From contig JAJTBS010000003.1 in assembly GCA_021286765.1 (NCBI GenBank), forward strand, positions 1-64,000: a stretch of DNA of 64,000 nt, read 5' to 3'. The notes beneath the pieces are model-generated. The model did not search any database, was not told the DNA's origin, and saw nothing but the letters and a program-made list of their open reading frames with translations. Shown piece by piece: positions 1-64,000 of the stretch (its first letter is position 1; every line of letters begins with the position of its first letter). A program made the position numbers and the translations under genes. This DNA comes from Holophagaceae bacterium. GTDB lineage: Bacteria > Acidobacteriota > Holophagae > Holophagales > Holophagaceae.

Positions 1-2
1 AG

Positions 3-416
3 AAGGCTGAAGCCGCCCCCAAGGCCGAGAAGAAGGCCAAGAAGGCGAAGAAGGCCAAGAAGGAAGCCGCTCCCGCTGCCGAGGCCAAGAAGGCCCTGAC
101 CGCCGAAGAGAAGAAGGCTGAAGCCGCCCCCAAGGCCGAGAAGAAGGCCAAGAAGGCGAAGAAGGCTGCCAAGGCCGAGCCCAAGAAGGAAGAGGCCAAG
201 AAGGCCCTGACCGCCGAGGAGAAGAAGGCCGAGAAGAAGGCTGACTGCCCCAAGGACTGCAAGAAGGATTGCTGCAAGAAGGGCGAGAAGAAGGCCGAGG
301 CCAAGAAGGCCCTGACCGCCGAGGAGAAGAAGGCCGAGCCCAAGAAGGAAGAGAAGAAGGGCGAGAAGAAGGCCGAGCCCAAGAAGGAAGAGAAGAAGGC
401 TGAAGCCAAGAAGTAA
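3..416 (+). CDS. Lys/Ala/Glu-rich repeat protein with a Cys cluster, 5' end outside window
   Basis: The open frame enters from the left edge and stops at TAA 414-416, so only the last 137 residues are seen. The sequence is almost entirely Lys, Ala, Glu and Pro. The unit AKKALTAEEKKAE recurs three times, separated by KAEKKAKKAKKA-type tracts. Between the second and third copies lies DCPKDCKKDCCKKG, four cysteines in a basic setting, which could bind metal or form disulfides. Histone-H1-like and other low-complexity bacterial proteins look like this, but I cannot assign a function. A strong terminator follows directly. The low-complexity DNA makes copy number prone to slippage and assembly error. 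Confidence 0.8.
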   Translation, partial: KAEAAPKAEKKAKKAKKAKKEAAPAAEAKKALTAEEKKAEAAPKAEKKAKKAKKAAKAEPKKEEAKKALTAEEKKAEKKADCPKDCKKDCCKKGEKKAEAKKALTAEEKKAEPKKEEKKGEKKAEPKKEEKKAEAKK

Positions 417-436
417 TCATCCTCACGGATGCATGG

Positions 437-461
437 AAAAGCGGGCTTCGGCCCGCTTTTT
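437..461 (+). terminator. Rho-independent terminator after the Lys-rich gene
   Basis: AAAAGCGGGC, loop TTCG, GCCCGCTTTT then T: a perfect stem on a UUCG tetraloop ending in a U run. It lies 21 bases after the stop of the Lys-rich gene and separates it from deoC. Confidence 0.9.
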
Positions 462-506
462 CGTGGATGCCTTTCCCGAGATCGGTCGGCAGGCCATGAT
501 GGAGCC

Positions 507-1343
507 ATGATCGATCCCCTCCTCGACCTCACCGCCGAAATCCGGGCCCGGGTTCCGGCCCTGCCCCAGCGTGATGTGACGCAACTGCTGGGCTGCGCGG
601 AGGGATTTGGCCTGTTCCGGGACACCAGGGGACTCCATCACCGGTCTTTCGCTCAGATCACCCCCACCGAGGGGCCTTGGGACCTGTCCCCGTTGATCGA
701 TCACACGCTCCTCAAGGCCGAGGCCACCGGCGCCCAGGTCGAGACCCTCTGTGCCGAAGCCCTGGCCCACGGCTTCGCCTCCGTTTGCGTGAATCCCCTC
801 TGGGTGCCCCTGGCGGCCTCGCTGCTCAAGGGCAGTCCCGTGCGCACCTGCACCGTGGTGGGCTTTCCCCTGGGAGCCTCCGTCACTCGGGCCAAGGCCT
901 TCGAAGCCGAAGTGGCCCTGGCGGATGGGGCCCAGGAGGTGGACATGGTGCTGGCCATTGGGGCTGCGAAGGCCGGCGACTGGGATTCGGTCCGCCGGGA
1001 CCTGGAGGCCCTGCGCTCCGCCGTCCCCGCTCCGGCCGTCCTCAAGGTGATCCTCGAGACCTGCCTGCTGGATGACGCCGAGAAGGGGCGCGCCTGCGAA
1101 CTGGCCGCGGAAGCAGGCCTCGATTTCGTGAAGACGTCCACCGGCTTTTCCACGGGCGGCGCCACTGAAGCGGACGTGGCGCTCATGCGCCGGACCGTGG
1201 GGCTCGGCCTGGGCGTGAAGGCCTCGGGCGGCATCCGGACCTACCCGGTCGCGCTCCAGATGGTCCGCGCGGGTGCCACCCGGCTGGGTCTCTCGGCCTC
1301 CGTGGCCGTGGTCCGGGGCGGCACGGGGGCCGGGGCCTACTGA
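507..1343 (+). CDS. deoC: Deoxyribose-phosphate aldolase
   Basis: Class I aldolase that cleaves 2-deoxyribose 5-phosphate to glyceraldehyde 3-phosphate and acetaldehyde in deoxynucleoside catabolism; cytosolic. The 278-residue protein has the Schiff-base lysine K209 in [14 protein letters not shown] and the second active-site lysine K238 in [10 protein letters not shown]. About 60 residues before LIDHTLL are extra compared with short family members. The frame is open back to 429, but an ATG there would lie in the terminator hairpin, so ATG 507 behind GGAG is preferred. mglB starts 44 bases downstream. No other nucleoside catabolism gene is nearby. Confidence 0.9.
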
Positions 1344-1386
1344 AAAGTGCGGTATCCTCCAGGCATCAGTCCTACCGGAGGCGGTC

Positions 1387-1884
1387 GTGGCGAAGCTTGA
1401 TCTCATGTTGTACGAGGAGGAGTACAAGCTCCTCCAAGAGATCATCGGCCGCCTGGAGAAGGACGCCTCCGCCAAGGTGGTCTTCCTGGTGGACAAGAAC
1501 GGCCAGCAGATCGCTGCCGCCGGCGACGTGAAGAGCATCGACGCCACCAGCCTGGCCTCCCTCACGGCGGGCAACGTGGCGGCCACGGACGGCCTGGCCA
1601 AGCTCATCGGGGAAAAGGAATTCAGCCTGCTCTTTCACGAGGGAGAGAAGGACAACCTCCACATCTCCATCGTGGGCAAGCGGGGCATCCTGGTGGTGAT
1701 CTTCGACCAGAACTCCAGCCTGGCCCTGGTGCGGCTGCGGGTGAAGAAGGCCAGCAAGGAGCTTCAGGAGATCTTCGATCAGGTCGAACAACGGGCCCAG
1801 AAGGAATCTGACAGCGGCAGCCGCTTCGAGAGTCCCTTCTCGGAGATCACCGACGAAGACATCGACCGCCTCTTCGGCGACTGA
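1387..1884 (+). CDS. mglB: MglB-like Roadblock/LC7 protein (GAP partner of MglA)
   Basis: A 165-residue Roadblock/LC7-fold protein. MglB proteins act as GTPase-activating partners of the small GTPase MglA and help set cell polarity for gliding or type IV pilus motility. The Roadblock core spans about residues 8-125 (KVVFLVDKNGQQIAAAGD through ILVVIFDQNSSLALVRLRV), with an acidic tail ending ITDEDIDRLFGD. The start is GTG 1387, chosen because GGAGG lies five bases upstream; no ATG fits as well. mglA begins 13 bases after the stop, the usual mglB-mglA order. The family call rests on fold-type sequence plus this neighbour. Confidence 0.88.
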   Translation: MAKLDLMLYEEEYKLLQEIIGRLEKDASAKVVFLVDKNGQQIAAAGDVKSIDATSLASLTAGNVAATDGLAKLIGEKEFSLLFHEGEKDNLHISIVGKRGILVVIFDQNSSLALVRLRVKKASKELQEIFDQVEQRAQKESDSGSRFESPFSEITDEDIDRLFGD

Positions 1885-1897
1885 GCTAGGGCGATCC

Positions 1898-2482
<585 letters not shown>

Positions 2483-2517
2483 CCGCGACCCGGATCACAG
2501 GTCCCCGCGCCCCACGC

Positions 2518-2545
2518 TTGAATCCCGGGCCCCATCCGGTAGAAT
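2518..2545 (+). promoter_or_regulatory. Sigma-70-type promoter of tRNA-Asn
   Basis: TTGAAT (2518-2523) and TAGAAT (2540-2545) with a 16-base spacer. The tRNA begins 16 bases after the -10 box, so the transcript would start just before the mature 5' end. Confidence 0.6.
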
Positions 2546-2561
2546 GATCTTTCGACCTTTT

Positions 2562-2637
2562 TCCGGAGTAGCTCAGGGGTCAGAGCGGGTGACTGTTAAT
2601 CACTAGGTCGGGGGTTCAAATCCCTCCTCCGGAGCCA
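2562..2637 (+). tRNA. tRNA-Asn (anticodon GTT)
   Basis: A full cloverleaf can be drawn. The acceptor stem is TCCGGAG/CTCCGGA, the D stem GCTC/GAGC, and the anticodon stem GGTGA/TCACT around CTGTTAA with GTT at 2595-2597. The T arm has the standard TTCAAAT loop. The discriminator is G and the CCA end is encoded. Confidence 0.97.
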
Positions 2638-2645
2638 GCACGATC

Positions 2646-2663
2646 GCCCCGCGTCAGCGGGGC
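2646..2663 (+). terminator. Hairpin after tRNA-Asn, possible terminator
   Basis: GCCCCGC, loop GTCA, GCGGGGC: a perfect 7-bp stem 8 bases after the tRNA CCA. Only a short T run follows (ATTT), so it may be a weak terminator or a processing signal. Confidence 0.5.
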
Positions 2664-2687
2664 GGCTCATTTCAGAGGAGCGACCCG

Positions 2688-3179
2688 ATGAGATCACCTC
2701 TTCTTTGCACAGCGGTTCTGGCCCTCGCCCTCCCCCTGGCCGGCGCGGACACCGCGAAGCGCATGGCTCCCGCCCAGTCGGGCCCGGCGAAGGCGGCCTC
2801 GCCCGTCCAACCGAAAGGACCTGCCATGATCACCACCGATTCCGGCCTGAAGTACGTCGATACCGTGGTGGGCACGGGCGCCTCGCCGATCCGCGGCCAG
2901 CAGTGCCTGGTCCACTACACCGGCTGGCTCAATGACGGCCGGAACGGGCGCGGCAAGAAGTTCGACAGCTCCGTGGACCGCGGCCAGCCGCTGGCCATCC
3001 CCATCGGCGTGGGGCGGGTCATCAAGGGCTGGGATGAGGGCGTCATCAGCATGAAGGTGGGCGGCAAGCGCACCCTCTACATTCCGTCCTACCTGGGCTA
3101 TGGCCCGCGGGGCGCCGGCGGGGACATCCCCCCCAATGCCGACCTGATCTTCGATGTGGAACTGGTCAACGTCCAGTAG
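2688..3179 (+). CDS. Secreted FKBP-type peptidyl-prolyl isomerase
   Basis: FKBP-family prolyl cis-trans isomerase of 163 residues, acting on proteins folding outside the cytoplasm. Residues 1-20 form a signal peptide (MRSPLLCTAVLALALPLAGA). A Pro/Ala linker follows, then one FKBP domain from about residue 50: TDSGLKYVDTVVGTGA, VHYTGWL, FDSS, VIKGWDEGV, IPSYLGYG and DLIFDVELV are all present. The start ATG has a good GGAG site. It converges with the PLP enzyme three bases beyond its stop; no terminator fits in that gap. Confidence 0.93.
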   Translation: MRSPLLCTAVLALALPLAGADTAKRMAPAQSGPAKAASPVQPKGPAMITTDSGLKYVDTVVGTGASPIRGQQCLVHYTGWLNDGRNGRGKKFDSSVDRGQPLAIPIGVGRVIKGWDEGVISMKVGGKRTLYIPSYLGYGPRGAGGDIPPNADLIFDVELVNVQ

Positions 3180-3182
3180 CCC

Positions 3183-4457
3183 TCAGGGGAAGGTCAGCGC
3201 GTACGCTAGGTCGGCCTGCAGGTCCCGGACGTCCTCCAGCCCAACGGAGAGGCGGATGAGGTCATCGGTGATGCCGGCATTCTTGCGGGCCTCGGGGGTC
3301 ATGGAGGCATGGGTCATGGAGGCCGGGTGGGCTACCAGAGACTCCACGCCGCCCAGGCTCTCGGCCAGGGTGAACCAGCGGAAGCGCCGCAGGACATGGT
3401 TCAGGCGCTCGTTCCCACCCTCCTTCAGTTCGAAGCTCAGCATGGCGCCGAAGCCGCGCTGCTGGCGCTGGGCCAGCGCGTGCTGCGGATGGCAGGGCAG
3501 GCCGGGGTAGTGGACCTTGCCCACGGCTGGGTGGGCGGCCAGGTACTCCGCCAGCACCTGGGCCGTGGCCTCGTGCTGACGCATGCGCAGGGGCAGGGTC
3601 TTGAGGCCGCGCAGGGCCAGGAAGCAGTCGTGGGGCGCCTGGGAGGTGCCCAGCAGGTTGTTCACGCTCTGGATCTGCTGGGTGAGGGCGAGGCGTCCCG
3701 GGGCTGAGACGACGATGCCCCCCACCACGTCACTGTGGCCGTTGAGATACTTCGTCGTGGAATGGATGACGAGGTCGGCGCCCAGGTCGAAGGGGCGCTG
3801 CAGGTAGGGCGAGAGGAAGGTGTTGTCCACGGCCACCAGACACTGGGGTTGGCGATGGCCGATCTCCGCCACGGCGGCAATGTCCGTGAGGCGCAGCAGC
3901 GGGTTCGAAGGCGTTTCGATCCAGATCATGCGGGTGTTGGGCCGGATGGCGGCCTGCACCGCCTCGAGGTCTGCCAGGTTCAGGTAGGTGACCTCCAGCC
4001 CGTAGAACCTCTTGGCGTGCTCCAGCAGGCGGAAGGTGCCCCCGTAGCAATCCACGGTGGCGATGAGGTGGCTTCCGTGCTCCAGCAGGTTCAGGGCCAC
4101 CAGGATGGCGCTCATGCCCGTGCTGGTGCAGGTGGCGCCGTGGCCGCCCTCCAGCAGGGCGATGGCCTCCTCCAGCGCCGCGCGGGTGGGGTTGCCGCTG
4201 CGGGTGTAGTCGTAGCCCGCGTTGGTGCAGATGTCTTTGAAGGCGAAGGTGGACGAGAGGTAGAGCGGGGGCATCACCGCGCCATAGGCGGGATCGGGCT
4301 GCACGCCGCCATGGACGCACTGGGTGGCCACGCCCGCGTCAGACACGAGGCCGGGGCGGTGGGTCCAACCGGCGTTGCCCTCGCGCACGGGGGGCTGGAT
4401 GGTGAAGTGGTAGGCGGGGTTGCCCGGGACGTTGGTGTCGAGGAACTGCTCGCTCAC
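3183..4457 (-). CDS. Cys/Met metabolism PLP enzyme (cystathionine gamma-synthase/lyase family)
   Basis: Fold-type I PLP enzyme of 424 residues. Family members join an activated homoserine to cysteine or sulfide, or cleave cystathionine or methionine. The PLP lysine is K236 in HSTTKYLNGHSD. AVDNTFLSPYLQRP and the YTRSGNPTR substrate motif are present. About 45 residues precede the usual start of the fold. The SAM-I riboswitch upstream argues for a biosynthetic role: cystathionine gamma-synthase or O-acyl-homoserine sulfhydrylase. Sequence alone does not separate these. Expression should fall when S-adenosylmethionine is abundant. Confidence 0.9.
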   Translation of the reverse strand: MSEQFLDTNVPGNPAYHFTIQPPVREGNAGWTHRPGLVSDAGVATQCVHGGVQPDPAYGAVMPPLYLSSTFAFKDICTNAGYDYTRSGNPTRAALEEAIALLEGGHGATCTSTGMSAILVALNLLEHGSHLIATVDCYGGTFRLLEHAKRFYGLEVTYLNLADLEAVQAAIRPNTRMIWIETPSNPLLRLTDIAAVAEIGHRQPQCLVAVDNTFLSPYLQRPFDLGADLVIHSTTKYLNGHSDVVGGIVVSAPGRLALTQQIQSVNNLLGTSQAPHDCFLALRGLKTLPLRMRQHEATAQVLAEYLAAHPAVGKVHYPGLPCHPQHALAQRQQRGFGAMLSFELKEGGNERLNHVLRRFRWFTLAESLGGVESLVAHPASMTHASMTPEARKNAGITDDLIRLSVGLEDVRDLQADLAYALTFP

Positions 4458-4502
4458 AAGAGCCTCCTGGAAAGGAGGACCCTCATCGTTTCATCGCGAT
4501 CC

Positions 4503-4538
4503 AAAAAACGAAGGGGCCCGATTGCTCGGGCCCCTTCG
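4503..4538 (-). terminator. Riboswitch expression-platform terminator
   Basis: Read on the minus strand: CGAAGGGGCCCG, a 6-base loop, CGGGCCCCTTCG, then six T. This 12-bp stem with U run sits between the SAM-I aptamer and the PLP gene, as expected for a SAM-controlled terminator. Confidence 0.9.
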
Positions 4539-4553
4539 CATGTCAGCTTCCGA

Positions 4554-4660
4554 CACGTCAGCATCTCTCCGCGAAGTCTCGCGGCAGGAATTGGCACCTT
4601 GCTTTCGCAGGTTGCCAAGGTTTCACAGGGCCCGTCCCTCCACCTTTCTGGATATCACGT
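4554..4660 (-). promoter_or_regulatory. SAM-I (S-box) riboswitch aptamer
   Basis: The minus strand shows the conserved S-box blocks in order: AGAAAGGTGGAGGGA, then GGGCCCTGTGAAACC, GGCAACC, AAGGTGCCAATTCCTGC, and closing GAGAGATG. The outer helix can be closed by CACGT with ACGTG. Length (about 107 nt) is typical. SAM binding in this class favours the downstream terminator, here at 4503-4538, shutting off the sulfur amino-acid gene that follows. A loose promoter candidate, TTGGCA and GACACT 17 bases apart, lies just upstream but is weak. Confidence 0.92.
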
Positions 4661-4744
4661 GATGAAACTGACAAAGATCCTGTGGAGACAGTGTCCGCCG
4701 CTTTCATTGGTTTGCCAAGAAGATTCAATGCAGCTGGCACATGC

Positions 4745-5599
4745 TCAGGGCTTCCAGTCCCCGTGGATCTGCCCCTCGAAGACCGCCTGCACCGGCCCGG
4801 ACATGAGGATGTGGCCCTCGGGTGCGAACTCGATGTCGAGGGACCCGCCCGGCATCTGGACGGTGACGCGGTCCTCCACCAGGTTCAGGCGGCGGCAGGC
4901 TGCGGCTGCGGCGCCGCTGCTGCCAGAGGCTGGCGTGTAGCCCGCACCCCGCTCCCAGATCTCGATGCGGATGCGCCGCCGGTCCATCACCTCGACCAGC
5001 AGCACGTTGACCCGCTCCGGGAACTCCGGGTGGCGCTCGATCTTGGGCCCGAGGCGGCAGGCATTGGCCTGGGAGACCTCGCCGGGGAAGACCACGCAGT
5101 GGGGGTTGCCGAGGGTCAGGGCCGTGATGGTGACGGGGCCGGAGGGCAGGAAGAGGGGGGTCTCCAGCACCTCCAGCTGGGACGAGATCCCGGTGAAGGG
5201 GATGTCCCCGGCCCGGAAGCTGGGCACGCCCATGTCCACCTGGATGTGGTTCCCGTCGTGGGTCCGGGCCTCGAAGAGCCCGGCCAGGGTGTGGATCTTG
5301 CACTCTGTGCCATGAGCATGGCCGGCCTCGAAGAGGTGGCGGGCGAAGATGCGCAGGCCGTCGCCGCTGGTCTCCGCCTCGCTCCCGTCCGGGTTGAAGA
5401 TGCGCAGACCGAAAGCGCCGGGATGTTCCGGGACCTCCAGGGGGCCCAGGAGGAGGCCGTCGGAGCCGATGCCCAGCCGGCGGTCGCAGAGCATCTGCAC
5501 CGCCCGGGGCGCCGGGTCGAAGGCGCCGCGGGTGGGGTCGACCAGGATGTAGTCGTTCCCGAGCACATGGAACTTGGAGAAGCGGAGGGCGTTCGACAT
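4745..5599 (-). CDS. Diaminopimelate epimerase homologue lacking both catalytic cysteines
   Basis: A 284-residue member of the DapF fold. HVLGNDYILVD at the N-terminus, IFNPDGSEAE, LTLGNPHCVVF and ERGAGYTPASG align with DapF along its length. True DapF inverts LL- to meso-diaminopimelate with two cysteines, in (M/Q)CGNG and ACGTG. Here they read TSGDG (S78, codon AGC) and ASGSSG (S225, codon TCT), so both thiols are replaced by Ser. The Glu usual in GAGET is Tyr. The start is the ATG before SNALRF. It lies 13 bases after thiC, likely in one operon. It may bind a related ligand, use another mechanism, or be inactive; another DapF or a different route would then be needed for the wall. Confidence 0.85.
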   Translation of the reverse strand: MSNALRFSKFHVLGNDYILVDPTRGAFDPAPRAVQMLCDRRLGIGSDGLLLGPLEVPEHPGAFGLRIFNPDGSEAETSGDGLRIFARHLFEAGHAHGTECKIHTLAGLFEARTHDGNHIQVDMGVPSFRAGDIPFTGISSQLEVLETPLFLPSGPVTITALTLGNPHCVVFPGEVSQANACRLGPKIERHPEFPERVNVLLVEVMDRRRIRIEIWERGAGYTPASGSSGAAAAACRRLNLVEDRVTVQMPGGSLDIEFAPEGHILMSGPVQAVFEGQIHGDWKP

Positions 5600-5612
5600 G
5601 GCGGGGGCGGGG

Positions 5613-7529
<1,917 letters not shown>

Positions 7530-7577
7530 TCAAAGATTATTGGCGGGTGGCCGATACGGGGGGCATGGAGCCCTCCC

Positions 7578-8105
7578 ATGCAGGATAAGCCCCAAGACAG
7601 CCAGGCCATCCCTGATCAGCTCATGCAGATCGCGCGAGAGCAGGAGGGGGGCGCCGAGCGCGTGCTCGATCAGATTGAAGTGGTCCAGAACAGCTTCGAG
7701 GAGATCCAGAACCTCTCCAAGGAGTGCCAGGAGATCCTGCGGAATCTGGTCCCCCCCTCCGACGAACTGGAGACGCTGACCGCCAAGCTCGAGCAGATCG
7801 GCTTCCATGCGGATAACGGAGCCTACAACATCCAGGGCGCCTTCGACCTCTACCAGTACCAGGATGTGGTCCGGCAGAAGCTGGAGCGGGTGGGGCGCAG
7901 CCTCATCGAAGTGGCCCAGTACGTGCTCGGCCGGTTGCAGCCCTCCGAGGACCACCTGCCCAAGATGGCCCCCTCCGGGCGGGACATCCTGCAGCGCGAG
8001 CCCCAGATGGCCGACGTCACCAAGGTGGATGCGGATTCCGTGGTGGCGGAATTCTTCGCCAAGGCCCTCAAGGAGAAGGCCGCCGCCAAGAAGGCCGAGG
8101 GCTGA
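7578..8105 (+). CDS. Helical protein, candidate CheZ-like CheY-P phosphatase
   Basis: A 175-residue, mostly helical cytosolic protein. Residues 20-75 look like a long amphipathic helical hairpin. The segment LYQYQDVVRQKLERV (residues 91-105) resembles the CheZ catalytic helix, in which Asp and Gln spaced four apart (D96 and Q100 here) act on phosphorylated CheY. CheZ also has a C-terminal CheY-binding tail, and this protein ends with an acidic then basic helix (VVAEFFAKALKEKAAAKK). motA and motB lie 4 kb away. The assignment is by motif only; it may instead be an uncharacterised helical protein. It is divergent from thiC. Confidence 0.5.
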   Translation: MQDKPQDSQAIPDQLMQIAREQEGGAERVLDQIEVVQNSFEEIQNLSKECQEILRNLVPPSDELETLTAKLEQIGFHADNGAYNIQGAFDLYQYQDVVRQKLERVGRSLIEVAQYVLGRLQPSEDHLPKMAPSGRDILQREPQMADVTKVDADSVVAEFFAKALKEKAAAKKAEG

Positions 8106-8144
8106 TCCAGCCAGATGCGGGATAATCTGGTCCCTGGAGGGATC

Positions 8145-8456
8145 ATGCCGCGTCGTGTCCTGTTCATCAGCAGCCTGGCCCTGAGCCTGGTGGCTGCCGC
8201 CAAGCCGCAGGAGGATCCGGTCCTCCGGGCCCGTGCCCAGCGGGCCTCGGCCCAGGGGATCTCAGAGGGGGACCTGCCCCCGGTGCCCCGGGGCATCGTG
8301 GAACCTCCTCCGCTGCCGCCGCCGGAAGCCCATGTGAAGGACAGCCGCAAGGGGAAGAAGGCAAAAGGCAAGGCCAAGAAGGGGAAGACGGGTGTCAAGA
8401 AGGGCAAGGGGGCTGCCTCCAGCGCCAAGCCTGCAGCGAAGGGGAAGGGCCAATGA
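8145..8456 (+). CDS. Small secreted Pro- and Lys-rich protein
   Basis: A 103-residue protein of unknown function. Residues 1-18 (MPRRVLFISSLALSLVAA) form a signal peptide. A Pro-rich middle (PPVPRGIVEPPPLPPPEA) is followed by a Lys/Gly/Ala tail (KGKKAKGKAKKGK...), giving a very basic C-terminus. The start is ATG 8145 directly after GGAGG. The stop overlaps the pfkA start by four bases (ATGA), so the two are likely translated together although no functional link is obvious. The basic tail could bind anionic polymers such as nucleic acid or polysaccharide; that is a guess. Confidence 0.7.
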   Translation: MPRRVLFISSLALSLVAAAKPQEDPVLRARAQRASAQGISEGDLPPVPRGIVEPPPLPPPEAHVKDSRKGKKAKGKAKKGKTGVKKGKGAASSAKPAAKGKGQ

Positions 8457-9421
8457 AGATCGGCGTGCTGACCTCCGGGGGGGACGCCCCCGGCATGAAT
8501 GCGGCCATCCGCGCTGCGGTGCGCCAGGCCGATGCGCTGGGCCACGAGGCCTGGGGCATCTATCGGGGCTACCAGGGGTTGCTGGAGGGGGACATGGCCC
8601 CGTTGCCCAGCCGGGCTTGCGCCAACATCCTGCAGCGGGGCGGCACCATGCTGCAGACGGCCCGCTGCCTGGAATTCCACGAACCTGCCACCCGTGCCAA
8701 GGCCGCCGAGAAGCTGAAGGCGGTGGGCATCGAGGCGCTCGTGGTCATCGGAGGCGATGGCAGCTTCCGGGCCGCGGAGGCTCTGCAGCGGGAGCATGGT
8801 GTGGCCTGCGCAGGGATCCCGGGCACCATCGACAATGATCTGGCTGGGACGGAGCGGACCCTGGGCTTCGACACGGCCCTCAACACAGCCGTGGAGGCCA
8901 TCGATCGCATCCGGGACACGGCCTCCAGCCATGGCCGCCTCTTCCTGGTGGAAGTCATGGGCCGCAGTTCGGGCATGCTGGCGGTCCACACGGCCCTGGC
9001 CTGTGGAGCGGAGGCAGTGCTCTACCCCGAGTCTCCCGATGACAGCTATGAGGTGTTGGTGTCCCAACTGGAGGCCAGCTGGCTGCGGGGCAAGCGGAGT
9101 TCCATCGTGGTGGTGGCCGAGGGGGATACCGTCGGCCGGGCCATGGCCGTGGGCGAACGTCTGAAGCGGGACCACCCCCTTGATCTCCGGGTCGTGGTGC
9201 TGGGCCACGTGCAACGTGGGGGAAGCCCCACGGCCATGGATCGCATCTGGGGCAGCCGCTGGGGCGCCGAGGCCGTGCGCCGCCTGGATCGCGGGGAGAG
9301 TGGCTTCTACCTCGGGGAAGTGGGAGGCGCCCTCGTGGCCCAGCCCATCGCCATGGTCCTCGAACCGCAGCCGGTGCCGCCGGGCGATCTCGGCCGGCTG
9401 GTCACGACCCTCGCGCGGTAG
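8453..9421 (+). CDS. pfkA: ATP-dependent 6-phosphofructokinase
   Basis: Commits fructose 6-phosphate to glycolysis. The 322-residue protein has GVLTSGGDAPGMNAAIR at the N-terminus, GGDGS (the Gly after the first GGD favours ATP over pyrophosphate), PGTIDND with the catalytic Asp, MGRSSG, and GHVQRGGSPTAMDR. Length matches bacterial PfkA. It overlaps the preceding small secreted protein by four bases and is followed 39 bases later by the mannose guanylyltransferase. All lie on the same strand, so the run 7578-11618 may be one transcript. Confidence 0.96.
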   Translation: MKIGVLTSGGDAPGMNAAIRAAVRQADALGHEAWGIYRGYQGLLEGDMAPLPSRACANILQRGGTMLQTARCLEFHEPATRAKAAEKLKAVGIEALVVIGGDGSFRAAEALQREHGVACAGIPGTIDNDLAGTERTLGFDTALNTAVEAIDRIRDTASSHGRLFLVEVMGRSSGMLAVHTALACGAEAVLYPESPDDSYEVLVSQLEASWLRGKRSSIVVVAEGDTVGRAMAVGERLKRDHPLDLRVVVLGHVQRGGSPTAMDRIWGSRWGAEAVRRLDRGESGFYLGEVGGALVAQPIAMVLEPQPVPPGDLGRLVTTLAR

Positions 9422-9460
9422 GTTGCGGGGATCCACCCAGGGGAATCAGAAGGAGCATTA

Positions 9461-10531
9461 ATGTCGAGCACGAATGGTCATCAGTCCTTGGTTGCGGTCG
9501 TCATGGCCGGTGGACGCGGCACCCGGTTCTGGCCCCGCAGCCGCAATGCCCGTCCCAAGCAGTTTCTGGCCATCGTGGGGACGGAGACCCTGCTGCACCA
9601 GACCGTGCGGCGCCTGGATGGCCATGTCAGCCCGGATCGCATCTTTGTGGTCACCACGGAGGACCTGGCCGAGGAAACCCGGCGCATGCTGCCGGAGCTG
9701 CCTCCGGAAAACGTCCTCGTCGAGCCCGAGGGCCGCAACACCGCGCCCTGCCTCGCCCTGGCCCTGGTGGAAATCGAGAGGAAGTTCCCCGATGGCGTCA
9801 TGGCCGTGCTTTCCGCCGACCACTGGATCGGGGACCGGGAGATCTTCCTGGAGGATCTGGACCTCGCCGTGAAGCATGCGGCCTGGGAGCGGGAGCTGGT
9901 CACCTTCGGCATCAAGCCCACCTATCCGGAGACCGGCTACGGCTACATCGAATCCGAAGGCCACGGCCCCGTGCTGAAGGTGAGGGCCTTCCGTGAGAAG
10001 CCGCCTGTGGAAGTGGCGGTGCAGTACCTCGAATCCGGCCGCCACTACTGGAACGCCGGCATGTTCGTCTGGACCCTGGCGGATTTCCGCCAAGGCCTGC
10101 AGCACCACGCGCCGGAGGTGCTGGCGCCCCTCGATGCCTGGATGAAGGCCGGGGCCGATCCCGCCGCCCTGGCCGCCGCCTACCGCCAGCTCCCCAAGCT
10201 GGCCATTGATGTGGCCCTCATGGAGAAGGCCGGGGCAGTCGCCGTGGTCCCCACCCGGTTTCGCTGGTCCGATGTGGGCTCCTGGCCTGCGGCCATCGAG
10301 TTCCAGGACACCGACGCCGAAGGCAACGTCAGCGTGGGCGAGACCCTGCTGCTGGACACCCGGAACAGCGCGTTCTTTGGCGGGACCCGCCTCATCGCCG
10401 CCAGCGGCGTGGACGATCTCATCGTCGTGGATGCGGAGGACGCCCTCCTCATCTGCCGCCGGGACCACGCCCAGTCCGTGAAGCAGATCGTCGAGCGGCT
10501 CAAGGCCGAAGGGCGGGAAGATCTGCTCTAA
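9461..10531 (+). CDS. manC: Mannose-1-phosphate guanylyltransferase
   Basis: Makes GDP-mannose from mannose 1-phosphate and GTP for polysaccharide or glycoconjugate synthesis. The 356-residue protein has the nucleotidyltransferase signature VVMAGGRGTRFWPRSR followed by KQFL. EPEGRNTAPCL, FREKP, NAGMFVW and FRWSDVGSW, typical of this family, follow. It lacks the fused C-terminal cupin of bifunctional enzymes; that domain is encoded separately by the next gene. The ribosome site is AAGGAG. Confidence 0.95.
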   Translation: MSSTNGHQSLVAVVMAGGRGTRFWPRSRNARPKQFLAIVGTETLLHQTVRRLDGHVSPDRIFVVTTEDLAEETRRMLPELPPENVLVEPEGRNTAPCLALALVEIERKFPDGVMAVLSADHWIGDREIFLEDLDLAVKHAAWERELVTFGIKPTYPETGYGYIESEGHGPVLKVRAFREKPPVEVAVQYLESGRHYWNAGMFVWTLADFRQGLQHHAPEVLAPLDAWMKAGADPAALAAAYRQLPKLAIDVALMEKAGAVAVVPTRFRWSDVGSWPAAIEFQDTDAEGNVSVGETLLLDTRNSAFFGGTRLIAASGVDDLIVVDAEDALLICRRDHAQSVKQIVERLKAEGREDLL

Positions 10532-10560
10532 CCTGAAGACCGAAGACTTGAGGACACACC

Positions 10561-10920
10561 ATGCAGAAACCCGAGACCCTTCACGTCGAGAAGCCCTGGG
10601 GCTCCTTCGACCAGTACGCCCTCAACACGCCCTGCACGGTGAAGATCCTCACCTGCAACCCGGGACAGAAGCTGAGCCTCCAGCGGCATAGCCATCGTGG
10701 CGAACTCTGGGTGGCCCTGGATCCGGGTGTGGTGGTGGACCGGGATGGCGAGGAGCTGCGCCCGGCGGTGAGTGAGGAGATCTGGCTGCCCTTGGGAAGC
10801 ACCCACCGGCTGCGCTGCGATTCCGGAACCCCCCACCCCGTGCGGGTGCTGGAGGTCAGCCTGGGGGTCTTCGACGAGGCGGACATCGAGCGGCTGCAGG
10901 ACGACTACGGGCGTCGCTGA
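10561..10920 (+). CDS. Mannose-6-phosphate isomerase type II (single cupin domain)
   Basis: A 119-residue cupin matching the C-terminal domain of bifunctional mannose-6-phosphate isomerase/guanylyltransferases. KPWGSFDQY opens the domain. The metal-binding motif is QRHSHRGELW with G and E in the usual places, and STHRLRC gives the last His. It would supply mannose 6-phosphate to the guanylyltransferase encoded 29 bases upstream, so the two genes amount to a split type II enzyme. The next gene overlaps its stop by one base. Confidence 0.88.
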   Translation: MQKPETLHVEKPWGSFDQYALNTPCTVKILTCNPGQKLSLQRHSHRGELWVALDPGVVVDRDGEELRPAVSEEIWLPLGSTHRLRCDSGTPHPVRVLEVSLGVFDEADIERLQDDYGRR

Positions 10921-11618
10921 TGCACACCTTCGCCCGTCCGGCGCTCCTGCTGTTCGCCGCCCTGCCGGTCTTGGCCCAGAGCGGCGAGGAGATCCTGGTC
11001 CGGGTGGACCGGCTGCGTCATCCCTGGCCGGTCTTCACGGTGGAACTCACCCTGAAGGCTCCCGGAGTGTCTCAGCAGTGGAAGGTTTCGGCCCGGGAGA
11101 ATGGCGATGCTCGGCTGGATGGTCTCTCCAAGAAGGAGCAGGGCCGGGCCGTGCTGCTCAAGGGCGATCAGATGTGGCTGCTGCTGTCGGGGACGAAGCG
11201 CCCTGTGAAGGTCACGCCCCAGCAGCGTCTGATGGGCCCGGCTGCGGGCGGGGATGTGGCCCGCACGCGCTTTCGCGAGGACTATGCCGTGGAGGCCATG
11301 GCCGAGGAGAGCCTGGATGGGCGGGATTGCTGGCGGTTGGAGCTGACGGCCAAGCGTCCGGCGCTGAGTGCCCGCAAGGTACTGCTCTGGGTGGCGAAAG
11401 AGGGGACCCTGCCCCTGAAGGCCGAGTTCCGCATGGCCTCTGGCAAGGTTCAGCGGACCGCGCTGTTCGGAGCGCCCGTGCAGAGTCACGGACAGGCGGT
11501 CCTCTCGAAGATGGTGATCGAGGAGCCTTCCGGAGCCCGGGCGGAACTCCTGTTCGGGCCTTGGGGGAAGGGCGGCGTGGAGGCAGCCGCCTTCGAGCTG
11601 CCGGACCCGGATCGGTGA
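10920..11618 (+). CDS. LolA-type outer-membrane lipoprotein-sorting family protein
   Basis: A 232-residue exported protein. The signal peptide ends near AALPVLAQ. The rest looks like the LolA/LolB-like beta fold found in proteins annotated as outer membrane lipoprotein-sorting: LLKGDQMWLLLSGTKRPVKVTPQQRLMGP, FREDYAVEAMAEESLDGRDCWRLELTAK, and VLLWVAKEGTLPLKAEFRM. Some relatives chaperone lipoproteins through the periplasm; others have unknown cargo. The start overlaps the preceding isomerase stop (TGATG). A strong terminator lies 130 bases downstream. Function beyond the fold is not shown. Confidence 0.68.
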   Translation: MHTFARPALLLFAALPVLAQSGEEILVRVDRLRHPWPVFTVELTLKAPGVSQQWKVSARENGDARLDGLSKKEQGRAVLLKGDQMWLLLSGTKRPVKVTPQQRLMGPAAGGDVARTRFREDYAVEAMAEESLDGRDCWRLELTAKRPALSARKVLLWVAKEGTLPLKAEFRMASGKVQRTALFGAPVQSHGQAVLSKMVIEEPSGARAELLFGPWGKGGVEAAAFELPDPDR

Positions 11619-11747
11619 TAGACTCGCCAGCGAGGTGCCCGCAAGGGCTTCCCGCCACCAATCATCCCACCTCTTGACACCAGTCCCGTCTGCGGGACTC
11701 CCGCTCAACCACCCCACCACTCGAAACCCTGCCAAACCTACCCTCTC

Positions 11748-11780
11748 GAAGCGCCCGCACCTCCGGGCGCTTCTTTGTTT
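11748..11780 (+). terminator. Rho-independent terminator
   Basis: GAAGCGCCCG, 6-base loop, CGGGCGCTTC, then TTTGTTT. It ends the plus-strand run that began with the CheZ-like gene. Confidence 0.85.
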
Positions 11781-11829
11781 CAGGGCTGTCCGTGAGGCGG
11801 AGGGCTCGGCCTTCTTCCCGCTCGGCTGG

Positions 11830-12744
11830 TCAATGCTTGGCCGGCTCCGGCTTGGGGTTGGCGGCGGCTTTCGGTTCCGCAACCCTGGCCTGGGCCTTGT
11901 GGTGCTTGTTCTCGACGGCCTCGTTGGCGGCGGAGACCACGATGATGGAGATGCGGCGGTTCTGGGGATCCTTGGGATCCTTGCCCTCGACGGGAATGGT
12001 GTCGGCATAGCCGGTGACGCGGCGGACCTGGCCCGGGCGGAGCCCCCCGGCGGCGCCTTCCATCACCCGCCGGGCGGCGTTGGCACGCTCGGCGCTCAGC
12101 TCCCAGTTGGTGCGGTCCCTACTGGAGTACTGCTGGCTGTCCGTATGGCCGCCGATCACCACGCGGTTGGGCAGCTTGCCCAGCTCCTTGGCGATCTCCT
12201 TGAGGATGGACAGGGTGTAGCTCTTGAGGGTGGCGCTGCCGGAATCGAAGAGCACCTGCGCAGCCTTGTCTTGAATCTGGATGCGCAGGCCCTCGTCCGT
12301 GAAATCCATCGTGATTTGGTCCTGGAAAGCCTGGAGCAGCTCGTCCTGCTGGAAGGCCTTCTCGATGGCTTCGGCCGTGGCCTCCATGGCCTTCTTTTCC
12401 TCTTCGGCGGCGCCGGGTGCTTCCGAGGCTGTGTCGGTGCCGCCATCGCCATCCGGTCCGGGTGCCATGCCCCGGCCCCCGGGCAGGATGCCCTTGCCGT
12501 GGTTGGCCAGGATCTCCTTGCCCCGCTCACTGTTGAAGAAGTTGGCATCCTGGAACATGCCCGCGATGCCGGCCTTGGTGTTCTTGTCCGCGCTGTTCAG
12601 CAACCACATCAGCAGGAAGAAGGCCATCATTGCCGTCACCAGATCGGCGTAGGCCACCTTCCAGGCCCCGCCATGGGCAGCCGCGTGGCCGCCCTTCTTC
12701 TTGACGAACTTGATTTTGACCTCGGGTTGCTGTTGATCAGCCAT
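11830..12744 (-). CDS. motB: Flagellar stator protein MotB
   Basis: The stator subunit that anchors the proton or sodium channel to peptidoglycan. The 304-residue protein has one N-terminal membrane helix with the ion-carrying Asp D34 in AYADLVTAMMAFFLLMW. A Gly/Asp/Ala-rich plug region follows, then an OmpA-type peptidoglycan-binding domain (about residues 165-270: LFDSGSATLK, VVIGGHTDSQQYSS, NWELSAERANAARR, NRRISIIV). A Lys/Pro/Ala tail extends beyond it. It lies six bases after motA. No other flagellar gene is in the window. Confidence 0.95.
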   Translation of the reverse strand: MADQQQPEVKIKFVKKKGGHAAAHGGAWKVAYADLVTAMMAFFLLMWLLNSADKNTKAGIAGMFQDANFFNSERGKEILANHGKGILPGGRGMAPGPDGDGGTDTASEAPGAAEEEKKAMEATAEAIEKAFQQDELLQAFQDQITMDFTDEGLRIQIQDKAAQVLFDSGSATLKSYTLSILKEIAKELGKLPNRVVIGGHTDSQQYSSRDRTNWELSAERANAARRVMEGAAGGLRPGQVRRVTGYADTIPVEGKDPKDPQNRRISIIVVSAANEAVENKHHKAQARVAEPKAAANPKPEPAKH

Positions 12745-12750
12745 CGGTCA

Positions 12751-13617
12751 TCACCTCGGCTTGATCTGCCGGACCACCTCTTCCAACTCGCCCGAGCCGG
12801 GCCGCTCGGTGGAGGGGATGTTGCGCCGGGCGAATTCCACGGCGGTGATGGGGGCGGCGCCGTTTCCGAAGCTGGTGAGGCCGGACCGGATGCAGTTGAA
12901 GTAGTAGGCCTCGACTGCGTTCACGGCATCGATGTTCTTGGCCAGGGGCTGGAACACGCCGTAGGCCAGCAGGATGCCCAGGAAGGTGCCCACCAGGGCG
13001 GCACCGACCTTGCCGCCGATGATGTTGGGCGGCTGGTCCAGGAAGCCCATGGTGATGACCACGCCCATGACGCAGGCCACGATGCCGAAGGCGGGGAAGG
13101 CGTCGGCCAGGTTCCCCATGGCGGCGCCGGGGGCGGCATTCTCCGCGTGGTGAACGTCCAGCTCGGCGTCCATGACCATGTCGATCTCATCCATCTTGGC
13201 GCTGCCGTTGATGAGCAGCTTCATGGAATCGCAGAAGAAGTCCAGGGCGTGGTGGTTGTGGGTGAAGGTCTCGTATTTTTTGAAGATGGCCGAATTGTGC
13301 GGATCGTTGACATCCTGCTCCAAGGCCAGCAGACCACCCTTCTTGATGTTCACGTAGACCTCGTACTGCATCATGAGGACTTCCATGTACACGGCCTTGG
13401 TGTAGGGGCTGCCCTTGAGGGGCTTCATGATGTCCGCGGCCACCCGCTTGATGACGTTCAGGGGGTTGGCGGCCAGGAAAGCTCCGGCGCCCGCGCCGAA
13501 GATGATGAGGCCTTCCGCGGGCAGGGGGTGCAGCAGGGTGGGTATGCTACCGCCCTCCATCAGGTAACCCCCGATGACCGCGCCGAAGACCACCACCAAG
13601 CCGATGATGAAGAACAT
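12751..13617 (-). CDS. motA: Flagellar stator protein MotA
   Basis: Channel-forming stator subunit of 288 residues with four predicted membrane helices, near residues 2-20, 30-50, 170-190 and 203-225. EGGSIPTLLHPLPAEGLIIFGAG at the N-terminus and PAFGIVACVMGVVITMGFLDQPP with the conserved Pro in helix 3 are typical of the long MotA type. The cytoplasmic loop between helices 2 and 3 contacts the rotor. The start is ATG 13617 behind GGAG; a longer frame exists but lacks a ribosome site. Divergent from the deoxyhypusine-synthase-like gene. Confidence 0.94.
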   Translation of the reverse strand: MFFIIGLVVVFGAVIGGYLMEGGSIPTLLHPLPAEGLIIFGAGAGAFLAANPLNVIKRVAADIMKPLKGSPYTKAVYMEVLMMQYEVYVNIKKGGLLALEQDVNDPHNSAIFKKYETFTHNHHALDFFCDSMKLLINGSAKMDEIDMVMDAELDVHHAENAAPGAAMGNLADAFPAFGIVACVMGVVITMGFLDQPPNIIGGKVGAALVGTFLGILLAYGVFQPLAKNIDAVNAVEAYYFNCIRSGLTSFGNGAAPITAVEFARRNIPSTERPGSGELEEVVRQIKPR

Positions 13618-13720
13618 GCTGCAACTCCTGCCGTTTTCATCGGTCAGCAGGATCCAGGCCTGAATTCTGGACGGGAAATGGTCCCGATCCACTGGCACAA
13701 TGAAAGGATTGGGAGGATTT

Positions 13721-14710
13721 ATGACCGCCGCACCGGCCCTGGGGCCCGTTGGAAGCTACGTGAAGCACCATTTCCGGCACTTCAATGCCGCGGCCCTGGT
13801 GGACGCCGCCGAGGGCTACCGGGCCTACCTGGCACAGGGGGGGAAGATGATGGTCACCCTGGCGGGGGCCATGAGCACCGCCGAGTTGGGGTTGTCCTTC
13901 GCCGAGATGATCCGCCAGGACAAGGTGCACCTCATCGTCTGCACCGGCGCCAACCTGGAGGAGGACATCTTCAACCTGGTGGCCCACGACTTCTATGAGC
14001 GCGTCCCCCACTACCGCGACCTCACGCCCGAAGACGAAGCCGGCCTGCTCAGCCGCCACATGAACCGCGTGACGGACACCTGCATCCCTGAAATGGAGGC
14101 CATGCGCCGCATGGAGAAGGCCATGCTCGAGGTGTGGATGGACGCCGACGCCAAGGGCGAGCGCTACTTCCCCCACGAGTTCTTCCAGAAGGTCCTGAAG
14201 AGCGGGAAGTACAAGGAGCACTACCAGATTGATCCCAAGCACAGCTGGATGCTGGCCGCCCTTGAGAAGAACGTGCCCATCGTGGTGCCCGGCTGGGAGG
14301 ACAGCACCCTGGGCAACATGTACGCCGCCGCCGTCATCCGCGGCGATGTGAAGAATGTCCACACCGTGCGCACCGGCATCGAATACATGACCTGGCTGGC
14401 CAAGCACTACCAGGAGGTCACCAAGACCTCGACCCTCGGCATGTTCCAGATCGGCGGCGGCATCGCCGGCGACTTCCCCATCTGCGTGGTGCCCATGCTC
14501 CATCAGGATCTGGAACTGACGGAAGTGCCGCTCTGGGGCTACTTCTGCCAGATCAGCGACAGCACCACCAGCTATGGCTCGTACTCGGGCGCCGTGCCCA
14601 ACGAGAAGATCACCTGGGGCAAGCTGGGCGTGGACACCCCGAAGTTCATCGTGGAAAGCGACGCCACCATCGTCGCGCCGCTGATCTTCGCCTACCTGCT
14701 GGGCTGGTAG
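13721..14710 (+). CDS. Deoxyhypusine synthase-like enzyme (possible homospermidine synthase)
   Basis: A 329-residue NAD-dependent family enzyme that transfers the aminobutyl group of spermidine. In eukaryotes and archaea the acceptor is a lysine of eIF5A; bacteria lack eIF5A, and bacterial members are thought to use putrescine and make homospermidine. SGAVPNEKITWGKLGVD matches the active-site loop, with the catalytic lysine in TWGK. CTGANLEEDIFNL and GGGIAGDFPICVVPM fit the NAD and substrate sites. ATG 13721 behind GGAGG is preferred over an in-frame ATG seven codons upstream. No polyamine gene is adjacent. Confidence 0.87.
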   Translation: MTAAPALGPVGSYVKHHFRHFNAAALVDAAEGYRAYLAQGGKMMVTLAGAMSTAELGLSFAEMIRQDKVHLIVCTGANLEEDIFNLVAHDFYERVPHYRDLTPEDEAGLLSRHMNRVTDTCIPEMEAMRRMEKAMLEVWMDADAKGERYFPHEFFQKVLKSGKYKEHYQIDPKHSWMLAALEKNVPIVVPGWEDSTLGNMYAAAVIRGDVKNVHTVRTGIEYMTWLAKHYQEVTKTSTLGMFQIGGGIAGDFPICVVPMLHQDLELTEVPLWGYFCQISDSTTSYGSYSGAVPNEKITWGKLGVDTPKFIVESDATIVAPLIFAYLLGW

Positions 14711-14714
14711 CCAG

Positions 14715-14747
14715 ACTTGCGGGTCGGGCTTCGCCCGATCCGCAAGT
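14715..14747. terminator. Long hairpin, possible terminator
   Basis: ACTTGCGGGTCGGGC, loop TTC, then GCCCGATCCGCAAGT: a 15-bp stem with one G-T pair, 4 bases after the deoxyhypusine-synthase-like stop. There is no T run on either strand, so it may act as an RNA-stabilising or factor-dependent end. Confidence 0.5.
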
Positions 14748-14804
14748 GGGGGTTCCGGGGGGACACCGCGAGGGTAGCGAGCAGGCGGTCCCCGCCGGAT
14801 CTGG

Positions 14805-15554
14805 TTAAACCTCGAAGATGAGCAGCCGCGCCCCATCGCGCCCCTTCACAGGGATCACGCGGTGGGGCGTTTCGTTGGGGATCTCGAAGCTGTGGCTGAT
14901 GAAGCGGCTGCCGGACTTCATCTCCCGGCGTGCCTTGGCCCAGAGCTGGGGCATGGGCACGGGGGAGAGAAAAGCGTAGGCCACGTCAAATCCGGCCAGA
15001 TCCACCCGCCAGAGGCTGCCCAGCCGGATCCTCGCATTCCCCAGGGACAGGCAGCGGAGCCAGGCCACCAGCCAGGTGAAGGGGGAGGCCTCCACGCCCA
15101 CGAACACCCCTTCCGGGCGCCGGCGGGCCAGGTGGGCCACGGGGCCGCCGAAGCCGCAGCCCAGGTCCACGAAGCGCAGGCCGGGTCGGTCCGGGACCAG
15201 ATCCTCCAGCTTCTCCCAGGCATCCTCGCTGGCATGGTAGAGCGGCACGCGGGTGAGCAGCCCGCCTCCGAAAAACAGGGCCAGCCCCAGGAACAGCAGG
15301 AGGTAGACCCAGGCGGGAATGGGCGCGCCCCAGAGGACTCGCACCAGGAAGGGCAGGGTCGCCTGCATGAACACCCATCGGGGACCCAGCCCCAGCCATC
15401 TCGACAGGAACACCGCCAGCACTGCCTGCAGCAGGACCCAGAGCAGGGGCGGGAAGCGCAGGCCCAGGCGGACCAGGGCCACCAGCCCGGCAAAGGCCAG
15501 GGCCTGGGCCAGCAGGGCGCGGAGCACGGGCGGCAGACGGCGGAGCAGGGACAT
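14805..15554 (-). CDS. Membrane-anchored SAM-dependent methyltransferase
   Basis: A 249-residue protein with three to four hydrophobic helices in residues 10-100, then a class I methyltransferase core. Motif I is FVDLGCGFGGPVAHLA at about residue 128; FVGVEASPF fits the acidic end of strand 2. The substrate is unknown. The combination resembles a family of small membrane-bound methyltransferases with lysine or lipid substrates, but I cannot choose between them. The start is 19 bases from that of the divergent gluQ, so the two share a very short promoter region. Confidence 0.75.
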   Translation of the reverse strand: MSLLRRLPPVLRALLAQALAFAGLVALVRLGLRFPPLLWVLLQAVLAVFLSRWLGLGPRWVFMQATLPFLVRVLWGAPIPAWVYLLLFLGLALFFGGGLLTRVPLYHASEDAWEKLEDLVPDRPGLRFVDLGCGFGGPVAHLARRRPEGVFVGVEASPFTWLVAWLRCLSLGNARIRLGSLWRVDLAGFDVAYAFLSPVPMPQLWAKARREMKSGSRFISHSFEIPNETPHRVIPVKGRDGARLLIFEV

Positions 15555-15572
15555 GCCCCTATGCTAGTGGGA

Positions 15573-16475
15573 ATGAACATCCTCGGTCGCTTCGCGCCTT
15601 CGCCCACCGGCGTTCTGCACCTCGGGAACCTGCGCACGGCGCTGGCTTCCTGGCTCTCGGCCCGGGCCGCGGGCGGGCGCTGGATCGTCCGCATGGAGGA
15701 CGTGGACGGCCCGCGCTGTCGGCGGGACCTGGGCGAGGCCCAGCTGCGGGATCTGGCGACCCTGGGCCTGGAATCTGATGGGCCCGTGCTCTGGCAGTCC
15801 GACCGTGGCGAGGCGTACCGCGCGGCCCTGGCCGCCCTGCATCAGACGGACCGCCTCTACCCCTGTCTCTGCACGCGCAAGGACCTGCAGTCGCTGGCCT
15901 CGGCACCCCACGTGGAGGATGGCCTGCGCCCCTACCCGGGCCGCTGCCGGGACCGGGTCTGGGAGGGCTACGACCGGGCGCTCCGGTTCCGCCTTCCCGC
16001 TGGGACGGCCACCTGGAGCGATCGCCTGCTGGGGCCCCAGGTGGATGATCCCGCCGCGCTCACCGGCGATCCCCTGCTGTTCCGCCGGGACGCCTGCTTC
16101 GCCTACCACTTGGCCGTGGTGGTGGATGACGCTGCCCAGGGCGTGACCGAGGTGGTGCGCGGCGCCGACCTCCGCCCCGTCACCGCCACCCAGATCCGCC
16201 TGCAGGAGGCCCTGGTCTTGCCACGCCCGGCCTACGCCCACCTGGGCATGGTGGTGGCCCCCGATGGCAGCCGCCTCGGCAAGCGGGCCGGGGCCCTGGG
16301 CCTGGAGGCGTTGGCTGCCAGGTGCATTTCTGCGGCGGAGGCCCTGGGCTGGCTGGGCTGGAGCCTGGGATGCCTCAACCACCCTGAGCCATGCACGGCG
16401 GAAGCCCTGATCAACCGTTTTGATTGGGCCGGGGTTCCGAAAGCCGAGGTCCGGGTGCCCGAAGCCTGGACCTAG
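15573..16475 (+). CDS. gluQ: Glutamyl-Q tRNA(Asp) synthetase
   Basis: A truncated GluRS paralogue that attaches glutamate to queuosine at the wobble position of tRNA-Asp. The 300-residue protein has the HIGH-type motif PSPTGVLHLGNLRTAL and a zinc site (CLC with YPGRC). The KMSKS-type loop is GSRLGKR. It lacks the anticodon-binding domain of GluRS, as expected. The start could be ATG 15561 or ATG 15573; the second has GTGGGA before it and begins MNILGRFAPSP. Its last four bases overlap the convergent DUF5329 gene. Confidence 0.92.
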   Translation: MNILGRFAPSPTGVLHLGNLRTALASWLSARAAGGRWIVRMEDVDGPRCRRDLGEAQLRDLATLGLESDGPVLWQSDRGEAYRAALAALHQTDRLYPCLCTRKDLQSLASAPHVEDGLRPYPGRCRDRVWEGYDRALRFRLPAGTATWSDRLLGPQVDDPAALTGDPLLFRRDACFAYHLAVVVDDAAQGVTEVVRGADLRPVTATQIRLQEALVLPRPAYAHLGMVVAPDGSRLGKRAGALGLEALAARCISAAEALGWLGWSLGCLNHPEPCTAEALINRFDWAGVPKAEVRVPEAWT

Positions 16476-16801
16476 CGGGAGGTCTCCATCCGCTTCAGTT
16501 CGCTCCACAGCCAGTCCCGGGCCGGTACCGTGCGGCCGTCCTGGAGGCGGATCTCATAGGGCTTGCCGCTCAGGCTGCTGCCGCTGCCGCAGTGCTGGAT
16601 GAATTCCGGGGCCGTCTTCACCCGGCGGCCGGCGTTCTTCCACTTCAGGCGGAGGTGCTCGGCAGCCTCCTTCGGCGCGTGTTCGCTTCCATTGCGGATG
16701 AACACGGCGCCCTGGAGGCCGGCCACGGCCTGGATCAGGGCCTCGATCTTCTGGGCTTCGGGGATCGCGGCAGGGGCCGTAAGGAGGAGAACCGGGATCA
16801 T
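16472..16801 (-). CDS. DUF5329 family secreted protein
   Basis: A 109-residue protein with a short signal peptide (MIPVLLLTAPAA). The core is IEALIQ, FIRNGSEHAPKEAAEHLRLKWKNAG, IKTA-like VKTAPEFIQHCGS, SSLSGKPYEIRL and ARDWLWSELKRM, which match the DUF5329 pattern as I remember it. No function is established for that family. Conserved HAPKEAAEHL suggests a compact helical periplasmic domain. It overlaps the gluQ stop by four bases on the opposite strand. Confidence 0.75.
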   Translation of the reverse strand: MIPVLLLTAPAAIPEAQKIEALIQAVAGLQGAVFIRNGSEHAPKEAAEHLRLKWKNAGRRVKTAPEFIQHCGSGSSLSGKPYEIRLQDGRTVPARDWLWSELKRMETSR

Positions 16802-16867
16802 GCCTCAAGCATGGCAGGGCAGGGCGGACGAGATGAATGGGAGCCCCGCCCATGAATCATTCCGAAC

Positions 16868-16897
16868 ACAAAAAGGACCCGGCATTCCGGGTCCTTT
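16868..16897 (-). terminator. Rho-independent terminator of rpsT
   Basis: Minus strand: AAAGGACCCGG, loop AATG, CCGGGTCCTTT, then TT. It lies 20 bases past the S20 stop. Confidence 0.9.
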
Positions 16898-16916
16898 GAG
16901 ATGGTTGGCCGGTCCG

Positions 16917-17180
16917 TTAGGCCAGCTTATTGACCTTGGCCGCCAGGCGGGACTTGGTGCGGTCGGCAGCGTTCTTGTGCATCACGCCCTTGCGGCAGGC
17001 CTTGTCGACCAAGCCCTGGGTCAGGGGCAGTGCCTTGACGGCCTCGTCCTTCTTGCCACCGGCGATCAGGGCCAGGAAGCTCTTGACGGCGGTCTTCAAG
17101 GTCGAGCGATTGCTGCGGTTGCGGAGGCGGGCCTCGGCATCGCGACGGGCCTTCTTGGCAGCAGACTTGTGATTGGCCAT
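16917..17180 (-). CDS. rpsT: 30S ribosomal protein S20
   Basis: The 87-residue S20 protein binds 16S rRNA early in small-subunit assembly. MANHKSAAKKARRDAEARLRNRS at the N-terminus and KNAADRTKSRLAAKVNKL at the C-terminus are diagnostic. The start is the ATG before ANHKS; an upstream extension of the frame is not coding. It is a single-gene unit with its own terminator. S20 is often self-regulated through its leader; I see no specific structure proving that here. Confidence 0.97.
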   Translation of the reverse strand: MANHKSAAKKARRDAEARLRNRSNRSTLKTAVKSFLALIAGGKKDEAVKALPLTQGLVDKACRKGVMHKNAADRTKSRLAAKVNKLA

Positions 17181-17371
17181 GTTCAGATCTCCAGCTTCCG
17201 GGGCAGTCCCCCGTACAGGGGCTTGGGGAAGCGCGAAAGACCATCCTATCGCAAACGGCCCATGGGTCAAGGGCAAAAGGCGGCTCCCAGGGGTCATTCG
17301 CCCCCTTCCGGCGGGGGCCTCCATGGGGCATGCTGATCGGAGGCGAATGGCCTCCCGGGAAGGGTGGGTTC

Positions 17372-18202
17372 ATGCCGCAGCAGAAACTGGAGTCCGTCGC
17401 ACAGATGGCGGCGAAGGCGAAAGCCGTTCGCAGAGATGTCCTTTTGCAGGTCTACAAGGCACAGAGCGGCCATCCCGGCGGGAGCCTCAGCTGGACCGAT
17501 ATTGGCGTGGCCCTCTACTACCACGAGATGACCGTGTTCCCGGAGGACCCGGCCAATCCGGCCCGGGACCGCTTCGTGCTCTCCAAGGGGCATGCCTGCC
17601 CGGCCCAGTACGCCATCCTCGCCGACCAGGGTTTCTTCCCGAAGGCCTGGCTGGAGACCTTCCGCCAGTACCCCACCAAGCTCCAGGGCCACGCTGAGAA
17701 CCACTACACGCCGGGTGTGGAAGTGACCACGGGCAGCCTCGGCCAGGGCCTGCCCCAGGCGGTGGGGATCGCCCTCGGCCTGAAAGTGCAGAAATCCGCC
17801 AGCCGCGTCTACTGCGTGGTGGGCGACGGCGAGAGCCAGGAGGGCGTGATCTGGGAGGCGGCCATGGCGGCGCCCCACCACAAGCTCGACAACCTCTGCG
17901 TCTTCCATGACCTCAACGGTCTGCAGATCGACGGCGATGTGAAGAAGGTCATGAACATCAACCCGGTCCCTGACAAATGGCGCGCCTTCGGGTGGGCCGT
18001 GAAGGAGATCGACGGCCACGACTTCACTCAGATCCTGGAGGCTCTGACCTGGGCCCGCACCATCCAGGGCCAGCCCGCGATGATCTGCGCCCGCACCCTG
18101 AAGGGCAAGGGCGTGAGCTTCATGGAGAACAACGCCGGCTGGCATGGCGTGGCGCCCAAGCCTGAAGAGTACGAGAAGGCCCTGGCTGAACTGGCCGACT
18201 GA
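17372..18202 (+). CDS. Transketolase, N-terminal (TPP-binding) subunit
   Basis: A 276-residue protein covering the thiamin diphosphate-binding half of transketolase, which moves two-carbon ketol units in the pentose phosphate pathway. SGHPGGSLSWTDI, SKGHACPAQYA and TGSLGQGL are present. The cofactor motif is GDGESQEGVIWEAAMAA through HDLN. In split transketolases the C-terminal half is a separate subunit, normally the next gene. Here argS comes next, eight bases later, and no C-terminal half is in the window. The protein ends cleanly, so this is a natural half rather than a frameshift. Confidence 0.92.
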   Translation: MPQQKLESVAQMAAKAKAVRRDVLLQVYKAQSGHPGGSLSWTDIGVALYYHEMTVFPEDPANPARDRFVLSKGHACPAQYAILADQGFFPKAWLETFRQYPTKLQGHAENHYTPGVEVTTGSLGQGLPQAVGIALGLKVQKSASRVYCVVGDGESQEGVIWEAAMAAPHHKLDNLCVFHDLNGLQIDGDVKKVMNINPVPDKWRAFGWAVKEIDGHDFTQILEALTWARTIQGQPAMICARTLKGKGVSFMENNAGWHGVAPKPEEYEKALAELAD

Positions 18203-18209
18203 GGATTGA

Positions 18210-20009
18210 ATGGAAACCCTGCGGCACACCTTCGAACAGCAGCTGGCGGCGGCCCTTCCCGGCGTGGAGATCCTGCTGGAACGGCCCAAGTCCGGCGACC
18301 TGGGTGACCTGGCCTTCCCCTGCTTCCGCGCTGCCAAGCAGTTGGGTAAGAACCCCGTGCAGCTGTCGCAGGAGCTGGCCGCCTCCCTGTCCATCGAAGG
18401 CGGCAATTTTGTGGCCGCCGGTCCCTACCTCAACCTGAAGCTGGCCCCGGAGGCCCGCGCCAAGGCCGTGTTGAGCGCCATTCTGGGGGCCGCGGCCGAC
18501 CGGCCCTACGGCTCTCGGCGGAGCAATGGCAAGAAGGTGATCGTCGAGTACAGCTCGCCGAACATCGCCAAGCTCTTCACCATCGGCCACCTGCGCTCCA
18601 CCATGATCGGCCACGCCCTGGCGCAGACCCACCAGTTCCTGGGCTACGAGGTGACGCGCCTCAACCACCTGGGCGACTGGGGCACCCAGTTCGGCACCCT
18701 CCTGGCGGCCTATACCCGCTGGGCCCAGGATGGGAACGCGGACCTGGAGCAGGACTTCGACTGGGCCGAACCCGCGCCCGACAAGCGCCGCACGCCACTG
18801 TTCCGTCTCTTCCAGCTGTACGTGCGCTTCCACGCCGAGGAGGAGAACGACCCGGCCATGCGCGATGAGGCGCGGAACTGGTTCAAACGCCTGGAGGCCG
18901 GCGACGCCGAGGCACGGCGCCTGTGGAGCTGGTTCCGGAAGATCTCCCTGCGGGAATTCCAGCGCATCTACGACCGTCTGGGCGTGAGCTTCGACACCCT
19001 GGAGCAGGGGGAAGCCTTCTACGAGGACCAACTCGTCCCCACCATGAACCGGCTGGAGCAAGCCGGCCTTCTGGTGGAGGGCGACAAGGGCGCCCGCATC
19101 ATCGACCTAGAGGATGTGGGCATCGCCACTCCCTGCCTCGTCCAGAAGGCAGATGGCACCAGCATCTACGCCACCCGAGACCTGGCGGCGGCCCTGTACC
19201 GCAAGGAGGCCTACGCCTTCGACCGCTGCCTGTACGTGGTGGGCACCGATCAGGTGCTGCACTTCCAGCAGATTTTCGCCGTGCTCGACAAGCTGGATCC
19301 CTGGTTCAAGGGCCGCATGCTGCACACGCCCTTCGGCATGGTGAAGCTGCCCGAAGGGAAGATGAGCACACGCAAAGGCAATGTCATCTTCCTGGAGGAT
19401 GTGCTGGACGAGGCCCGGGAGCGGGTGGCCGCCATCATTAACGAGAAGAACCCCGATCTGGCGGGCAAGGCCGAGGTGGCCGAGATGCTCGGCATGGGGG
19501 CCGTGGTCTTCTTCGATGCCATGAACGACCGCGTGAAGCCCATCACCTTCACCTGGGACCGGGTCATCGCCCTGGATGGCGACACGGGCCCCTACGTGCA
19601 GTACGCCCACGCTCGCATCATGAGTGTGCTCCGCAAGGCCGGTGGCGATTGGGCGGCCAAAGCCCAAGCCGGCGCCCCGCTGGGGCCGGTGCTGCCCTTC
19701 GAGATGATGGCGCTGCCTGCTGACCTCTCGGGCCTGGATGCCCAGGAAGCCCAGGCCCTGCTCTTCGAACTGGCCGGCCTGCCCCAGGCGGTCGCCGCCG
19801 TGGCCGACGGCTGCATGGCCACGCCGCTGGCGCGCCAGCTGGTGGCCCTGGCCCGTTCCTTCAGTGGCTATTACACGAACTGCCCCATCCTGGCCCCCGA
19901 GAATGCCCCGGAAGTCCGCGACGCCCGCCTCGCCCTGTGCGTGGCCACGGCCCGCGCCCTCCGCCAGGGCCTGTTCCTCATGGGCATCCAGGCCCCCGAA
20001 GAGATGTAG
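18210..20009 (+). CDS. argS: Arginyl-tRNA synthetase
   Basis: Class I synthetase of 599 residues that charges tRNA-Arg. The additional N-terminal domain is at residues 1-90. The HIGH-type motif is [17 protein letters not shown] and the KMSKS-type motif [30 protein letters not shown] marks the start of the all-helical anticodon domain, which ends at IQAPEEM. Spacing to the transketolase half upstream (7 bases) and pyrG downstream (8 bases) suggests a three-gene transcript. Confidence 0.96.
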
Positions 20010-20017
20010 GAGATTCC

Positions 20018-21628
20018 ATGACCAAGTATGTGTTCGTGACCGGTGGCGTGCTCTCGAGCCTGGGCAAGGGCATTGCGGCCGCGAGCCTGGGCGCGCTGCT
20101 GGAGGCCCGTGGGCTCAAGGTCACGCTCATGAAGATGGACCCCTACCTCAATGTGGATCCGGGGACCATGTCGCCCTTCCAGCACGGGGAGGTCTTCGTC
20201 ACGGATGATGGGGCCGAGACTGATCTCGACCTGGGCCACTACGAGCGATTCACCTCCGTGCCCACCACCCAGAACCACACCATCACCACGGGCCGCATAT
20301 ACAACACCGTGATCCAGAAGGAGCGCCGCGGCGACTACCTGGGCAAGACCGTGCAGGTGATCCCGCACATCACGGACGAGATCAAGGGCGTGATGAAGAA
20401 GGTCGCCAAGGACATGGACGTGGTGATCGTGGAGATCGGCGGCACCGTGGGTGACATCGAGAGCCAGCCGTTTCTGGAGGCCATCCGCCAGTTCAAGCTG
20501 GAGGCGGGCCTGGACGGCCAGATGAAGGCCAACGCCATCAACATGCACCTTACCTACGTGCCCTACATCAAGACGGCGGGCGAGCTGAAGTCGAAGCCCA
20601 CCCAGCACAGCGTCAAGGAGCTGCGGGCCCTGGGCATCCAGCCGGACGTGCTGCTCTGCCGCGCCGATGTGGACATCCCGCGAGACCTGAAGGACAAGAT
20701 CGCGCTGTTCTGCTCCGTGACGCCCGATGCGGTCTTCAGCGGCCGCGACGCCCACTCCATCTACGAAGTGCCCCTGAACCTGCATGCCGAGGGGCTGGAC
20801 AAGAAGGTGGCCTCGCTGCTGGGGCTGGGGGACAAGGAACCGGATCTCAGTGCCTGGCAGAACCTGCTGTACCGCATCCGCAACCCCAAGGGCAGTGTGC
20901 GCATCGCCGTGGTGGGTAAGTACGTGGAGTTCAAGGAGAGTTACAAGAGCCTCATTGAGGCGCTGCACCACGCCGGCTATGGGCTGGAGACGCAGGTCGA
21001 CCTCAAGTGGATCGAGGCGGAGGAACTGGAGGACCAGGACCCGGCGGGCTTCCTGCAGGACTGCCACGGCATCCTGGTGCCCGGCGGCTTCGGCGTGCGT
21101 GGCACCCGCGGCATGATCAAATCCATCCAGTACGCCCGCGAGCAGCGCATCCCCTTCTTCGGCATCTGCCTCGGCATGCAGATGGCCTCGGTGGAGTTCG
21201 CCCGGAACGTGGTCGGCCTCGAGGGAGCCGATTCCACCGAGTTCGATGACGCCCCCAAGCACCGCGTCATCTTCAAGCTGCGCGAGCTCGTGGATGTGGA
21301 GGAACTGGGCGGGACCATGCGCCTGGGCGCCTATCCCTGCCGCCTCACCGCCGGCAGCCAGGGCGCCAAAGCCTACGGCACCACCGAAATCAGCGAACGG
21401 CATCGGCACCGCTACGAGTTCAACCATGAGTACCGAAGGGCCCTGGAGGAGAAGGGGCTCTCGTTTACCGGCATGAGCCCGGATGGGGTCTTCGTGGAGA
21501 TCGTCGAGCTGAAGGACCACCCCTACTTCCTGGCCTGCCAGTTCCACCCTGAGTTCAAGAGCCGGCCGCTGAGCCCCCATCCCCTCTTCACGGCCTTTGT
21601 GAAGGCCAGCACCGATTCCCGAGGCTGA
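20018..21628 (+). CDS. pyrG: CTP synthase
   Basis: Makes CTP from UTP with glutamine nitrogen. The 536-residue protein has the synthetase domain first ([46 protein letters not shown]) and a class I glutamine amidotransferase domain from about residue 285. The amidotransferase nucleophile is C384 in FGICLGMQ, with H510 and E512 in QFHPEF. The start is ATG 20018 behind AGGAG. A perfect 14-bp hairpin follows 20 bases after the stop. Confidence 0.97.
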
Positions 21629-21647
21629 ACCAGCGCCCGGGCCTGAT

Positions 21648-21678
21648 GTCGTGACAGGAGGCTACCTCCTGTCACGAC
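21648..21678. repeat. Perfect 14-bp inverted repeat after pyrG
   Basis: GTCGTGACAGGAGG, loop CTA, CCTCCTGTCACGAC. The stem has no mismatch and could terminate pyrG or bind a protein. No T run follows on either strand. The left arm contains AGGAGG and the right arm CCTCCT, so the RNA would mask a ribosome-site-like sequence. Confidence 0.7.
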
Positions 21679-21800
21679 GGTGGTTGCAAGCGATCTGAAA
21701 GGTTGACGGTGATCCAATGAGATTGCTGGGAAGGTTATTCAAAGGTAATCAAAGAGGCATCGTAATGCGACTTAAGAGTCATCTTTGTTCTTGTCTTCAA

Positions 21801-21820
21801 AAATGATCTAAATATCATTT
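21801..21820. promoter_or_regulatory. Inverted repeat in AT-rich leader of the ATP-citrate-lyase-like pair
   Basis: AAATGAT, CTAAAT, ATCATTT: a perfect 7-bp dyad, 69 bases before the first gene, inside an AT-rich stretch (about 21700-21825) that contrasts with the GC-rich genome. Probably a promoter/operator region. ATCATTTAT also occurs upstream of the citrate synthase gene at 27387-27395. Confidence 0.4.
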
Positions 21821-21888
21821 ATTTGGACGCGGGCTTTCCAGATGGACCAGCGCTCCAGGTCATTGCCATTGCCGAGGGAGGAAGGATC

Positions 21889-23166
21889 ATGCAACTTTCG
21901 GGCTTGCGGTACGGCTCCAGGCTTCTGCAGCTGGTCGAGTTCCCTGCGGCGGAGTTCATCGATGGCTCCGCCACGAACCAGGAGATCCAGCAGTTCCTCG
22001 AAAAGCACCGGAAGCTGGTGGTGAAGCCGGCCTTCTATGGCGGCGTGGGGAAAAAGGGCAAGGCGGGGCTGGTGCGGGTGGTGAGCACCCTCCAGGAGGC
22101 CCTCCAGGCCAAGCGGGACCTGTTCTTCGCCCAGCACATTTATGGAAACAAGACGGTCACCGCCAACGGCGTGACCATGGAGGCCTTTGTCCCCTCTGAT
22201 CTGGAGGTCTACTTCAGCATCTCCAGCTCCAGCGTGCACCGCGGCCCGGTGTTCACCATCACCCCCTGGGGTGGCGTGGACATCGAGGACCTGCCGGCGG
22301 AGAAGAAGGCCGTGGTGGAGATCGACCCCTTCATCGGGATCAACGCCTTCGAGATCACCAACGCCCTCACGGACACGGGCTGCCCCGAGGCCTTCATCTC
22401 GGCCCTGGTCCAGCACCTGCCCAAGCTCTGGGAACTCTACGACGGCTACGGCCTGACCACCATCGAACTCAACCCCATCCGCGTGCAGCGCAAGGGCAAC
22501 CAGGTGCTGCCCGTGGCCTGTGACGTGAAGGCCAGCTTCGATCAGGACAACCCCGCCTGGAAGCGCATCGGCCTCCCGGACGCCCTCTTCCAGACGGAGA
22601 CCACGGCCTTTGAGGCCGACATCAATGAGCTGCGCACCTACCAGGGCCAGAGCGATGTGCTGGAGATGAATCCCAACGGCAGCATCATCCCCTTCATGTT
22701 CGGCGGCGGTGCCAACAGCGCCGGTACCGAGACCCTGGGCGAGGCGGCCATCTTCTCCTCCGACTTTGGAGGCAATCCGCCCTACGAAAAGATCTACGAG
22801 ATCAGCCGCATCGCCTTCGAGCACTGGTACGACAAGGCCAGCATGCTGCTGCTCATCGGTGGCAAGGCCAACAACACGGACATCTATGTGACCTTCAAGG
22901 GCGTGTTCGACGCCCTGCGAGACCACGTGTCCAAGGCTGGCTGGAAACCGTTGTACGTGGTGATCGGGCGGGGTGGGCCCAACGTCGTGAAGGGCATGTT
23001 CTATGCGAAGGACATCCTGGATCGCCTGCGCCTTCCCTACAAAGTGTTCGGCCACGACACCTCGATGATCCTCACGCTCGAATACGCGAAGAAGGTGGAC
23101 GAGTGGTGGCGGGCCGAGGGCGCTGAAGCCTACCGCAAGCAGATTGAAACCCAGGTCCGGGCCTAG
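21889..23166 (+). CDS. ATP-citrate lyase small-subunit-like protein (ATP-grasp)
   Basis: A 425-residue homologue of the N-terminal part of ATP-citrate lyase, the ATP-grasp and citrate-binding region. With the large subunit, ATP-citrate lyase turns citrate, CoA and ATP into acetyl-CoA and oxaloacetate. VVKPAFYGGVGKKGKAGLV is the ATP-grasp Lys/Gly region, and TTIELNPIRV the metal end. IPFMFGGGANSAGTETLGE matches the GGGAS citrate/phosphate site; GGKANNTDIYVTFKG and IGRGGPNVVKGM are also shared. The start is ATG 21889 after GGAGG. It lies nine bases before the large subunit. Succinyl-CoA synthetase beta is a more distant alternative. Confidence 0.85.
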   Translation: MQLSGLRYGSRLLQLVEFPAAEFIDGSATNQEIQQFLEKHRKLVVKPAFYGGVGKKGKAGLVRVVSTLQEALQAKRDLFFAQHIYGNKTVTANGVTMEAFVPSDLEVYFSISSSSVHRGPVFTITPWGGVDIEDLPAEKKAVVEIDPFIGINAFEITNALTDTGCPEAFISALVQHLPKLWELYDGYGLTTIELNPIRVQRKGNQVLPVACDVKASFDQDNPAWKRIGLPDALFQTETTAFEADINELRTYQGQSDVLEMNPNGSIIPFMFGGGANSAGTETLGEAAIFSSDFGGNPPYEKIYEISRIAFEHWYDKASMLLLIGGKANNTDIYVTFKGVFDALRDHVSKAGWKPLYVVIGRGGPNVVKGMFYAKDILDRLRLPYKVFGHDTSMILTLEYAKKVDEWWRAEGAEAYRKQIETQVRA

Positions 23167-23175
23167 GAGACAGCC

Positions 23176-25902
23176 ATGCGACGACTGAAGACAAAGCCCT
23201 TCCCCTACTACGTGGGCCTGCACTCCCTGGAAGAACTGGTCACCCGGGACCATCGCGTCTGCGTCATGAATATTCTGGGCAGCGAAAGCCGCAAGGTGAC
23301 GCCCGTGTCCCACGAGTACAGCGGGGGCAACATCGTGGCCGGCGTGCAGTATGGCCGGCGGGGCAGCCTGGAGACGAAGCTGGGGCCCATTCCCGTCTAC
23401 CGCAGCATCCGCGAGGTCATGGACAAGGGCATCGCCTTCGACATGGGCGTGGTCTACATCCCGCCCCAGGGCGTGTGCAAGGCCGTGTCGGAACTGGTGA
23501 CCCACAACGAGGCCCTCAAGCGCATCGTGATCGTCACGGAGAAGGTGCCGGCCCGCGACTCCCGCAACATCCGGGCCCTGTGCCAGGAGGCCGGCGTGGA
23601 TGTCATCGGCGCCAACTGCCTCGGCATGGCCAATGCCTGGGACCGGGTCCGCATCGGCGGCAGCCTGGGGGGCGACCACCCGGAGGAGACCCTGGCCAAG
23701 GGGTCCATCGCCATTCATTCGAACTCAGGCAACTTCACCACCACCATGGCCGAGTACCTCCGCACCGCGGGCTTCGGCATCAGCACGGCCGTGTCCAGTG
23801 GCAAGGATGTCTACATCCATTTCGCCCTGCCTGAGTTCCTGTACGCGGCACAGAACGATCCGCGCACCAAGGCCGTGGTGATCTACGTGGAGCCGGGCGG
23901 CTACTACGAGAAGATGGCCCTGGACTGGATCAAGGATCGCACCTTCGGCTTCACCAAGCCGATCATCGCCTGCGTCACCGGCCGCTGGAAGAAGAACATC
24001 ACCCGCGCATGCGGCCATGCCGGGGCCCTGTCGGGCAGCGGTGACGACGCCGAGAGCAAGGAGCGCTGGTTCGATGAGTACTTTGGCGTGGATGTCTTCG
24101 ATCCGAAGACCTGCCAGGTCAGCAAGCGCGGCGTGCGCGTCTCCAGCATCCAGTACATCCCGGATGCCGTGCGGGCGGTCTACGAGAAGATCGATGAAAA
24201 GCCCGATTTCCCGACCACGGGCGACCTGTCCCTGAAACTCTGGCTGGGCGATGCCCTGGTCAAGCTGCCGCCGGCGCTGGACCTCCCCATCAGCCAGGCG
24301 CCTGCGCCCTATGACCATCAGATCGTCGAGGTGAACAAGCAGGTCGGCGCCCACTACCTGCGGCAGAACATGGCGGACAAGTCCGGCGCCTCGAGGATGA
24401 GTCCGGAGACCCAGGTGGCGGAGCTGCACGGGAAGACCGTCTTGGATCTGTCCCTGAACACCCTGGAGGAGAACCTCTTCTTCTCGCTGGCCAAGGTGCT
24501 GCCGGAGAAGGCGGACGTCCCCACCCTGAACCTCATCCTGAATCTGTTCATGAAGATCGATGAGCGGCGCATGGAACTCATCGACGTGGGCCGCGCCAAT
24601 GGATGCCTTCCGAACGCCTGCCTGGCTTCTCAGATCGCGCTGGTCGGCGACAAAGACCTGCTGGCGAAATCCCGGGACCACTCCCGGTTCATCATCGACC
24701 TCATCCGCGAGTTTGGTCTGGATGAGCATACGAAGACCTTCCCGCCCGAGTTGGATGCCTATGTGGAGAAGCACCTCCTGCGGCTGGAGCCCTCCCGGAA
24801 AACCGACGTGTCCGAGTTGCTCTTCAAGGAGGTCAAGAAGTCCAAGAAGTCCTGCGTCGCCCTGAAGGTTTGCCAGCACATCATCGATCTCGCGGAGAAG
24901 CGGGGCCTTGAGATCCGGGACACCTACGAGTTCCTGCTGGCCACCATCGCCGTGTGCATCCTCTGGAACCCCATGCTGGAAAAGCGCATCAGCCGCCAGC
25001 TCGTGGAGGATGCCGTCACCTACTTCTACCTCATGTCCCGTGTGGTGGCCTATTCCGTGGTCAACCGGGAGCACAATCCCCACTGGAAGAAGCTGGTGGA
25101 CCAGAAGCTGTCCAACCTCAACCACAGCTTCACGGAGAATGCCTTCAAGGTTCTCTTCGGGCATGTTCCGACACCCCTCGAACTGCTGGAATTCCAGACG
25201 GTGCTGGGGCTCACCCTCACCAATGGGCCCGGGACCCTCTCCTCGAAAGGGGCGAAGGAGAGCGTCAGCGCCCGCAACGACATCTCCATGGCCTTCGTGG
25301 GCTTCCTGGCGAACACCGGCCGGGCCCACGGTGGCAACGGCTATGAGGCCATCGAGTTCCTGCTGGAGCAGTTCGAGGACGTGGCTCTGGCGGACCCCGG
25401 CGACCCGGCCCACGGATTGGATCTGAAGGGGATGGCCAACCGGGCCGCCCGAGCCTACGGCACCTACAAGAAGCAGGCCCAGGAAGTGGAGGATGTCGCC
25501 GTGAAGCGCATCCCCTGCATCAACCACCCGGTCTTCCGAGGCAACAAAATCAACGTGGATCCACGGGAACAGTTCGTGTCGGGCATGCTCGCCGAGAAGG
25601 GGGTCTACAACGCCTTCTGGGAGTTCTATCGCCTGCTGGTGAAGGAGCTCTATGCGGAAGGCGTGACCAAGAACGTCTTCTGCGTGAACGTGGATGCCGT
25701 CCTGGCGGTGATCACCTTGAAGCTGGTGTGGACGGACTACAAAGCTGGCCTGATCACCCTCCGCCAGATCCAGGAGCTGGCATTCACGCTCTTCCTGTTC
25801 GGCCGCACCATTGGTGCCACCGCGGAGATCGCCGACCACCGGGATCGCGGCCTGGACATGGATTGCCGCACGCCGGAGCGGGACCTGACCTACGTGCTTT
25901 AG
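23176..25902 (+). CDS. ATP-citrate lyase large-subunit-like protein with insert and altered lyase domain
   Basis: A 908-residue protein. Residues 1-330 match the CoA-ligase-like part, including the phosphohistidine H281 in CGHAGALSG and EPGG before it. Residues 650-908 match the citrate-synthase-like citryl-CoA lyase domain, ending RDLTYVL like human ISYVL. Known two-subunit bacterial large chains have roughly 600 residues; here about 200 extra, mostly helical residues separate the two parts. By eye, the His of human TADHGPAVSG is Asn (N683 in TLTNGPGTLS), while H784 (INHP) and D840 (NVDAVLAV) keep the other two catalytic positions. Lyase activity is therefore uncertain; it may stop at citryl-CoA or use another substrate. 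A bidirectional terminator follows. Confidence 0.82.
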   Translation: MRRLKTKPFPYYVGLHSLEELVTRDHRVCVMNILGSESRKVTPVSHEYSGGNIVAGVQYGRRGSLETKLGPIPVYRSIREVMDKGIAFDMGVVYIPPQGVCKAVSELVTHNEALKRIVIVTEKVPARDSRNIRALCQEAGVDVIGANCLGMANAWDRVRIGGSLGGDHPEETLAKGSIAIHSNSGNFTTTMAEYLRTAGFGISTAVSSGKDVYIHFALPEFLYAAQNDPRTKAVVIYVEPGGYYEKMALDWIKDRTFGFTKPIIACVTGRWKKNITRACGHAGALSGSGDDAESKERWFDEYFGVDVFDPKTCQVSKRGVRVSSIQYIPDAVRAVYEKIDEKPDFPTTGDLSLKLWLGDALVKLPPALDLPISQAPAPYDHQIVEVNKQVGAHYLRQNMADKSGASRMSPETQVAELHGKTVLDLSLNTLEENLFFSLAKVLPEKADVPTLNLILNLFMKIDERRMELIDVGRANGCLPNACLASQIALVGDKDLLAKSRDHSRFIIDLIREFGLDEHTKTFPPELDAYVEKHLLRLEPSRKTDVSELLFKEVKKSKKSCVALKVCQHIIDLAEKRGLEIRDTYEFLLATIAVCILWNPMLEKRISRQLVEDAVTYFYLMSRVVAYSVVNREHNPHWKKLVDQKLSNLNHSFTENAFKVLFGHVPTPLELLEFQTVLGLTLTNGPGTLSSKGAKESVSARNDISMAFVGFLANTGRAHGGNGYEAIEFLLEQFEDVALADPGDPAHGLDLKGMANRAARAYGTYKKQAQEVEDVAVKRIPCINHPVFRGNKINVDPREQFVSGMLAEKGVYNAFWEFYRLLVKELYAEGVTKNVFCVNVDAVLAVITLKLVWTDYKAGLITLRQIQELAFTLFLFGRTIGATAEIADHRDRGLDMDCRTPERDLTYVL

Positions 25903-25936
25903 TGCTGCTACTCCGGGAGAAGCCCGTCCCCGGCCC

Positions 25937-25971
25937 CAGGAAAAGGCCCGGCAATGCCGGGCCTTTTCCTG
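25937..25971. terminator. Bidirectional terminator
   Basis: CAGGAAAAGGCCCGGC, loop AAT, GCCGGGCCTTTTCCTG: a perfect 16-bp stem with T runs within the arms on both strands. It separates the convergent lyase-like and citrate synthase genes. Confidence 0.88.
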
Positions 25972-25990
25972 TCCGCATTCGATGGGGCTG

Positions 25991-27298
25991 CTACCGGCCG
26001 CCCTTCATGGCCCACTCTTCGAGCATGGCCGTGGTCACGGACTTGGGGCGCTCCAGGGCGTAGCCCAGGGCGCGGTCCCAGGTGATGTTGGCCAGCACGC
26101 CGATGGCGCGGCCCACACCGAAGAGCACGGTGTAGAAGTCGTAGTCGGTGAGGCCGTAATACCACTGGATGACGCCGCTCTGGGCATCGACGTTGGGCCA
26201 GGGGTTCTTGGTCTTGCCCTGCTCGGTGAGCACGCCCGGGGCCACGCGGTAGATCATGTTGACCAGCTTGAAGAGGGGGTCATTGGGCAGGTGCTTCTGG
26301 CAGAACTCCATCTGCGCGGTGTAGCGGGGATCGGTCTTGCGCAGCACGGCGTGGCCGTAACCGGGAATCACATGGCCGGAGTTCAGCGTGTCCCAGAGGG
26401 CCTGCTTGACGTTCTCCTCCGTGGGCTCGGCGCCATTGAGCTTCTTCTGGAAGTCCTTGATCCAGTCCAACACTTCCTGGTTGGCCAGGCCGTGGAGGGG
26501 GCCCGCGAGGCCGTTGAGGCCGGCGCTGAAGGAGTAGTAGGCATCGGACAGCGCGGAGGCCACCAGGTGGGTGGTGTGGGCGCTGACGTTGCCGCTCTCG
26601 TGGTCGCTGTGGAGGATGAAGTACATCCGGGACACATCGTCATAGGGCTTGGCGATGCCCATCATGTGGGCGAAGTTGGCGCCGAAGTCGAGGTCGTAGT
26701 TGCCGGGGATGATGTCCCCGTTCTTGTACTTGTAGCGGTAGATGAAGGCGGCGATCTCGGGCAGCTTGGCCAGCAGGTCGCAGGCATCCTCGTACATCGA
26801 GTCCCAGTAGTCGTTCTTCTTGAGGCTGTGGTAGAGCTTGTTGAACTTGCTCTCCTTCTGCATGGCGAGCACCGCCGAGGAGAGCATCACCATGGGGTGG
26901 CTGTCCTTGGGCAGGGCGCGCAGCACGTCGAAGACGTAGGCGGGCACCTTGGCGCGGGACTTGAAATCCTGATGGACTTCTTCGGCCTCGGCGGCCGTGG
27001 GGATCTCGCCGGTGAGCATGAAATACCAGAAGGACTCCACCGTCGGGTACTCGGCGCCCGCAAGCTTGGGCAGAGCCGCGAAGGTCTCGGGGATGTTCTT
27101 GCCGCGGAATCGGATGCCCTCCTGGGAGTCGAGGTAGGAGAGATCGGTCACCAGACACTTGATGTCCCGCGCGCCGCCGATGCACTGGTCGATGGTGACC
27201 TCGTCGATGACGACCTTGCCGAACTCCTTCAGGAGCCGGGTGGTACGGGGCCGATGCTCCTCGATCTTTTCCTTCAGACGGGTTTTGAGGCGGGTCAT
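25991..27298 (-). CDS. gltA: Citrate synthase, eukaryotic (mitochondrial) type
   Basis: Condenses acetyl-CoA and oxaloacetate to citrate. The 435-residue protein resembles mitochondrial rather than typical proteobacterial hexameric enzymes. The catalytic triad is visible in HSDHESGNVSAHTTHLV (first His), VIPGYGHAVLRKTDPRY (second His) and PNVDAQSGV (Asp). SAGLNGLAGPLHGLANQEV and RALGYALERPKSVTT are near-identical to mitochondrial patterns. Such enzymes are known from Geobacter and relatives. The start is ATG 27298 behind CAGGAG. Its gene faces the ATP-citrate-lyase-like pair, whose reaction would be the reverse. Confidence 0.96.
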   Translation of the reverse strand: MTRLKTRLKEKIEEHRPRTTRLLKEFGKVVIDEVTIDQCIGGARDIKCLVTDLSYLDSQEGIRFRGKNIPETFAALPKLAGAEYPTVESFWYFMLTGEIPTAAEAEEVHQDFKSRAKVPAYVFDVLRALPKDSHPMVMLSSAVLAMQKESKFNKLYHSLKKNDYWDSMYEDACDLLAKLPEIAAFIYRYKYKNGDIIPGNYDLDFGANFAHMMGIAKPYDDVSRMYFILHSDHESGNVSAHTTHLVASALSDAYYSFSAGLNGLAGPLHGLANQEVLDWIKDFQKKLNGAEPTEENVKQALWDTLNSGHVIPGYGHAVLRKTDPRYTAQMEFCQKHLPNDPLFKLVNMIYRVAPGVLTEQGKTKNPWPNVDAQSGVIQWYYGLTDYDFYTVLFGVGRAIGVLANITWDRALGYALERPKSVTTAMLEEWAMKGGR

Positions 27299-27377
27299 GG
27301 GGCGGCTCCTGTAAAAAAGGGATGTGAAGGATTAGGTGCGGCGGGAGAGACTGAGTGACAGGAAGCGCTCTTTTGAT

Positions 27378-27405
27378 GATGTATCAATCATTTATGAGCG
27401 TTCAA
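27378..27405 (-). promoter_or_regulatory. Candidate promoter of citrate synthase
   Basis: On the minus strand TTGAAC and TACATC are 16 bases apart in an AT-rich patch, about 80 bases before the start codon. TTGAT/ATCAA dyad symmetry overlaps the -10 region. Confidence 0.4.
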
Positions 27406-27470
27406 AAATCGAGTTGGCCGTTCCGGGGAATCGTCAGGGCAGAGTATTACCTTTGAGCAAAGGATGTTCC

Positions 27471-28472
27471 GTGACCTTGGTCAATCTATCCTTGCGGGTC
27501 CTTAAAGGGGGCGCAGGTCCCCTGGCCAGTATGATCTTGGGATTGGCAACCATCGCCCTCGGCGCCCAGGAGACCCCCCGCCCCAACCGCCTGGCCTGGT
27601 TCGAGGGTTTTCCTGAGCCCTTGCCCGAGGGCGTCCACGAGCTGGCCCTTGAGTCCACCAGCCAGATGTTGCGCCCGGACTTGGAACGGAGCGCCGATGG
27701 CCGCACCTTCGCCCGGTTGGATGGCGAGGCCTGGCAGCTGACTGGAGACTGGGCCCTGAAGGCCGGCTCCTCCCGGATCAACATCCGGGCCCGGATGGCC
27801 TACCGCTCCGGCGGCATCGCCGATCAGGCCATCTGGAACTGGCACCAGCTCTTCAACATGCCCCAGGGTGGCCGGGAGGATGCGCCGAAGAACCGGCTCG
27901 TCTACCACCTGGAGCGGGATGGCCGCGTCATCGGAGACCTCACCCGCGCCGGCTGGGCGCTCATGGACCTGGACGTGGCCTGGGTCCGCCCCTTTGGCAC
28001 GGCCGAAGCCGGCGGCAGGGTCGGGGCCTCGGTCCAGCTGCCCACGGGCAGGCAGTCCGACTTCTCCGGCAGCGGTGGCACCGATGGCCTGGTGGGGGCT
28101 GCCCTGTGGCGCCGCTTCGGCCATTGGCGTGTCTCCGGACAGGTGGAGCGGGTGTGGCTGGGCCTTCCCGAACACAGCCCCCTGCGCGACGTCATGGACC
28201 GGACCTCCTTCAGCCGGGCTTGGGGCACCCTGGGCTGGATCGGCGACGGGCCGGGCCTGATCTCAGGGCTGGGGATCGAAGTCAGCCTCGGCTATGCCGG
28301 GAGCCCCTATCGCACGGGCCTGGCGCGCCTCGATCGCGCCGGCTGGCAGCAGCACTGGACCCTCCGGCATGCGCGGCTGCCCCGCTGGCGCTTCGGCTTC
28401 AGCGAGGAGGCGGGCACCTTCACGGCCCCGGATCTGTCGGGCTTCGTGGCCTACCGCTTCGGCGAGCGCTGA
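27471..28472 (+). CDS. Exported beta-rich protein, probable DUF3187 family
   Basis: A 333-residue protein with a signal-like N-terminus (hydrophobic MILGLATIALGAQ). The body has alternating hydrophobic strands and aromatic girdle residues, as in an outer-membrane barrel, and ends FVAYRFGER with a terminal-strand look. INIRARMAYRSGGIADQAIWNWHQLFNMPQGGRED and SLGYAGSPYRTGLARLD recall the DUF3187 family of uncharacterised proteins; this is from memory. I chose GTG 27471 after AAGGA; the frame is open to 27336, and an internal ATG at 27531 is possible. lysS follows 37 bases after the stop. Confidence 0.62.
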   Translation: MTLVNLSLRVLKGGAGPLASMILGLATIALGAQETPRPNRLAWFEGFPEPLPEGVHELALESTSQMLRPDLERSADGRTFARLDGEAWQLTGDWALKAGSSRINIRARMAYRSGGIADQAIWNWHQLFNMPQGGREDAPKNRLVYHLERDGRVIGDLTRAGWALMDLDVAWVRPFGTAEAGGRVGASVQLPTGRQSDFSGSGGTDGLVGAALWRRFGHWRVSGQVERVWLGLPEHSPLRDVMDRTSFSRAWGTLGWIGDGPGLISGLGIEVSLGYAGSPYRTGLARLDRAGWQQHWTLRHARLPRWRFGFSEEAGTFTAPDLSGFVAYRFGER

Positions 28473-28509
28473 TCGTCCGTTAAACTACATGGTTCGTGCC
28501 GGAGCTTCC

Positions 28510-30021
28510 ATGCAGCCCAACCAGTACCGCGATGTCCGCCTTGAGAAGCTGGAGAAGCTGAAGGCCCTCGGCGTGGAGCCCTGGCCGCGGAAGGCCAAGC
28601 GCACCCATGGCATCGCCGACCTGGCCGCGGCCTACGCCGATGCCGAGGCCTGGCCCAACGAGAGGCTGGAGGGCCTGGGGCTCGAGATCTCGGTCATGGG
28701 CCGCCTCCTCACCATCCGCGAGATGGGCAAGAGCGTCTTCGCCCATCTCACGGAGAATGGCGAGAAGATCCAGGGCTTCTTCCGCATGAACGACCTGTCC
28801 GAGTCCACCTGGGAGCTTCTCAAGCTCCTGGACATGGGCGACTTCATCAGCATCACCGGCCCCCTCATGCGCACCAAGACCGGGGAACTGAGCGTGCGGG
28901 TGAAGGAGATCCAGTTCCTCAGCAAAGCCCTGCTGCCCCTGCCGGAGAAGTGGCACGGCCTGCAGGACAAGGAGCAGCGCTACCGCCAGCGGTACCTGGA
29001 CCTCATCTCCAACGCCGACGTGCTCAAGACCATGCAGACCCGCTCCCGCATCGTGAGCGCCGTGCGGCGCTACATGGAGGGGGAGGGCTACCTGGAGGTC
29101 GAGACGCCCATGATGCAGCCCATCCCCGGCGGCGCCACGGCCCGGCCCTTCATCACCCACCACAACGCCCTGGACATGGACCTCTACCTCCGCATCGCGC
29201 CGGAGCTCTACCTGAAGCGCCTCATCGTGGGGGGCTTCGAGAAGGTCTTCGAGATCAACCGCAACTTCCGCAACGAGGGGCTCAGCGTCCGCCACAACCC
29301 CGAGTTCACCATGATGGAGTTCTACGCCGCGGGCCAGGACCTGCGCGACATGATGGCCCTCACGGAGGGCCTCATCTCCACGGTGGCCAAGGATGTGGTG
29401 GGCTCCGAGACCTTGCCCTGGGGGGACCAGGCCATCTCGTATGCGGCGCCCTTCCGCCGCCTCACCATGAAGGATGCCATCGCCCAGTACGGGGCCATCG
29501 AGCGGAACCTCCTGGAGGATGGCGACAGCATTCGCACGCTGGCCAAGAGCGTCCACATCGAGGATGTGGACAAGAAGACCGTCGGGACCCTGCTGGGCGA
29601 CCTCTTTGAGCACCATGCGGAAAAGCAGCTCGTCCAGCCCACCTTCATCACCGACTACCCCATCGAGCTATCGCCCCTCACCAAGACGCTGGAGGGCGAC
29701 GACCGCTTTGTGGACCGCTTCGAGCTGTTCATCGGCGGCATGGAGTTGGCCAACGCCTACTCCGAGCTGAACGACCCCATCGACCAGATGGGCCGCTTCC
29801 AGGCCCAGATGGATGAGCGGGAGTCGGGCAACGACGAGGCCATGCTCCTGGACCAGGACTTTGTCACCAGCCTGGAGCACGGCTTCCCGCCCACCGGGGG
29901 CGAGGGCATCGGCATCGACCGGCTGGTCATGCTGCTCACCAACAGCGCCAGCATCCGCGATGTCATCCTCTTCCCCCTCATGCGGCCGATGAAGCCCCAG
30001 GAGACCGGGGAGCCTGAATAG
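28510..30021 (+). CDS. lysS: Lysyl-tRNA synthetase, class II
   Basis: Charges tRNA-Lys. The 503-residue protein has an N-terminal OB-fold anticodon domain (residues 55-160) and a class II catalytic core. Motif 1 is near RRYMEGEGYLEVETPMMQPIPGGATARPF, motif 2 is FEINRNFRNEGLSVRHNPEFTMMEFY, and motif 3 is GEGIGIDRLVMLLTN. The start is ATG 28510 after GGAG; the frame extends upstream inside the preceding gene without meaning. Confidence 0.97.
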   Translation: MQPNQYRDVRLEKLEKLKALGVEPWPRKAKRTHGIADLAAAYADAEAWPNERLEGLGLEISVMGRLLTIREMGKSVFAHLTENGEKIQGFFRMNDLSESTWELLKLLDMGDFISITGPLMRTKTGELSVRVKEIQFLSKALLPLPEKWHGLQDKEQRYRQRYLDLISNADVLKTMQTRSRIVSAVRRYMEGEGYLEVETPMMQPIPGGATARPFITHHNALDMDLYLRIAPELYLKRLIVGGFEKVFEINRNFRNEGLSVRHNPEFTMMEFYAAGQDLRDMMALTEGLISTVAKDVVGSETLPWGDQAISYAAPFRRLTMKDAIAQYGAIERNLLEDGDSIRTLAKSVHIEDVDKKTVGTLLGDLFEHHAEKQLVQPTFITDYPIELSPLTKTLEGDDRFVDRFELFIGGMELANAYSELNDPIDQMGRFQAQMDERESGNDEAMLLDQDFVTSLEHGFPPTGGEGIGIDRLVMLLTNSASIRDVILFPLMRPMKPQETGEPE

Positions 30022-30089
30022 CCGCCCGATGTGACGGAATCTGGCTTGATGCCCTGCCATACTCGAACGCGTTGAAAACTGGAGGCCCC

Positions 30090-31217
30090 ATGCCCGTCCC
30101 GATGCTTGAGCTCGCGCCGCAGAATGCCGCCGTCAAGGCCAAGGTGCTGGAGGGCCTCTCGGGCCTGATCGATCGATCCGCCTTCATCCTGGGCGAGAAC
30201 GTGAAGGGGCTCGAGGCGGAGATCTCCGCTTACGCCGGGGCCGCCCACGCCGTGGCCATGTCCAGCGGCACGGACGCACAGCTGGTGGCCCTCATGGCCC
30301 TGGGCATCGGGCATGGTGACGAGGTCATCGTCCCCAGCTTCACCTTCTTCGCCACCGCGGGCGTCGTCTCCCGCCTGGGCGCGAAGCCCGTCTTCATCGA
30401 CCTCGAACCCGCCACCTTCAACGCCACCGGCGCCCTGGTGGAAGCCGCCATCACGCCCCGCACCAAGGCCATCATGCCCGTGCACCTCTTCGGCCAGCTG
30501 GCGGACATGCCTGGCATCATGGCCGTGGCGAAGAAGCACGGCATCCCCGTGGTGGAGGACGCCTGCCAGAGCCTGGGCGCCAAGGGCTGGGGCAAGTCCG
30601 CCGGCCAGTTCGGCGACCTGACCGCCTACAGCTTCTACCCCACCAAGAACCTGGGCGCCTTCGGCGATGCCGGCATGACCGCGATCCGCGACGACGCGGC
30701 GCTGGCCGCCCGCGTGCGCCGCATGCGCGTGCACGGCATGGAGCCCGTCTACGTCCACCACGAGGTGGGCATGAACGGGCGCATGGATGAGTTCCAGGCT
30801 TTGGTGCTCCGGGCCAAGCTGCCCATGCTGGACGCCTGGCACGAGGGCCGACGCACCCACGCCAAGTGGTATCTGGAGCGCATGAAGGGCCTGGCCGCCG
30901 ACGAGGTGGTGCTGCCCCTGGAGATCGTCCCCGACGGCCGCCACATCTACAACCAGTTCACCATCCGCGTGAAGGGCAGCAAGCGGGATGCCCTGCAGGC
31001 CCACCTCAAGGAGCGGGGCATCGGCAGCGCCATCTACTACCCCATCTGCCTCCATGAGCAGCCTTGCTTCAAGGACCTGGGCTACCAGCTGGGCCAGCTG
31101 CCCGAGTCCGAGCGGGCCGCCAAGGAAGTGCTCAGTCTGCCGGTCTACCCCGAGATGACCGAAGCCATGCGGGAAGAGGTGGCCACCGCCATCCTCGGCT
31201 TCTTCGGCCGCAAATAG
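30090..31217 (+). CDS. DegT/DnrJ/EryC1/StrS-family sugar aminotransferase
   Basis: A PLP enzyme of 375 residues that usually transaminates nucleotide-linked keto-sugars for cell-surface glycans. MLELAPQN starts the fold. SSGTDAQLVALMALGIGHGDEVIVPSFTFFATA is the family signature. The PLP lysine is K186 in SFYPTKNLGAFGDAG, and GMNGRMDEFQALVL is typical. The start is ATG 30090 directly after GGAGG. The substrate cannot be read from sequence; no sugar dehydratase is adjacent, although GDP-mannose genes lie at 9.5-10.9 kb. A terminator follows. Confidence 0.9.
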   Translation: MPVPMLELAPQNAAVKAKVLEGLSGLIDRSAFILGENVKGLEAEISAYAGAAHAVAMSSGTDAQLVALMALGIGHGDEVIVPSFTFFATAGVVSRLGAKPVFIDLEPATFNATGALVEAAITPRTKAIMPVHLFGQLADMPGIMAVAKKHGIPVVEDACQSLGAKGWGKSAGQFGDLTAYSFYPTKNLGAFGDAGMTAIRDDAALAARVRRMRVHGMEPVYVHHEVGMNGRMDEFQALVLRAKLPMLDAWHEGRRTHAKWYLERMKGLAADEVVLPLEIVPDGRHIYNQFTIRVKGSKRDALQAHLKERGIGSAIYYPICLHEQPCFKDLGYQLGQLPESERAAKEVLSLPVYPEMTEAMREEVATAILGFFGRK

Positions 31218-31240
31218 GGCATTGCCCACTGGGTTCGATG

Positions 31241-31272
31241 ATCAGGCCGGGCCAAGCCCGGCCTGATTGTTT
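31241..31272 (+). terminator. Rho-independent terminator
   Basis: ATCAGGCCGGGC, loop CAA, GCCCGGCCTGAT then TGTTT. It follows the aminotransferase stop by 23 bases. Confidence 0.82.
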
Positions 31273-31313
31273 GGCGCCTGGGGCCTGGCCTTCTCACCAG
31301 GCGTTGGACAGTC

Positions 31314-31694
31314 CTACCCCTGCTGGGAGATCGTGGCGGCGTCCACCCAGACGTTCAGAGCCTCCTGGGCACCATCGTCCACGCCCAGGAACTGGATCCC
31401 GATGCCGACCATCTCCATGGGATCAGCCCCGGGACGACCGCCCAGCACGTAGGACACGGCAGCGATGATGGGGGCCTTGGGCAGCTCGGGGTGGCTCAGG
31501 ACCAGGTTCTCCAGGACTGCCCCCCGCTCGAAGAGCCGGGCATCCCGGGCGCCGACCAAGGCGAAACAGCCCCCAGGACTCAGGTTGGTGATGCGTACGT
31601 CCTGGTAGACGTGCCCTTTCAGGAGAAAGGCGATGCTGAACTCCGGGCCGACGATGATGCGTCGCGTGTCGCGTCGATCGGCGTAGGTGCTCAT
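31314..31694 (-). CDS. PilZ-domain protein
   Basis: A 126-residue single-domain protein. PilZ domains bind cyclic di-GMP and modulate motility, pili or polysaccharide export. The two binding elements are visible: RRDTRR at residues 7-12 (RxxxR) and NLSPGGCF near residue 37 (N/DxSxxG). Start ATG 31694 follows GGAG; the frame continues upstream without a ribosome site. It is monocistronic, facing the aminotransferase terminator. Its partner is unknown; MglA, MotA and MotB in the window are possible targets only by theme. Confidence 0.85.
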   Translation of the reverse strand: MSTYADRRDTRRIIVGPEFSIAFLLKGHVYQDVRITNLSPGGCFALVGARDARLFERGAVLENLVLSHPELPKAPIIAAVSYVLGGRPGADPMEMVGIGIQFLGVDDGAQEALNVWVDAATISQQG

Positions 31695-31904
31695 CCAGGC
31701 TCCGGGAAACGGGAAATCGTTGCTTGGGTATCGTCTGATCCCAGGATAAACTGGATTTTCTGATCGGCCTGAACCCATCGGGGGACAGGGCGGGTTCCCA
31801 AGAATCCGGCCCTGACGGCGCAGGACGCCGTCTCACCCACGCGGGGACAACGCGAGCCTTATGCGCTGGCCGTGCCCAACCCCACCTTCCTCCTGGGAGC
31901 CCCC

Positions 31905-32357
31905 ATGGAAATCCTTCTGATCGAAAACGTCCCCCACCTTGGTGTCCGCGGCGATGTCGTGAACGTCAAGGACGGCTACGCCCGTAATTTCCTCCTGCCC
32001 CGCAAGATGGCCCTGCCCGTCACGGCCGGCAACAAGCGCCAGATCGAGCTCGAGAAGGTCCGCGCCGAGAGGCTCCGGGCCAAGGAACTGGCCGATGCCA
32101 AGAGCCTGGCCGAGAAGCTCGAGGCCATCAGCCTCGCCGTGGCCAAGAAGGCCGGCGAGAATGGCCACCTCTTCGGTTCCGTCACCAACGCCGACGTGGC
32201 CGAGCTCTTCAAGGCCAAGGGCTTCACGCTCGACCGCCGCGACATCACCGTGCCCCACATCAAGGATGCGGGCACCTACGTGGTCGATGTCCGCCTCTAC
32301 AGCGGCGTCCACGCCAAGGTCAACCTCGAGGTCAGCGCCGCCGCGGCTGCTGAGTAG
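31905..32357 (+). CDS. rplI: 50S ribosomal protein L9
   Basis: The 150-residue bL9 protein has the N-terminal rRNA-binding domain (MEILLIENVPHLGVRGDVVNVKDGYARNFLLPRKMA), a long central helix and a C-terminal domain. The start is ATG 31905 after GGGAG. It stands alone here, without rpsF, rpsR or a helicase gene. A 7-bp hairpin (GACGGCG/CGCCGTC, 31814-31832) in the 210-base leader could be regulatory but is weak evidence. Confidence 0.97.
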   Translation: MEILLIENVPHLGVRGDVVNVKDGYARNFLLPRKMALPVTAGNKRQIELEKVRAERLRAKELADAKSLAEKLEAISLAVAKKAGENGHLFGSVTNADVAELFKAKGFTLDRRDITVPHIKDAGTYVVDVRLYSGVHAKVNLEVSAAAAAE

Positions 32358-32466
32358 CCCACCGTCCACCCCATCCAATCGGTGGCCGGCCCCTGCGGGG
32401 ATGCCGGTCAATCTGGCCTTTCCGCGTCGCCGGGAAGCCTGCCCACCCATTCCAAGGAGTCCATCC

Positions 32467-32766
32467 ATGGCCAAGAGCACCTCCAAGCCCGATACCCTCG
32501 GCATCGCTGAACTCGCCGCCAACCTCGCCGAGGCCCAGGACCTGTCCAAGGCCCGCGCCAAGTCCATCCTGGACGGCGTTCGCGACCACATCGTCGAGAC
32601 CCTCCTCTCCGGCAACCGCGTCAACCTCTTCGGCCTCGGCACCTTTGAAGTGCGCGCCACCAAGGAGAAGATGGGCCGCAACCCCAAGACCGGCGAGAGC
32701 ATCAAGATCCCCGCTGGCCGCAAGGTCGTCTTCAAGACCGCGAAGGGCCTCAAGGACCAGATGTAA
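32467..32766 (+). CDS. HU/IHF-family DNA-binding protein
   Basis: A 99-residue nucleoid protein that bends DNA as a dimer. GIAELAANLAEAQDLSKARAKSILDG matches the helical base, VNLFGLGTFEVR the saddle, and GRNPKTGESIKIPAGRKVVFK the beta-arm signature with the intercalating Pro. Either HU or IHF is possible from sequence. The ribosome site is AAGGAG. It starts 109 bases after L9, and a hairpin terminator follows. Confidence 0.95.
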   Translation: MAKSTSKPDTLGIAELAANLAEAQDLSKARAKSILDGVRDHIVETLLSGNRVNLFGLGTFEVRATKEKMGRNPKTGESIKIPAGRKVVFKTAKGLKDQM

Positions 32767-32787
32767 GGATTGCCAGAGCAGGGCACC

Positions 32788-32815
32788 GAAGGCCGCCGAA
32801 GGGCGGCCTTCTGCA
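32788..32815 (+). terminator. Hairpin terminator after HU gene
   Basis: GAAGGCCGCC, loop GAAG, GGCGGCCTTC, then TGCATT. The stem is perfect; the T run is poor. Confidence 0.65.
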
Positions 32816-32926
32816 TTCTGGAAGTGCTCCGATCTGAAGATGACCTCGGGGCTTGAGTGGCTGCAGCCGGGGGTTCATGTCCGGCGGGTCAGGTTCCGAA
32901 ACGAACCAAGTCCCTGGAGGATTGCC

Positions 32927-33364
32927 ATGACCCGATTCCTGGTCGGTCAGATCCTGATCGTCATCCTGGTCGTCCTGAACATCGTCATGATCGGCGGTCG
33001 CCTCATCCACTGGCTCCATCCGGCCCCCTGGGTGTTCATGGCCGTACCCCTGCTGGCCCTCCTGGCCGTCCTCTCGGTGTATCGGTGGCCGGTCCTCCGG
33101 CAGGCCCTGAGGGATGCCATGAGCCCGGCTGAGGGCGCTTCCAACACCACATCCATTAAAGTGTGGCGCCTGGCGGAGTCCGGTCTGTACTTCGCGGCCG
33201 CCATCGCCTGCCTGATGGGGCTGATGGTTACCTGCTCAGTTCAGGGACCAGATCTGCGCTACCTCGGCTTCAAGCTCACCGCCTGCATGGCCCCGCTTTT
33301 CTTCGGGGTGATCTTGGGGCTCTCCTGCCGGATCCTCCGGGCGCGCGTGGAATCGGCGTCCTGA
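32927..33364 (+). CDS. Four-helix integral membrane protein of unknown function
   Basis: A 145-residue inner-membrane protein. Four hydrophobic segments stand at about residues 5-25, 33-52, 84-104 and 117-138, separated by a charged loop (RQALRDAMSPAEGASNTTSIKVWRLAE). I recognise no family. The start is ATG 32927 behind TGGAGG. Neighbours are the HU gene and a hydrolase, neither informative. Size and helix spacing distantly recall the MotA/TolQ type, but the charged residues of those proteins are absent. Confidence 0.7.
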   Translation: MTRFLVGQILIVILVVLNIVMIGGRLIHWLHPAPWVFMAVPLLALLAVLSVYRWPVLRQALRDAMSPAEGASNTTSIKVWRLAESGLYFAAAIACLMGLMVTCSVQGPDLRYLGFKLTACMAPLFFGVILGLSCRILRARVESAS

Positions 33365-33430
33365 GGCTGCAGGTGCGCTTGGTAAGGTGAGGGGGCCATC
33401 CATCGGCCTGGTCACCCACCTCGGAGCCCC

Positions 33431-34063
33431 ATGACCGCCCTCGTCTACCTGCACGGTTTCTCCTCCTCTCCAGAGGGAAACAAGGGACGTTTCACCCGAC
33501 GCTGGGCGGAGGCCCACGGCCTCGCCTTCCATGCACCCGACCTGAACCTGCCCACCTTCGAGACCCTCACCCTGACCGCGCAGGTGGAAGCCGTGGAGGC
33601 CCTGCTTCGAACACTGCTGGAACCCCCCGTGGTCATCGGCAGTTCCCTCGGCGGTTTCGTCGCCACGGCGGTGGCGCATCGTGGCGCGGCCATGCGGTCC
33701 ATGATCTTGCTGGCCCCCGCCATCCACTTTGCCCGCCGACGCATGACCCACCCCGCCTGGGCCGCGTATCGAGACGCAGGGGAAATGGAGGTCTTCCATC
33801 ATGGTCTGGGCAGGCCGCTTCGCCTGGGGCCGGAGCTGCTGCGGGACCTGTCCCATTGGGTGGACGACGGTACCTGGCGCATCAAGGTGCCTGCCGTGAT
33901 CCTCCATGGCCGGCACGATGAATCCGTGCCCTTGGCCGAGAGCCATGCCTACCGGGATCGGAACCCGGAGGCGTTGCTGCGTGTCCTGGACGATGACCAT
34001 GGCCTGCTGAAGCCAGCTTCCCTTGAATGCCTGCAGCATGAGCTGGCGGCGGCAATCCGGTGA
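33431..34063 (+). CDS. Alpha/beta-hydrolase esterase, YqiA/UPF0227-like
   Basis: A 210-residue cytosolic hydrolase. YLHGFSSSPEGNKG opens the fold with the oxyanion segment. The nucleophile Ser is in GSSLGGFVA, the acid is Asp in LHGRHDESVP, and the His is in LDDDHGLLKP. This arrangement fits small esterases of the YqiA type. The natural substrate is unknown. It converges with the LysR gene, six bases separating the two stops. Confidence 0.82.
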   Translation: MTALVYLHGFSSSPEGNKGRFTRRWAEAHGLAFHAPDLNLPTFETLTLTAQVEAVEALLRTLLEPPVVIGSSLGGFVATAVAHRGAAMRSMILLAPAIHFARRRMTHPAWAAYRDAGEMEVFHHGLGRPLRLGPELLRDLSHWVDDGTWRIKVPAVILHGRHDESVPLAESHAYRDRNPEALLRVLDDDHGLLKPASLECLQHELAAAIR

Positions 34064-34069
34064 GGTCGA

Positions 34070-34975
34070 TCAGGAGCCGAACTCCGCCGGGCTGAGGGAC
34101 TGCAGGTACCGGGTGAGCAGCTTCTGCTTCTCGTGTCCGGCCTTGACCTTCTTCTGGTAGATGGAGAAGCGGTCCTCAGCAGGGCGGATGGCGGGGAAGA
34201 GGGCTACCAGGTCACCCCGCTGGAGTTCGCCCAGCACGCTGTAGCGGGGCACCAGCAGGGCTCCCATGCCTTCCACGGCGGCGTGGATCATGGCGCGGAT
34301 GTGGTCCACGGCGATGATGCGGTCCAGCTGTGGCTGCTCCTGGTCTGGCACAGCCATGAGGAAGCGGTTCCACCAGGCGCCGGCCTTGTCCAGAGAGAGG
34401 ACGGGCCCCCGGGAGAGATCCACCGGTACCCGCAGTCGATGGGCCTTGCGGAAGGACTTCGAGCAGGCCACCACGTAGGTCTCGCGGAACAAGGGGGATT
34501 TCTTCAGCGCAGGCAGGGGGTGCTCCAAGCAGTCGATGATCAGATCGAGGTCATCCCGCAGCAGTGGCCCCAGAAGGTCATGGCTCAGGGTGAAATCGAT
34601 CTCCAGGCCAGGATTCGCCGCGAGGAAGGGTTGCATGTGCTTCATGAGGATGCTGCTGCCGAACTCCACCGTGGCGCCCACGCGGAGCCGCCCCATGCCG
34701 AGGGACTGGTGCCGGCGCAGGTCATCGGCCGCTGCGTCCAGGGTGGCGAAGACCTGCTCGCAGGCCAGGTAGAGCCGGCGGCCCTCTTCGGTCAGGCCCA
34801 GCTCCCGACCCCGGCGGACCAGGAGCGGGACGCCGGCCAGGTCTTCCAGCTTGGCCATGGCGTGGCTGACGGCGGACTGGGTCCGGTGGAGCTTCCGGGC
34901 ACAGGCTGTGAAGCCGCCCGTCTGGGCCAGGGTGTAGAAGGTGCGTAGCTGGGGCAGGTCGAGCAGGGCTTCCAT
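34070..34975 (-). CDS. LysR-family transcriptional regulator
   Basis: A 301-residue regulator. The winged helix-turn-helix is at residues 5-65 (LPQLRTFYTLAQTGGFTACARKLHRTQSAVSHAMAKLE), followed by a periplasmic-binding-protein-like effector domain (VGATVEFGSSILM onward). Two ATGs (34981 and 34975) are possible; I take the second, which leaves the palindrome at 34980-34994 outside the gene. It is divergent from an ALDH7 aldehyde dehydrogenase, and LysR proteins commonly control the divergent gene, so lysine or pipecolate degradation is a likely target pathway. That last point is inference. Confidence 0.92.
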   Translation of the reverse strand: MEALLDLPQLRTFYTLAQTGGFTACARKLHRTQSAVSHAMAKLEDLAGVPLLVRRGRELGLTEEGRRLYLACEQVFATLDAAADDLRRHQSLGMGRLRVGATVEFGSSILMKHMQPFLAANPGLEIDFTLSHDLLGPLLRDDLDLIIDCLEHPLPALKKSPLFRETYVVACSKSFRKAHRLRVPVDLSRGPVLSLDKAGAWWNRFLMAVPDQEQPQLDRIIAVDHIRAMIHAAVEGMGALLVPRYSVLGELQRGDLVALFPAIRPAEDRFSIYQKKVKAGHEKQKLLTRYLQSLSPAEFGS

Positions 34976-34979
34976 GATC

Positions 34980-34994
34980 ATGAATCATATTCAT
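34980..34994. promoter_or_regulatory. Candidate LysR operator
   Basis: ATGAAT-CAT-ATTCAT, a perfect 6-bp dyad in the AT-rich gap between the LysR gene and the aldehyde dehydrogenase. The T-N11-A spacing type of LysR boxes can be drawn within it. Confidence 0.5.
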
Positions 34995-35064
34995 GTTAAT
35001 TGTGAATCGAATGAATTTCTTAATTGAAACAAAAATAGATACAAATGGAACCCGGAGGATGACC

Positions 35065-36579
35065 ATGCAGAAGATCCTGAAATCCCTGGGCATTTCGGAC
35101 ATGAACCCCGGCGGGTTCGCCGGCGAGTGGGTGGGTGGCGGCAAGACCCAGACCGTGGTCTCCCCCATCAACGGCGAGACCCTGGCCACGGTTGCCAACG
35201 TCACCCCTTCCGAGTTCGATGCCATTCTGGCCAAGAGCCACGCGGCCTTCCAGAACTGGAAGCTGGTGCCGGCGCCGAAGCGCGGCGAGGTGGTGAAGGC
35301 CATCGGAGATGAGCTGCGCCGGAACAAGGCGGCCTTGGCCGAGCTGGTCACCCTCGAGATGGGCAAGACCCTGCGGGAGGGCCTGGGTGAGGTCCAGGAG
35401 ATGATCGACATCTGCGATTTCGCCGTGGGCCTCTCCCGCCAGCTCTATGGGCTCACCATGCCCAGTGAACGGCGCGGCCACCGCCTGCAGGAGCAATGGC
35501 ACCCCCTCGGCGTGGTGGGCGTCATCACCGCCTTCAACTTCCCCGTGGCCGTGTGGAGCTGGAATACCGCCATCGCCCTGGTCTGCGGCGACACGGTGCT
35601 GTGGAAGCCCTCTTCCAAGACGCCGCTTACGGCCATCGCCTGCACGAAGATCGCCGAGAAGGTGCTCCGCGATTTCGGCTTCGATCCCGCCATCTGCAGT
35701 CTGGCCATCGGCCGGGGCAGCGACATCGGCGATCTCATCAACACCGACCCGCGGGTGGCGCTGGTTTCCTACACCGGCTCGGTCCCCGGCGGCCGGCACG
35801 TGGGCAAGCTGGTGCAGGAGCGCTTCGGCAAGCACATCCTCGAGCTGGGCGGCAACAATGCCGTCATTGTCAGCGAGAAGGGGGACCTGGAGATCGCCCT
35901 GCGCGCCATCTACTTCGGCGCCATCGGCACCTCGGGCCAGCGCTGCACCTCCACCCGCCGCGTCATCGTCCACGAATCCATCTACCCGGCCTTCACGGAG
36001 CGGCTCCAGGCTCTCTACCGCCAGACGCGCATCGGCGATCCCCGCCTCAACGAAAACCTCATGGGCCCCCTGGTGGATGCGCCGGCCGTGGACACCATGC
36101 TGGAGGCCATCGGCAAGGTGAAGGCCGAGGGCGGCAAGGTGCTGCTGGGCGGCGAGCGCCTGCCCCATGCCGGCGGCTGCTACATCACGCCCTGCCTCGT
36201 GGAGGTGCCCGGCAACATCCCCATGGTGAAGGAGGAAACCTTTGCGCCTGTGCTCTACCTCATGAAGTACAAGACCTTCGAGGAGGCCATCGCCCTCCAG
36301 AACGGCGTGCCCCAGGGGCTTTCCAGCGCCGTCATCACCAACGACCAGCGCGAGAGTGAGCTGTTCCTCTCGACGGCGGGCAGTGACTGCGGCATCGCCA
36401 ACGTGAACACGGGCACCAGTGGCGCCGAGATCGGCGGTGCCTTCGGCGGTGAGAAGGAGACGGGCGGCGGTCGCGAGAGCGGATCGGATGCCTGGAAGGT
36501 CTACATGCGCCGCCAGACCAACGCCATCAACTTCAGCGGTCAGGTCGAGCTGGCCCAGGGCATCACCCTGGAGCTCTGA
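35065..36579 (+). CDS. Aldehyde dehydrogenase, ALDH7 (aminoadipate semialdehyde) family
   Basis: A 504-residue NAD-dependent enzyme. ALDH7 members oxidise 2-aminoadipate 6-semialdehyde (in equilibrium with piperideine 6-carboxylate) in lysine catabolism. The catalytic Cys is C294 in TSGQRCTSTRR and the general base E260 in LELGGNNA. The C-terminal GGAFGGEKETGGGRESGSD followed by YMRRQTNAINFS is the ALDH7 hallmark. ATG 35065 has GGAGG at proper spacing; ATG 35059 is too close. It is divergent from the LysR regulator, which may induce it. Confidence 0.88.
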   Translation: MQKILKSLGISDMNPGGFAGEWVGGGKTQTVVSPINGETLATVANVTPSEFDAILAKSHAAFQNWKLVPAPKRGEVVKAIGDELRRNKAALAELVTLEMGKTLREGLGEVQEMIDICDFAVGLSRQLYGLTMPSERRGHRLQEQWHPLGVVGVITAFNFPVAVWSWNTAIALVCGDTVLWKPSSKTPLTAIACTKIAEKVLRDFGFDPAICSLAIGRGSDIGDLINTDPRVALVSYTGSVPGGRHVGKLVQERFGKHILELGGNNAVIVSEKGDLEIALRAIYFGAIGTSGQRCTSTRRVIVHESIYPAFTERLQALYRQTRIGDPRLNENLMGPLVDAPAVDTMLEAIGKVKAEGGKVLLGGERLPHAGGCYITPCLVEVPGNIPMVKEETFAPVLYLMKYKTFEEAIALQNGVPQGLSSAVITNDQRESELFLSTAGSDCGIANVNTGTSGAEIGGAFGGEKETGGGRESGSDAWKVYMRRQTNAINFSGQVELAQGITLEL

Positions 36580-36740
36580 GGCCGGTGACAGTCGGGTGGG
36601 GAAGGGGGGGCCCTGGCCTCCCCTTCCTGATTTTAAGGAGACTCGGCGGTCGTGCCGCTAAGCTCAATGCCACCTTCTTGATGAGGCCCTTCGTGACTGG
36701 GCCGCCCCAATCACCGAGTCCAGTTCCCGCCACGGACGCC

Positions 36741-38468
36741 ATGCCCGAAGGGAGGGGTGTGTCGGTCGCTTGGGTCTGGTGGGCCCGCTCGGTCCTGCTG
36801 GCAGCCTGGCTGGGCGTGGTGATGCTCCACCTGGCCTCCACCCCTGAGCAGCGGAGCTTCGCCTGGAACCTCGGCTACCTGCTCATTGAAGGGCTGGCCT
36901 GCCTGAGCCTGGCCTGGCGGGCCTGGCGATGCGAACGCCAGGAGCGGCTTGCATGGCGGCTGCTCTTCGCTTCGACCCTCCTGGATGTCATCAATATCGC
37001 GTTGTGGATTCCACCGGCCTTCGGCCATTCCCTGCCCTGGGCGCCCAGTCTGCTCAAGGTCCTGAGCCTGGGGACGGGCATCCTGGTGCTGGCCGCCGTC
37101 CTGAGCTTCCCGAGGGGAAGCGTCCGAGGGGGCGGGGAGCGCCGCCGGATGTTGGATGGCCTGCTCTTCGCCGCATCGATTCTCTTCCTCCTCTGGGTGG
37201 TGGGGGCCCATGCGGCCCTCCACACGGCCAATCCCGATCTGAGCCTGCGCGTACTGGTGGCCTACCTGAATGCGGCCCTGATGGGGGGAGGCCTGGTCTA
37301 CATGACCTCTAGCCGGCCCCACCGCTTCCGAGGCCCGCTCGGCTGGCTTGGTGCCTCGGCCCTGGCCTGGCTGGTGGTGCTCTCCGGCTGGGCCGTGGCG
37401 GGTCTACCCCTGGACCCCCAAACCCAGTGGTGGTGGCCCCTGGTGGGCTGCATCCCCCTGTTCCAGGGACTTGCCGCCTGGTCCCCCACTCCGAAAGAGG
37501 TCTCCACCGCCCGGAGAAAGACCGGAATGATCACGCGACTGATCCCGTACTTCCCCGTGATCGGGGCGCTGGCGGTCATGGCCGTGCTCATCTTCCATGC
37601 GCCGCTCTCACTGATTCGTGGCGCTTCAGGCATCTTCCTCGTCATGGTGGTCCTCCTCCTGCTCCGGCAGGTGCAGGCGGTCGAGGACCTGGAGGCGGCC
37701 CGGCGGACCCTGGAGGACCGGGTCCAGGAGCGGACGCAGGTCCTGGAACAGGCCCAGCACACGCTCATCCGAACGGAGCGCATGAATGCTCTCGCCATGA
37801 TGGGGGCTGGGCTCGCCCACGATCTCAACAACCTTCTGGGCGCGGTGAAGAGCTCGGCCGATCTGGCGGTCATGAACCTGGAGCAGGGCGTGCAGCCCGG
37901 CCCTTCGGAGCTCAACCGCATCGCCATGGCCGCGGATCGCGCGGCCCTGCTCACCCGGCGGCTCATGGAGTTCGCCCGGCGGGAGGAGGAGGCGCTCCAG
38001 CCCGTGGATCTGGGCCGGGAGCTGCGCAGCATGGAGGTGACCCTCCGCTTGCTTCTCCCCCGCTCCGTGAACCTGGTCATCGATGTCCCCCTGGAGGACA
38101 GCCTGGTGGTGAAGAGTTCCACCCTCCGGTTGGAGCAGATGATGGTGAACCTGGTTTCCAACGCCCGGGATGCCATGCCCGCGGGGGGGCATCTGGGCAT
38201 CCAGGTCACGCGGGACCGGACCGGCCAGGGCCTGGCCATGATCGAGGTGATCGATTCCGGGACCGGCATGTCGGCGGAGGTCCTGGCCCGGATCTTCGAT
38301 CCCTTCTACACCACCAAGGAACCGGGCAAGGGCACCGGCCTGGGGCTCTCCTCCCTCAAGGCCATGGTGGAGGAGGGTGGCGGCCGCCTGGGCGTGGAAA
38401 GCGAACCCGGCCTTGGCACGCGGTTCCGCATCCTGCTGCCGCTGATGGCGGACCTCAGCCGCCGCTGA
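36741..38468 (+). CDS. Membrane sensor histidine kinase
   Basis: About 575 residues. Roughly eight hydrophobic helices (residues 5-295) form a membrane sensor of unknown input. A coiled coil (EDLEAARRTLEDRVQERTQVLEQAQ) leads to a HisKA-type helix with the phospho-acceptor H360 in GAGLAHDLNNLLG. The ATPase domain has NLVSNARDAMPAGG, DSGTGMS and GTGLGLSS. No receiver domain or adjacent response regulator is present. The start is uncertain: ATG 36741, GTG 36759 after GGGAGG, or ATG 36681. Its 3' end overlaps the convergent MoaD-like gene by 14 bases. Confidence 0.87.
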   Translation: MPEGRGVSVAWVWWARSVLLAAWLGVVMLHLASTPEQRSFAWNLGYLLIEGLACLSLAWRAWRCERQERLAWRLLFASTLLDVINIALWIPPAFGHSLPWAPSLLKVLSLGTGILVLAAVLSFPRGSVRGGGERRRMLDGLLFAASILFLLWVVGAHAALHTANPDLSLRVLVAYLNAALMGGGLVYMTSSRPHRFRGPLGWLGASALAWLVVLSGWAVAGLPLDPQTQWWWPLVGCIPLFQGLAAWSPTPKEVSTARRKTGMITRLIPYFPVIGALAVMAVLIFHAPLSLIRGASGIFLVMVVLLLLRQVQAVEDLEAARRTLEDRVQERTQVLEQAQHTLIRTERMNALAMMGAGLAHDLNNLLGAVKSSADLAVMNLEQGVQPGPSELNRIAMAADRAALLTRRLMEFARREEEALQPVDLGRELRSMEVTLRLLLPRSVNLVIDVPLEDSLVVKSSTLRLEQMMVNLVSNARDAMPAGGHLGIQVTRDRTGQGLAMIEVIDSGTGMSAEVLARIFDPFYTTKEPGKGTGLGLSSLKAMVEEGGGRLGVESEPGLGTRFRILLPLMADLSRR

Positions 38469-38652
38469 TGAGGTGGATGACCTTGACCACCGCCCCGTCC
38501 GGGACGGTGGTCGTGTCGTAGTCCTTCTTCGGCACCAGCGTGTCGCCGATGTGGATGACCAGCATGGGGAAGCAGTAGTTGCGCGCCTTCAGGATGTCGC
38601 GGATGGTCATGCCCTCATGCCAATCCAGCGGTTCCTCGTTCACCAGGATCAT
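38455..38652 (-). CDS. MoaD/ThiS-like sulfur-carrier protein
   Basis: A 65-residue ubiquitin-fold protein ending in Gly-Gly (HLISGG), the site that is thiocarboxylated in MoaD and ThiS. MoaD supplies dithiolene sulfur to molybdopterin, which also binds tungsten. MILVNEEPLDWHEGMTIRDILKAR and GDTLVPKKDYDTTTVPDGAVVKVIH fit the fold; V-PDGA-V is closest to the ThiS type. It is the last gene after AOR on the same strand, so a role in making the tungsten pterin cofactor is more likely than thiamin. A hairpin lies between it and AOR. Confidence 0.82.
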   Translation of the reverse strand: MILVNEEPLDWHEGMTIRDILKARNYCFPMLVIHIGDTLVPKKDYDTTTVPDGAVVKVIHLISGG

Positions 38653-38680
38653 GGATGCCTCAGGGGGGATGCCAACAGCA

Positions 38681-38704
38681 GATCGGCCGCTTGCGCGGCC
38701 GATC
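38681..38704 (-). terminator. Intercistronic hairpin between AOR and the MoaD-like gene
   Basis: GATCGGCCGC, 4-base loop, GCGGCCGATC: a perfect 10-bp stem beginning two bases after the AOR stop. There is no T run. It may partly terminate or protect the AOR mRNA, giving more AOR than carrier protein. Confidence 0.5.
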
Positions 38705-38706
38705 CA

Positions 38707-40932
38707 CTAGAGGTGCTGCTTCACGACTTCAACGACTTCGGGGAAGGCGTCGAGGCCCAGTTCCCTCAGGCGCTCCAGGGTGGGCACGCCGTCCAGGGTC
38801 CAGCCGCGACGGGTGTAGACGCTGTCCATGAGCTTGGAGAAACGGCCCGTGCGCCACTCACGGTGGAGAGCCATCTTTTCCTCGGTGGTCTTCCCCTTGG
38901 GATCCAGCCCCATCTCCGAAACGATCTGCTGGTCGTAGCGCTCGGCGCGGGACTCGTATTCCTCCTTCGTGACCGGTCCCAGCGAGCGGTAGGGCGCGGC
39001 GTCGTGGAGGCGCAGGCCCTTGCCCATGCGGATGTTGAACACGCGCTGGAAGTTGTAGACCTTGGCGGACTGGACGATGAGGTCTTCCTTGGTGATCTTG
39101 ATGCCCGTGGTGGCGCTGAAGAGGTCCACGTAGTTCTGCACGTGCTCCGGCACCTTGTGGGCCTCGGGCTGTTCGGAGTTGTTGGCGGGCACCACGTCAT
39201 TCCAGGGCAGCTTGCAGAAGCCGTTCAGGCCGAACCAGGTGCGGAATAGGGGGAAGTAATACAGCGCCTCGGCCTTGTCCTCGAAGGTGGGGAGCTGCTT
39301 GTTCACCATGTCCATGAAGATCAGCCAGGCCTCATCGTGCTGCGGGCCCTTGTTCGTGAGCGCGTAGCCGCCCTGCTGGGCCAGCGATTCCTTCGACATG
39401 TACTGGGAGTATTCGAGGCCCTTGTTCTCCATGCCGATGTCGTTGATGAGCTGGGGGTCGCCCCAGCCATTGGCGATGAAGTGCTCCTTCATCTTCTTCA
39501 CGCCCATGCCGGCGATCTTGCCGAAACCTTCGCCCCGGGCCATCTGGTGCATCATCTCGAGGTCGGCCTCGGCATTGCCCCAGGTGAGCTCCAGACCGCC
39601 GGTGCGCTCCTTGTTCAGGATGCCGCGCTGGTAGCACTCCATGACAAAGGCCGTGAGGGTTCCGTAGGTGATGGTGCAGATGCCGTAGGTGTCGCAGTAG
39701 AAGTTCAGCTCAAGCAGGTAGTCGGGGTCGAAGACGCCGCAGTTGGAACCGAGGCCCGCCGCATTTTCATATTCGGGGCCGTCCACGGTGACCATGTCGC
39801 CTGCGTAGGGGCCGGTCTTGAGCACCAGGCCATCGGCGCCCTTGGCGCAGGCCATGGAGCAGCCGTACCAGCAGCCGTCGACGGTGTGCTGGGTGCAGCG
39901 CTGCTGCCAGTAGCTGGAGTCGATCTTGTGCGTGTCGGGATGCGAGCCGTACTGGAAGTTGTGGACCGGCAACAGGTCGTAGGCATCCATGATCTCCACG
40001 ATGTGCGCGGTGCCGTTTCGGCGCATCATGCACTGGGTGCCGTCGTTCTCGCGGATCTCCTTGTGGTACTTCACGCCGGTCTTGGCGATGGTCTCGGGAT
40101 CCACGGGGTGGTTCATGTCGCCGGCGACCTTGGGGCCGCGCACCACCAGGGCGCGGATGCGCTTGTTCCGGAACACGGTGCCGATGCCGCCCCGGCCGGC
40201 CTGCTTGAATCGAACGCACTTGCGGCGGCGGTCGTAGAAGGAGAAGTTCAACATGCCGATGAGGCTGTGCTCGGCGGCGGCGCCCGTGGACACCACGGAA
40301 ATGTTGGGCAGGTCCGCTTCGTTCTCGGCGTACATGTGGGTGAGGATCTCGGCCAGCACGTGGCTGTCCACGGGGTCCGTGGGGGCCTCCTCGATGCGGA
40401 TGATGCCCTTCTGGCCGTCGATGAAGAGGATCACATCCTTGTCGGACTTGCCCTGCAGCTCCAGCGCATCGAAGCCCGAGAACTTCAGCAGGGGGCCGTA
40501 GAAGCCGCCCACGTTGGAATCGATGGGGATGTCCGTCTGGGGCGAGAGGCTCACCACCAGCGACTTGCCGGTGCCCGCGTACTGGGTCATGCCCGACACG
40601 GGCCCGGGGCTGATGATGATTTCATTTTCGGGATCGTTCCACCGGGTGGTGGGCTTCACCGCGTTCCACAGGTGGTAGAGGCCGAAGCCGCGGCCGCCGA
40701 TGAAGAAGTCCTTCATCGCCTGAGTGACGGGCTTCTCCTGGATCTCCAGGGTGTCCACGTTCACGTACAGCGTGCGGTTGGTATAGCCCTTGTCCGGCAG
40801 GCTGGGCGTGTAGGTGATCTCCTTCAGCACCTTGTGCGCGGCCTTGATGGCCTCGAGCCCATCGAGGTACTCGGTGCGCTTGGTGTAATCGATGTTCATG
40901 ACCTTGCTGGGATCGAAAACGAGCTGGCTCAT
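38707..40932 (-). CDS. aor: Tungsten aldehyde:ferredoxin oxidoreductase
   Basis: Oxidises aldehydes to acids (or runs in reverse) using a tungsten bis-pterin and a [4Fe-4S] cluster, passing electrons to ferredoxin; oxygen-sensitive and cytosolic. The 741-residue protein has the N-terminal domain (FFIGGRGFGLYHLW, SPGPVSGMTQYAGTGK) and the pterin/cluster core. Cluster ligands are C354, C358 and C362 (DGCWYGCSMAC) with C573 in LNGFCKLPW. It is longer than the usual 600-odd residues, with about 60 extra at the N-terminus. The next upstream gene is the polyferredoxin; tungstate transporter genes follow further upstream. Confidence 0.93.
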   Translation of the reverse strand: MSQLVFDPSKVMNIDYTKRTEYLDGLEAIKAAHKVLKEITYTPSLPDKGYTNRTLYVNVDTLEIQEKPVTQAMKDFFIGGRGFGLYHLWNAVKPTTRWNDPENEIIISPGPVSGMTQYAGTGKSLVVSLSPQTDIPIDSNVGGFYGPLLKFSGFDALELQGKSDKDVILFIDGQKGIIRIEEAPTDPVDSHVLAEILTHMYAENEADLPNISVVSTGAAAEHSLIGMLNFSFYDRRRKCVRFKQAGRGGIGTVFRNKRIRALVVRGPKVAGDMNHPVDPETIAKTGVKYHKEIRENDGTQCMMRRNGTAHIVEIMDAYDLLPVHNFQYGSHPDTHKIDSSYWQQRCTQHTVDGCWYGCSMACAKGADGLVLKTGPYAGDMVTVDGPEYENAAGLGSNCGVFDPDYLLELNFYCDTYGICTITYGTLTAFVMECYQRGILNKERTGGLELTWGNAEADLEMMHQMARGEGFGKIAGMGVKKMKEHFIANGWGDPQLINDIGMENKGLEYSQYMSKESLAQQGGYALTNKGPQHDEAWLIFMDMVNKQLPTFEDKAEALYYFPLFRTWFGLNGFCKLPWNDVVPANNSEQPEAHKVPEHVQNYVDLFSATTGIKITKEDLIVQSAKVYNFQRVFNIRMGKGLRLHDAAPYRSLGPVTKEEYESRAERYDQQIVSEMGLDPKGKTTEEKMALHREWRTGRFSKLMDSVYTRRGWTLDGVPTLERLRELGLDAFPEVVEVVKQHL

Positions 40933-40945
40933 GGGTTCCCTTTTC

Positions 40946-41368
40946 TCAGATGATCCGGACCGGCGGCTCGGGCACGTCCACGATGGAGAGGGCGCCGTGG
41001 GGGCAGACCTTCACGCAGACGCCGCAGGAGGTGCACTTGTGCGGGGTGATCCAGTCGGAGTTCCGCATGAAGGCCTCCTTCTCGCAGAAGCCGATGCACA
41101 TGTAGCAGCCCACGCAGACCTTCTTGTCGATCATGACGACGCCGAGCTTGTTCCGCTTGAGGGCCTCGGTGGGGCAGACCACCACGCAGTCGCCGCACTG
41201 GTCGCAGAGGATGGCGTGGCCGCCGCCGTCCTCGTAGGCCTTGATCTGGAGGGCGGCCTGGGCGGGGTCGTCCACCTTGAAGACCTTGATTGCGCACTCC
41301 ATCTCGCACTCGTGATTGCAGTTGCGGCCTGCATCACACTTCTGGAAATCGATGACCAGCTGTTTCAT
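40946..41368 (-). CDS. Polyferredoxin subunit for AOR
   Basis: A 140-residue iron-sulfur protein. Three classical CX2CX2CX3C groups (C55-C65, C85-C95, C112-C122) plus an N-terminal group C11, C17, C21, C25 could hold four [4Fe-4S] clusters. The start is the ATG before KQLVIDFQKC. It begins 13 bases before the AOR start codon and is probably its electron-accepting subunit, like the small subunit of bacterial AOR complexes. A ModE-like inverted repeat lies about 90 bases upstream. Confidence 0.9.
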   Translation of the reverse strand: MKQLVIDFQKCDAGRNCNHECEMECAIKVFKVDDPAQAALQIKAYEDGGGHAILCDQCGDCVVVCPTEALKRNKLGVVMIDKKVCVGCYMCIGFCEKEAFMRNSDWITPHKCTSCGVCVKVCPHGALSIVDVPEPPVRII

Positions 41369-41453
41369 GGCGCTCGCGTCTCCGGACGGTTCGGGGGACA
41401 AAAACCAAGGTAGGGACGGCATCGCCATCCCCTCGTCGAGGCTAGTCCTGGGC

Positions 41454-41476
41454 CGTTATCCGGGCAATGGATACCG
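41454..41476 (-). promoter_or_regulatory. Candidate ModE-type operator upstream of ferredoxin-AOR genes
   Basis: CGTTATCC, 7-base centre, GGATACCG on the plus strand; the arms match at 7 of 8 positions. ModE boxes are two CGTTATAT-like arms about 8 bases apart. It lies between tupC and the ferredoxin gene and would let AOR expression respond to tungstate or molybdate. A related site is at 45800-45825. Confidence 0.45.
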
Positions 41477-41477
41477 G

Positions 41478-42596
41478 TCACACTTCCGGGCCGAGCCCCT
41501 CCCTGCGGATGAGGTGCACGGAGGTGGCCTTGAAGGAGGCCACCACGGGGCGGCCCGGCCGAAGCTCCAGTTCCGACAGGGATTGGGCTGTGACGAAGGC
41601 CGTGAGGAAGAAGCCGCAATCCAGCTCGATTTTGAAGAAGGGACCCCGGGGTATGACCTTGGTCACAGCCCCAGGGAAGGCGTTCCGGGCACTGCTGCCT
41701 TTGTCGGAGTGTAAAGACAGGGCCACGTGCTCCGGGCGGACCCCCACCAGCACGGTCTGGCCGGGCCGGACCTCCCCCGGGGCCATGACCTCGCCGCTGC
41801 CGGTCCCCTTTCGCACCCGCATCGTGAATAGGCCCTCCCCGCAGTCGACCACCTGCCCCTTGAGCAGGGTCTCCATCCCCACGAAGGCCGCGACGAAGGG
41901 ATCCTCCGGGTGGTTCGTGACTTTCCGGAGCCCCCCCCGCTGAATGATCCGGCCCTCCTTCATGACCGCCAGCCGGTGCGCCAGGCGGGCGGCCTCGCCC
42001 TGGTCGTGGGTGGCGATCACGGCGGTGGTGCCGGTCTCGGCCAGCAGGTGGCCCAGGTCCCCGGTGAGCTCCTCCCGGGCCTGGGGATCCAGCGCCGAGA
42101 AGGGCTCATCCAGGAAGAGGATCTCCGGATCCAGGACGAAGGCCCGGGCCAGGGCGGTGCGCTGGGCCTCGCCTCCCGAGAGCTGATGGGCCGGCCGGTC
42201 CAGCAGGGCACCCAGGCCCAGCCGCTGGGCCCAGGCCTCCACCTTGGGTTTCCGTTCCGTGGCGGAGAGGCCTCGCAGCTTCAGTCCCGAGGCGATGTTC
42301 TGGGCCACGGTGGCGTCGAAGAGGAGCGGATCCTGGAAGACCATGGTCGTGCGGCGGCGGAAGGCCTCCCGACCGGCCTTCGCCTGGAGGACCGAGCCAC
42401 GGAAGGACACCGATCCGGACGAGGGAGCCAGGAGGCCCGCCAGGGTGAGCATCAGGGTGGTCTTCCCCGCGCCGTTGGGTCCCATGAGGGCCAGCACTTC
42501 GCCCACGCGGAGGTCCAGTTCCGGAATGTCCAGCACCGGCACCGCACCGCGGTGGACCGTGAGGTCCCGTGCCTCGAGGATCCGCTCCCGGGTCAT
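41478..42596 (-). CDS. tupC: Tungstate/molybdate ABC transporter ATPase with TOBE domain
   Basis: A 372-residue ABC ATPase. Walker A is GPNGAGKTT, the signature LSGGEAQR, Walker B ILFLDEPFSALD, and the switch His is in IATHDQ. Residues 230-372 form a C-terminal TOBE-type domain as in ModC, which in some transporters senses oxyanion. The start codon overlaps the permease stop (ATGA). With tupB and tupA this makes a complete importer. Specificity for tungstate comes from the TupA-type binding protein and the AOR neighbour; molybdate is possible. Confidence 0.88.
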   Translation of the reverse strand: MTRERILEARDLTVHRGAVPVLDIPELDLRVGEVLALMGPNGAGKTTLMLTLAGLLAPSSGSVSFRGSVLQAKAGREAFRRRTTMVFQDPLLFDATVAQNIASGLKLRGLSATERKPKVEAWAQRLGLGALLDRPAHQLSGGEAQRTALARAFVLDPEILFLDEPFSALDPQAREELTGDLGHLLAETGTTAVIATHDQGEAARLAHRLAVMKEGRIIQRGGLRKVTNHPEDPFVAAFVGMETLLKGQVVDCGEGLFTMRVRKGTGSGEVMAPGEVRPGQTVLVGVRPEHVALSLHSDKGSSARNAFPGAVTKVIPRGPFFKIELDCGFFLTAFVTAQSLSELELRPGRPVVASFKATSVHLIRREGLGPEV

Positions 42597-43291
42597 GGCC
42601 GCCGCCCGCGCTGCTGGAGGTGGGTGAGCAGGGCGTTCACGGAGAAGGCCAGCACCAGCAGGATGAGGCTGAGGGCGATGGCCACGTCGAAGTTGCCCTT
42701 GCCGGTCTCCATCACCGTGGCGGTGGTCAGCACCCGGGTCTGCCCCTTGATGTTGCCGCCCACCATGATCGAGGCGCCCACCTCCGAGATCACGCCGCCG
42801 AAGCCGGCCATGACCGCGGCCAGGAGGGGCAGCCGCGCCTCCTTGATCAGCAGCCACACCATCTGTGGGCGGGAGGCGCCCAGGGCCAGGATCTGCAGGC
42901 GCAGCCCCGGGGGCAGGTGCTGCAGGGCGGCGAGGCTGATGCCTGCGATGATGGGCGAGGCGATGATGGCCTGGGCCAGGATCATGGCCGAGGGCGTGTA
43001 CAGGATGCCGAGGGAGCCCAGGGGCCCGTTGCGCCAGAGCAGCACGGTCACGAAGAGGCCCACCACCACGGGCGGCAGGCCCATCCCGGTGTTCAGCAGC
43101 GCGATGATCAGGCGCTTGCCCGGGAACTCGTTCAAGGCCAAGGCCACGGCTACGGACAGGCCGAGGGCCAGGCTGATCAGGGTGGCGACTCCGGAGACCT
43201 GCAGGGACAGCCAGGTGATCCGGAGGACCTCGGGATCCAGCGCAAGCAGCAGCTCCAGCGCCTTCCGGAGGCCCTCCCAGATCAGGTCCAT
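42593..43291 (-). CDS. tupB: Tungstate ABC transporter permease
   Basis: Inner-membrane permease of 232 residues with five to six hydrophobic helices. LGASRPQMVWLLIKEARLPLLAAVMAGFGGVISEVGASIMVGGNIKG includes the EAA-type loop that docks on the ATPase and the G-SEVGAS-MVGGNI segment typical of TupB. The start is ATG 43291, two bases after the pruA stop, so it is translationally coupled to pruA rather than directly to tupA. It overlaps tupC by four bases. Confidence 0.9.
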   Translation of the reverse strand: MDLIWEGLRKALELLLALDPEVLRITWLSLQVSGVATLISLALGLSVAVALALNEFPGKRLIIALLNTGMGLPPVVVGLFVTVLLWRNGPLGSLGILYTPSAMILAQAIIASPIIAGISLAALQHLPPGLRLQILALGASRPQMVWLLIKEARLPLLAAVMAGFGGVISEVGASIMVGGNIKGQTRVLTTATVMETGKGNFDVAIALSLILLVLAFSVNALLTHLQQRGRRP

Positions 43292-43293
43292 CC

Positions 43294-44925
43294 CTACTCG
43301 GCTTCCATGAAGGGGAACTTGATGTCCCGGGGGGGCGTGAAGCTCTCCTTGATGGTGCGGGGCGAGGTCCAGCGGATCAGGTTCAGGAAGCTGCCGGCCT
43401 TGTCGTTGGTGCCCGAGGCGCGGGCGCCGCCGAAGGGCTGGTGGCCCACCACGGCGCCGGTGCACTTGTCGTTGATGTAGAAGTTGCCCGCGGTGTTGGC
43501 CAGGGCCGCTGTCAGCTGGTTGATGACGTAGCGGTCCCGGGCGAAGATGGCGCCGGTGAGGGCGTAGGGCGAGGTTTCATCCAGCACCTTCAGCGTCTCC
43601 TCGAGCTTGGCATCGTCGTAGACGTAGATGGTGACCACGGGCGCGAAGATCTCCTCCTCCATGGTCACGAACTTGGGATCGGTGGTGAGTATGACCGTGG
43701 GTTCGATGAAGTAGCCCTTGGACTTGTCGCCCTTGCCGCCGGCGATGATCTTGGCGTCCTTGGCGTTCCGGGCCAGTTCGATGTACTTCATGGTGCTGTC
43801 GAAGGCGGCCTCGTCGATGACGGCGTTGAAGAAGTTCCGGAAGTCGCGCACATCGCCCATCTTCACTTCGGCCAGCAGGCCCAGGATGAGGCCCTGCATC
43901 TCCGCCCAGCGGGAGGCTGGGATGTAGACGCGGGAGCAGGCCGAGCACTTCTGGCCCTGGTATTCGAAGCCGGCGCGGACGATGGCAGCGGCAGTCTCCA
44001 CCGCATCGGCGGAGGCATGCATGAAGATGTAGTCCTTGCCGCCGGTCTCGCCAACCAGCCGGGGGTAGCTTTTGTAGCGGTCGAGGTTCTCGGAGATGGT
44101 CTTCCACATGCTGTTGAAGACCCCGGTGGAGCCCGTGAAATGGAGGCCGGCGAAGTCGCGGTGTTCCAACGCGACCCGGCCGATCATGGACCCGCGGCCG
44201 GGGATGAAGTTGATGACGCCGTCTGGCAGGCCTGCCTCCTTGAAGAGCTGCATGAGGTAGTAGTTCGACAGGATGGAGGTGGAGGCCGGTTTCCAGACCA
44301 CCGTGTTGCCCATGATGGCCGGGGCCGTGGCCAGGTTCGCGCCGATGGCGGTGAAGTTGAAAGGGGTCACCGCGAGGACGAAGCCCTCCAGGGCGCGGTA
44401 GTGGACCCGGTTCCACACGTGGGGATCCGAGATGGGCTGCTGCTGGTAGATCTGCTCCATGAACTTCGCATTGAAGCGGAAGAAGTCCGCCGTCTCGCAG
44501 GTGCTGTCGATCTCCGCCTGGTAGGCGCTCTTCGACTGGTTCAGCATGGTCGCGGCGTTGAGGATGTAGCGGTATTTCGAGGAGATGAGGCTGCCCATCT
44601 TGTGGAAGATGGCGGCGCGGTCCTCCCAGGGCGTGGCCTCCCAGTCCCTCTTGGCGGCCAGGGCCGCGTCGATGGCCTGGCGCACCTCGGCCTCGCCGGC
44701 TTCGTGATAGGTGGCCAGCACGTGCTGGTGGTCGTGGGGACACACGGCCTTCTGGGTCTTCCCCGTGCGCACTTCCCGGCCGCCGATGATGAGCGGGATG
44801 TCGAGCTGCTGGTTGAACTGGCGGTCCAGCTCGGCCTTCAGCAGGGCGCGTTCCCTGGATCCGGGGGCGTAGGGGAGGATGGGCTCACTGTGGGAGTCGG
44901 GAAGGCTGAAGATGGCGTTCGACAT
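43294..44925 (-). CDS. pruA: 1-pyrroline-5-carboxylate dehydrogenase
   Basis: Oxidises glutamate gamma-semialdehyde to glutamate in proline and arginine catabolism. The 543-residue protein is the monofunctional type. The catalytic Cys is C327 in GQKCSACSRVY and the base Glu is in VGETGGKDYIF. PFGGARASGTNDKAGS and SPRTIKESF at the C-terminus are P5C dehydrogenase hallmarks. It lies 24 bases after tupA and two bases before tupB, splitting a transporter operon. No proline dehydrogenase gene is nearby. Its presence may link tungsten supply to amino-acid oxidation. Confidence 0.95.
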   Translation of the reverse strand: MSNAIFSLPDSHSEPILPYAPGSRERALLKAELDRQFNQQLDIPLIIGGREVRTGKTQKAVCPHDHQHVLATYHEAGEAEVRQAIDAALAAKRDWEATPWEDRAAIFHKMGSLISSKYRYILNAATMLNQSKSAYQAEIDSTCETADFFRFNAKFMEQIYQQQPISDPHVWNRVHYRALEGFVLAVTPFNFTAIGANLATAPAIMGNTVVWKPASTSILSNYYLMQLFKEAGLPDGVINFIPGRGSMIGRVALEHRDFAGLHFTGSTGVFNSMWKTISENLDRYKSYPRLVGETGGKDYIFMHASADAVETAAAIVRAGFEYQGQKCSACSRVYIPASRWAEMQGLILGLLAEVKMGDVRDFRNFFNAVIDEAAFDSTMKYIELARNAKDAKIIAGGKGDKSKGYFIEPTVILTTDPKFVTMEEEIFAPVVTIYVYDDAKLEETLKVLDETSPYALTGAIFARDRYVINQLTAALANTAGNFYINDKCTGAVVGHQPFGGARASGTNDKAGSFLNLIRWTSPRTIKESFTPPRDIKFPFMEAE

Positions 44926-44949
44926 GGGTTTCGGTCTCCGGCCGGGACC

Positions 44950-45786
44950 CTATTCCGGGGTTCCGGCATCAGGGAAGAATAGCGGTGAGCCAAAGGTTGC
45001 GATTCCGAATTCTTTGATGCGTGCCTGGACATCTTTCGACACCATAAAGTCAGCAAAGGCGCGGGCTCCAGCTGTATTCACCTTGGGGAACCGCGCGGGG
45101 TTTACCTCGATGACATGGTAGACATTCCGGAGAGATGGATCGCCTTCGTGGAGGATGGCGAGGCCCAGTTTTTTCTGCAGGGCGAGGTACGTGCCCCGGT
45201 CTGACAATGTGTAAGCCTTCTTTTCGGCGGCGATGGCCAGGGTCTGGCCCATGCCCTGGCCGGTCTGCTGGTACCAGGCCTGGCCTTCGAAGGGGATACC
45301 CGCGGCCTTCCACAGCTTCACCTCCATGGCGTGGGTGCCGGAATTGTCGCCGCGGGAGAGGAACGTCGCCTTGGCCGCGGCGATGCGCTGGAGGCTCTCC
45401 TGGGCCGTGCGCTTCAGGATGCCGGCGGGGTCGGCCGGGGGGCCCAGCAGGATGAAGTCGTTGTGCATGATGATGCGCCGGTTCACGCCGGATCCCTCGG
45501 CCACGAGGGCCTTTTCGGCCTCGGGGGAGTGGACCAGCAGCACGTCGGCCTCGCCGCGCTTGCCCATGGCGATGGCCTGGCCCGAGCCCACGGCGATGGT
45601 TTTCACGGCGTAGCCCGTCTGCTTCTCGAAGCGCGGGATGAGCTCATCGAGCAGGCCGGAGTCCTGGGTGCTGGTGGTGGTGGCGAGGATGAGGACCTTC
45701 TGCGCGGGCGGCGCGGCTGGCAGGAGGGTGGAGGACAGCGCCGTGGCCAGCGTCAGCCCCCATCGCAGGATCGTGGATCGGTTCAT
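44950..45786 (-). CDS. tupA: Tungstate-binding periplasmic protein
   Basis: A 278-residue substrate-binding protein. The signal peptide ends near LPAAPPA. LATTTSTQDSGLLDELIP is the TupA hallmark; TTTS contacts the oxyanion. FLSRGDNSGTHAMEVKLWKAAG and NDFILLGPPADPAGI are also typical. TupA proteins bind tungstate very tightly and prefer it over molybdate. The start is ATG 45786 (MNRSTILRWGL); a longer frame lacks a ribosome site. A ModE-like inverted repeat lies 14-39 bases upstream of the start. Confidence 0.92.
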   Translation of the reverse strand: MNRSTILRWGLTLATALSSTLLPAAPPAQKVLILATTTSTQDSGLLDELIPRFEKQTGYAVKTIAVGSGQAIAMGKRGEADVLLVHSPEAEKALVAEGSGVNRRIIMHNDFILLGPPADPAGILKRTAQESLQRIAAAKATFLSRGDNSGTHAMEVKLWKAAGIPFEGQAWYQQTGQGMGQTLAIAAEKKAYTLSDRGTYLALQKKLGLAILHEGDPSLRNVYHVIEVNPARFPKVNTAGARAFADFMVSKDVQARIKEFGIATFGSPLFFPDAGTPE

Positions 45787-45799
45787 GTCGGCCTCCAGT

Positions 45800-45825
45800 T
45801 CGGTAGTTTTGCAGGGATATAACGA
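45800..45825 (-). promoter_or_regulatory. Candidate ModE-type operator upstream of tupA
   Basis: TCGGTAGTTT, 6-base centre, GATATAACGA on the plus strand. The right arm matches the ATATAACG ModE half-site exactly, and the left arm agrees at about 7 of 10 positions. It lies between the modE-like gene and tupA, where autoregulation by bound tungstate or molybdate would be expected. Confidence 0.55.
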
Positions 45826-45866
45826 TCGCGACAGCCGGACCTGCACCTGTTTTGCGGATCGTCACC

Positions 45867-46226
45867 TCAGCCGAGCAGGTGCTTCCGGAAATCCCGGACA
45901 TCCTCCTCGATGGCCTTGAACGCCTTGGCCTGAATCCGGCGGAAGCGGGTGAGGGCCTCCCGGCCCAGCTCTGTCACCACCGCGCCCCCTCCCCGCAAGC
46001 CGCCCTTGGCAGCGGTCACCACGGGGCTCGGAAAGCACTGGTTCATCTCGTCCACCAGCATCCAGGCCTTGCGGTAGCTCATGTCCAGCTCCCGCGCCGC
46101 TGCGGAGATGGAGCCGGTGCGGCCGATGGCTTCCAGAAGATCGGCCTTGCCCTGCCCGATGGCGATATTCTCCCCGACCGCGATGCGGATGCGGAGGGTG
46201 ACGGCCGAGGGGGCGGGCTTGGTCAT
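45867..46226 (-). CDS. ModE-type DNA-binding protein, DNA-binding domain only
   Basis: A 119-residue winged-helix protein matching the N-terminal domain of ModE. LRIRIAVGENIAIGQGKADLLEAIGRTGSISAAARELDMSYRKAWMLVDEMNQCF is the signature; GGGAVVTELGREALTRFRRI follows. Full ModE has a C-terminal pair of molybdate-binding domains; these are missing, so it must sense the metal through another protein or not at all. The start is ATG 46226 after AAGGA. It is 80 bases before tupA on the same strand and divergent from a membrane protein gene. Confidence 0.88.
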   Translation of the reverse strand: MTKPAPSAVTLRIRIAVGENIAIGQGKADLLEAIGRTGSISAAARELDMSYRKAWMLVDEMNQCFPSPVVTAAKGGLRGGGAVVTELGREALTRFRRIQAKAFKAIEEDVRDFRKHLLG

Positions 46227-46286
46227 GACGGATTCCTTGAGTCCGACCATTTCAGCACAGGCGGCCAACTCTGCTAGAACAAAGGC

Positions 46287-46730
46287 ATGGATCCCCTGCA
46301 CGAGGAGCGCTTGGCGCGGAGCAAGCTCCGGACCCTGCTCTTTCCGGAGGCACCCCGGCGCTTCCCCTGGGCCCGGCCGGCCCAGCTGGTCCTGCGCAGC
46401 CTCCACATCGCCGCCATGGCCATGGTGGTGGGGGCCATCCCCTTCGGGGCCTCCTTCGAGGCGCTGCGGCTGCCCATCCTCCTCACGCTGGCCAGCGGTG
46501 TGCTGCTCTTCGCCATCGACCTCGCCCGGGACCTGGCCATCCTCGGCCAGGGCAGCGGCGTGGCCGTGTTGCTGAAGCTGGTCATGCTGGGCCTGGGGGC
46601 CCTGCAGCCCGCGGAGCGGCTGCCCTGGTACCTGGCCGCCACCCTGGTGGCCTCCGTGGGATCGCACATGCCCGGCTCCTGGCGGCATTTCTCCCTCCTT
46701 CACTGGAAGGTCATGAGGTACCCCGACTGA
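46287..46730 (+). CDS. Small membrane protein next to moeA
   Basis: A 147-residue protein with about four hydrophobic helices (roughly residues 37-55, 60-78, 92-108 and 112-128). I recognise no family. The start ATG overlaps no ribosome site better than AAAGG. It overlaps moeA by one base (TGATG), so the two are co-translated, and it is divergent from the modE-like gene. A role in molybdenum/tungsten handling is suggested only by position. Confidence 0.7.
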   Translation: MDPLHEERLARSKLRTLLFPEAPRRFPWARPAQLVLRSLHIAAMAMVVGAIPFGASFEALRLPILLTLASGVLLFAIDLARDLAILGQGSGVAVLLKLVMLGLGALQPAERLPWYLAATLVASVGSHMPGSWRHFSLLHWKVMRYPD

Positions 46731-47953
46731 TGCCCACGCCCGCCGAAGCCCTCGCCCTCATCCTGGACCGTCTGGCGCCGCTGCCGGCCCGGCGGCTGCC
46801 GCTGGAGGCCGTTCTCGGCATGGCTGCCGCGGAGCCCCTGACCTCCACAGCCACGGTGCCGCCCTTCACCAACTCCGCCATGGACGGCTACGCGGTGCGG
46901 GCCGCGGATTTGGCGGGCGCTTCACAGGAGCATCCCGTCCGGCTGCGCGTGCTGGGCGATCTCGCCGCGGGAGGTGTGCCCCTCGGTGCCGTGGGGCCGG
47001 GCCAGGCGCTGCGCATCATGACCGGCGCACCCATGCCTGAAGGCGCCGATTCGGTGGTGCCCGTGGAGGACACGAGCCGCGGCGAGGACTGGGTGGAGAT
47101 CACGGCGCCCCTGCGCACGGGCATCCACATCCGCCTGGCGGGCGAGGACCTGCGCGAGGGGCAACGGCTCGTGCCGGCGGGGCAGGCGCTTCGGCCCGGC
47201 GATCTGGGGGTGCTGGCGGCGGCAGGGATCCCCACGGTGGCCGTCCATCCGCGCGCCCGCGTGGCCGTGCTCACCACGGGCGACGAGCTGGTGGATGTCT
47301 CCGAGGAGCCCGGTCCCGGCCGCATCCGCGACGCCAACATCCACGCCGTGTGCGCCCAGGTGTCGGCCTGCGGGGCCACGCCCGTGCCCTTTCCGCGGGT
47401 GCCCGATGACCGGGCCACGCTGATGGGCGTGCTGCGCCGGGCCCTGGAGGCCGACGTGGTCCTCACCACGGGCGGCATCTCCGTGGGCGACTATGACTTC
47501 ATGAAGGCCATGCTCGAAGAGCTGGGCGCCGAGCGGATCTTCTGGAAGGTGGCGCAGAAACCCGGGGGGCCGCTGGGCTTCTGGATGCTCGGCGGCCGGG
47601 CCATCTTCGGCATCCCCGGCAATCCCGTGGCCGCCATGCTCATGGTCGAGGAGTATGTCCGGCCCGCGCTGCGGAAGCTGATGGGCTTCACGAAGCTCCA
47701 CCGCCCCGTGGCCGAGGCCCGCCTGGAGGATGGCTGGACCGGCCGCACCGACCAGCGCACGACCTTCCTGCGCGTCGTGGCGCGGCGGGAGGCCGACGGC
47801 TTTTCCGCCCGCACCACCGGTCCCCAGGGCTCGGCCATCCTGTCCTCCATGCTCAGCGCCAATGCCCTGGCCGTGATCCCCAAGGGCGTGGCCTGCGTGG
47901 AGCCGGGCGGCACCGTGCGTCTGCACCTCACGGAGGAGCCCGAGGATCACTGA
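46730..47953 (+). CDS. moeA: Molybdopterin molybdenumtransferase
   Basis: Inserts molybdate or tungstate into adenylylated molybdopterin. The 407-residue protein has the MoeA domains in order: TVPPFTNSAMDGYAVRAADL, TGAPMPEGADSVVPVEDT, VAVLTTGDELV, TGGISVGDYDFMKAMLEELG and GIPGNPVAAMLMVEEYVRP, then the C-terminal beta domain. In this island it probably loads tungsten for AOR. It starts on the stop of the preceding membrane protein gene. It overlaps the convergent amidohydrolase gene by seven bases. Confidence 0.96.
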   Translation: MPTPAEALALILDRLAPLPARRLPLEAVLGMAAAEPLTSTATVPPFTNSAMDGYAVRAADLAGASQEHPVRLRVLGDLAAGGVPLGAVGPGQALRIMTGAPMPEGADSVVPVEDTSRGEDWVEITAPLRTGIHIRLAGEDLREGQRLVPAGQALRPGDLGVLAAAGIPTVAVHPRARVAVLTTGDELVDVSEEPGPGRIRDANIHAVCAQVSACGATPVPFPRVPDDRATLMGVLRRALEADVVLTTGGISVGDYDFMKAMLEELGAERIFWKVAQKPGGPLGFWMLGGRAIFGIPGNPVAAMLMVEEYVRPALRKLMGFTKLHRPVAEARLEDGWTGRTDQRTTFLRVVARREADGFSARTTGPQGSAILSSMLSANALAVIPKGVACVEPGGTVRLHLTEEPEDH

Positions 47954-49158
47954 GCTGGAAGGCTCTCCGGGCTGCGCTGGAAGAGGTCCGCGGACCACCG
48001 CCGTTCCGACTTGGGATCCTTGAGGGTGCGCTTGAGGACGAAGTCGAAGAGTGGAGGATTCTGCTTCCAGATCTCGTTGAGGGCCTTCCGCTCGGCGGCG
48101 GTGATCAGCCTCAGGGCCACGAGGCGGCGCGTCCAGATGATGAGGTCCACACCGGGCAGAGGGTAGTCGCTGCCGTTGAGCAGTCGGCCGTCGAGGTCCG
48201 GCCGCGCGAGCAGGGTCTGCAGGGGCGCCGGCAGGCGGTTGATCTGGGTGATGGCGGAGAGGTCGCCGAAGAGCCGCCCGCGGTACTTCGGATCCTCCAT
48301 CAGGCGCAGGAAGAGGTCGAAGTTGCGGGCCGCCTTGCCGGGATGATCCAGGTCCGCGTTCCTGCCCAGGCTGGCGCAATGGGCCACGATCACCGTGACG
48401 CCCAGATCCAGCGGCCGTCGCAGCTTCAGGGGGTTGCCCAGGGCCTGGGCATCCTTCACGGCCACGGCCCGCTCCTCGCCGGCATGGGTCAGCAGGGCCA
48501 CGCCCAGGTCCTTCATGCGGCAGTAGAAGGGGTCGAAGCGCGGATCCGCGGGATCGATGGCCTGGGCATTGGGCAGCCACTTGAGCAGGCGCCCCCCTTT
48601 GGCGGCGCAGGCCTCCAGCTCCTGGATGGCATCCTTGCGCGCGGGGTGGATGGACATCACCGGCACGAAGAGATCAGGGTGTCGCGCCGCGGCGGCGAAC
48701 ACGTAGGCGTTGGGCACATGGAACTCGGTACGGGCCTCATCGGGCGTGCCATCGGGCCGGTAGGCCCGGTCCATGGCCAGCAGGTGGAGGCGCACCGGCC
48801 TGGGGAAGGCCCGGGCCCTGGCCGCCAGCACTTCCAGGTAGTCGCGGTCGAAGTGGGCAAGCCCCTCCACGCCGGTGGCCTTGAGGTAGAGGTTCGTCTC
48901 GAGGCGCTTGAGGGGATGCCTGAGGCTGAGCTTCTCGGGGTTCACGAAGGTGCCGTCGCCATCCTGGCCCAGGCCGATGGCGTGGACATGGACATCGACC
49001 ACGGGCTTGCCCGGATCGAGATCGGCGAAGGCACGGTCGATGAGGGCCTGCGCACTGGAAGAATAGGGCCTCGGCTTGGGTTTGGACCCTGCCAGGAGGG
49101 CGGGTCCGAAGCTGATGATCAGGGCGAGGAACAGTCGGCAGGCGGTGGTGGGAGGCAT
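47947..49158 (-). CDS. Exported amidohydrolase-family (amidohydrolase_2) protein
   Basis: A 403-residue TIM-barrel hydrolase. A hydrophobic N-terminus (LFLALIISFGPALLAG) suggests export. Metal-binding elements include VVDVHVHAIG (HxH), LLTHAGEE, VIVAHCASLGR and LLNGSDYPLP with the terminal Asp. This is the amidohydrolase_2 pattern, which includes decarboxylases and lactonases. No lipobox Cys is seen. The substrate is unknown. It converges with moeA; the upstream lipoprotein gene is 47 bases away on the same strand. Confidence 0.78.
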   Translation of the reverse strand: MPPTTACRLFLALIISFGPALLAGSKPKPRPYSSSAQALIDRAFADLDPGKPVVDVHVHAIGLGQDGDGTFVNPEKLSLRHPLKRLETNLYLKATGVEGLAHFDRDYLEVLAARARAFPRPVRLHLLAMDRAYRPDGTPDEARTEFHVPNAYVFAAAARHPDLFVPVMSIHPARKDAIQELEACAAKGGRLLKWLPNAQAIDPADPRFDPFYCRMKDLGVALLTHAGEERAVAVKDAQALGNPLKLRRPLDLGVTVIVAHCASLGRNADLDHPGKAARNFDLFLRLMEDPKYRGRLFGDLSAITQINRLPAPLQTLLARPDLDGRLLNGSDYPLPGVDLIIWTRRLVALRLITAAERKALNEIWKQNPPLFDFVLKRTLKDPKSERRWSADLFQRSPESLPAQ

Positions 49159-49205
49159 GGCACCGTTCTACCAGAGTTGCCGCGGATGGGCGGGCCCATC
49201 GCCGG

Positions 49206-50699
49206 TCAAGGCGCCACGACCACCTGCACGGTGCGGGTGGTGCTGCCGTAGGGCCCCTGGGCTTCCAGGGTGTAGGTGGTTGTCTTCGTGGGACGCACGG
49301 CCACGCTGGTGCCCGTGACCCAGCCGACATCCGGAGTGATGAAGGTTCGGGTGGTGTTCGTGGCGGTCCAGCTGAGCTGGCTGCTGGCGCCGCTGGCGAC
49401 GCTGGCGGGGTTCGCGCCGAAGGTCGCGATGGCCGGGGCGCCGCCGCCGGGCACCGCGGTGTACACGGTGCCCATCTGCACCACCTCCAGGTCCGAGCCC
49501 TTGATGCCCGAGAGGGTGGCGAGCTGGTCGTTGCTCCAGCGGTCGTCCGGGGCGCCGCTGAGGTACCAGGCGCTGCCGTTATCGGCCAGGATCATGCCGT
49601 AGCGCTTGAGGGCGGTGAGCACGACCCGGGCCTGGGTGGGGTAGGCGCTGATGTCCACGCCGGCCTTCAGGCGCACCCGCAGGCCCATGGGTGGAGCATT
49701 GGCGCTGGTGGTGTTCGAGGCCCAGTGGGTGGCCGGGAGCACATAGGCGCGCCGGGACACGGGCACGGTGAAGCGCAGAGCATGGGTGATGGCTCCGGCC
49801 GCCACCTCGTCGTAGCGGGCCAGGCCGGGGAAGATGGGCAGGCCCGCGGCGTCGGCACTGGTCCAGCCCTGGGGCCGCAGCGTGTTGGCCTTCAGGTCCC
49901 ACACGGCCGTCGCGTCGGCGGTCCAGCTGCCGTCGCCTTGGAGGAAGGCCCGGTACAGCTCATAGAGCACGCAGGCATCTCGGTCCATCACCAGGACATG
50001 GCGATCCCCGGTGGACCCGCTGCCGCCCTCGACGGGGGCGGTGACGGGGATGGGCATGGGCCCGGGATCGCTCTCATCGGCGTAGCCGGTCGCCGCGATG
50101 GGGATGGCCACCTTGGGCTGCACGCCAGAGGCCACCACGGTGTAGGGGATGCCGATGGGGCTGCCCGCGTAGAGGCCGGCGCCGAAATCCGGGTGCAGCC
50201 CGGTGCCTGCGCCGATGAAGGCGATGATGGCCGCGCTGTTGGGTTCCACCGGATCACCGGACACGTCGCGGTTCCAGGCGTTGTCGGCCGGGAAGGGCCT
50301 GAAGCCCAGCAGGTCGGCGCCATTGCCCAGGGCCGCACCGTTGCAGGCGCCCGGTGGCGGCTGGACGGACACGGTCACGGGGACCTGGGTGGACTTGGTG
50401 GCGTCTGCCGCGCTGATGGCCTTCACATGGTAGCTGCCGGCCGTGCCCGGTGCCCGGTAGAGCCCCGCCGCGCTGATGGTGCCGCCGGAAGGCTCCACCA
50501 CGCTCCAGGCCACGCCCTGGTTCGTGCTGCCGCTCACGGTGGCCTGGAAGGCCTGGGTGCCCCCGGTCCAGACGCTGGCCCCCGCGGGCGAGATGGTGAC
50601 GCCGACCGGCTGGGGGGGTGAGGCGGAGGAGCCGTCTCCGCAGGCCAAGGTGAGGGCCAGGATCAGGGCCGTCCCGCTGATCAGGTCCCGTGCGCGCAT
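49206..50699 (-). CDS. Surface lipoprotein with Ig-like domains
   Basis: A 497-residue lipoprotein. The signal peptide ends in a lipobox LTLAC (Cys about residue 20). Residues 30-115 form a bacterial Ig-like domain (VGVTISPAGASVWTGGTQAFQATVSG). A central region of about 270 residues (DLLGFRPFPADNAWNRDVSGDPV, HVLVMDRDACVLYELY, MGLRVRLKAGVDIS) is of no family I know. The C-terminal 80 residues form a second Ig-like domain (PASVASGASSQLSWTATNTT). The start is ATG 50699 behind AGGAACC. It probably sits on the outer membrane and binds a polymer or protein. Confidence 0.78.
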   Translation of the reverse strand: MRARDLISGTALILALTLACGDGSSASPPQPVGVTISPAGASVWTGGTQAFQATVSGSTNQGVAWSVVEPSGGTISAAGLYRAPGTAGSYHVKAISAADATKSTQVPVTVSVQPPPGACNGAALGNGADLLGFRPFPADNAWNRDVSGDPVEPNSAAIIAFIGAGTGLHPDFGAGLYAGSPIGIPYTVVASGVQPKVAIPIAATGYADESDPGPMPIPVTAPVEGGSGSTGDRHVLVMDRDACVLYELYRAFLQGDGSWTADATAVWDLKANTLRPQGWTSADAAGLPIFPGLARYDEVAAGAITHALRFTVPVSRRAYVLPATHWASNTTSANAPPMGLRVRLKAGVDISAYPTQARVVLTALKRYGMILADNGSAWYLSGAPDDRWSNDQLATLSGIKGSDLEVVQMGTVYTAVPGGGAPAIATFGANPASVASGASSQLSWTATNTTRTFITPDVGWVTGTSVAVRPTKTTTYTLEAQGPYGSTTRTVQVVVAP

Positions 50700-50813
50700 G
50701 GTTCCTCCCCAGGAGGCCGCCTGGACTCCTGAGTGTTGTTCCGGCCCCGGCATTGTCAACTGTGCCCGAGGTTCCTTGGGGCCATGGCACACTAAGCGGA
50801 CCCCGAGGTATCC

Positions 50814-52181
50814 ATGAGTTCAGAGCCCACCTTCCGTGAGAAGTACGCCTTCCCGGCCAGCTTCTGGAACGCCAACCTCACCGAGCTGTTCGAGCGGGCC
50901 GCCTACTACTCCATGGCGAGCTTCATCGTCATCTACCTGGGGCGTCTTGGTTTGGGCGACTACTGGCCGAGCACGCTGAATGGCGTGCTGTGGTTCCTGG
51001 TCTACTTCCTGCCCATCCTCAGCGGCACCATCGCGGATCAGATCGGCTTCCGGAAGAGCCTGCTCATGGCCTGCGTGCTGCTGGTGGGCGGCTACTTCCT
51101 CATGGGTTACCCCGTTTGGTTCGGGGGGCAAACCCTGGCCCTTCAGGCGGGCAAGGATGTCACGGCGGGGATGGGGGTCATGGCCCCCGTGGCGGCGGCC
51201 ATCGTGCTGATTGGAATCGGCGGCTCCTTCGTGAAGCCCTGCATCGCGGGCACGGTCCAGCGCACCCACCTGGGCAAGGCCACGCTGGCCTTCGCCATCT
51301 TCTACATGGTCATCAACGTCGGCAGCGTGTTCGGCCGCCTCACGGCCTTCTTCGTGCGCACCAAGCTCGGCAAGCTCGACACCATCTTCATCGTCTCGAT
51401 GATCGCGGCAGTGCTGGCCTTCCTGGTGGTGCTGCTGCTCTACCGCGATCCCGAGACGGCGGTGGATCCCGACAAGCCGAAGCGCAGCGTCCTGGAAGTC
51501 ATCTTCGGCATCTTCAAGGTCCTGCGCAGCGGCCGTTTCACCATGTTCATGGTGGTCAGTAGCGGCTTCTACTTCATCTACAACCAGGTCTACAACGTGC
51601 TGCCGCTCTACGTGAAGAAGACCGTGGAGCTGACCCCGGCCATGGACCTCTACACCATGGCCAATCCCATCACCATCGTGCTGTTCCAGCTGCTCATCAC
51701 CAAGGCCTTCGGCAAGCTGCCGCCCATCAAGTCCATCATCGTGGGCACGGTGATCATCGGCCTCTCCATGCTCATCAATGTGGCGCCCCTCTACATGGCG
51801 GGCGGCGTGACCATGAAGATGTGGCTTCCCCTGGGCAGCCTCTTCGTGGTGATGACGGTGGCCCTCATCGCCTTTGGTGAGCTGTTCGCCTCCAGCCGCC
51901 TCTACGAGTACATCGGTTCCCTGGCTCCCAAGGGCCAGGAGGGGTTGTTCCTGGGCTACGCCAACCTGCCCATGGCCATCGGCAGTCTGGTGGGCGGCCC
52001 GGCCGGCGCCTGGCTCTTCAACCAGGTCATGTGCGCCGGCGCCGTGAAGCAGGCGGACGGCCTGCTGAAGCTGGATCCCAGGGCCGCCGCCACGGGCTGG
52101 ATCATCCTCACCCTCTTCGGCCTCGGCAGTGCCTTCAGCTTGTGGATCTACAACCGATGGCTGCAGAGGCAGGCCGCCTAG
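50814..52181 (+). CDS. POT-family peptide/proton symporter
   Basis: A 455-residue major-facilitator transporter with about 12 membrane helices. ELFERAAYYSM contains the ExxER...YY proton-coupling motif of the proton-dependent oligopeptide family. GGSFVKPCIAGTVQ and NVGSVFGRLTAFFV also fit the family. It imports di- and tripeptides in known members. Its stop abuts the convergent hybrid kinase stop with no gap. Peptide uptake fits the several hydrolases nearby. Confidence 0.88.
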   Translation: MSSEPTFREKYAFPASFWNANLTELFERAAYYSMASFIVIYLGRLGLGDYWPSTLNGVLWFLVYFLPILSGTIADQIGFRKSLLMACVLLVGGYFLMGYPVWFGGQTLALQAGKDVTAGMGVMAPVAAAIVLIGIGGSFVKPCIAGTVQRTHLGKATLAFAIFYMVINVGSVFGRLTAFFVRTKLGKLDTIFIVSMIAAVLAFLVVLLLYRDPETAVDPDKPKRSVLEVIFGIFKVLRSGRFTMFMVVSSGFYFIYNQVYNVLPLYVKKTVELTPAMDLYTMANPITIVLFQLLITKAFGKLPPIKSIIVGTVIIGLSMLINVAPLYMAGGVTMKMWLPLGSLFVVMTVALIAFGELFASSRLYEYIGSLAPKGQEGLFLGYANLPMAIGSLVGGPAGAWLFNQVMCAGAVKQADGLLKLDPRAAATGWIILTLFGLGSAFSLWIYNRWLQRQAA

Positions 52182-54545
52182 TCACCGCTTCGGGAGGATG
52201 GCCGCGAAGGTGGCCTGGAGTTCCCGGAAGCTGAAAGGCTTGGCGAGGATGGTCACGCCCTGGATGGCGCGGGCCAGGTCCAGGGCGCGCTGGTCGGCCC
52301 GCCCCGTCGACAGCAGGATGGGCACGTCCGGCAGGGAGGCTCGGAGCCGCGGCAGGGTGCGGGCCCCGCCCCAGCCGGGCATGTTCATGTCGAGGATGAC
52401 CACGTCCGGCCGGAAGCCCCGGTTGACCAGCTCCATGGCCTGCTCGCCGCTGGAGGTGACGGTGGCTTCGTGGCCCATGACCTCGAGCTGTGCCGAGACC
52501 GAGCTCTGGATGAGCTCGTCATCGTCCACCAGGAGGATGCGACAGGAGGCGCCGGCCTGGGTGGCCTCGCCGTCTTCCCTGATGGCCGGTTCCGCCTGGG
52601 CGAGCACCGGCTGGAAGCGCATCTCCACGGTGGTTCCCTGGCCCAGCCGGCTCTGGATGGTCAGGTCGCCGTGGTGGGCCTTCACGGTGCTGTAGGCCAG
52701 GGAGAGCCCGAGGCCCGTGCCCTTCCCCTGGGGCTTGGTGGTATAGAAGGGCTCGACGGCGTGCTCGAGGGTTTCCGGAGACATGCCACTGCCGGTGTCC
52801 GCCACGGTGAGGAGGACCCGGCCATCGGGCTGGTTCCGGGTGCCCAGCGTGAGGTTGCCCCCCTCCGGCATGGCGTCCACGGCGTTCACACAGAGGTTCA
52901 TCAGCACGAGGCTGAGGGCGTCCGGATCGCCGAGGATGGTCCCGACCTCCGGGGCGAGGTCCAGCTGGATGGCGACGTTCGCGGGGATGGTGCGCTCCAG
53001 GAGGCGGGCTTCCTCCTGGACCAGGTGGTTGAGGGAGACGGAGCGCTCGCCGGTCATGTCCTTCCGGGCGAAGTCCAGCAGGCTCTTCACCATGTTCCGG
53101 CCCCGCAGGCAGGCCTTCGTGATGGTCTGGAAGGTGCTGTGGAGCCGGCTGCCCTCCGGTTGCAGGTCCAGGTTGGTGGTGGCGAGGCCGAGGATCGCCC
53201 CCAGCACATTGTTCATGTCGTGGGCCAGGCCGCCTGCGAGGTTGCCCAGGCTCTCCATTTTCTGGGAGAGGCGGAGGGCCTCCTGGGTCCGGATCTCATC
53301 GGTGATGTCGCGGAACACGGCCAGGCCGCCCACAACCCGCCCGGCGGCGTCCCGGCGGGGCGTGGCGGTCAACTGCAGGGTGCGCAGCACGCCATCGGCG
53401 CGGCGGATGTGGGTCTGGTAGGAGTCCGTCTGCCCATCCACCCGGCGTGTGGTCTGCCCCCTCACCTGCTGCCAGTCCACGTCGTCCATGAAGGCGCGGA
53501 GGTTCTGGCCGATCAGGGGCTCGGGAGCCACCCCGAAGATCCGGGCTGCTTCGGGGTTGGCCATGATGATCGTCTCGTCCAGGTCCGTGGCGGCCACCCC
53601 CTCCCCGAGGATCTCGATGAGCTCCCGGTGGTGGGCCTCGCTCTCCCGCAGGGAGCTTTCGGCCGCCACCTTCTCGGTGAGGTCCCGGATGAAGCCGATG
53701 ATCATGTCCCGGCTGGGGATGTAGGTGGTGGAGACTTCCACGGGGAAGGTGGAGCCGTCCTTCCGCTTGTGCCGGGACAGGAAGCGGTCCATGCCCTCGG
53801 CCTTCATCTTCTCGGTGTGCTGGTCGGTCTCGGTGCGGGTCTCGCTGGCCTCCAGGGCGGATACGTGGAGGGTCCGAAGTTCCTCGGTGGAATAGCCGGT
53901 CATCCGGCCATAGGCATCGTTGGCGTCGAGGATGTCGCCGCGTCCGTTGACCAGGACGAAGCCATCCAGGTTCGTCCGGAGCAGGGCCCGGTACTCCTCG
54001 GCCTGGGCGATGACCTTCTCCTCCTGGGACTCGAAGTGGAGGGCGTTGCGCAGGATCAGGGCGAACACCGGCGACAGCACGTCCAGCATGTGGATGACGT
54101 CATCCGTGCGCTGAAGGTCCAGGTGGTCGAGGGCGATGAGGGTGCCGACCCGCAAGCCGCCCACGCGAAGCGGCGTCAGGCTGAGGGATTTCACCTCCAG
54201 GCTGGCCAGGGCCGCTCCGACGGCCTTGGGCACCAGGGGCTGGAAGTAGAGGACCGGGTTCAGGCGGTCTGGGTCGACCTGGATCACCTCGGTCAGACCT
54301 TCGAGCAGGTGGCTGTGCCGCGCCCGCTCGGGTTCGAGCGCCACGATCCGGATGGGTTCGCGTTGAAGCTCGGAGCCGTGCTGAATCATGGCCACGGCCC
54401 GGACACCGAGCACTTCCCGGAGCTTGCGCGTCAGAAACGGGCCCATCTCCGCGGGACTCGCCGAGAACCGCAGGATCTCGGCGAGCAGGTCCACGATCAT
54501 GAACTGGACGGCGGCGGCGTCGGTCCCCTGGTTGCGATCAGTCAT
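52182..54545 (-). CDS. Cytosolic GAF-PAS-PAS hybrid histidine kinase with receiver
   Basis: A 787-residue sensor without membrane helices. GAF-like domain at about residues 20-170, PAS domains at about 185-300 and 310-425, HisKA with H442 (GGLAHDMNNVLG), ATPase at 540-650 (NLCVNAVDAMPEGG, DTGSGMS, GTGLGLSL) and a C-terminal receiver (669-787) with D719 (VILDMNMPG) and K769. The ligand is unknown. Its start lies eight bases inside the end of the DUF1638 gene, so it belongs to the corrinoid/methyltransferase operon. It carries no output domain, so a partner regulator must exist elsewhere. Confidence 0.9.
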   Translation of the reverse strand: MTDRNQGTDAAAVQFMIVDLLAEILRFSASPAEMGPFLTRKLREVLGVRAVAMIQHGSELQREPIRIVALEPERARHSHLLEGLTEVIQVDPDRLNPVLYFQPLVPKAVGAALASLEVKSLSLTPLRVGGLRVGTLIALDHLDLQRTDDVIHMLDVLSPVFALILRNALHFESQEEKVIAQAEEYRALLRTNLDGFVLVNGRGDILDANDAYGRMTGYSTEELRTLHVSALEASETRTETDQHTEKMKAEGMDRFLSRHKRKDGSTFPVEVSTTYIPSRDMIIGFIRDLTEKVAAESSLRESEAHHRELIEILGEGVAATDLDETIIMANPEAARIFGVAPEPLIGQNLRAFMDDVDWQQVRGQTTRRVDGQTDSYQTHIRRADGVLRTLQLTATPRRDAAGRVVGGLAVFRDITDEIRTQEALRLSQKMESLGNLAGGLAHDMNNVLGAILGLATTNLDLQPEGSRLHSTFQTITKACLRGRNMVKSLLDFARKDMTGERSVSLNHLVQEEARLLERTIPANVAIQLDLAPEVGTILGDPDALSLVLMNLCVNAVDAMPEGGNLTLGTRNQPDGRVLLTVADTGSGMSPETLEHAVEPFYTTKPQGKGTGLGLSLAYSTVKAHHGDLTIQSRLGQGTTVEMRFQPVLAQAEPAIREDGEATQAGASCRILLVDDDELIQSSVSAQLEVMGHEATVTSSGEQAMELVNRGFRPDVVILDMNMPGWGGARTLPRLRASLPDVPILLSTGRADQRALDLARAIQGVTILAKPFSFRELQATFAAILPKR

Positions 54546-55143
54546 GGTGGTCCGCAGTCTGGATGGCCTGTCGCAGGTTGGCAAGCAGGGGATCGAGGGA
54601 GACGGGAAGGATCTCCACGGGGAGGCCCAGGAACTCGCTGGCCCCCGCCAGTTCCTCATGAGGCACGGGCAGGATGCCGGTATCGAGGTAGATCAGCCGG
54701 GTGTGCAGCTCCTGCATGAAGGTCTTCGCGCAGGGGCCCAGGAGGCCCAGCTGTCCCACGAAGACCTGCCGCCAGGACCGCGCCCACTCCGGCATGAGGA
54801 AGAAGGCGCCCTCCCGGCGCAGTTTCCGGTAGGTCTCGCGGCCCAGGATGATCTCGCAGCAGTTGATGCCTTCGGTCCGACTGGTCCCTGGCTCCGCCTC
54901 GAAGTCCTCCATGTGCCCGCAGCAGTCGCCGTAGGCGATGACCACATCCCGGTCCGGGTCCTGCCGGCGGGCGGCCTCGATGGCCTCCTGAAGGCGCGCC
55001 TCCAGCTTCACGGGAACCATGTGGAGCATGGAGTTCAGGTACTCCACGGGCAGGTCGAGCTGGCCCGAAGCCTGCAAAGCCTCGATCTCCTTCCGGAAGA
55101 TCGAACAGGAGATGCACCTGGTACGGCCCGAATCGTGAGTCAC
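54538..55143 (-). CDS. DUF1638 family protein
   Basis: A 201-residue cysteine-rich cytosolic protein. CISCSIF near the start, AYGDCCGHMEDF in the middle and EGINCCEIILG are likely ligand or cluster cysteines. DUF1638 proteins are often found beside corrinoid methyltransferases, but their role is not established. GTG 55143 gives a four-base GTGA overlap with the methyltransferase stop, matching the overlaps in the rest of the operon; an in-frame ATG eight codons earlier is the alternative. The 3' end overlaps the kinase start by eight bases. Confidence 0.82.
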   Translation of the reverse strand: MTHDSGRTRCISCSIFRKEIEALQASGQLDLPVEYLNSMLHMVPVKLEARLQEAIEAARRQDPDRDVVIAYGDCCGHMEDFEAEPGTSRTEGINCCEIILGRETYRKLRREGAFFLMPEWARSWRQVFVGQLGLLGPCAKTFMQELHTRLIYLDTGILPVPHEELAGASEFLGLPVEILPVSLDPLLANLRQAIQTADHHD

Positions 55144-56165
55144 GCGGGGGCCCTCCCGGTCCGGCAAACGGCGTCGGTGAGCATGTCAATGCAGTCGGGG
55201 GGCGTGTCCAGGGGGATGTCCGCGCAGCAGGTTGCCAGGGCGAACTGCTGATCCGCGCCTCGCTGCGCCAGGGCCTGATCGGACAGGACTCGCACCTCGT
55301 CTGGTCGGAGGCCCGCCAGATCGGGGCCCCCGAGGTTCCCCAGGAGGAGCGGACCGGCTCCCAGCACCCGCCGCGCCTCGCCAAGATCCTCGCCGGCATC
55401 GAGGACATAGCCCACGACATTGGGGTGGCCCATGAAATCGCCGAGGTGGGGAAGCAGGGGGCACCCCCCATGGTGCAGGATCACGGGGCCGGGGATCTCG
55501 GCCAGGGCCTCCTTGAGCGCGGGCCGCCCCAGGGTCTCCACCACCCGCTCGGGAACGATGAAGCGGTTGGCGAGGTTGGCGGTGAGGGCCAGCCCGGTGG
55601 CGCCGTCGCTCAGCATGGCCTTGCCGAGGGCGCCGAAGAACGGGGTCAGGCGGTCGAGAAGGGCCCGGGCGATCTCCGGCTGGAACAGGAGGGCGTCCAG
55701 CCAGGCCTCCAGGCCGATGATGAGGGGTGGCAGATCCAGGGGACTGACCAGGAGCCCGATGACGGGGACCCTGCCTGCGTACCTCCCGGCCAGCAGGCGG
55801 ATGCTCTCCCGCAGGTAGAGGATGCCCGGGTGGCTGTCCACGTCGGGCAGAGGCAGCCGGAGCGCCGCTTCGGCGGATTCCGCCGCGAAGGCGGCCACGT
55901 TGGGCGGCTGCCGGAGGCTGGAGGCCACCCGGCTGCCGAAGGCCTCGCCGAGGCCAGCCAGGGCGAAGGGGCTGATGAGGAAGTCGGGACTGAAGGTTTC
56001 GAGGATGGCGACCTGGCCCTCGGCGTAGACCACGGGATCCCGGTAGTGGACCTTGAGCGAGGCGCCGGTGAGTTTCGCCCCGTAGAGGCCGGCGTTGAGG
56101 AACAGAAGCGGGCGGTCGGCGGGCTGGTTCTGGAGGGCGGCCATCAGCCTTTCGAGGCTGTTCAT
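55140..56165 (-). CDS. Uroporphyrinogen-decarboxylase-type methyltransferase (MtaA/CmuA-like)
   Basis: A 341-residue TIM-barrel protein of the URO-D superfamily. In methyltransferase members a zinc site activates a thiol that takes a methyl group from a corrinoid protein. A possible zinc site is visible: VILHHGGCPLLPHLGDF (H232, C235) with C313/C314 in LATCCADIP. True heme enzymes have different active-site residues, so heme synthesis is unlikely. The ATG overlaps the corrinoid protein stop by four bases. The methyl donor and acceptor are unknown. Confidence 0.82.
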   Translation of the reverse strand: MNSLERLMAALQNQPADRPLLFLNAGLYGAKLTGASLKVHYRDPVVYAEGQVAILETFSPDFLISPFALAGLGEAFGSRVASSLRQPPNVAAFAAESAEAALRLPLPDVDSHPGILYLRESIRLLAGRYAGRVPVIGLLVSPLDLPPLIIGLEAWLDALLFQPEIARALLDRLTPFFGALGKAMLSDGATGLALTANLANRFIVPERVVETLGRPALKEALAEIPGPVILHHGGCPLLPHLGDFMGHPNVVGYVLDAGEDLGEARRVLGAGPLLLGNLGGPDLAGLRPDEVRVLSDQALAQRGADQQFALATCCADIPLDTPPDCIDMLTDAVCRTGRAPA

Positions 56166-56860
56166 GGCAGGGCACGCAGGGGGGTGGGATCCAGGTTCAG
56201 GGACCGCTGCCAGAGCCGCTCGAACAGGGCGGAGGCGTCCAGGGCGCTGGCAGCGGTGCCATCGCCGCCCAGTTCCGCCACGAGCTCCGGCCGCAGCTTG
56301 AAGACGGCGCCCCCCACGGCGAGCTGGACCTTGCCGGTCAGGCCGCGTCGGTCGATCTCCTCCCGGATCCGTGCCACGTTCTTGGCGGTGGTGTGCATCA
56401 TGGCTGAGGCCCCGATCACCCGGGCCCCGGTCGCCTCGGCCTGATCCACGAACTGGGTGGGCGGGACATCCACGCCCAGATCGCGCACATCCCAGCCGGC
56501 GGCCCGGAGGAAGGCCGCGACCATGTTCCGGCCGAGGGGATGGAAATCATCCTCGACATTGCCCAGCAGCACTGGACCCTTGGCAGGGAGGATCGGGCCA
56601 CCATCCTGGCTGGATTCCCGGAGCAGGCGGGAGAGGACATCTTCCGCGACCTTGGCGGCCACATAGCCGGTGGCAAGCGAAACCCCATTGTGTCCCTGGG
56701 ACCAGAGGGTTCCGAAGGACTCCAAGGTGGGGGACAGCAGCTCGGGAACCACCTGGGTGAAGGCGCGGCCCACGGCCCAGTCATCCACCACGGACGCAGC
56801 GCCGGCACGGTCAGCCCGCTCGATGGCGCCGAGCAGTTCCTGGCAGAAGTTCCGATCCAT
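56162..56860 (-). CDS. Corrinoid (B12-binding) methyl-carrier protein
   Basis: A 232-residue two-domain protein. Residues 1-90 are the helical cap domain. Residues 95-215 are the Rossmann-like cobalamin domain with the base-off ligand motif DFHPLG (D105-x-H107-x-x-G110), then GASAMMHTT and AVGGAVFK lining the nucleotide tail. Such proteins carry a methyl group on cobalt between two methyltransferases. It is the first gene of a four-gene overlapping operon. A reductive activator and the substrate-specific methyltransferase are not seen here. Confidence 0.92.
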   Translation of the reverse strand: MDRNFCQELLGAIERADRAGAASVVDDWAVGRAFTQVVPELLSPTLESFGTLWSQGHNGVSLATGYVAAKVAEDVLSRLLRESSQDGGPILPAKGPVLLGNVEDDFHPLGRNMVAAFLRAAGWDVRDLGVDVPPTQFVDQAEATGARVIGASAMMHTTAKNVARIREEIDRRGLTGKVQLAVGGAVFKLRPELVAELGGDGTAASALDASALFERLWQRSLNLDPTPLRALP

Positions 56861-57103
56861 GATGCCTCCACCCCAGGGGCGGGAATCCGCGCACAGGCCT
56901 CAGCGGCCTGACTGGAATATGACCCAGTTGTCCCACTGGATGTATCGGTAAGAAATGGTCATGAAAGAAATTCGGAATGGGAGGCGGCCGGTGCAAGCCG
57001 TTTGCCCACCGGGCGACTGCAACCATCGACTGCCCCTCCGCCACTTTGACGACGCCTGTGCGCACAGATTCCCGCGATAATGGGGGACTGCTCCGAGGTT
57101 ACG

Positions 57104-58246
57104 ATGTCCAAGAAAGAAACACCGCTGTTCCCCCTTCGAAAAGGCCGGCACACACGGCAGGCGCATGTGGACCTGCCCGAAGGCACCTTCGAGGAAGAGC
57201 ATGCGAGACAGGGGTTCTTCGGGCGCACCACCCATCTCTACCGCCTGCATCCCGTCACGGACTGGACGCGCATCGAGGGCCCCCTTCGGCCCCACAGCTA
57301 CGATTTGAACCATCTGAAGCCTTCCTCCGGGGAAGCGGTGCGGGCCTCGATGTTCGGTTCCACGGAAGCCGCCTTCGCGCCCATCTGCCTCCTGCACAAC
57401 GCCGACGTGGCCCTGCACTGGGTGGCGCCCGCGGCCATGGACTTCTTCTACCGCAACGCGGACGGCGATGATGTCTACTACATCCACGCAGGGGCCGGGA
57501 AGCTCGAGACCACCTTTGGGGCGCTCACCTACGCCACCGGCGACTACCTCGTGATCCCCCGGGGCACCACCTACCGCTTCCTGCCGGATTCAACGGACCA
57601 GCGCTACCTGCTCATCGAGAGCTTCAGCGAGGTCACCATTCCCGACCGCAACCAGCTGGGGCCCAACGCCATCTTTGATCCGGCGGTGATCGACACCCCG
57701 GAGCTGGAGCCCTACGATGCCACGCCGAGGGAGTGGGCCGTCCACATCAAGCGGGAGAACGAGATCACACGGGTGTTCTACCCCTTCAACCCATTGGATG
57801 TGGTGGGTTGGAAGGGCGATCTCACGGTCTGGCGCATCAACGTGAAGGACATCCGGCCCGTGCTCAGCGCCCGCTACCACCTGCCGCCCAGCGCCCACTC
57901 CACCTTCATCGCCAACAACTTCGTCATCTGCTCCTTCCTGCCCCGGCCCTTCGAGGAGGAGGAGGGCGCCATGCGCGTGCCCTTCTACCACTCGAATATC
58001 GACTACGACGAGGTGCTGTTCTATTCGGCGGGCCACTTCTTCAGCCGCGACGGCATCGGCGCGGGCATGGTGACCTGGCACCCCCAGGGCATCCACCATG
58101 GGCCCCACCCCAAGGCCATCCCCCTCAGCCGCACCAAGGAGCGCACGGACGAGGTGGCGGTCATGGTGGACACCTTTCGTCCGCTCAAGGCCACACCGGC
58201 GGCGGAGTTGGTGGAGAATTCCAACTACTGGGCGTCCTGGAAGTAG
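57104..58246 (+). CDS. Homogentisate 1,2-dioxygenase family protein
   Basis: A 380-residue cupin-fold protein aligned with homogentisate dioxygenase, which opens the aromatic ring in tyrosine breakdown using Fe(II) and O2. PFYHSNIDYDEVLFYSAG supplies a His/Glu pair of metal ligands and GIHHGPHP the last His. It is about 50 residues shorter than typical enzymes at about 430. The start is ATG 57104 after GAGG. No other tyrosine-degradation gene is adjacent. Divergent from the corrinoid operon across a 243-base gap, with a loose GATAAT -10 at 57076 and no clear -35. Confidence 0.85.
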   Translation: MSKKETPLFPLRKGRHTRQAHVDLPEGTFEEEHARQGFFGRTTHLYRLHPVTDWTRIEGPLRPHSYDLNHLKPSSGEAVRASMFGSTEAAFAPICLLHNADVALHWVAPAAMDFFYRNADGDDVYYIHAGAGKLETTFGALTYATGDYLVIPRGTTYRFLPDSTDQRYLLIESFSEVTIPDRNQLGPNAIFDPAVIDTPELEPYDATPREWAVHIKRENEITRVFYPFNPLDVVGWKGDLTVWRINVKDIRPVLSARYHLPPSAHSTFIANNFVICSFLPRPFEEEEGAMRVPFYHSNIDYDEVLFYSAGHFFSRDGIGAGMVTWHPQGIHHGPHPKAIPLSRTKERTDEVAVMVDTFRPLKATPAAELVENSNYWASWK

Positions 58247-58544
58247 CCGGATGGATTCTGGGCGGGTTAGCGCCCGCCCAGGAGCCGCTCCACGATCCGC
58301 TTCAGGGGCATGTACAGGAACCGCAAGGGGCCGTGATGCTGGCGACGGTCCAACAGGTTTCTTTCTCGCATGGGGCACCCAAGTGGAGGATTGATGAAAA
58401 TTTCCACCATCCGGCTGAACCGCGCAAGCGAATACGTAGGAAACCGGCAAAAAATGTAAATTATAGATCTATCGATCACCTAAGAATCCGCCTTCCACCC
58501 CGTCGAACTGGACGCTTTGCTAGGCTGGACCAGAGGGATTCGGC
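58247..58544. other. 298-base noncoding gap
   Basis: An 8-bp hairpin (TGGGCGGG/CCCGCCCA, 58259-58280) just after the dioxygenase stop may end its transcript. A 34-codon minus-strand frame (58267-58371, MRERNLLDRRQHH...) has no ribosome site. At 58440-58490 is an AT-rich stretch with TAAATT and TATAGA, probably the mscS promoter region. No RNA gene is evident. Confidence 0.5.
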
Positions 58545-59447
58545 ATGGAACGGCTCACGGCAATGGCGGCGATGCTCACAGGCCCGGAGTGGGTGCGGGG
58601 GCTCCTGGAGTGGATGGGGCGCACCGGCTGGTCGCGCCTGGGCCATCTGCTCCTGGTGGCGGCGGCCTGCGTGGGGCTCCTCCTGGCTGTGAAGCTCGTC
58701 ACCCGGGCCGTGCGCCGGGCGGTGGACGATGGCAACGATGATGTCACCTCGGATTCCGAGCGCCGGGCGGAGACCCTCGGCGCCGTGCTCACCAACGCGG
58801 CCCGCGTGCTGGTGGTGGCCTTCTTCCTGCTGATGACCCTGCAGGAGTTCGGCGTGAACATCGGACCCCTCGTGGCCGGCGCCGGCGTGGCGGGCGTGGC
58901 CCTGGGCTTCGGCGCCCAGAGCCTGGTGAAGGACGTCATCAGCGGCTTCTTCCTGCTCATGGAGAACCAGTTCGGTGTGGGCGACATCATCAGCGTCGAC
59001 GAGAAGCACACCGGCACCGTGGAGCGCATGACGCTGCGCATCACCCAGCTGCGCGACGCGGAAGGCCGTGCCCACTTCGTGCCCAACGGCTCCATCCTCC
59101 GGGTGGTGGTCCTCTCCAAGGACTTTGCCCGGGCCCAGGTGGACGTCGAAGTGGGCTACGGCACGGATCCCGACCAGGCCTTCGCCGTGCTGGGCCAGCT
59201 CGGGCAGCGGCTTCACAGGGAATTGCCGGAGAAGGTGCTGGAGGCCCTGGAGGTGAAGGGGGTGGAATCCCTGAGTCCCAGCGGCTTCATCATCCGCACC
59301 CTCACCAAGACTGCGCCGGGCGCGCAGTGGGACGTGGCCCGTGAGTTGCGCCGGCGCATCCTGCTGGCCTTCCGCGAAGCCGGCATCGAGATCCCCTATC
59401 CCCAGCGCGTGGTTCACCATCGGGGCGAGGGCGGCGGCGAGGACTGA
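58545..59447 (+). CDS. MscS-family small-conductance mechanosensitive channel
   Basis: A 300-residue inner-membrane channel that opens under membrane tension to release solutes. Three helices occur at about residues 35-55, 75-97 and 103-130. The pore helix is GPLVAGAGVAGVALGFGAQSLVKDVISGFFLLMENQFGVGDII, the MscS hallmark with Gly/Ala packing. The beta domain follows (GTVERMTLRITQLRDAEGR, FVPNGSI), then the C-terminal alpha/beta domain ending IEIPYPQRVV. Length is standard. It follows the dioxygenase on the same strand but has its own AT-rich upstream region. Confidence 0.93.
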   Translation: MERLTAMAAMLTGPEWVRGLLEWMGRTGWSRLGHLLLVAAACVGLLLAVKLVTRAVRRAVDDGNDDVTSDSERRAETLGAVLTNAARVLVVAFFLLMTLQEFGVNIGPLVAGAGVAGVALGFGAQSLVKDVISGFFLLMENQFGVGDIISVDEKHTGTVERMTLRITQLRDAEGRAHFVPNGSILRVVVLSKDFARAQVDVEVGYGTDPDQAFAVLGQLGQRLHRELPEKVLEALEVKGVESLSPSGFIIRTLTKTAPGAQWDVARELRRRILLAFREAGIEIPYPQRVVHHRGEGGGED

Positions 59448-59576
59448 ACGCGGGCGGGGGGGCGCCGCGCCCTGCCTGGTTTGGAGCGGTGTCCGCAGGC
59501 GCTCCAGCGCCAAATTCCGTGCACACGGGGGCAACAGGCCTAACCTGGTAGCTGAGGCGACCGAGTCGGGGAACTC

Positions 59577-59792
59577 ATGGCCATCCAGGGCATCAGCAGC
59601 GCGACGAGCACCAGGATGGTGGTGGACCCCCGCGACCTGAACCGGGATGGCAAGGTGACGATGAATGAGGTCCTCGCCTACAACCGTGCGCACCAGGTCC
59701 AGGCCCCGCGGGCCGCCAGCGACGGGGCCTCCAAGCCTGCACAGAAGCAGGCCGGCAAGGGCCCCGGGGGGCTCATCGACCTCTACGCCTAG
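59577..59792 (+). CDS. EF-hand mini-protein
   Basis: A 71-residue protein with one canonical calcium-binding loop, D20-L-N22-R-D24-G-K-V-T28-M-N-E31, flanked by a short entering segment and the helix VLAYNRAHQ. Positions 1, 3, 5, 9 and 12 all carry oxygen ligands. The N-terminus MAIQGISSATSTRM is not a secretion signal. A Lys/Ala/Gln/Gly tail ends GLIDLYA. Single EF-hands usually pair by dimerisation; dockerin-like repeats share this loop but come in twos. The start ATG follows GGGGAA. It converges with the amidohydrolase gene, overlapping four bases. Confidence 0.75.
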   Translation: MAIQGISSATSTRMVVDPRDLNRDGKVTMNEVLAYNRAHQVQAPRAASDGASKPAQKQAGKGPGGLIDLYA

Positions 59793-61258
59793 CGGATGCC
59801 CACGTGGCCCCGCACGGACTCGATGAGCCGGGCGGAGTCGTAGCCGAGGCCGTCCTTGAACACCGTCACCACGTTCTCGATGTCCTCGATCCTTCGGGAG
59901 GGATCGCCCTTCACCACCACCAGGTCCGCCTGCTTGCCCGGTGCCAGGGTGCCGATGCGATCCAGGCGGCCCAGGAAGGCCGCGCCATTCGCCGTGTAGA
60001 TGCGGATGGCCTCCACGGGCGTGAACCCGGCCTCCACGAGCAGCTCCAGCTCCCGGTGGTCCCCAAAGCCGGGCAGCACGCCACCCATGCCCGTGGGATC
60101 AGGACCCGCCAGCAACAGGCCGCCCGCCTTCACGAAGGCCCGCTCGAAGTCCATCTCTTTCTTGAGCAGTTGCTCGGGGGTGCTGTTGGGCACCACCTTC
60201 ACCCGGGCCCGGGCCGCCAGGTAGCTGGTCTTGGACTCGGCGGACATGGCCGCCAGCACGCGGGGCTGGAGGGGGGGCCGGCCGGGCACCATCATTTCAA
60301 ACACCGGCAGGGTGGAGGTAATGGCCACCTGCTTCGCCACCAGGTCTCGGATGAGCTTCTGGACCTCGGCTCCCTCCAGGTCCACCTTGAGCCAGGCACC
60401 CCAGGACGCGGCCACCGCCGGGGCCACGTCCGGCTTCTTGCCGGGCGCGAACTCCGTGTCCGTGTAGACAGGTCCGTGCTCGAAGTTGTCGATGCCCAGG
60501 GCCAGGGCCTCGGGCCAGGTGACGGAGCCCAGGTGTCCGGTCACTTTGAGACCCCGGGCGTGGGCGGCCTGGATGGCCGCCCCGAGGTCGGTCCGGCGGA
60601 TGTTCATGTAGGCCTTGAAGGAGGTCACGCCGGCCTCGGCCCAGAAATCGACGAACCGGCGGGCATCCTCGGGGCCGCGCAGGGCATGCATCTGCGGCGT
60701 CATGGGCTCGAGGCCCTCGAGGTAGGGGCCGGTCACATCCATCTTCGGCCCGGGCAGCAGGCCCGCGTCGATCTGGCGCTTGATGTTGAAGTCGGTGTAG
60801 GGCTCCAGGCTGCCGGTCGTGCGGATGGTGGTGACGCCGCAGGCCAGGTAGAGGCGCGGGGCCGAGTGGGCGATCTCGGCGAAGAGCCGCCCCGGGGGCA
60901 CCGCCGCGCCCTTCTCGTCGCTGTGGATGGAGTGGGTGTAGAAGAGGTGGTTGTGCATGCCCACCAGGCCCGGCACGACGGTGTGGCCGCTGAGGTCGAT
61001 GGCCTGGGCGTCCTTGGGAGGGGCCAGGGTGGCGGCTGGGCCCACGGCCTCGATGCGGCCGTTCCGCAGAATCAGCGTCTGGTCCTCCTGGGCGGGTGCG
61101 CCCGTGCCATCCACCACCCGGGCGTGCACCAGGGCCACCACCGGTGCGTCGACTTTGAGGAACTGGCGGACCTCGGCCGAGGGCGGTGGCGCGGTCTGGG
61201 CGCCCAGCCGGATCGAGATGGCCACCGCCACGACCGCGAATCGCCTGCGAGGGGACAT
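59789..61258 (-). CDS. Exported amidohydrolase (imidazolonepropionase-related)
   Basis: A 489-residue metal-dependent hydrolase with an N-terminal signal peptide (MSPRRRFAVVAVAISIRLGAQ). The beta-sandwich halves flank a TIM barrel: ARVVDGTGAPAQEDQTLILRNGRIEAVG, VVPGLVGMHNHLFY (HxH), FKAYMN (possible carboxylated Lys), KVTGHLGS, DNFEHGP, LLLAGPDPTG with the Asp, and TLAPGKQADLVVVKGDP. Such enzymes cleave cyclic amides or dipeptides. The start is ATG 61258 after GGAGG. Another protein of the same type is encoded at 63263-64000. Confidence 0.87.
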   Translation of the reverse strand: MSPRRRFAVVAVAISIRLGAQTAPPPSAEVRQFLKVDAPVVALVHARVVDGTGAPAQEDQTLILRNGRIEAVGPAATLAPPKDAQAIDLSGHTVVPGLVGMHNHLFYTHSIHSDEKGAAVPPGRLFAEIAHSAPRLYLACGVTTIRTTGSLEPYTDFNIKRQIDAGLLPGPKMDVTGPYLEGLEPMTPQMHALRGPEDARRFVDFWAEAGVTSFKAYMNIRRTDLGAAIQAAHARGLKVTGHLGSVTWPEALALGIDNFEHGPVYTDTEFAPGKKPDVAPAVAASWGAWLKVDLEGAEVQKLIRDLVAKQVAITSTLPVFEMMVPGRPPLQPRVLAAMSAESKTSYLAARARVKVVPNSTPEQLLKKEMDFERAFVKAGGLLLAGPDPTGMGGVLPGFGDHRELELLVEAGFTPVEAIRIYTANGAAFLGRLDRIGTLAPGKQADLVVVKGDPSRRIEDIENVVTVFKDGLGYDSARLIESVRGHVGIR

Positions 61259-61314
61259 GCATCCTCCTGTGATCGTGAGGGCCAAGCTATCAGGGATCCG
61301 CAAGAGCCAGTTGG

Positions 61315-62172
61315 TCAGGCCTGCAACCGCAGGCCCACAAGGCGCCAGGCCTCGGCCAGGTCGCCGATGTCGAGGGCCCGATGGATGGCGTGGTCGAGAT
61401 CCGCGGGGGCGATGGGATCGCCGGGTTCCCGCTTCGGGATCGAAAGGTCGGGCAGGGTTGGGCTGTTCGCCAGCTGCCCCAGGTCGTTGCCGGTGAGGAT
61501 TCGGCTCGCCTTCAGCGAGGCGGGGAGGGCGTCGTAGCCGATGGGTCGGCTGGCGGGCTTGGGCACGGCGAACACCGCGGCGCCGCTGGCCCGGGTATAG
61601 AAAGCGCCCCCATTGCGGCCCACCAGATCCAGGGCATCGGGATGGAGGATGCCGTCGATGAAGCAGTCCTCCCGCACGTGGAAGGCCAGCACTTGGCCGA
61701 TGAGCATGAGGCCTGATCCGGGCCCGCTGCCGAGCTCCACCACCTGCTGCAGTCGGCACTCCATCTGGAAGGGGCTCTCGGCCACGAGGGCCGGCTTTAC
61801 CAACTGCGCGGGCTCCGGCGTCAGTCCGCTCTTGGGGAACTCGTCCACGCCCTCGGGCCACTCGGCGCTGGCCACGTTCATGGGGTGCAGCATGGCGTGG
61901 CTCACGGCGGCGATGACGAACTCGCCCGTGGCCACGGCGTTCAGGTAGGTGTGCTTCACGGTGCCGTCGCGGCCCCGGCGGTTGGGCGCGAAAGCCACGG
62001 TGGGCGGGTTGGAACCGAAGGCGTTGAAGAAGCTGAAAGGCGAGAGGTTCCGGATGCCATCCACCGAGACGGTGCTGGCCAGGGCGATGGGGCGGGGCGC
62101 CACACCGCCGCAGAGCAGGGCATTGGTCTGAACGGGATCCAGGTCCCCGGGGAGGATCGTTCGCCGGCTCAG
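61315..62172 (-). CDS. Flavin reductase-like domain protein
   Basis: A flavin-binding split-barrel protein of about 285 residues. GGVAPRPIALASTVSVDGIRNLSPFSFFNAFGSNPPTVAFAP is the FMN-binding signature of the flavin reductase/DIM6 group; ATGEFVIAAVS follows. The start is uncertain. No ATG, GTG or TTG lies where relatives begin (near SRRTILPGDLDP). CTG 62172 would give a four-base CTGA overlap with the preceding stop. It is the second gene after the iminopeptidase-like hydrolase. Electron partner unknown. Confidence 0.82.
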   Translation of the reverse strand: MSRRTILPGDLDPVQTNALLCGGVAPRPIALASTVSVDGIRNLSPFSFFNAFGSNPPTVAFAPNRRGRDGTVKHTYLNAVATGEFVIAAVSHAMLHPMNVASAEWPEGVDEFPKSGLTPEPAQLVKPALVAESPFQMECRLQQVVELGSGPGSGLMLIGQVLAFHVREDCFIDGILHPDALDLVGRNGGAFYTRASGAAVFAVPKPASRPIGYDALPASLKASRILTGNDLGQLANSPTLPDLSIPKREPGDPIAPADLDHAIHRALDIGDLAEAWRLVGLRLQA

Positions 62173-63197
62173 AGCTTCACCGCCTTCGCGCCCCGGTCGG
62201 TGGCCTTGAGCCAGCGGATCAGGCCGGGGAAGTAGTGGGGCTGATCGTCCCACATGGCGCAGTGGCTGCCATCCGGGCAGAGCAGGAAGCTGCCGTGCTG
62301 CACCTGGGTGGACACCCACTTCATGTGGGCGGGATCCATGGTGTCGTGGTCCGCGCCGATGACGAGGGTGGGCATGGCCAGCTTGGGCAGGTCGGCCTTG
62401 CGGTCCCAGCGCTCCAGGCGGCCGGAGGCCCCGAATTCGCTGGGGCCCTGCATGAGCACGTAGATGTCCCGGTTGATCTTGCCGAAGGTGCGGTTGATGG
62501 CGTCGGGCCACTCGGGCAGTCGACAGAGGTGCTTGGCGTAGAAGTGCGGGGTGAGCAGCTCCATGTAGCGGGGGCTCTCGTACTGGCCTTTGGCCTCGAG
62601 GTCTTTGACCTCCTTCACCACCTCCGGCGGCATCTGCCTGGCCAGCACCGTCTCCGCGTAGCGGTTGTAGTCAGGGATGCTCATCATCATGTTGCTGATG
62701 ACCAGGCCCTTCAGGTTGGCGCCGTACTTCAGGGCGTACTCCGTGGCCAGGATGCCGCCCCAGGAGTGGCCCAGCAGGTAGAAGTTGTCCTTGGTCAGAC
62801 CGAGGGCCAGGCGCACCTGCTCCACCTCCTCCACGAAGCGGTCCACCGTCCACAGGTCCCGGTCCTTTGGCTGGTCCGAGGCGGCCGAGCCCAGCTGGTC
62901 GTAGTAGATGAACTCGATGCCCTCCGCGGGCAGGAACCCCTCGAAGGATTCGAAGCCCTCGTGGGTGGCACCTGGGCCGCCGTGGAGCAGCAGTACCTTG
63001 ATGCGTGGGTTGCTCCCGAAGCGCTTGGTCCAGACCTTGAACGTGCCCTTGGGGGTTTTAATGGGGATCAGCTTGATGCCGCCTTCGCGGACCTTGGAGG
63101 TGTCCGCGAAGTAGCTACGAAGCGTGGGGGCGGCCTTCTGGGCCGCGGCGGGCAGGGCCAGGGCGGCGGCGAGGATCGGGAGCAGGAATCGGCGCAT
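62169..63197 (-). CDS. Exported proline iminopeptidase-type alpha/beta hydrolase
   Basis: A 342-residue serine hydrolase with signal peptide MRRFLLPILAAALALPAAAQ. LLLHGGPGATHEGFESF is the oxyanion HGGPG motif, YYDQLGSAASDQP the next element, and the nucleophile Ser is in GHSWGGILATEYALKYG. The acid and base are in IGADHDTMDP and PDGSHCAMWDD. HGGPG plus GHSWGG is the proline iminopeptidase family pattern, so release of N-terminal proline from peptides is likely. Start ATG 63197. It lies between two amidohydrolase genes. Confidence 0.88.
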   Translation of the reverse strand: MRRFLLPILAAALALPAAAQKAAPTLRSYFADTSKVREGGIKLIPIKTPKGTFKVWTKRFGSNPRIKVLLLHGGPGATHEGFESFEGFLPAEGIEFIYYDQLGSAASDQPKDRDLWTVDRFVEEVEQVRLALGLTKDNFYLLGHSWGGILATEYALKYGANLKGLVISNMMMSIPDYNRYAETVLARQMPPEVVKEVKDLEAKGQYESPRYMELLTPHFYAKHLCRLPEWPDAINRTFGKINRDIYVLMQGPSEFGASGRLERWDRKADLPKLAMPTLVIGADHDTMDPAHMKWVSTQVQHGSFLLCPDGSHCAMWDDQPHYFPGLIRWLKATDRGAKAVKL

Positions 63198-63262
63198 GGG
63201 GGCCTCGGGGAAGGGTGGGGAAGTCTGACAAGACCCGTGGCCGTTTCGCAAGGGCCTGGATG

Positions 63263-64000
63263 TCAGCGCCGCACGACCTCGCCGCCCTTGACCACCACGC
63301 GGAGGCGCTGCAAGACGCTGATGTCCTTCAGCGGGTCCTCGGGCAGGGCCACGAGATCGGCCCAGGCGCCGGGTTCCAAGGTGCCAAGGTCCTTGGCGCC
63401 CAGCAGGTCGGCGGCCACCACCGTGGCCGACTGGAGGGCCTGGAGGGGCGTCATGCCGCGCTCCACCATCAGGGCCAGCTCCTTGGCGGGGTTCTCCGTC
63501 CAGGGGAAGGCCCCGGCGTCGCTGCCCAGGGCGATCTTCACGCCCTTGGCGAGGCCGCGGCGGAAGGCGGCGGCGAGGATCTCCGGGTATTTCGTTCCGA
63601 GCGGACCGCGACCCTCGGCCACCCAGATCCCCGCGTAGATCGTAGGACACCAGAAGGTGCCTTGCTTCACGGCCCGGTCGAGCAGGTCCTCCGTGAAGCC
63701 ATCGGCGTGTTCCAGCGTGTCGAAGCCGGCGGTGAGCGCCGCGTCGATGCCATCCCAGCCCTTCACGTGGGCCGAGGTGCGCTTGCCCAGCCGGTGGGCC
63801 TCCTCGACGAAGGCCTTCAGCTCCTCGGGCCGGTAGTTGGTCCGGGAGCGCAGGCGGCCATCGGGGCCCTGGGTGATGGCACGGTCCACGTAGACCTTCA
63901 CCCAGTCCGCGCCGCGACGGACTTCATCGCGCACGGCCACGCGGATGGCCTCCACGCCATCCACCACCCGCACGCCCGAGGGCAGATCCAGTTCCCAGGC
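63263..64000 (-). CDS. Amidohydrolase, N-terminus beyond the window
   Basis: The frame runs from the right edge to TGA at 63263; 245 C-terminal residues are visible. WVKVYVDRAITQG carries a likely bridging Lys, followed by TSAHVKGWDGIDAALTAGFDTLEHADG, ALGSDAGAFPW with the metal Asp, and LGTLEPGAWADLVALPEDPLKD closing the sandwich. This is the same imidazolonepropionase/prolidase-related family as the gene at 59789-61258. It lies 65 bases upstream of the iminopeptidase on the same strand and may start this operon. Confidence 0.88.
   Translation of the reverse strand, partial: AWELDLPSGVRVVDGVEAIRVAVRDEVRRGADWVKVYVDRAITQGPDGRLRSRTNYRPEELKAFVEEAHRLGKRTSAHVKGWDGIDAALTAGFDTLEHADGFTEDLLDRAVKQGTFWCPTIYAGIWVAEGRGPLGTKYPEILAAAFRRGLAKGVKIALGSDAGAFPWTENPAKELALMVERGMTPLQALQSATVVAADLLGAKDLGTLEPGAWADLVALPEDPLKDISVLQRLRVVVKGGEVVRR

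Follow-up and report, generated by a model that had tools for sequence, protein, structure and literature searches.

A gene pair in a Geothrix-like member of the Holophagaceae very probably encodes an enzyme that splits citrate, through citryl-CoA, into acetyl-CoA and oxaloacetate, namely a type II ATP-citrate lyase (ACL) in which the lyase domain has been duplicated. We infer its substrate, reaction, direction and role. The "insert" that lengthens the large subunit appears, on the evidence of sequence and predicted structure, to be a second, decayed version of the lyase domain of this family, repeated in tandem. While the name of the family was already known, its domain anatomy, with the duplication, is apparently new.

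The gene pair and its locus

The window, i.e. the whole stretch of 64,000 nucleotides that was analysed, is part of a 3.15-Mb genome. The large subunit is encoded on the forward strand by an ORF of 908 amino acids (positions 23176 to 25902), which starts with ATG and contains no internal stop codons. Full-length homologues occur in Geothrix, Ignavibacteriales, Bacteroidota, Spirochaetia, other Acidobacteriota, another phylum and on Pseudomonadota plasmids, and the ORF is therefore not a product of chance. Upstream, separated by a gap of 9 bases, lies the gene of the small subunit (21889 to 23166, forward strand), a CcsA-like protein of 425 amino acids with an ATP-grasp and a citrate-binding domain. 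Its ORF opens at a TTG codon at 21823; the conserved start is the ATG at 21889 (MQLSGLRYGS), as supported by relatives that begin with MQLSGL or a close variant.

A search of the genome found a single pair, the other matches to the large subunit spanning the synthetase domain only, and the citrate-binding domain occurs once. Convergent to the pair, and outside the enzyme, lies the gene of a Si-citrate synthase (25991 to 27298, reverse strand; NCBIfam NF007128, 785.7 bits). It is the sole full citrate synthase in the genome, and in those Geothrix loci that were examined a gene of this kind likewise adjoins the pair. The protein is of the eukaryote-like Si type, with 574.5 bits against TIGR01793, which is below the cut-off of that model.

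Domain layout of the large subunit

Residues 16 to 345 (23221 to 24210) form a CoA-binding and phosphohistidine domain that resembles the alpha subunit of succinyl-CoA synthetase and is nearest to CcsB in both a PDB profile search and a tree. A linker of low pLDDT follows (residues 346 to 393; 24211 to 24354), with a mean identity of 61% among long forms over residues 346 to 395. The remainder consists of copy 1, a degenerate lyase (pseudo-CCL) domain (residues about 394 to 640; 24355 to 25095), and copy 2, the putative catalytic citryl-CoA lyase or citrate-synthase-like domain (residues about 641 to 908; 25096 to 25899), all on the forward strand. Pfam Citrate_synt matches residues 619 to 887 (1.7e-7), and hhalign aligns copy 2 with the C-terminal half of citrate synthase (CS) at 1.5e-9, in agreement with structural superposition.

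The original prediction gave the protein about 200 extra residues. This figure holds against the family's own short form (ORFs of 694 and 710 amino acids), which the long form exceeds by about 200 to 215 residues; against canonical AclA (611 to 624 amino acids), the excess is about 290. A long helical insert had also been proposed to separate the halves of the protein. The extra region is real, but it appears to be of another kind, the lyase domain present a second time in degenerate form. Unexpectedly, the insert is therefore a known ACL domain after all.

A duplicated lyase domain

In hhalign comparisons, copy 1 (residues 394 to 640) aligned with the short-form domain across 240 columns (score 108.9, E 1.3e-15) and with copy 2 across 203 (score 82.3, E 1.5e-11). 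Controls with 60 column-shuffled profiles scored no higher than 21.4 and 21.0, respectively, and reversed profiles gave no match between copy 1 and either the short form or copy 2. Moreover, a model of the short form picks out the beginning of copy 1 in individual long-form sequences, with i-E values down to 3.8e-8. Ten helices are present in copy 1 (430 to 625) and ten in copy 2 (652 to 890) of the predicted model, in the same order, as read by eye from the helix list and not from a computed superposition. Such kinship between the two halves is detectable in sequence in this family, unlike that between the halves of CS, whose N- and C-terminal halves matched each other, with ten sequences, at an E value of 0.011.

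The full-length model had an overall pLDDT of 69 with low confidence in the N-terminal domain, and was used for the C-terminal half only; a model of residues 371 to 908 reached a pTM of 0.82. The C-terminal half superposed on 3hwk_E (VIA Z 30.7, 344 of 367 residues) and on B. subtilis CS (VIA Z 29.7, 344 of 363 residues). Overall, the predicted model displays a complete CS fold, with Z values of 27 to 31 across nearly whole chains, and Foldseek agrees. Copies 1 and 2 together are thus predicted to fold like one CS protomer. Chains of human ATP-citrate lyase (ACLY) and citryl-CoA lyase were absent among the best 50 structural matches listed, a result that is silent on their kinship.

This superposition on a complete CS, together with a weak resemblance between residues 396 to 520 and CS residues 62 to 149 (E 2.7e-4), would also fit an extra region that came from a CS gene, for instance through recombination with the neighbouring one, and not from an internal duplication. 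We consider such an origin improbable. Copy 1 is closer to its own family (1.5e-11 and 1.3e-15) than to CS (4e-4 for the N-terminal half and 0.003 for the C-terminal half) or to AclA (0.048), and residues 451 to 640 alone match copy 2 at 1.1e-10 and CS only at 0.019. A structure-based reading of the insert as an N-terminal lobe borrowed from CS was dropped because the profiles favour the family's own domain.

The two copies differ sharply at the active site. The counterparts in copy 1 of N683, R797 and D840 of copy 2 are Ile461, Val545 and Glu585, those of H718 and H784 fall in gaps, and of the catalytic-site residues compared only R877 is kept (as Arg622). Judged from these positions, the lyase domain in copy 1 is dead. 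No published account of the duplication was found in the literature that could be searched, which was incomplete.

Active-site residues

For pig CS, we take the relevant positions and their roles to be those of His238, the catalytic triad His274/His320/Asp375, Arg329, Arg401 and Arg421. When aligned with CS by hhalign, N683 (25222 to 25224) falls on the His of HADHE (His238 of pig CS, His900 of human ACLY), H718 (25327 to 25329) on the His of GPLHG (His274), H784 (25525 to 25527) on GYGHAV (His320; His975 of ACLY) and D840 (25693 to 25695) on NVDA (Asp375; Asp1026 of ACLY). R797 falls on DPR (Arg329) and R877 on Arg401, and both are invariant among the relatives; R898 is likewise invariant and lies near the place of Arg421 by spacing only. 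In the synthetase part, the phosphohistidine H281 (GHAGA; 24016 to 24018) is His in all 63 relatives, as had been expected.

The prediction of a lost lyase-domain histidine was right about N683 and incomplete about its consequence. The position is Asn in every one of the 62 relatives that have it, long and short forms alike, and the substitution is thus a trait of the family and not a local loss. His occupies this position in the citrate and methylcitrate synthases (8/8) and canonical AclA sequences (11/11) that were fetched, as well as in the solved citryl-CoA lyase 6hxp (IDHG). No other His takes the place of His900, the site being occupied by N683 itself. H784 and D840, which had been presumed kept, are indeed His in 62/62 and Asp in 61/61. 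What the prediction missed is H718, through which the triad stays intact: H718, H784 and D840, all invariant, supply the complete set His274/His320/Asp375, and loss of the catalytic triad is ruled out by this mapping. The pattern is swapped relative to AclA, with His where AclA has Phe (PRFGG), as in citryl-CoA lyase, and Asn where AclA has His. By its alignment, N683 would stand at a substrate-contact site where other members have His.

Kinship of the synthetase parts

The N-terminal domain of the large subunit matched CcsB best in the PDB profile search (6hxq_A, 1.1e-41), followed by succinyl-CoA synthetase (6.5e-31) and AclA (6hxj, 4e-15). In a 49-row tree, long and short type II forms together with CcsB were split from SucD and AclA by a branch with 99/95 support, although CcsB is represented there by one long-branched row and the tree is rooted at its midpoint. 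The small subunit contains Citrate_bind (9.6e-17) and ATP-grasp_2 (9.8e-15) in Pfam, and its best PDB match is CcsA, the large subunit of citryl-CoA synthetase (6hxq_B, 1.3e-34). Its motifs GGKANNT, with the CcsA-style ANNT signature, and GRGGPN, with RGGPN as in ACLY, are kept across the family. In the small-subunit tree, the type II clade (100/100) stands apart from the canonical clade that includes human ACLY (100/100), and CcsA falls in no supported place. Both subunits lie outside the SucD and SucC clades.

Membership in AclA was rejected, given that both subunits fall in separate clades and that the His of DHGPA is Asn throughout the family (62/62); type II is thus distinct from AclAB and no variant of it. 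The phylogeny that had been proposed as a check accordingly separates the enzyme from AclA and SucD and puts it on the side of CcsB. As for the suggestion of a new subtype, the lineage is separate, but it has already been named.

Comparison with known systems

Type II ACL was reportedly postulated by Huegler and Sievert in 2011 for Mmc1_3638/3639 of Magnetococcus MC-1 and for tubeworm symbionts. In Magnetococcus MC-1, citrate is cleaved without a canonical ACL, and two ORFs of low similarity were postulated to be a type II ACL (PMC6783814); the enzyme was also reported in tubeworm symbionts (PMC3522073, PMC6315080). The primers published for type II ACL encode the peptides VAKEEWF and NGFEAIA. 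The corresponding [KR]E.WF occurs in 53 of 63 family members and NG[FY]EAI in 24 of 63 (KERWF and NGYEAI in the present protein), and neither occurs in AclA or CS. By these primer translations and the published description, the family corresponds to the type II ACL that had been postulated. The two share adjacent small and large genes that are far from canonical ACL in sequence, and the published enzyme likewise has a two-gene make-up and occurs in bacteria that lack canonical AclAB. The carriers on record are autotrophs, whereas those described here are a lineage of Fe(III) reducers and the plasmids of heterotrophs. No domain anatomy of type II ACL was found in the literature searched.

CcsAB and Ccl of the Aquificaceae provide the nearest synthetase domains, and Ccl shares the His of the H718 type (AHGG). 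Nonetheless, Ccl is a separate protein of 268 amino acids with DHG in place of TNG and no duplicated domain, and CcsAB has no fused lyase domain, the lyase being fused in this family. AclAB and ACLY have the same order of ATP-grasp, CoA/phosphohistidine and lyase domains, but AclA belongs to another clade, contains DHGPA and PRFGG instead of TNGPG and AHGGNG, and is without the duplicate. CS shares the triad and, along its entire chain, the fold; it differs in having His238 where Asn stands here, and the domain is here fused to a synthetase.

Short form and distribution

Three Spirochaetota genomes carry a short form without the duplicated stretch, two of them as the complete ORFs noted above and one ended by a contig edge. 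The short forms have TNGPGTIS, HGGNG and GHPVF, with NVDAA or NLDAA visible in both complete ones, and in two of the three genomes a CcsA-like small subunit lies directly upstream. Because the duplication is internal, an order in which the short form preceded the long one is the simpler.

The nearest homologues of the long form, 85 to 91% identical, belong to Geothrix and Holophagaceae, and the gene was found in 13 of 37 searched genomes of the genus of the window (this genome and fragments counted). The long form also occurs in 5/296 genomes of the Bacteroidota group, 4/198 of Spirochaetota and 15/82 of another phylum (some as fragments), and on 19 Pseudomonadota plasmids, at an identity of 41 to 46%. 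The plasmid large subunits are annotated "CoA-binding protein" or "hypothetical". A MAG titled Myxococcales (L024) carries an ACL 86% identical to that of Geothrix, and its title or bin is probably wrong. The Holophagaceae MAG GL140_6_metabinner_71 contains two large-subunit copies on separate contigs (L009, L014), perhaps from mixed strains.

On plasmids, neighbouring genes encode TctA/TctB, the tricarballylate proteins TcuA/TcuB, 4-oxalomesaconate tautomerase, PrpF, a 2-hydroxycarboxylate transporter and acyl-CoA thioesterases, which points to tricarboxylates as substrates; other plasmid relatives have MFS and DctA transporters nearby. No consistent sign of a pathway emerged from the neighbourhoods in Ignavibacteriales, Bacteroidota and Spirochaetia, except for a monomeric isocitrate dehydrogenase in one locus (L019).

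Proposed mechanism and alternatives

In the proposed mechanism, the small subunit would join with the N-terminal domain of its larger partner to act as a citryl-CoA synthetase: ATP would phosphorylate H281, the phosphate would pass to citrate, and attack by CoA would yield citryl-CoA. The C-terminal half would then split citryl-CoA at a site of the CS type (H718, H784, D840, R797 and R877), with N683 in the substrate-contact place. This half probably arose when a short lyase domain was duplicated in tandem within the lineage, after which copy 1 lost its catalytic residues and stayed as a scaffold, and copy 2 kept them. The reaction would be reversible in principle.

The earlier suggestion that the enzyme may not cleave citryl-CoA is weakened by the retention of these five residues and by the tricarboxylate-uptake genes around the plasmid relatives. 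The chief counterpoint is that N683 replaces the His of every other superfamily member examined. Citryl-CoA might then be made here while the C-terminal domain is structural or allosteric, any cleavage occurring at the synthetase site. A precedent is human ACLY, where work on ACLY-D1026A favours an allosteric function of the domain that resembles CS, and cleavage was argued to occur in the synthetase domain (PMC10115795). Such an arrangement seems unlikely in the present family, where the triad and the arginines are invariant in at least five bacterial lineages, more strictly than a pure scaffold would predict, and copy 1 illustrates what lost constraint looks like. A substrate other than citrate, such as methylcitrate or an acid from the breakdown of tricarballylate or aconitate, would suit the PrpF, 4-oxalomesaconate tautomerase and tricarballylate genes of the plasmid neighbourhoods; we give it little credence, as the small subunit has motifs common to CcsA and ACLY and the literature treats the bacteria with type II ACL as cleavers of citrate.

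The direction of the reaction is the point on which an alternative carries most weight. The enzyme might serve mainly to synthesize citrate with a gain of ATP during acetate oxidation, or belong to a reductive TCA cycle, a reading that is conceivable though less probable than citrate cleavage. Desulfobacter postgatei has been reported to run its ACL in the oxidative direction. The genome contains candidate ferredoxin-dependent 2-oxoacid oxidoreductases, and in tubeworm symbionts type II ACL lies within reductive TCA clusters (PMC6315080). On the other hand, a dedicated CS adjoins the pair, the plasmid relatives sit in uptake clusters, and the presence of the gene in only 13 of the 37 genus genomes searched suggests an accessory role.

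For Geothrix, we regard use of citrate as a substrate as the most likely role, with moderate confidence, since CitF, a subunit of classical citrate lyase, had no match in the genome. In Geothrix fermentans, whose genome carries the large-subunit gene (L023), CitF gave only a weak partial match below the cut-off, and this species can ferment citrate (PMC8787282, citing Coates 1999). Other roles are possible, the genome having its own CS and the oxidoreductase candidates.

A transition from citryl-CoA lyase to CS may well be visible in this living family, with the unduplicated state extant, and we lean towards this reading. If true, the duplication and its living unduplicated relative would provide a testable model for the rise of CS from citryl-CoA lyase, and the fixed Asn at N683 represents a sharp target for mutational work. 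Published work takes type II ACL as an indicator of the reductive TCA cycle; the occurrence of the enzyme on plasmids of heterotrophs, beside tricarboxylate-uptake genes, calls for caution in inferring autotrophy from it. The acyl-CoA thioesterase genes near the ACL on Gemmobacter and Microvirga plasmids (L111, 10702 to 11088; L110, 2911 to 3288) could, by hydrolysing acetyl-CoA, draw citrate cleavage in the forward direction.
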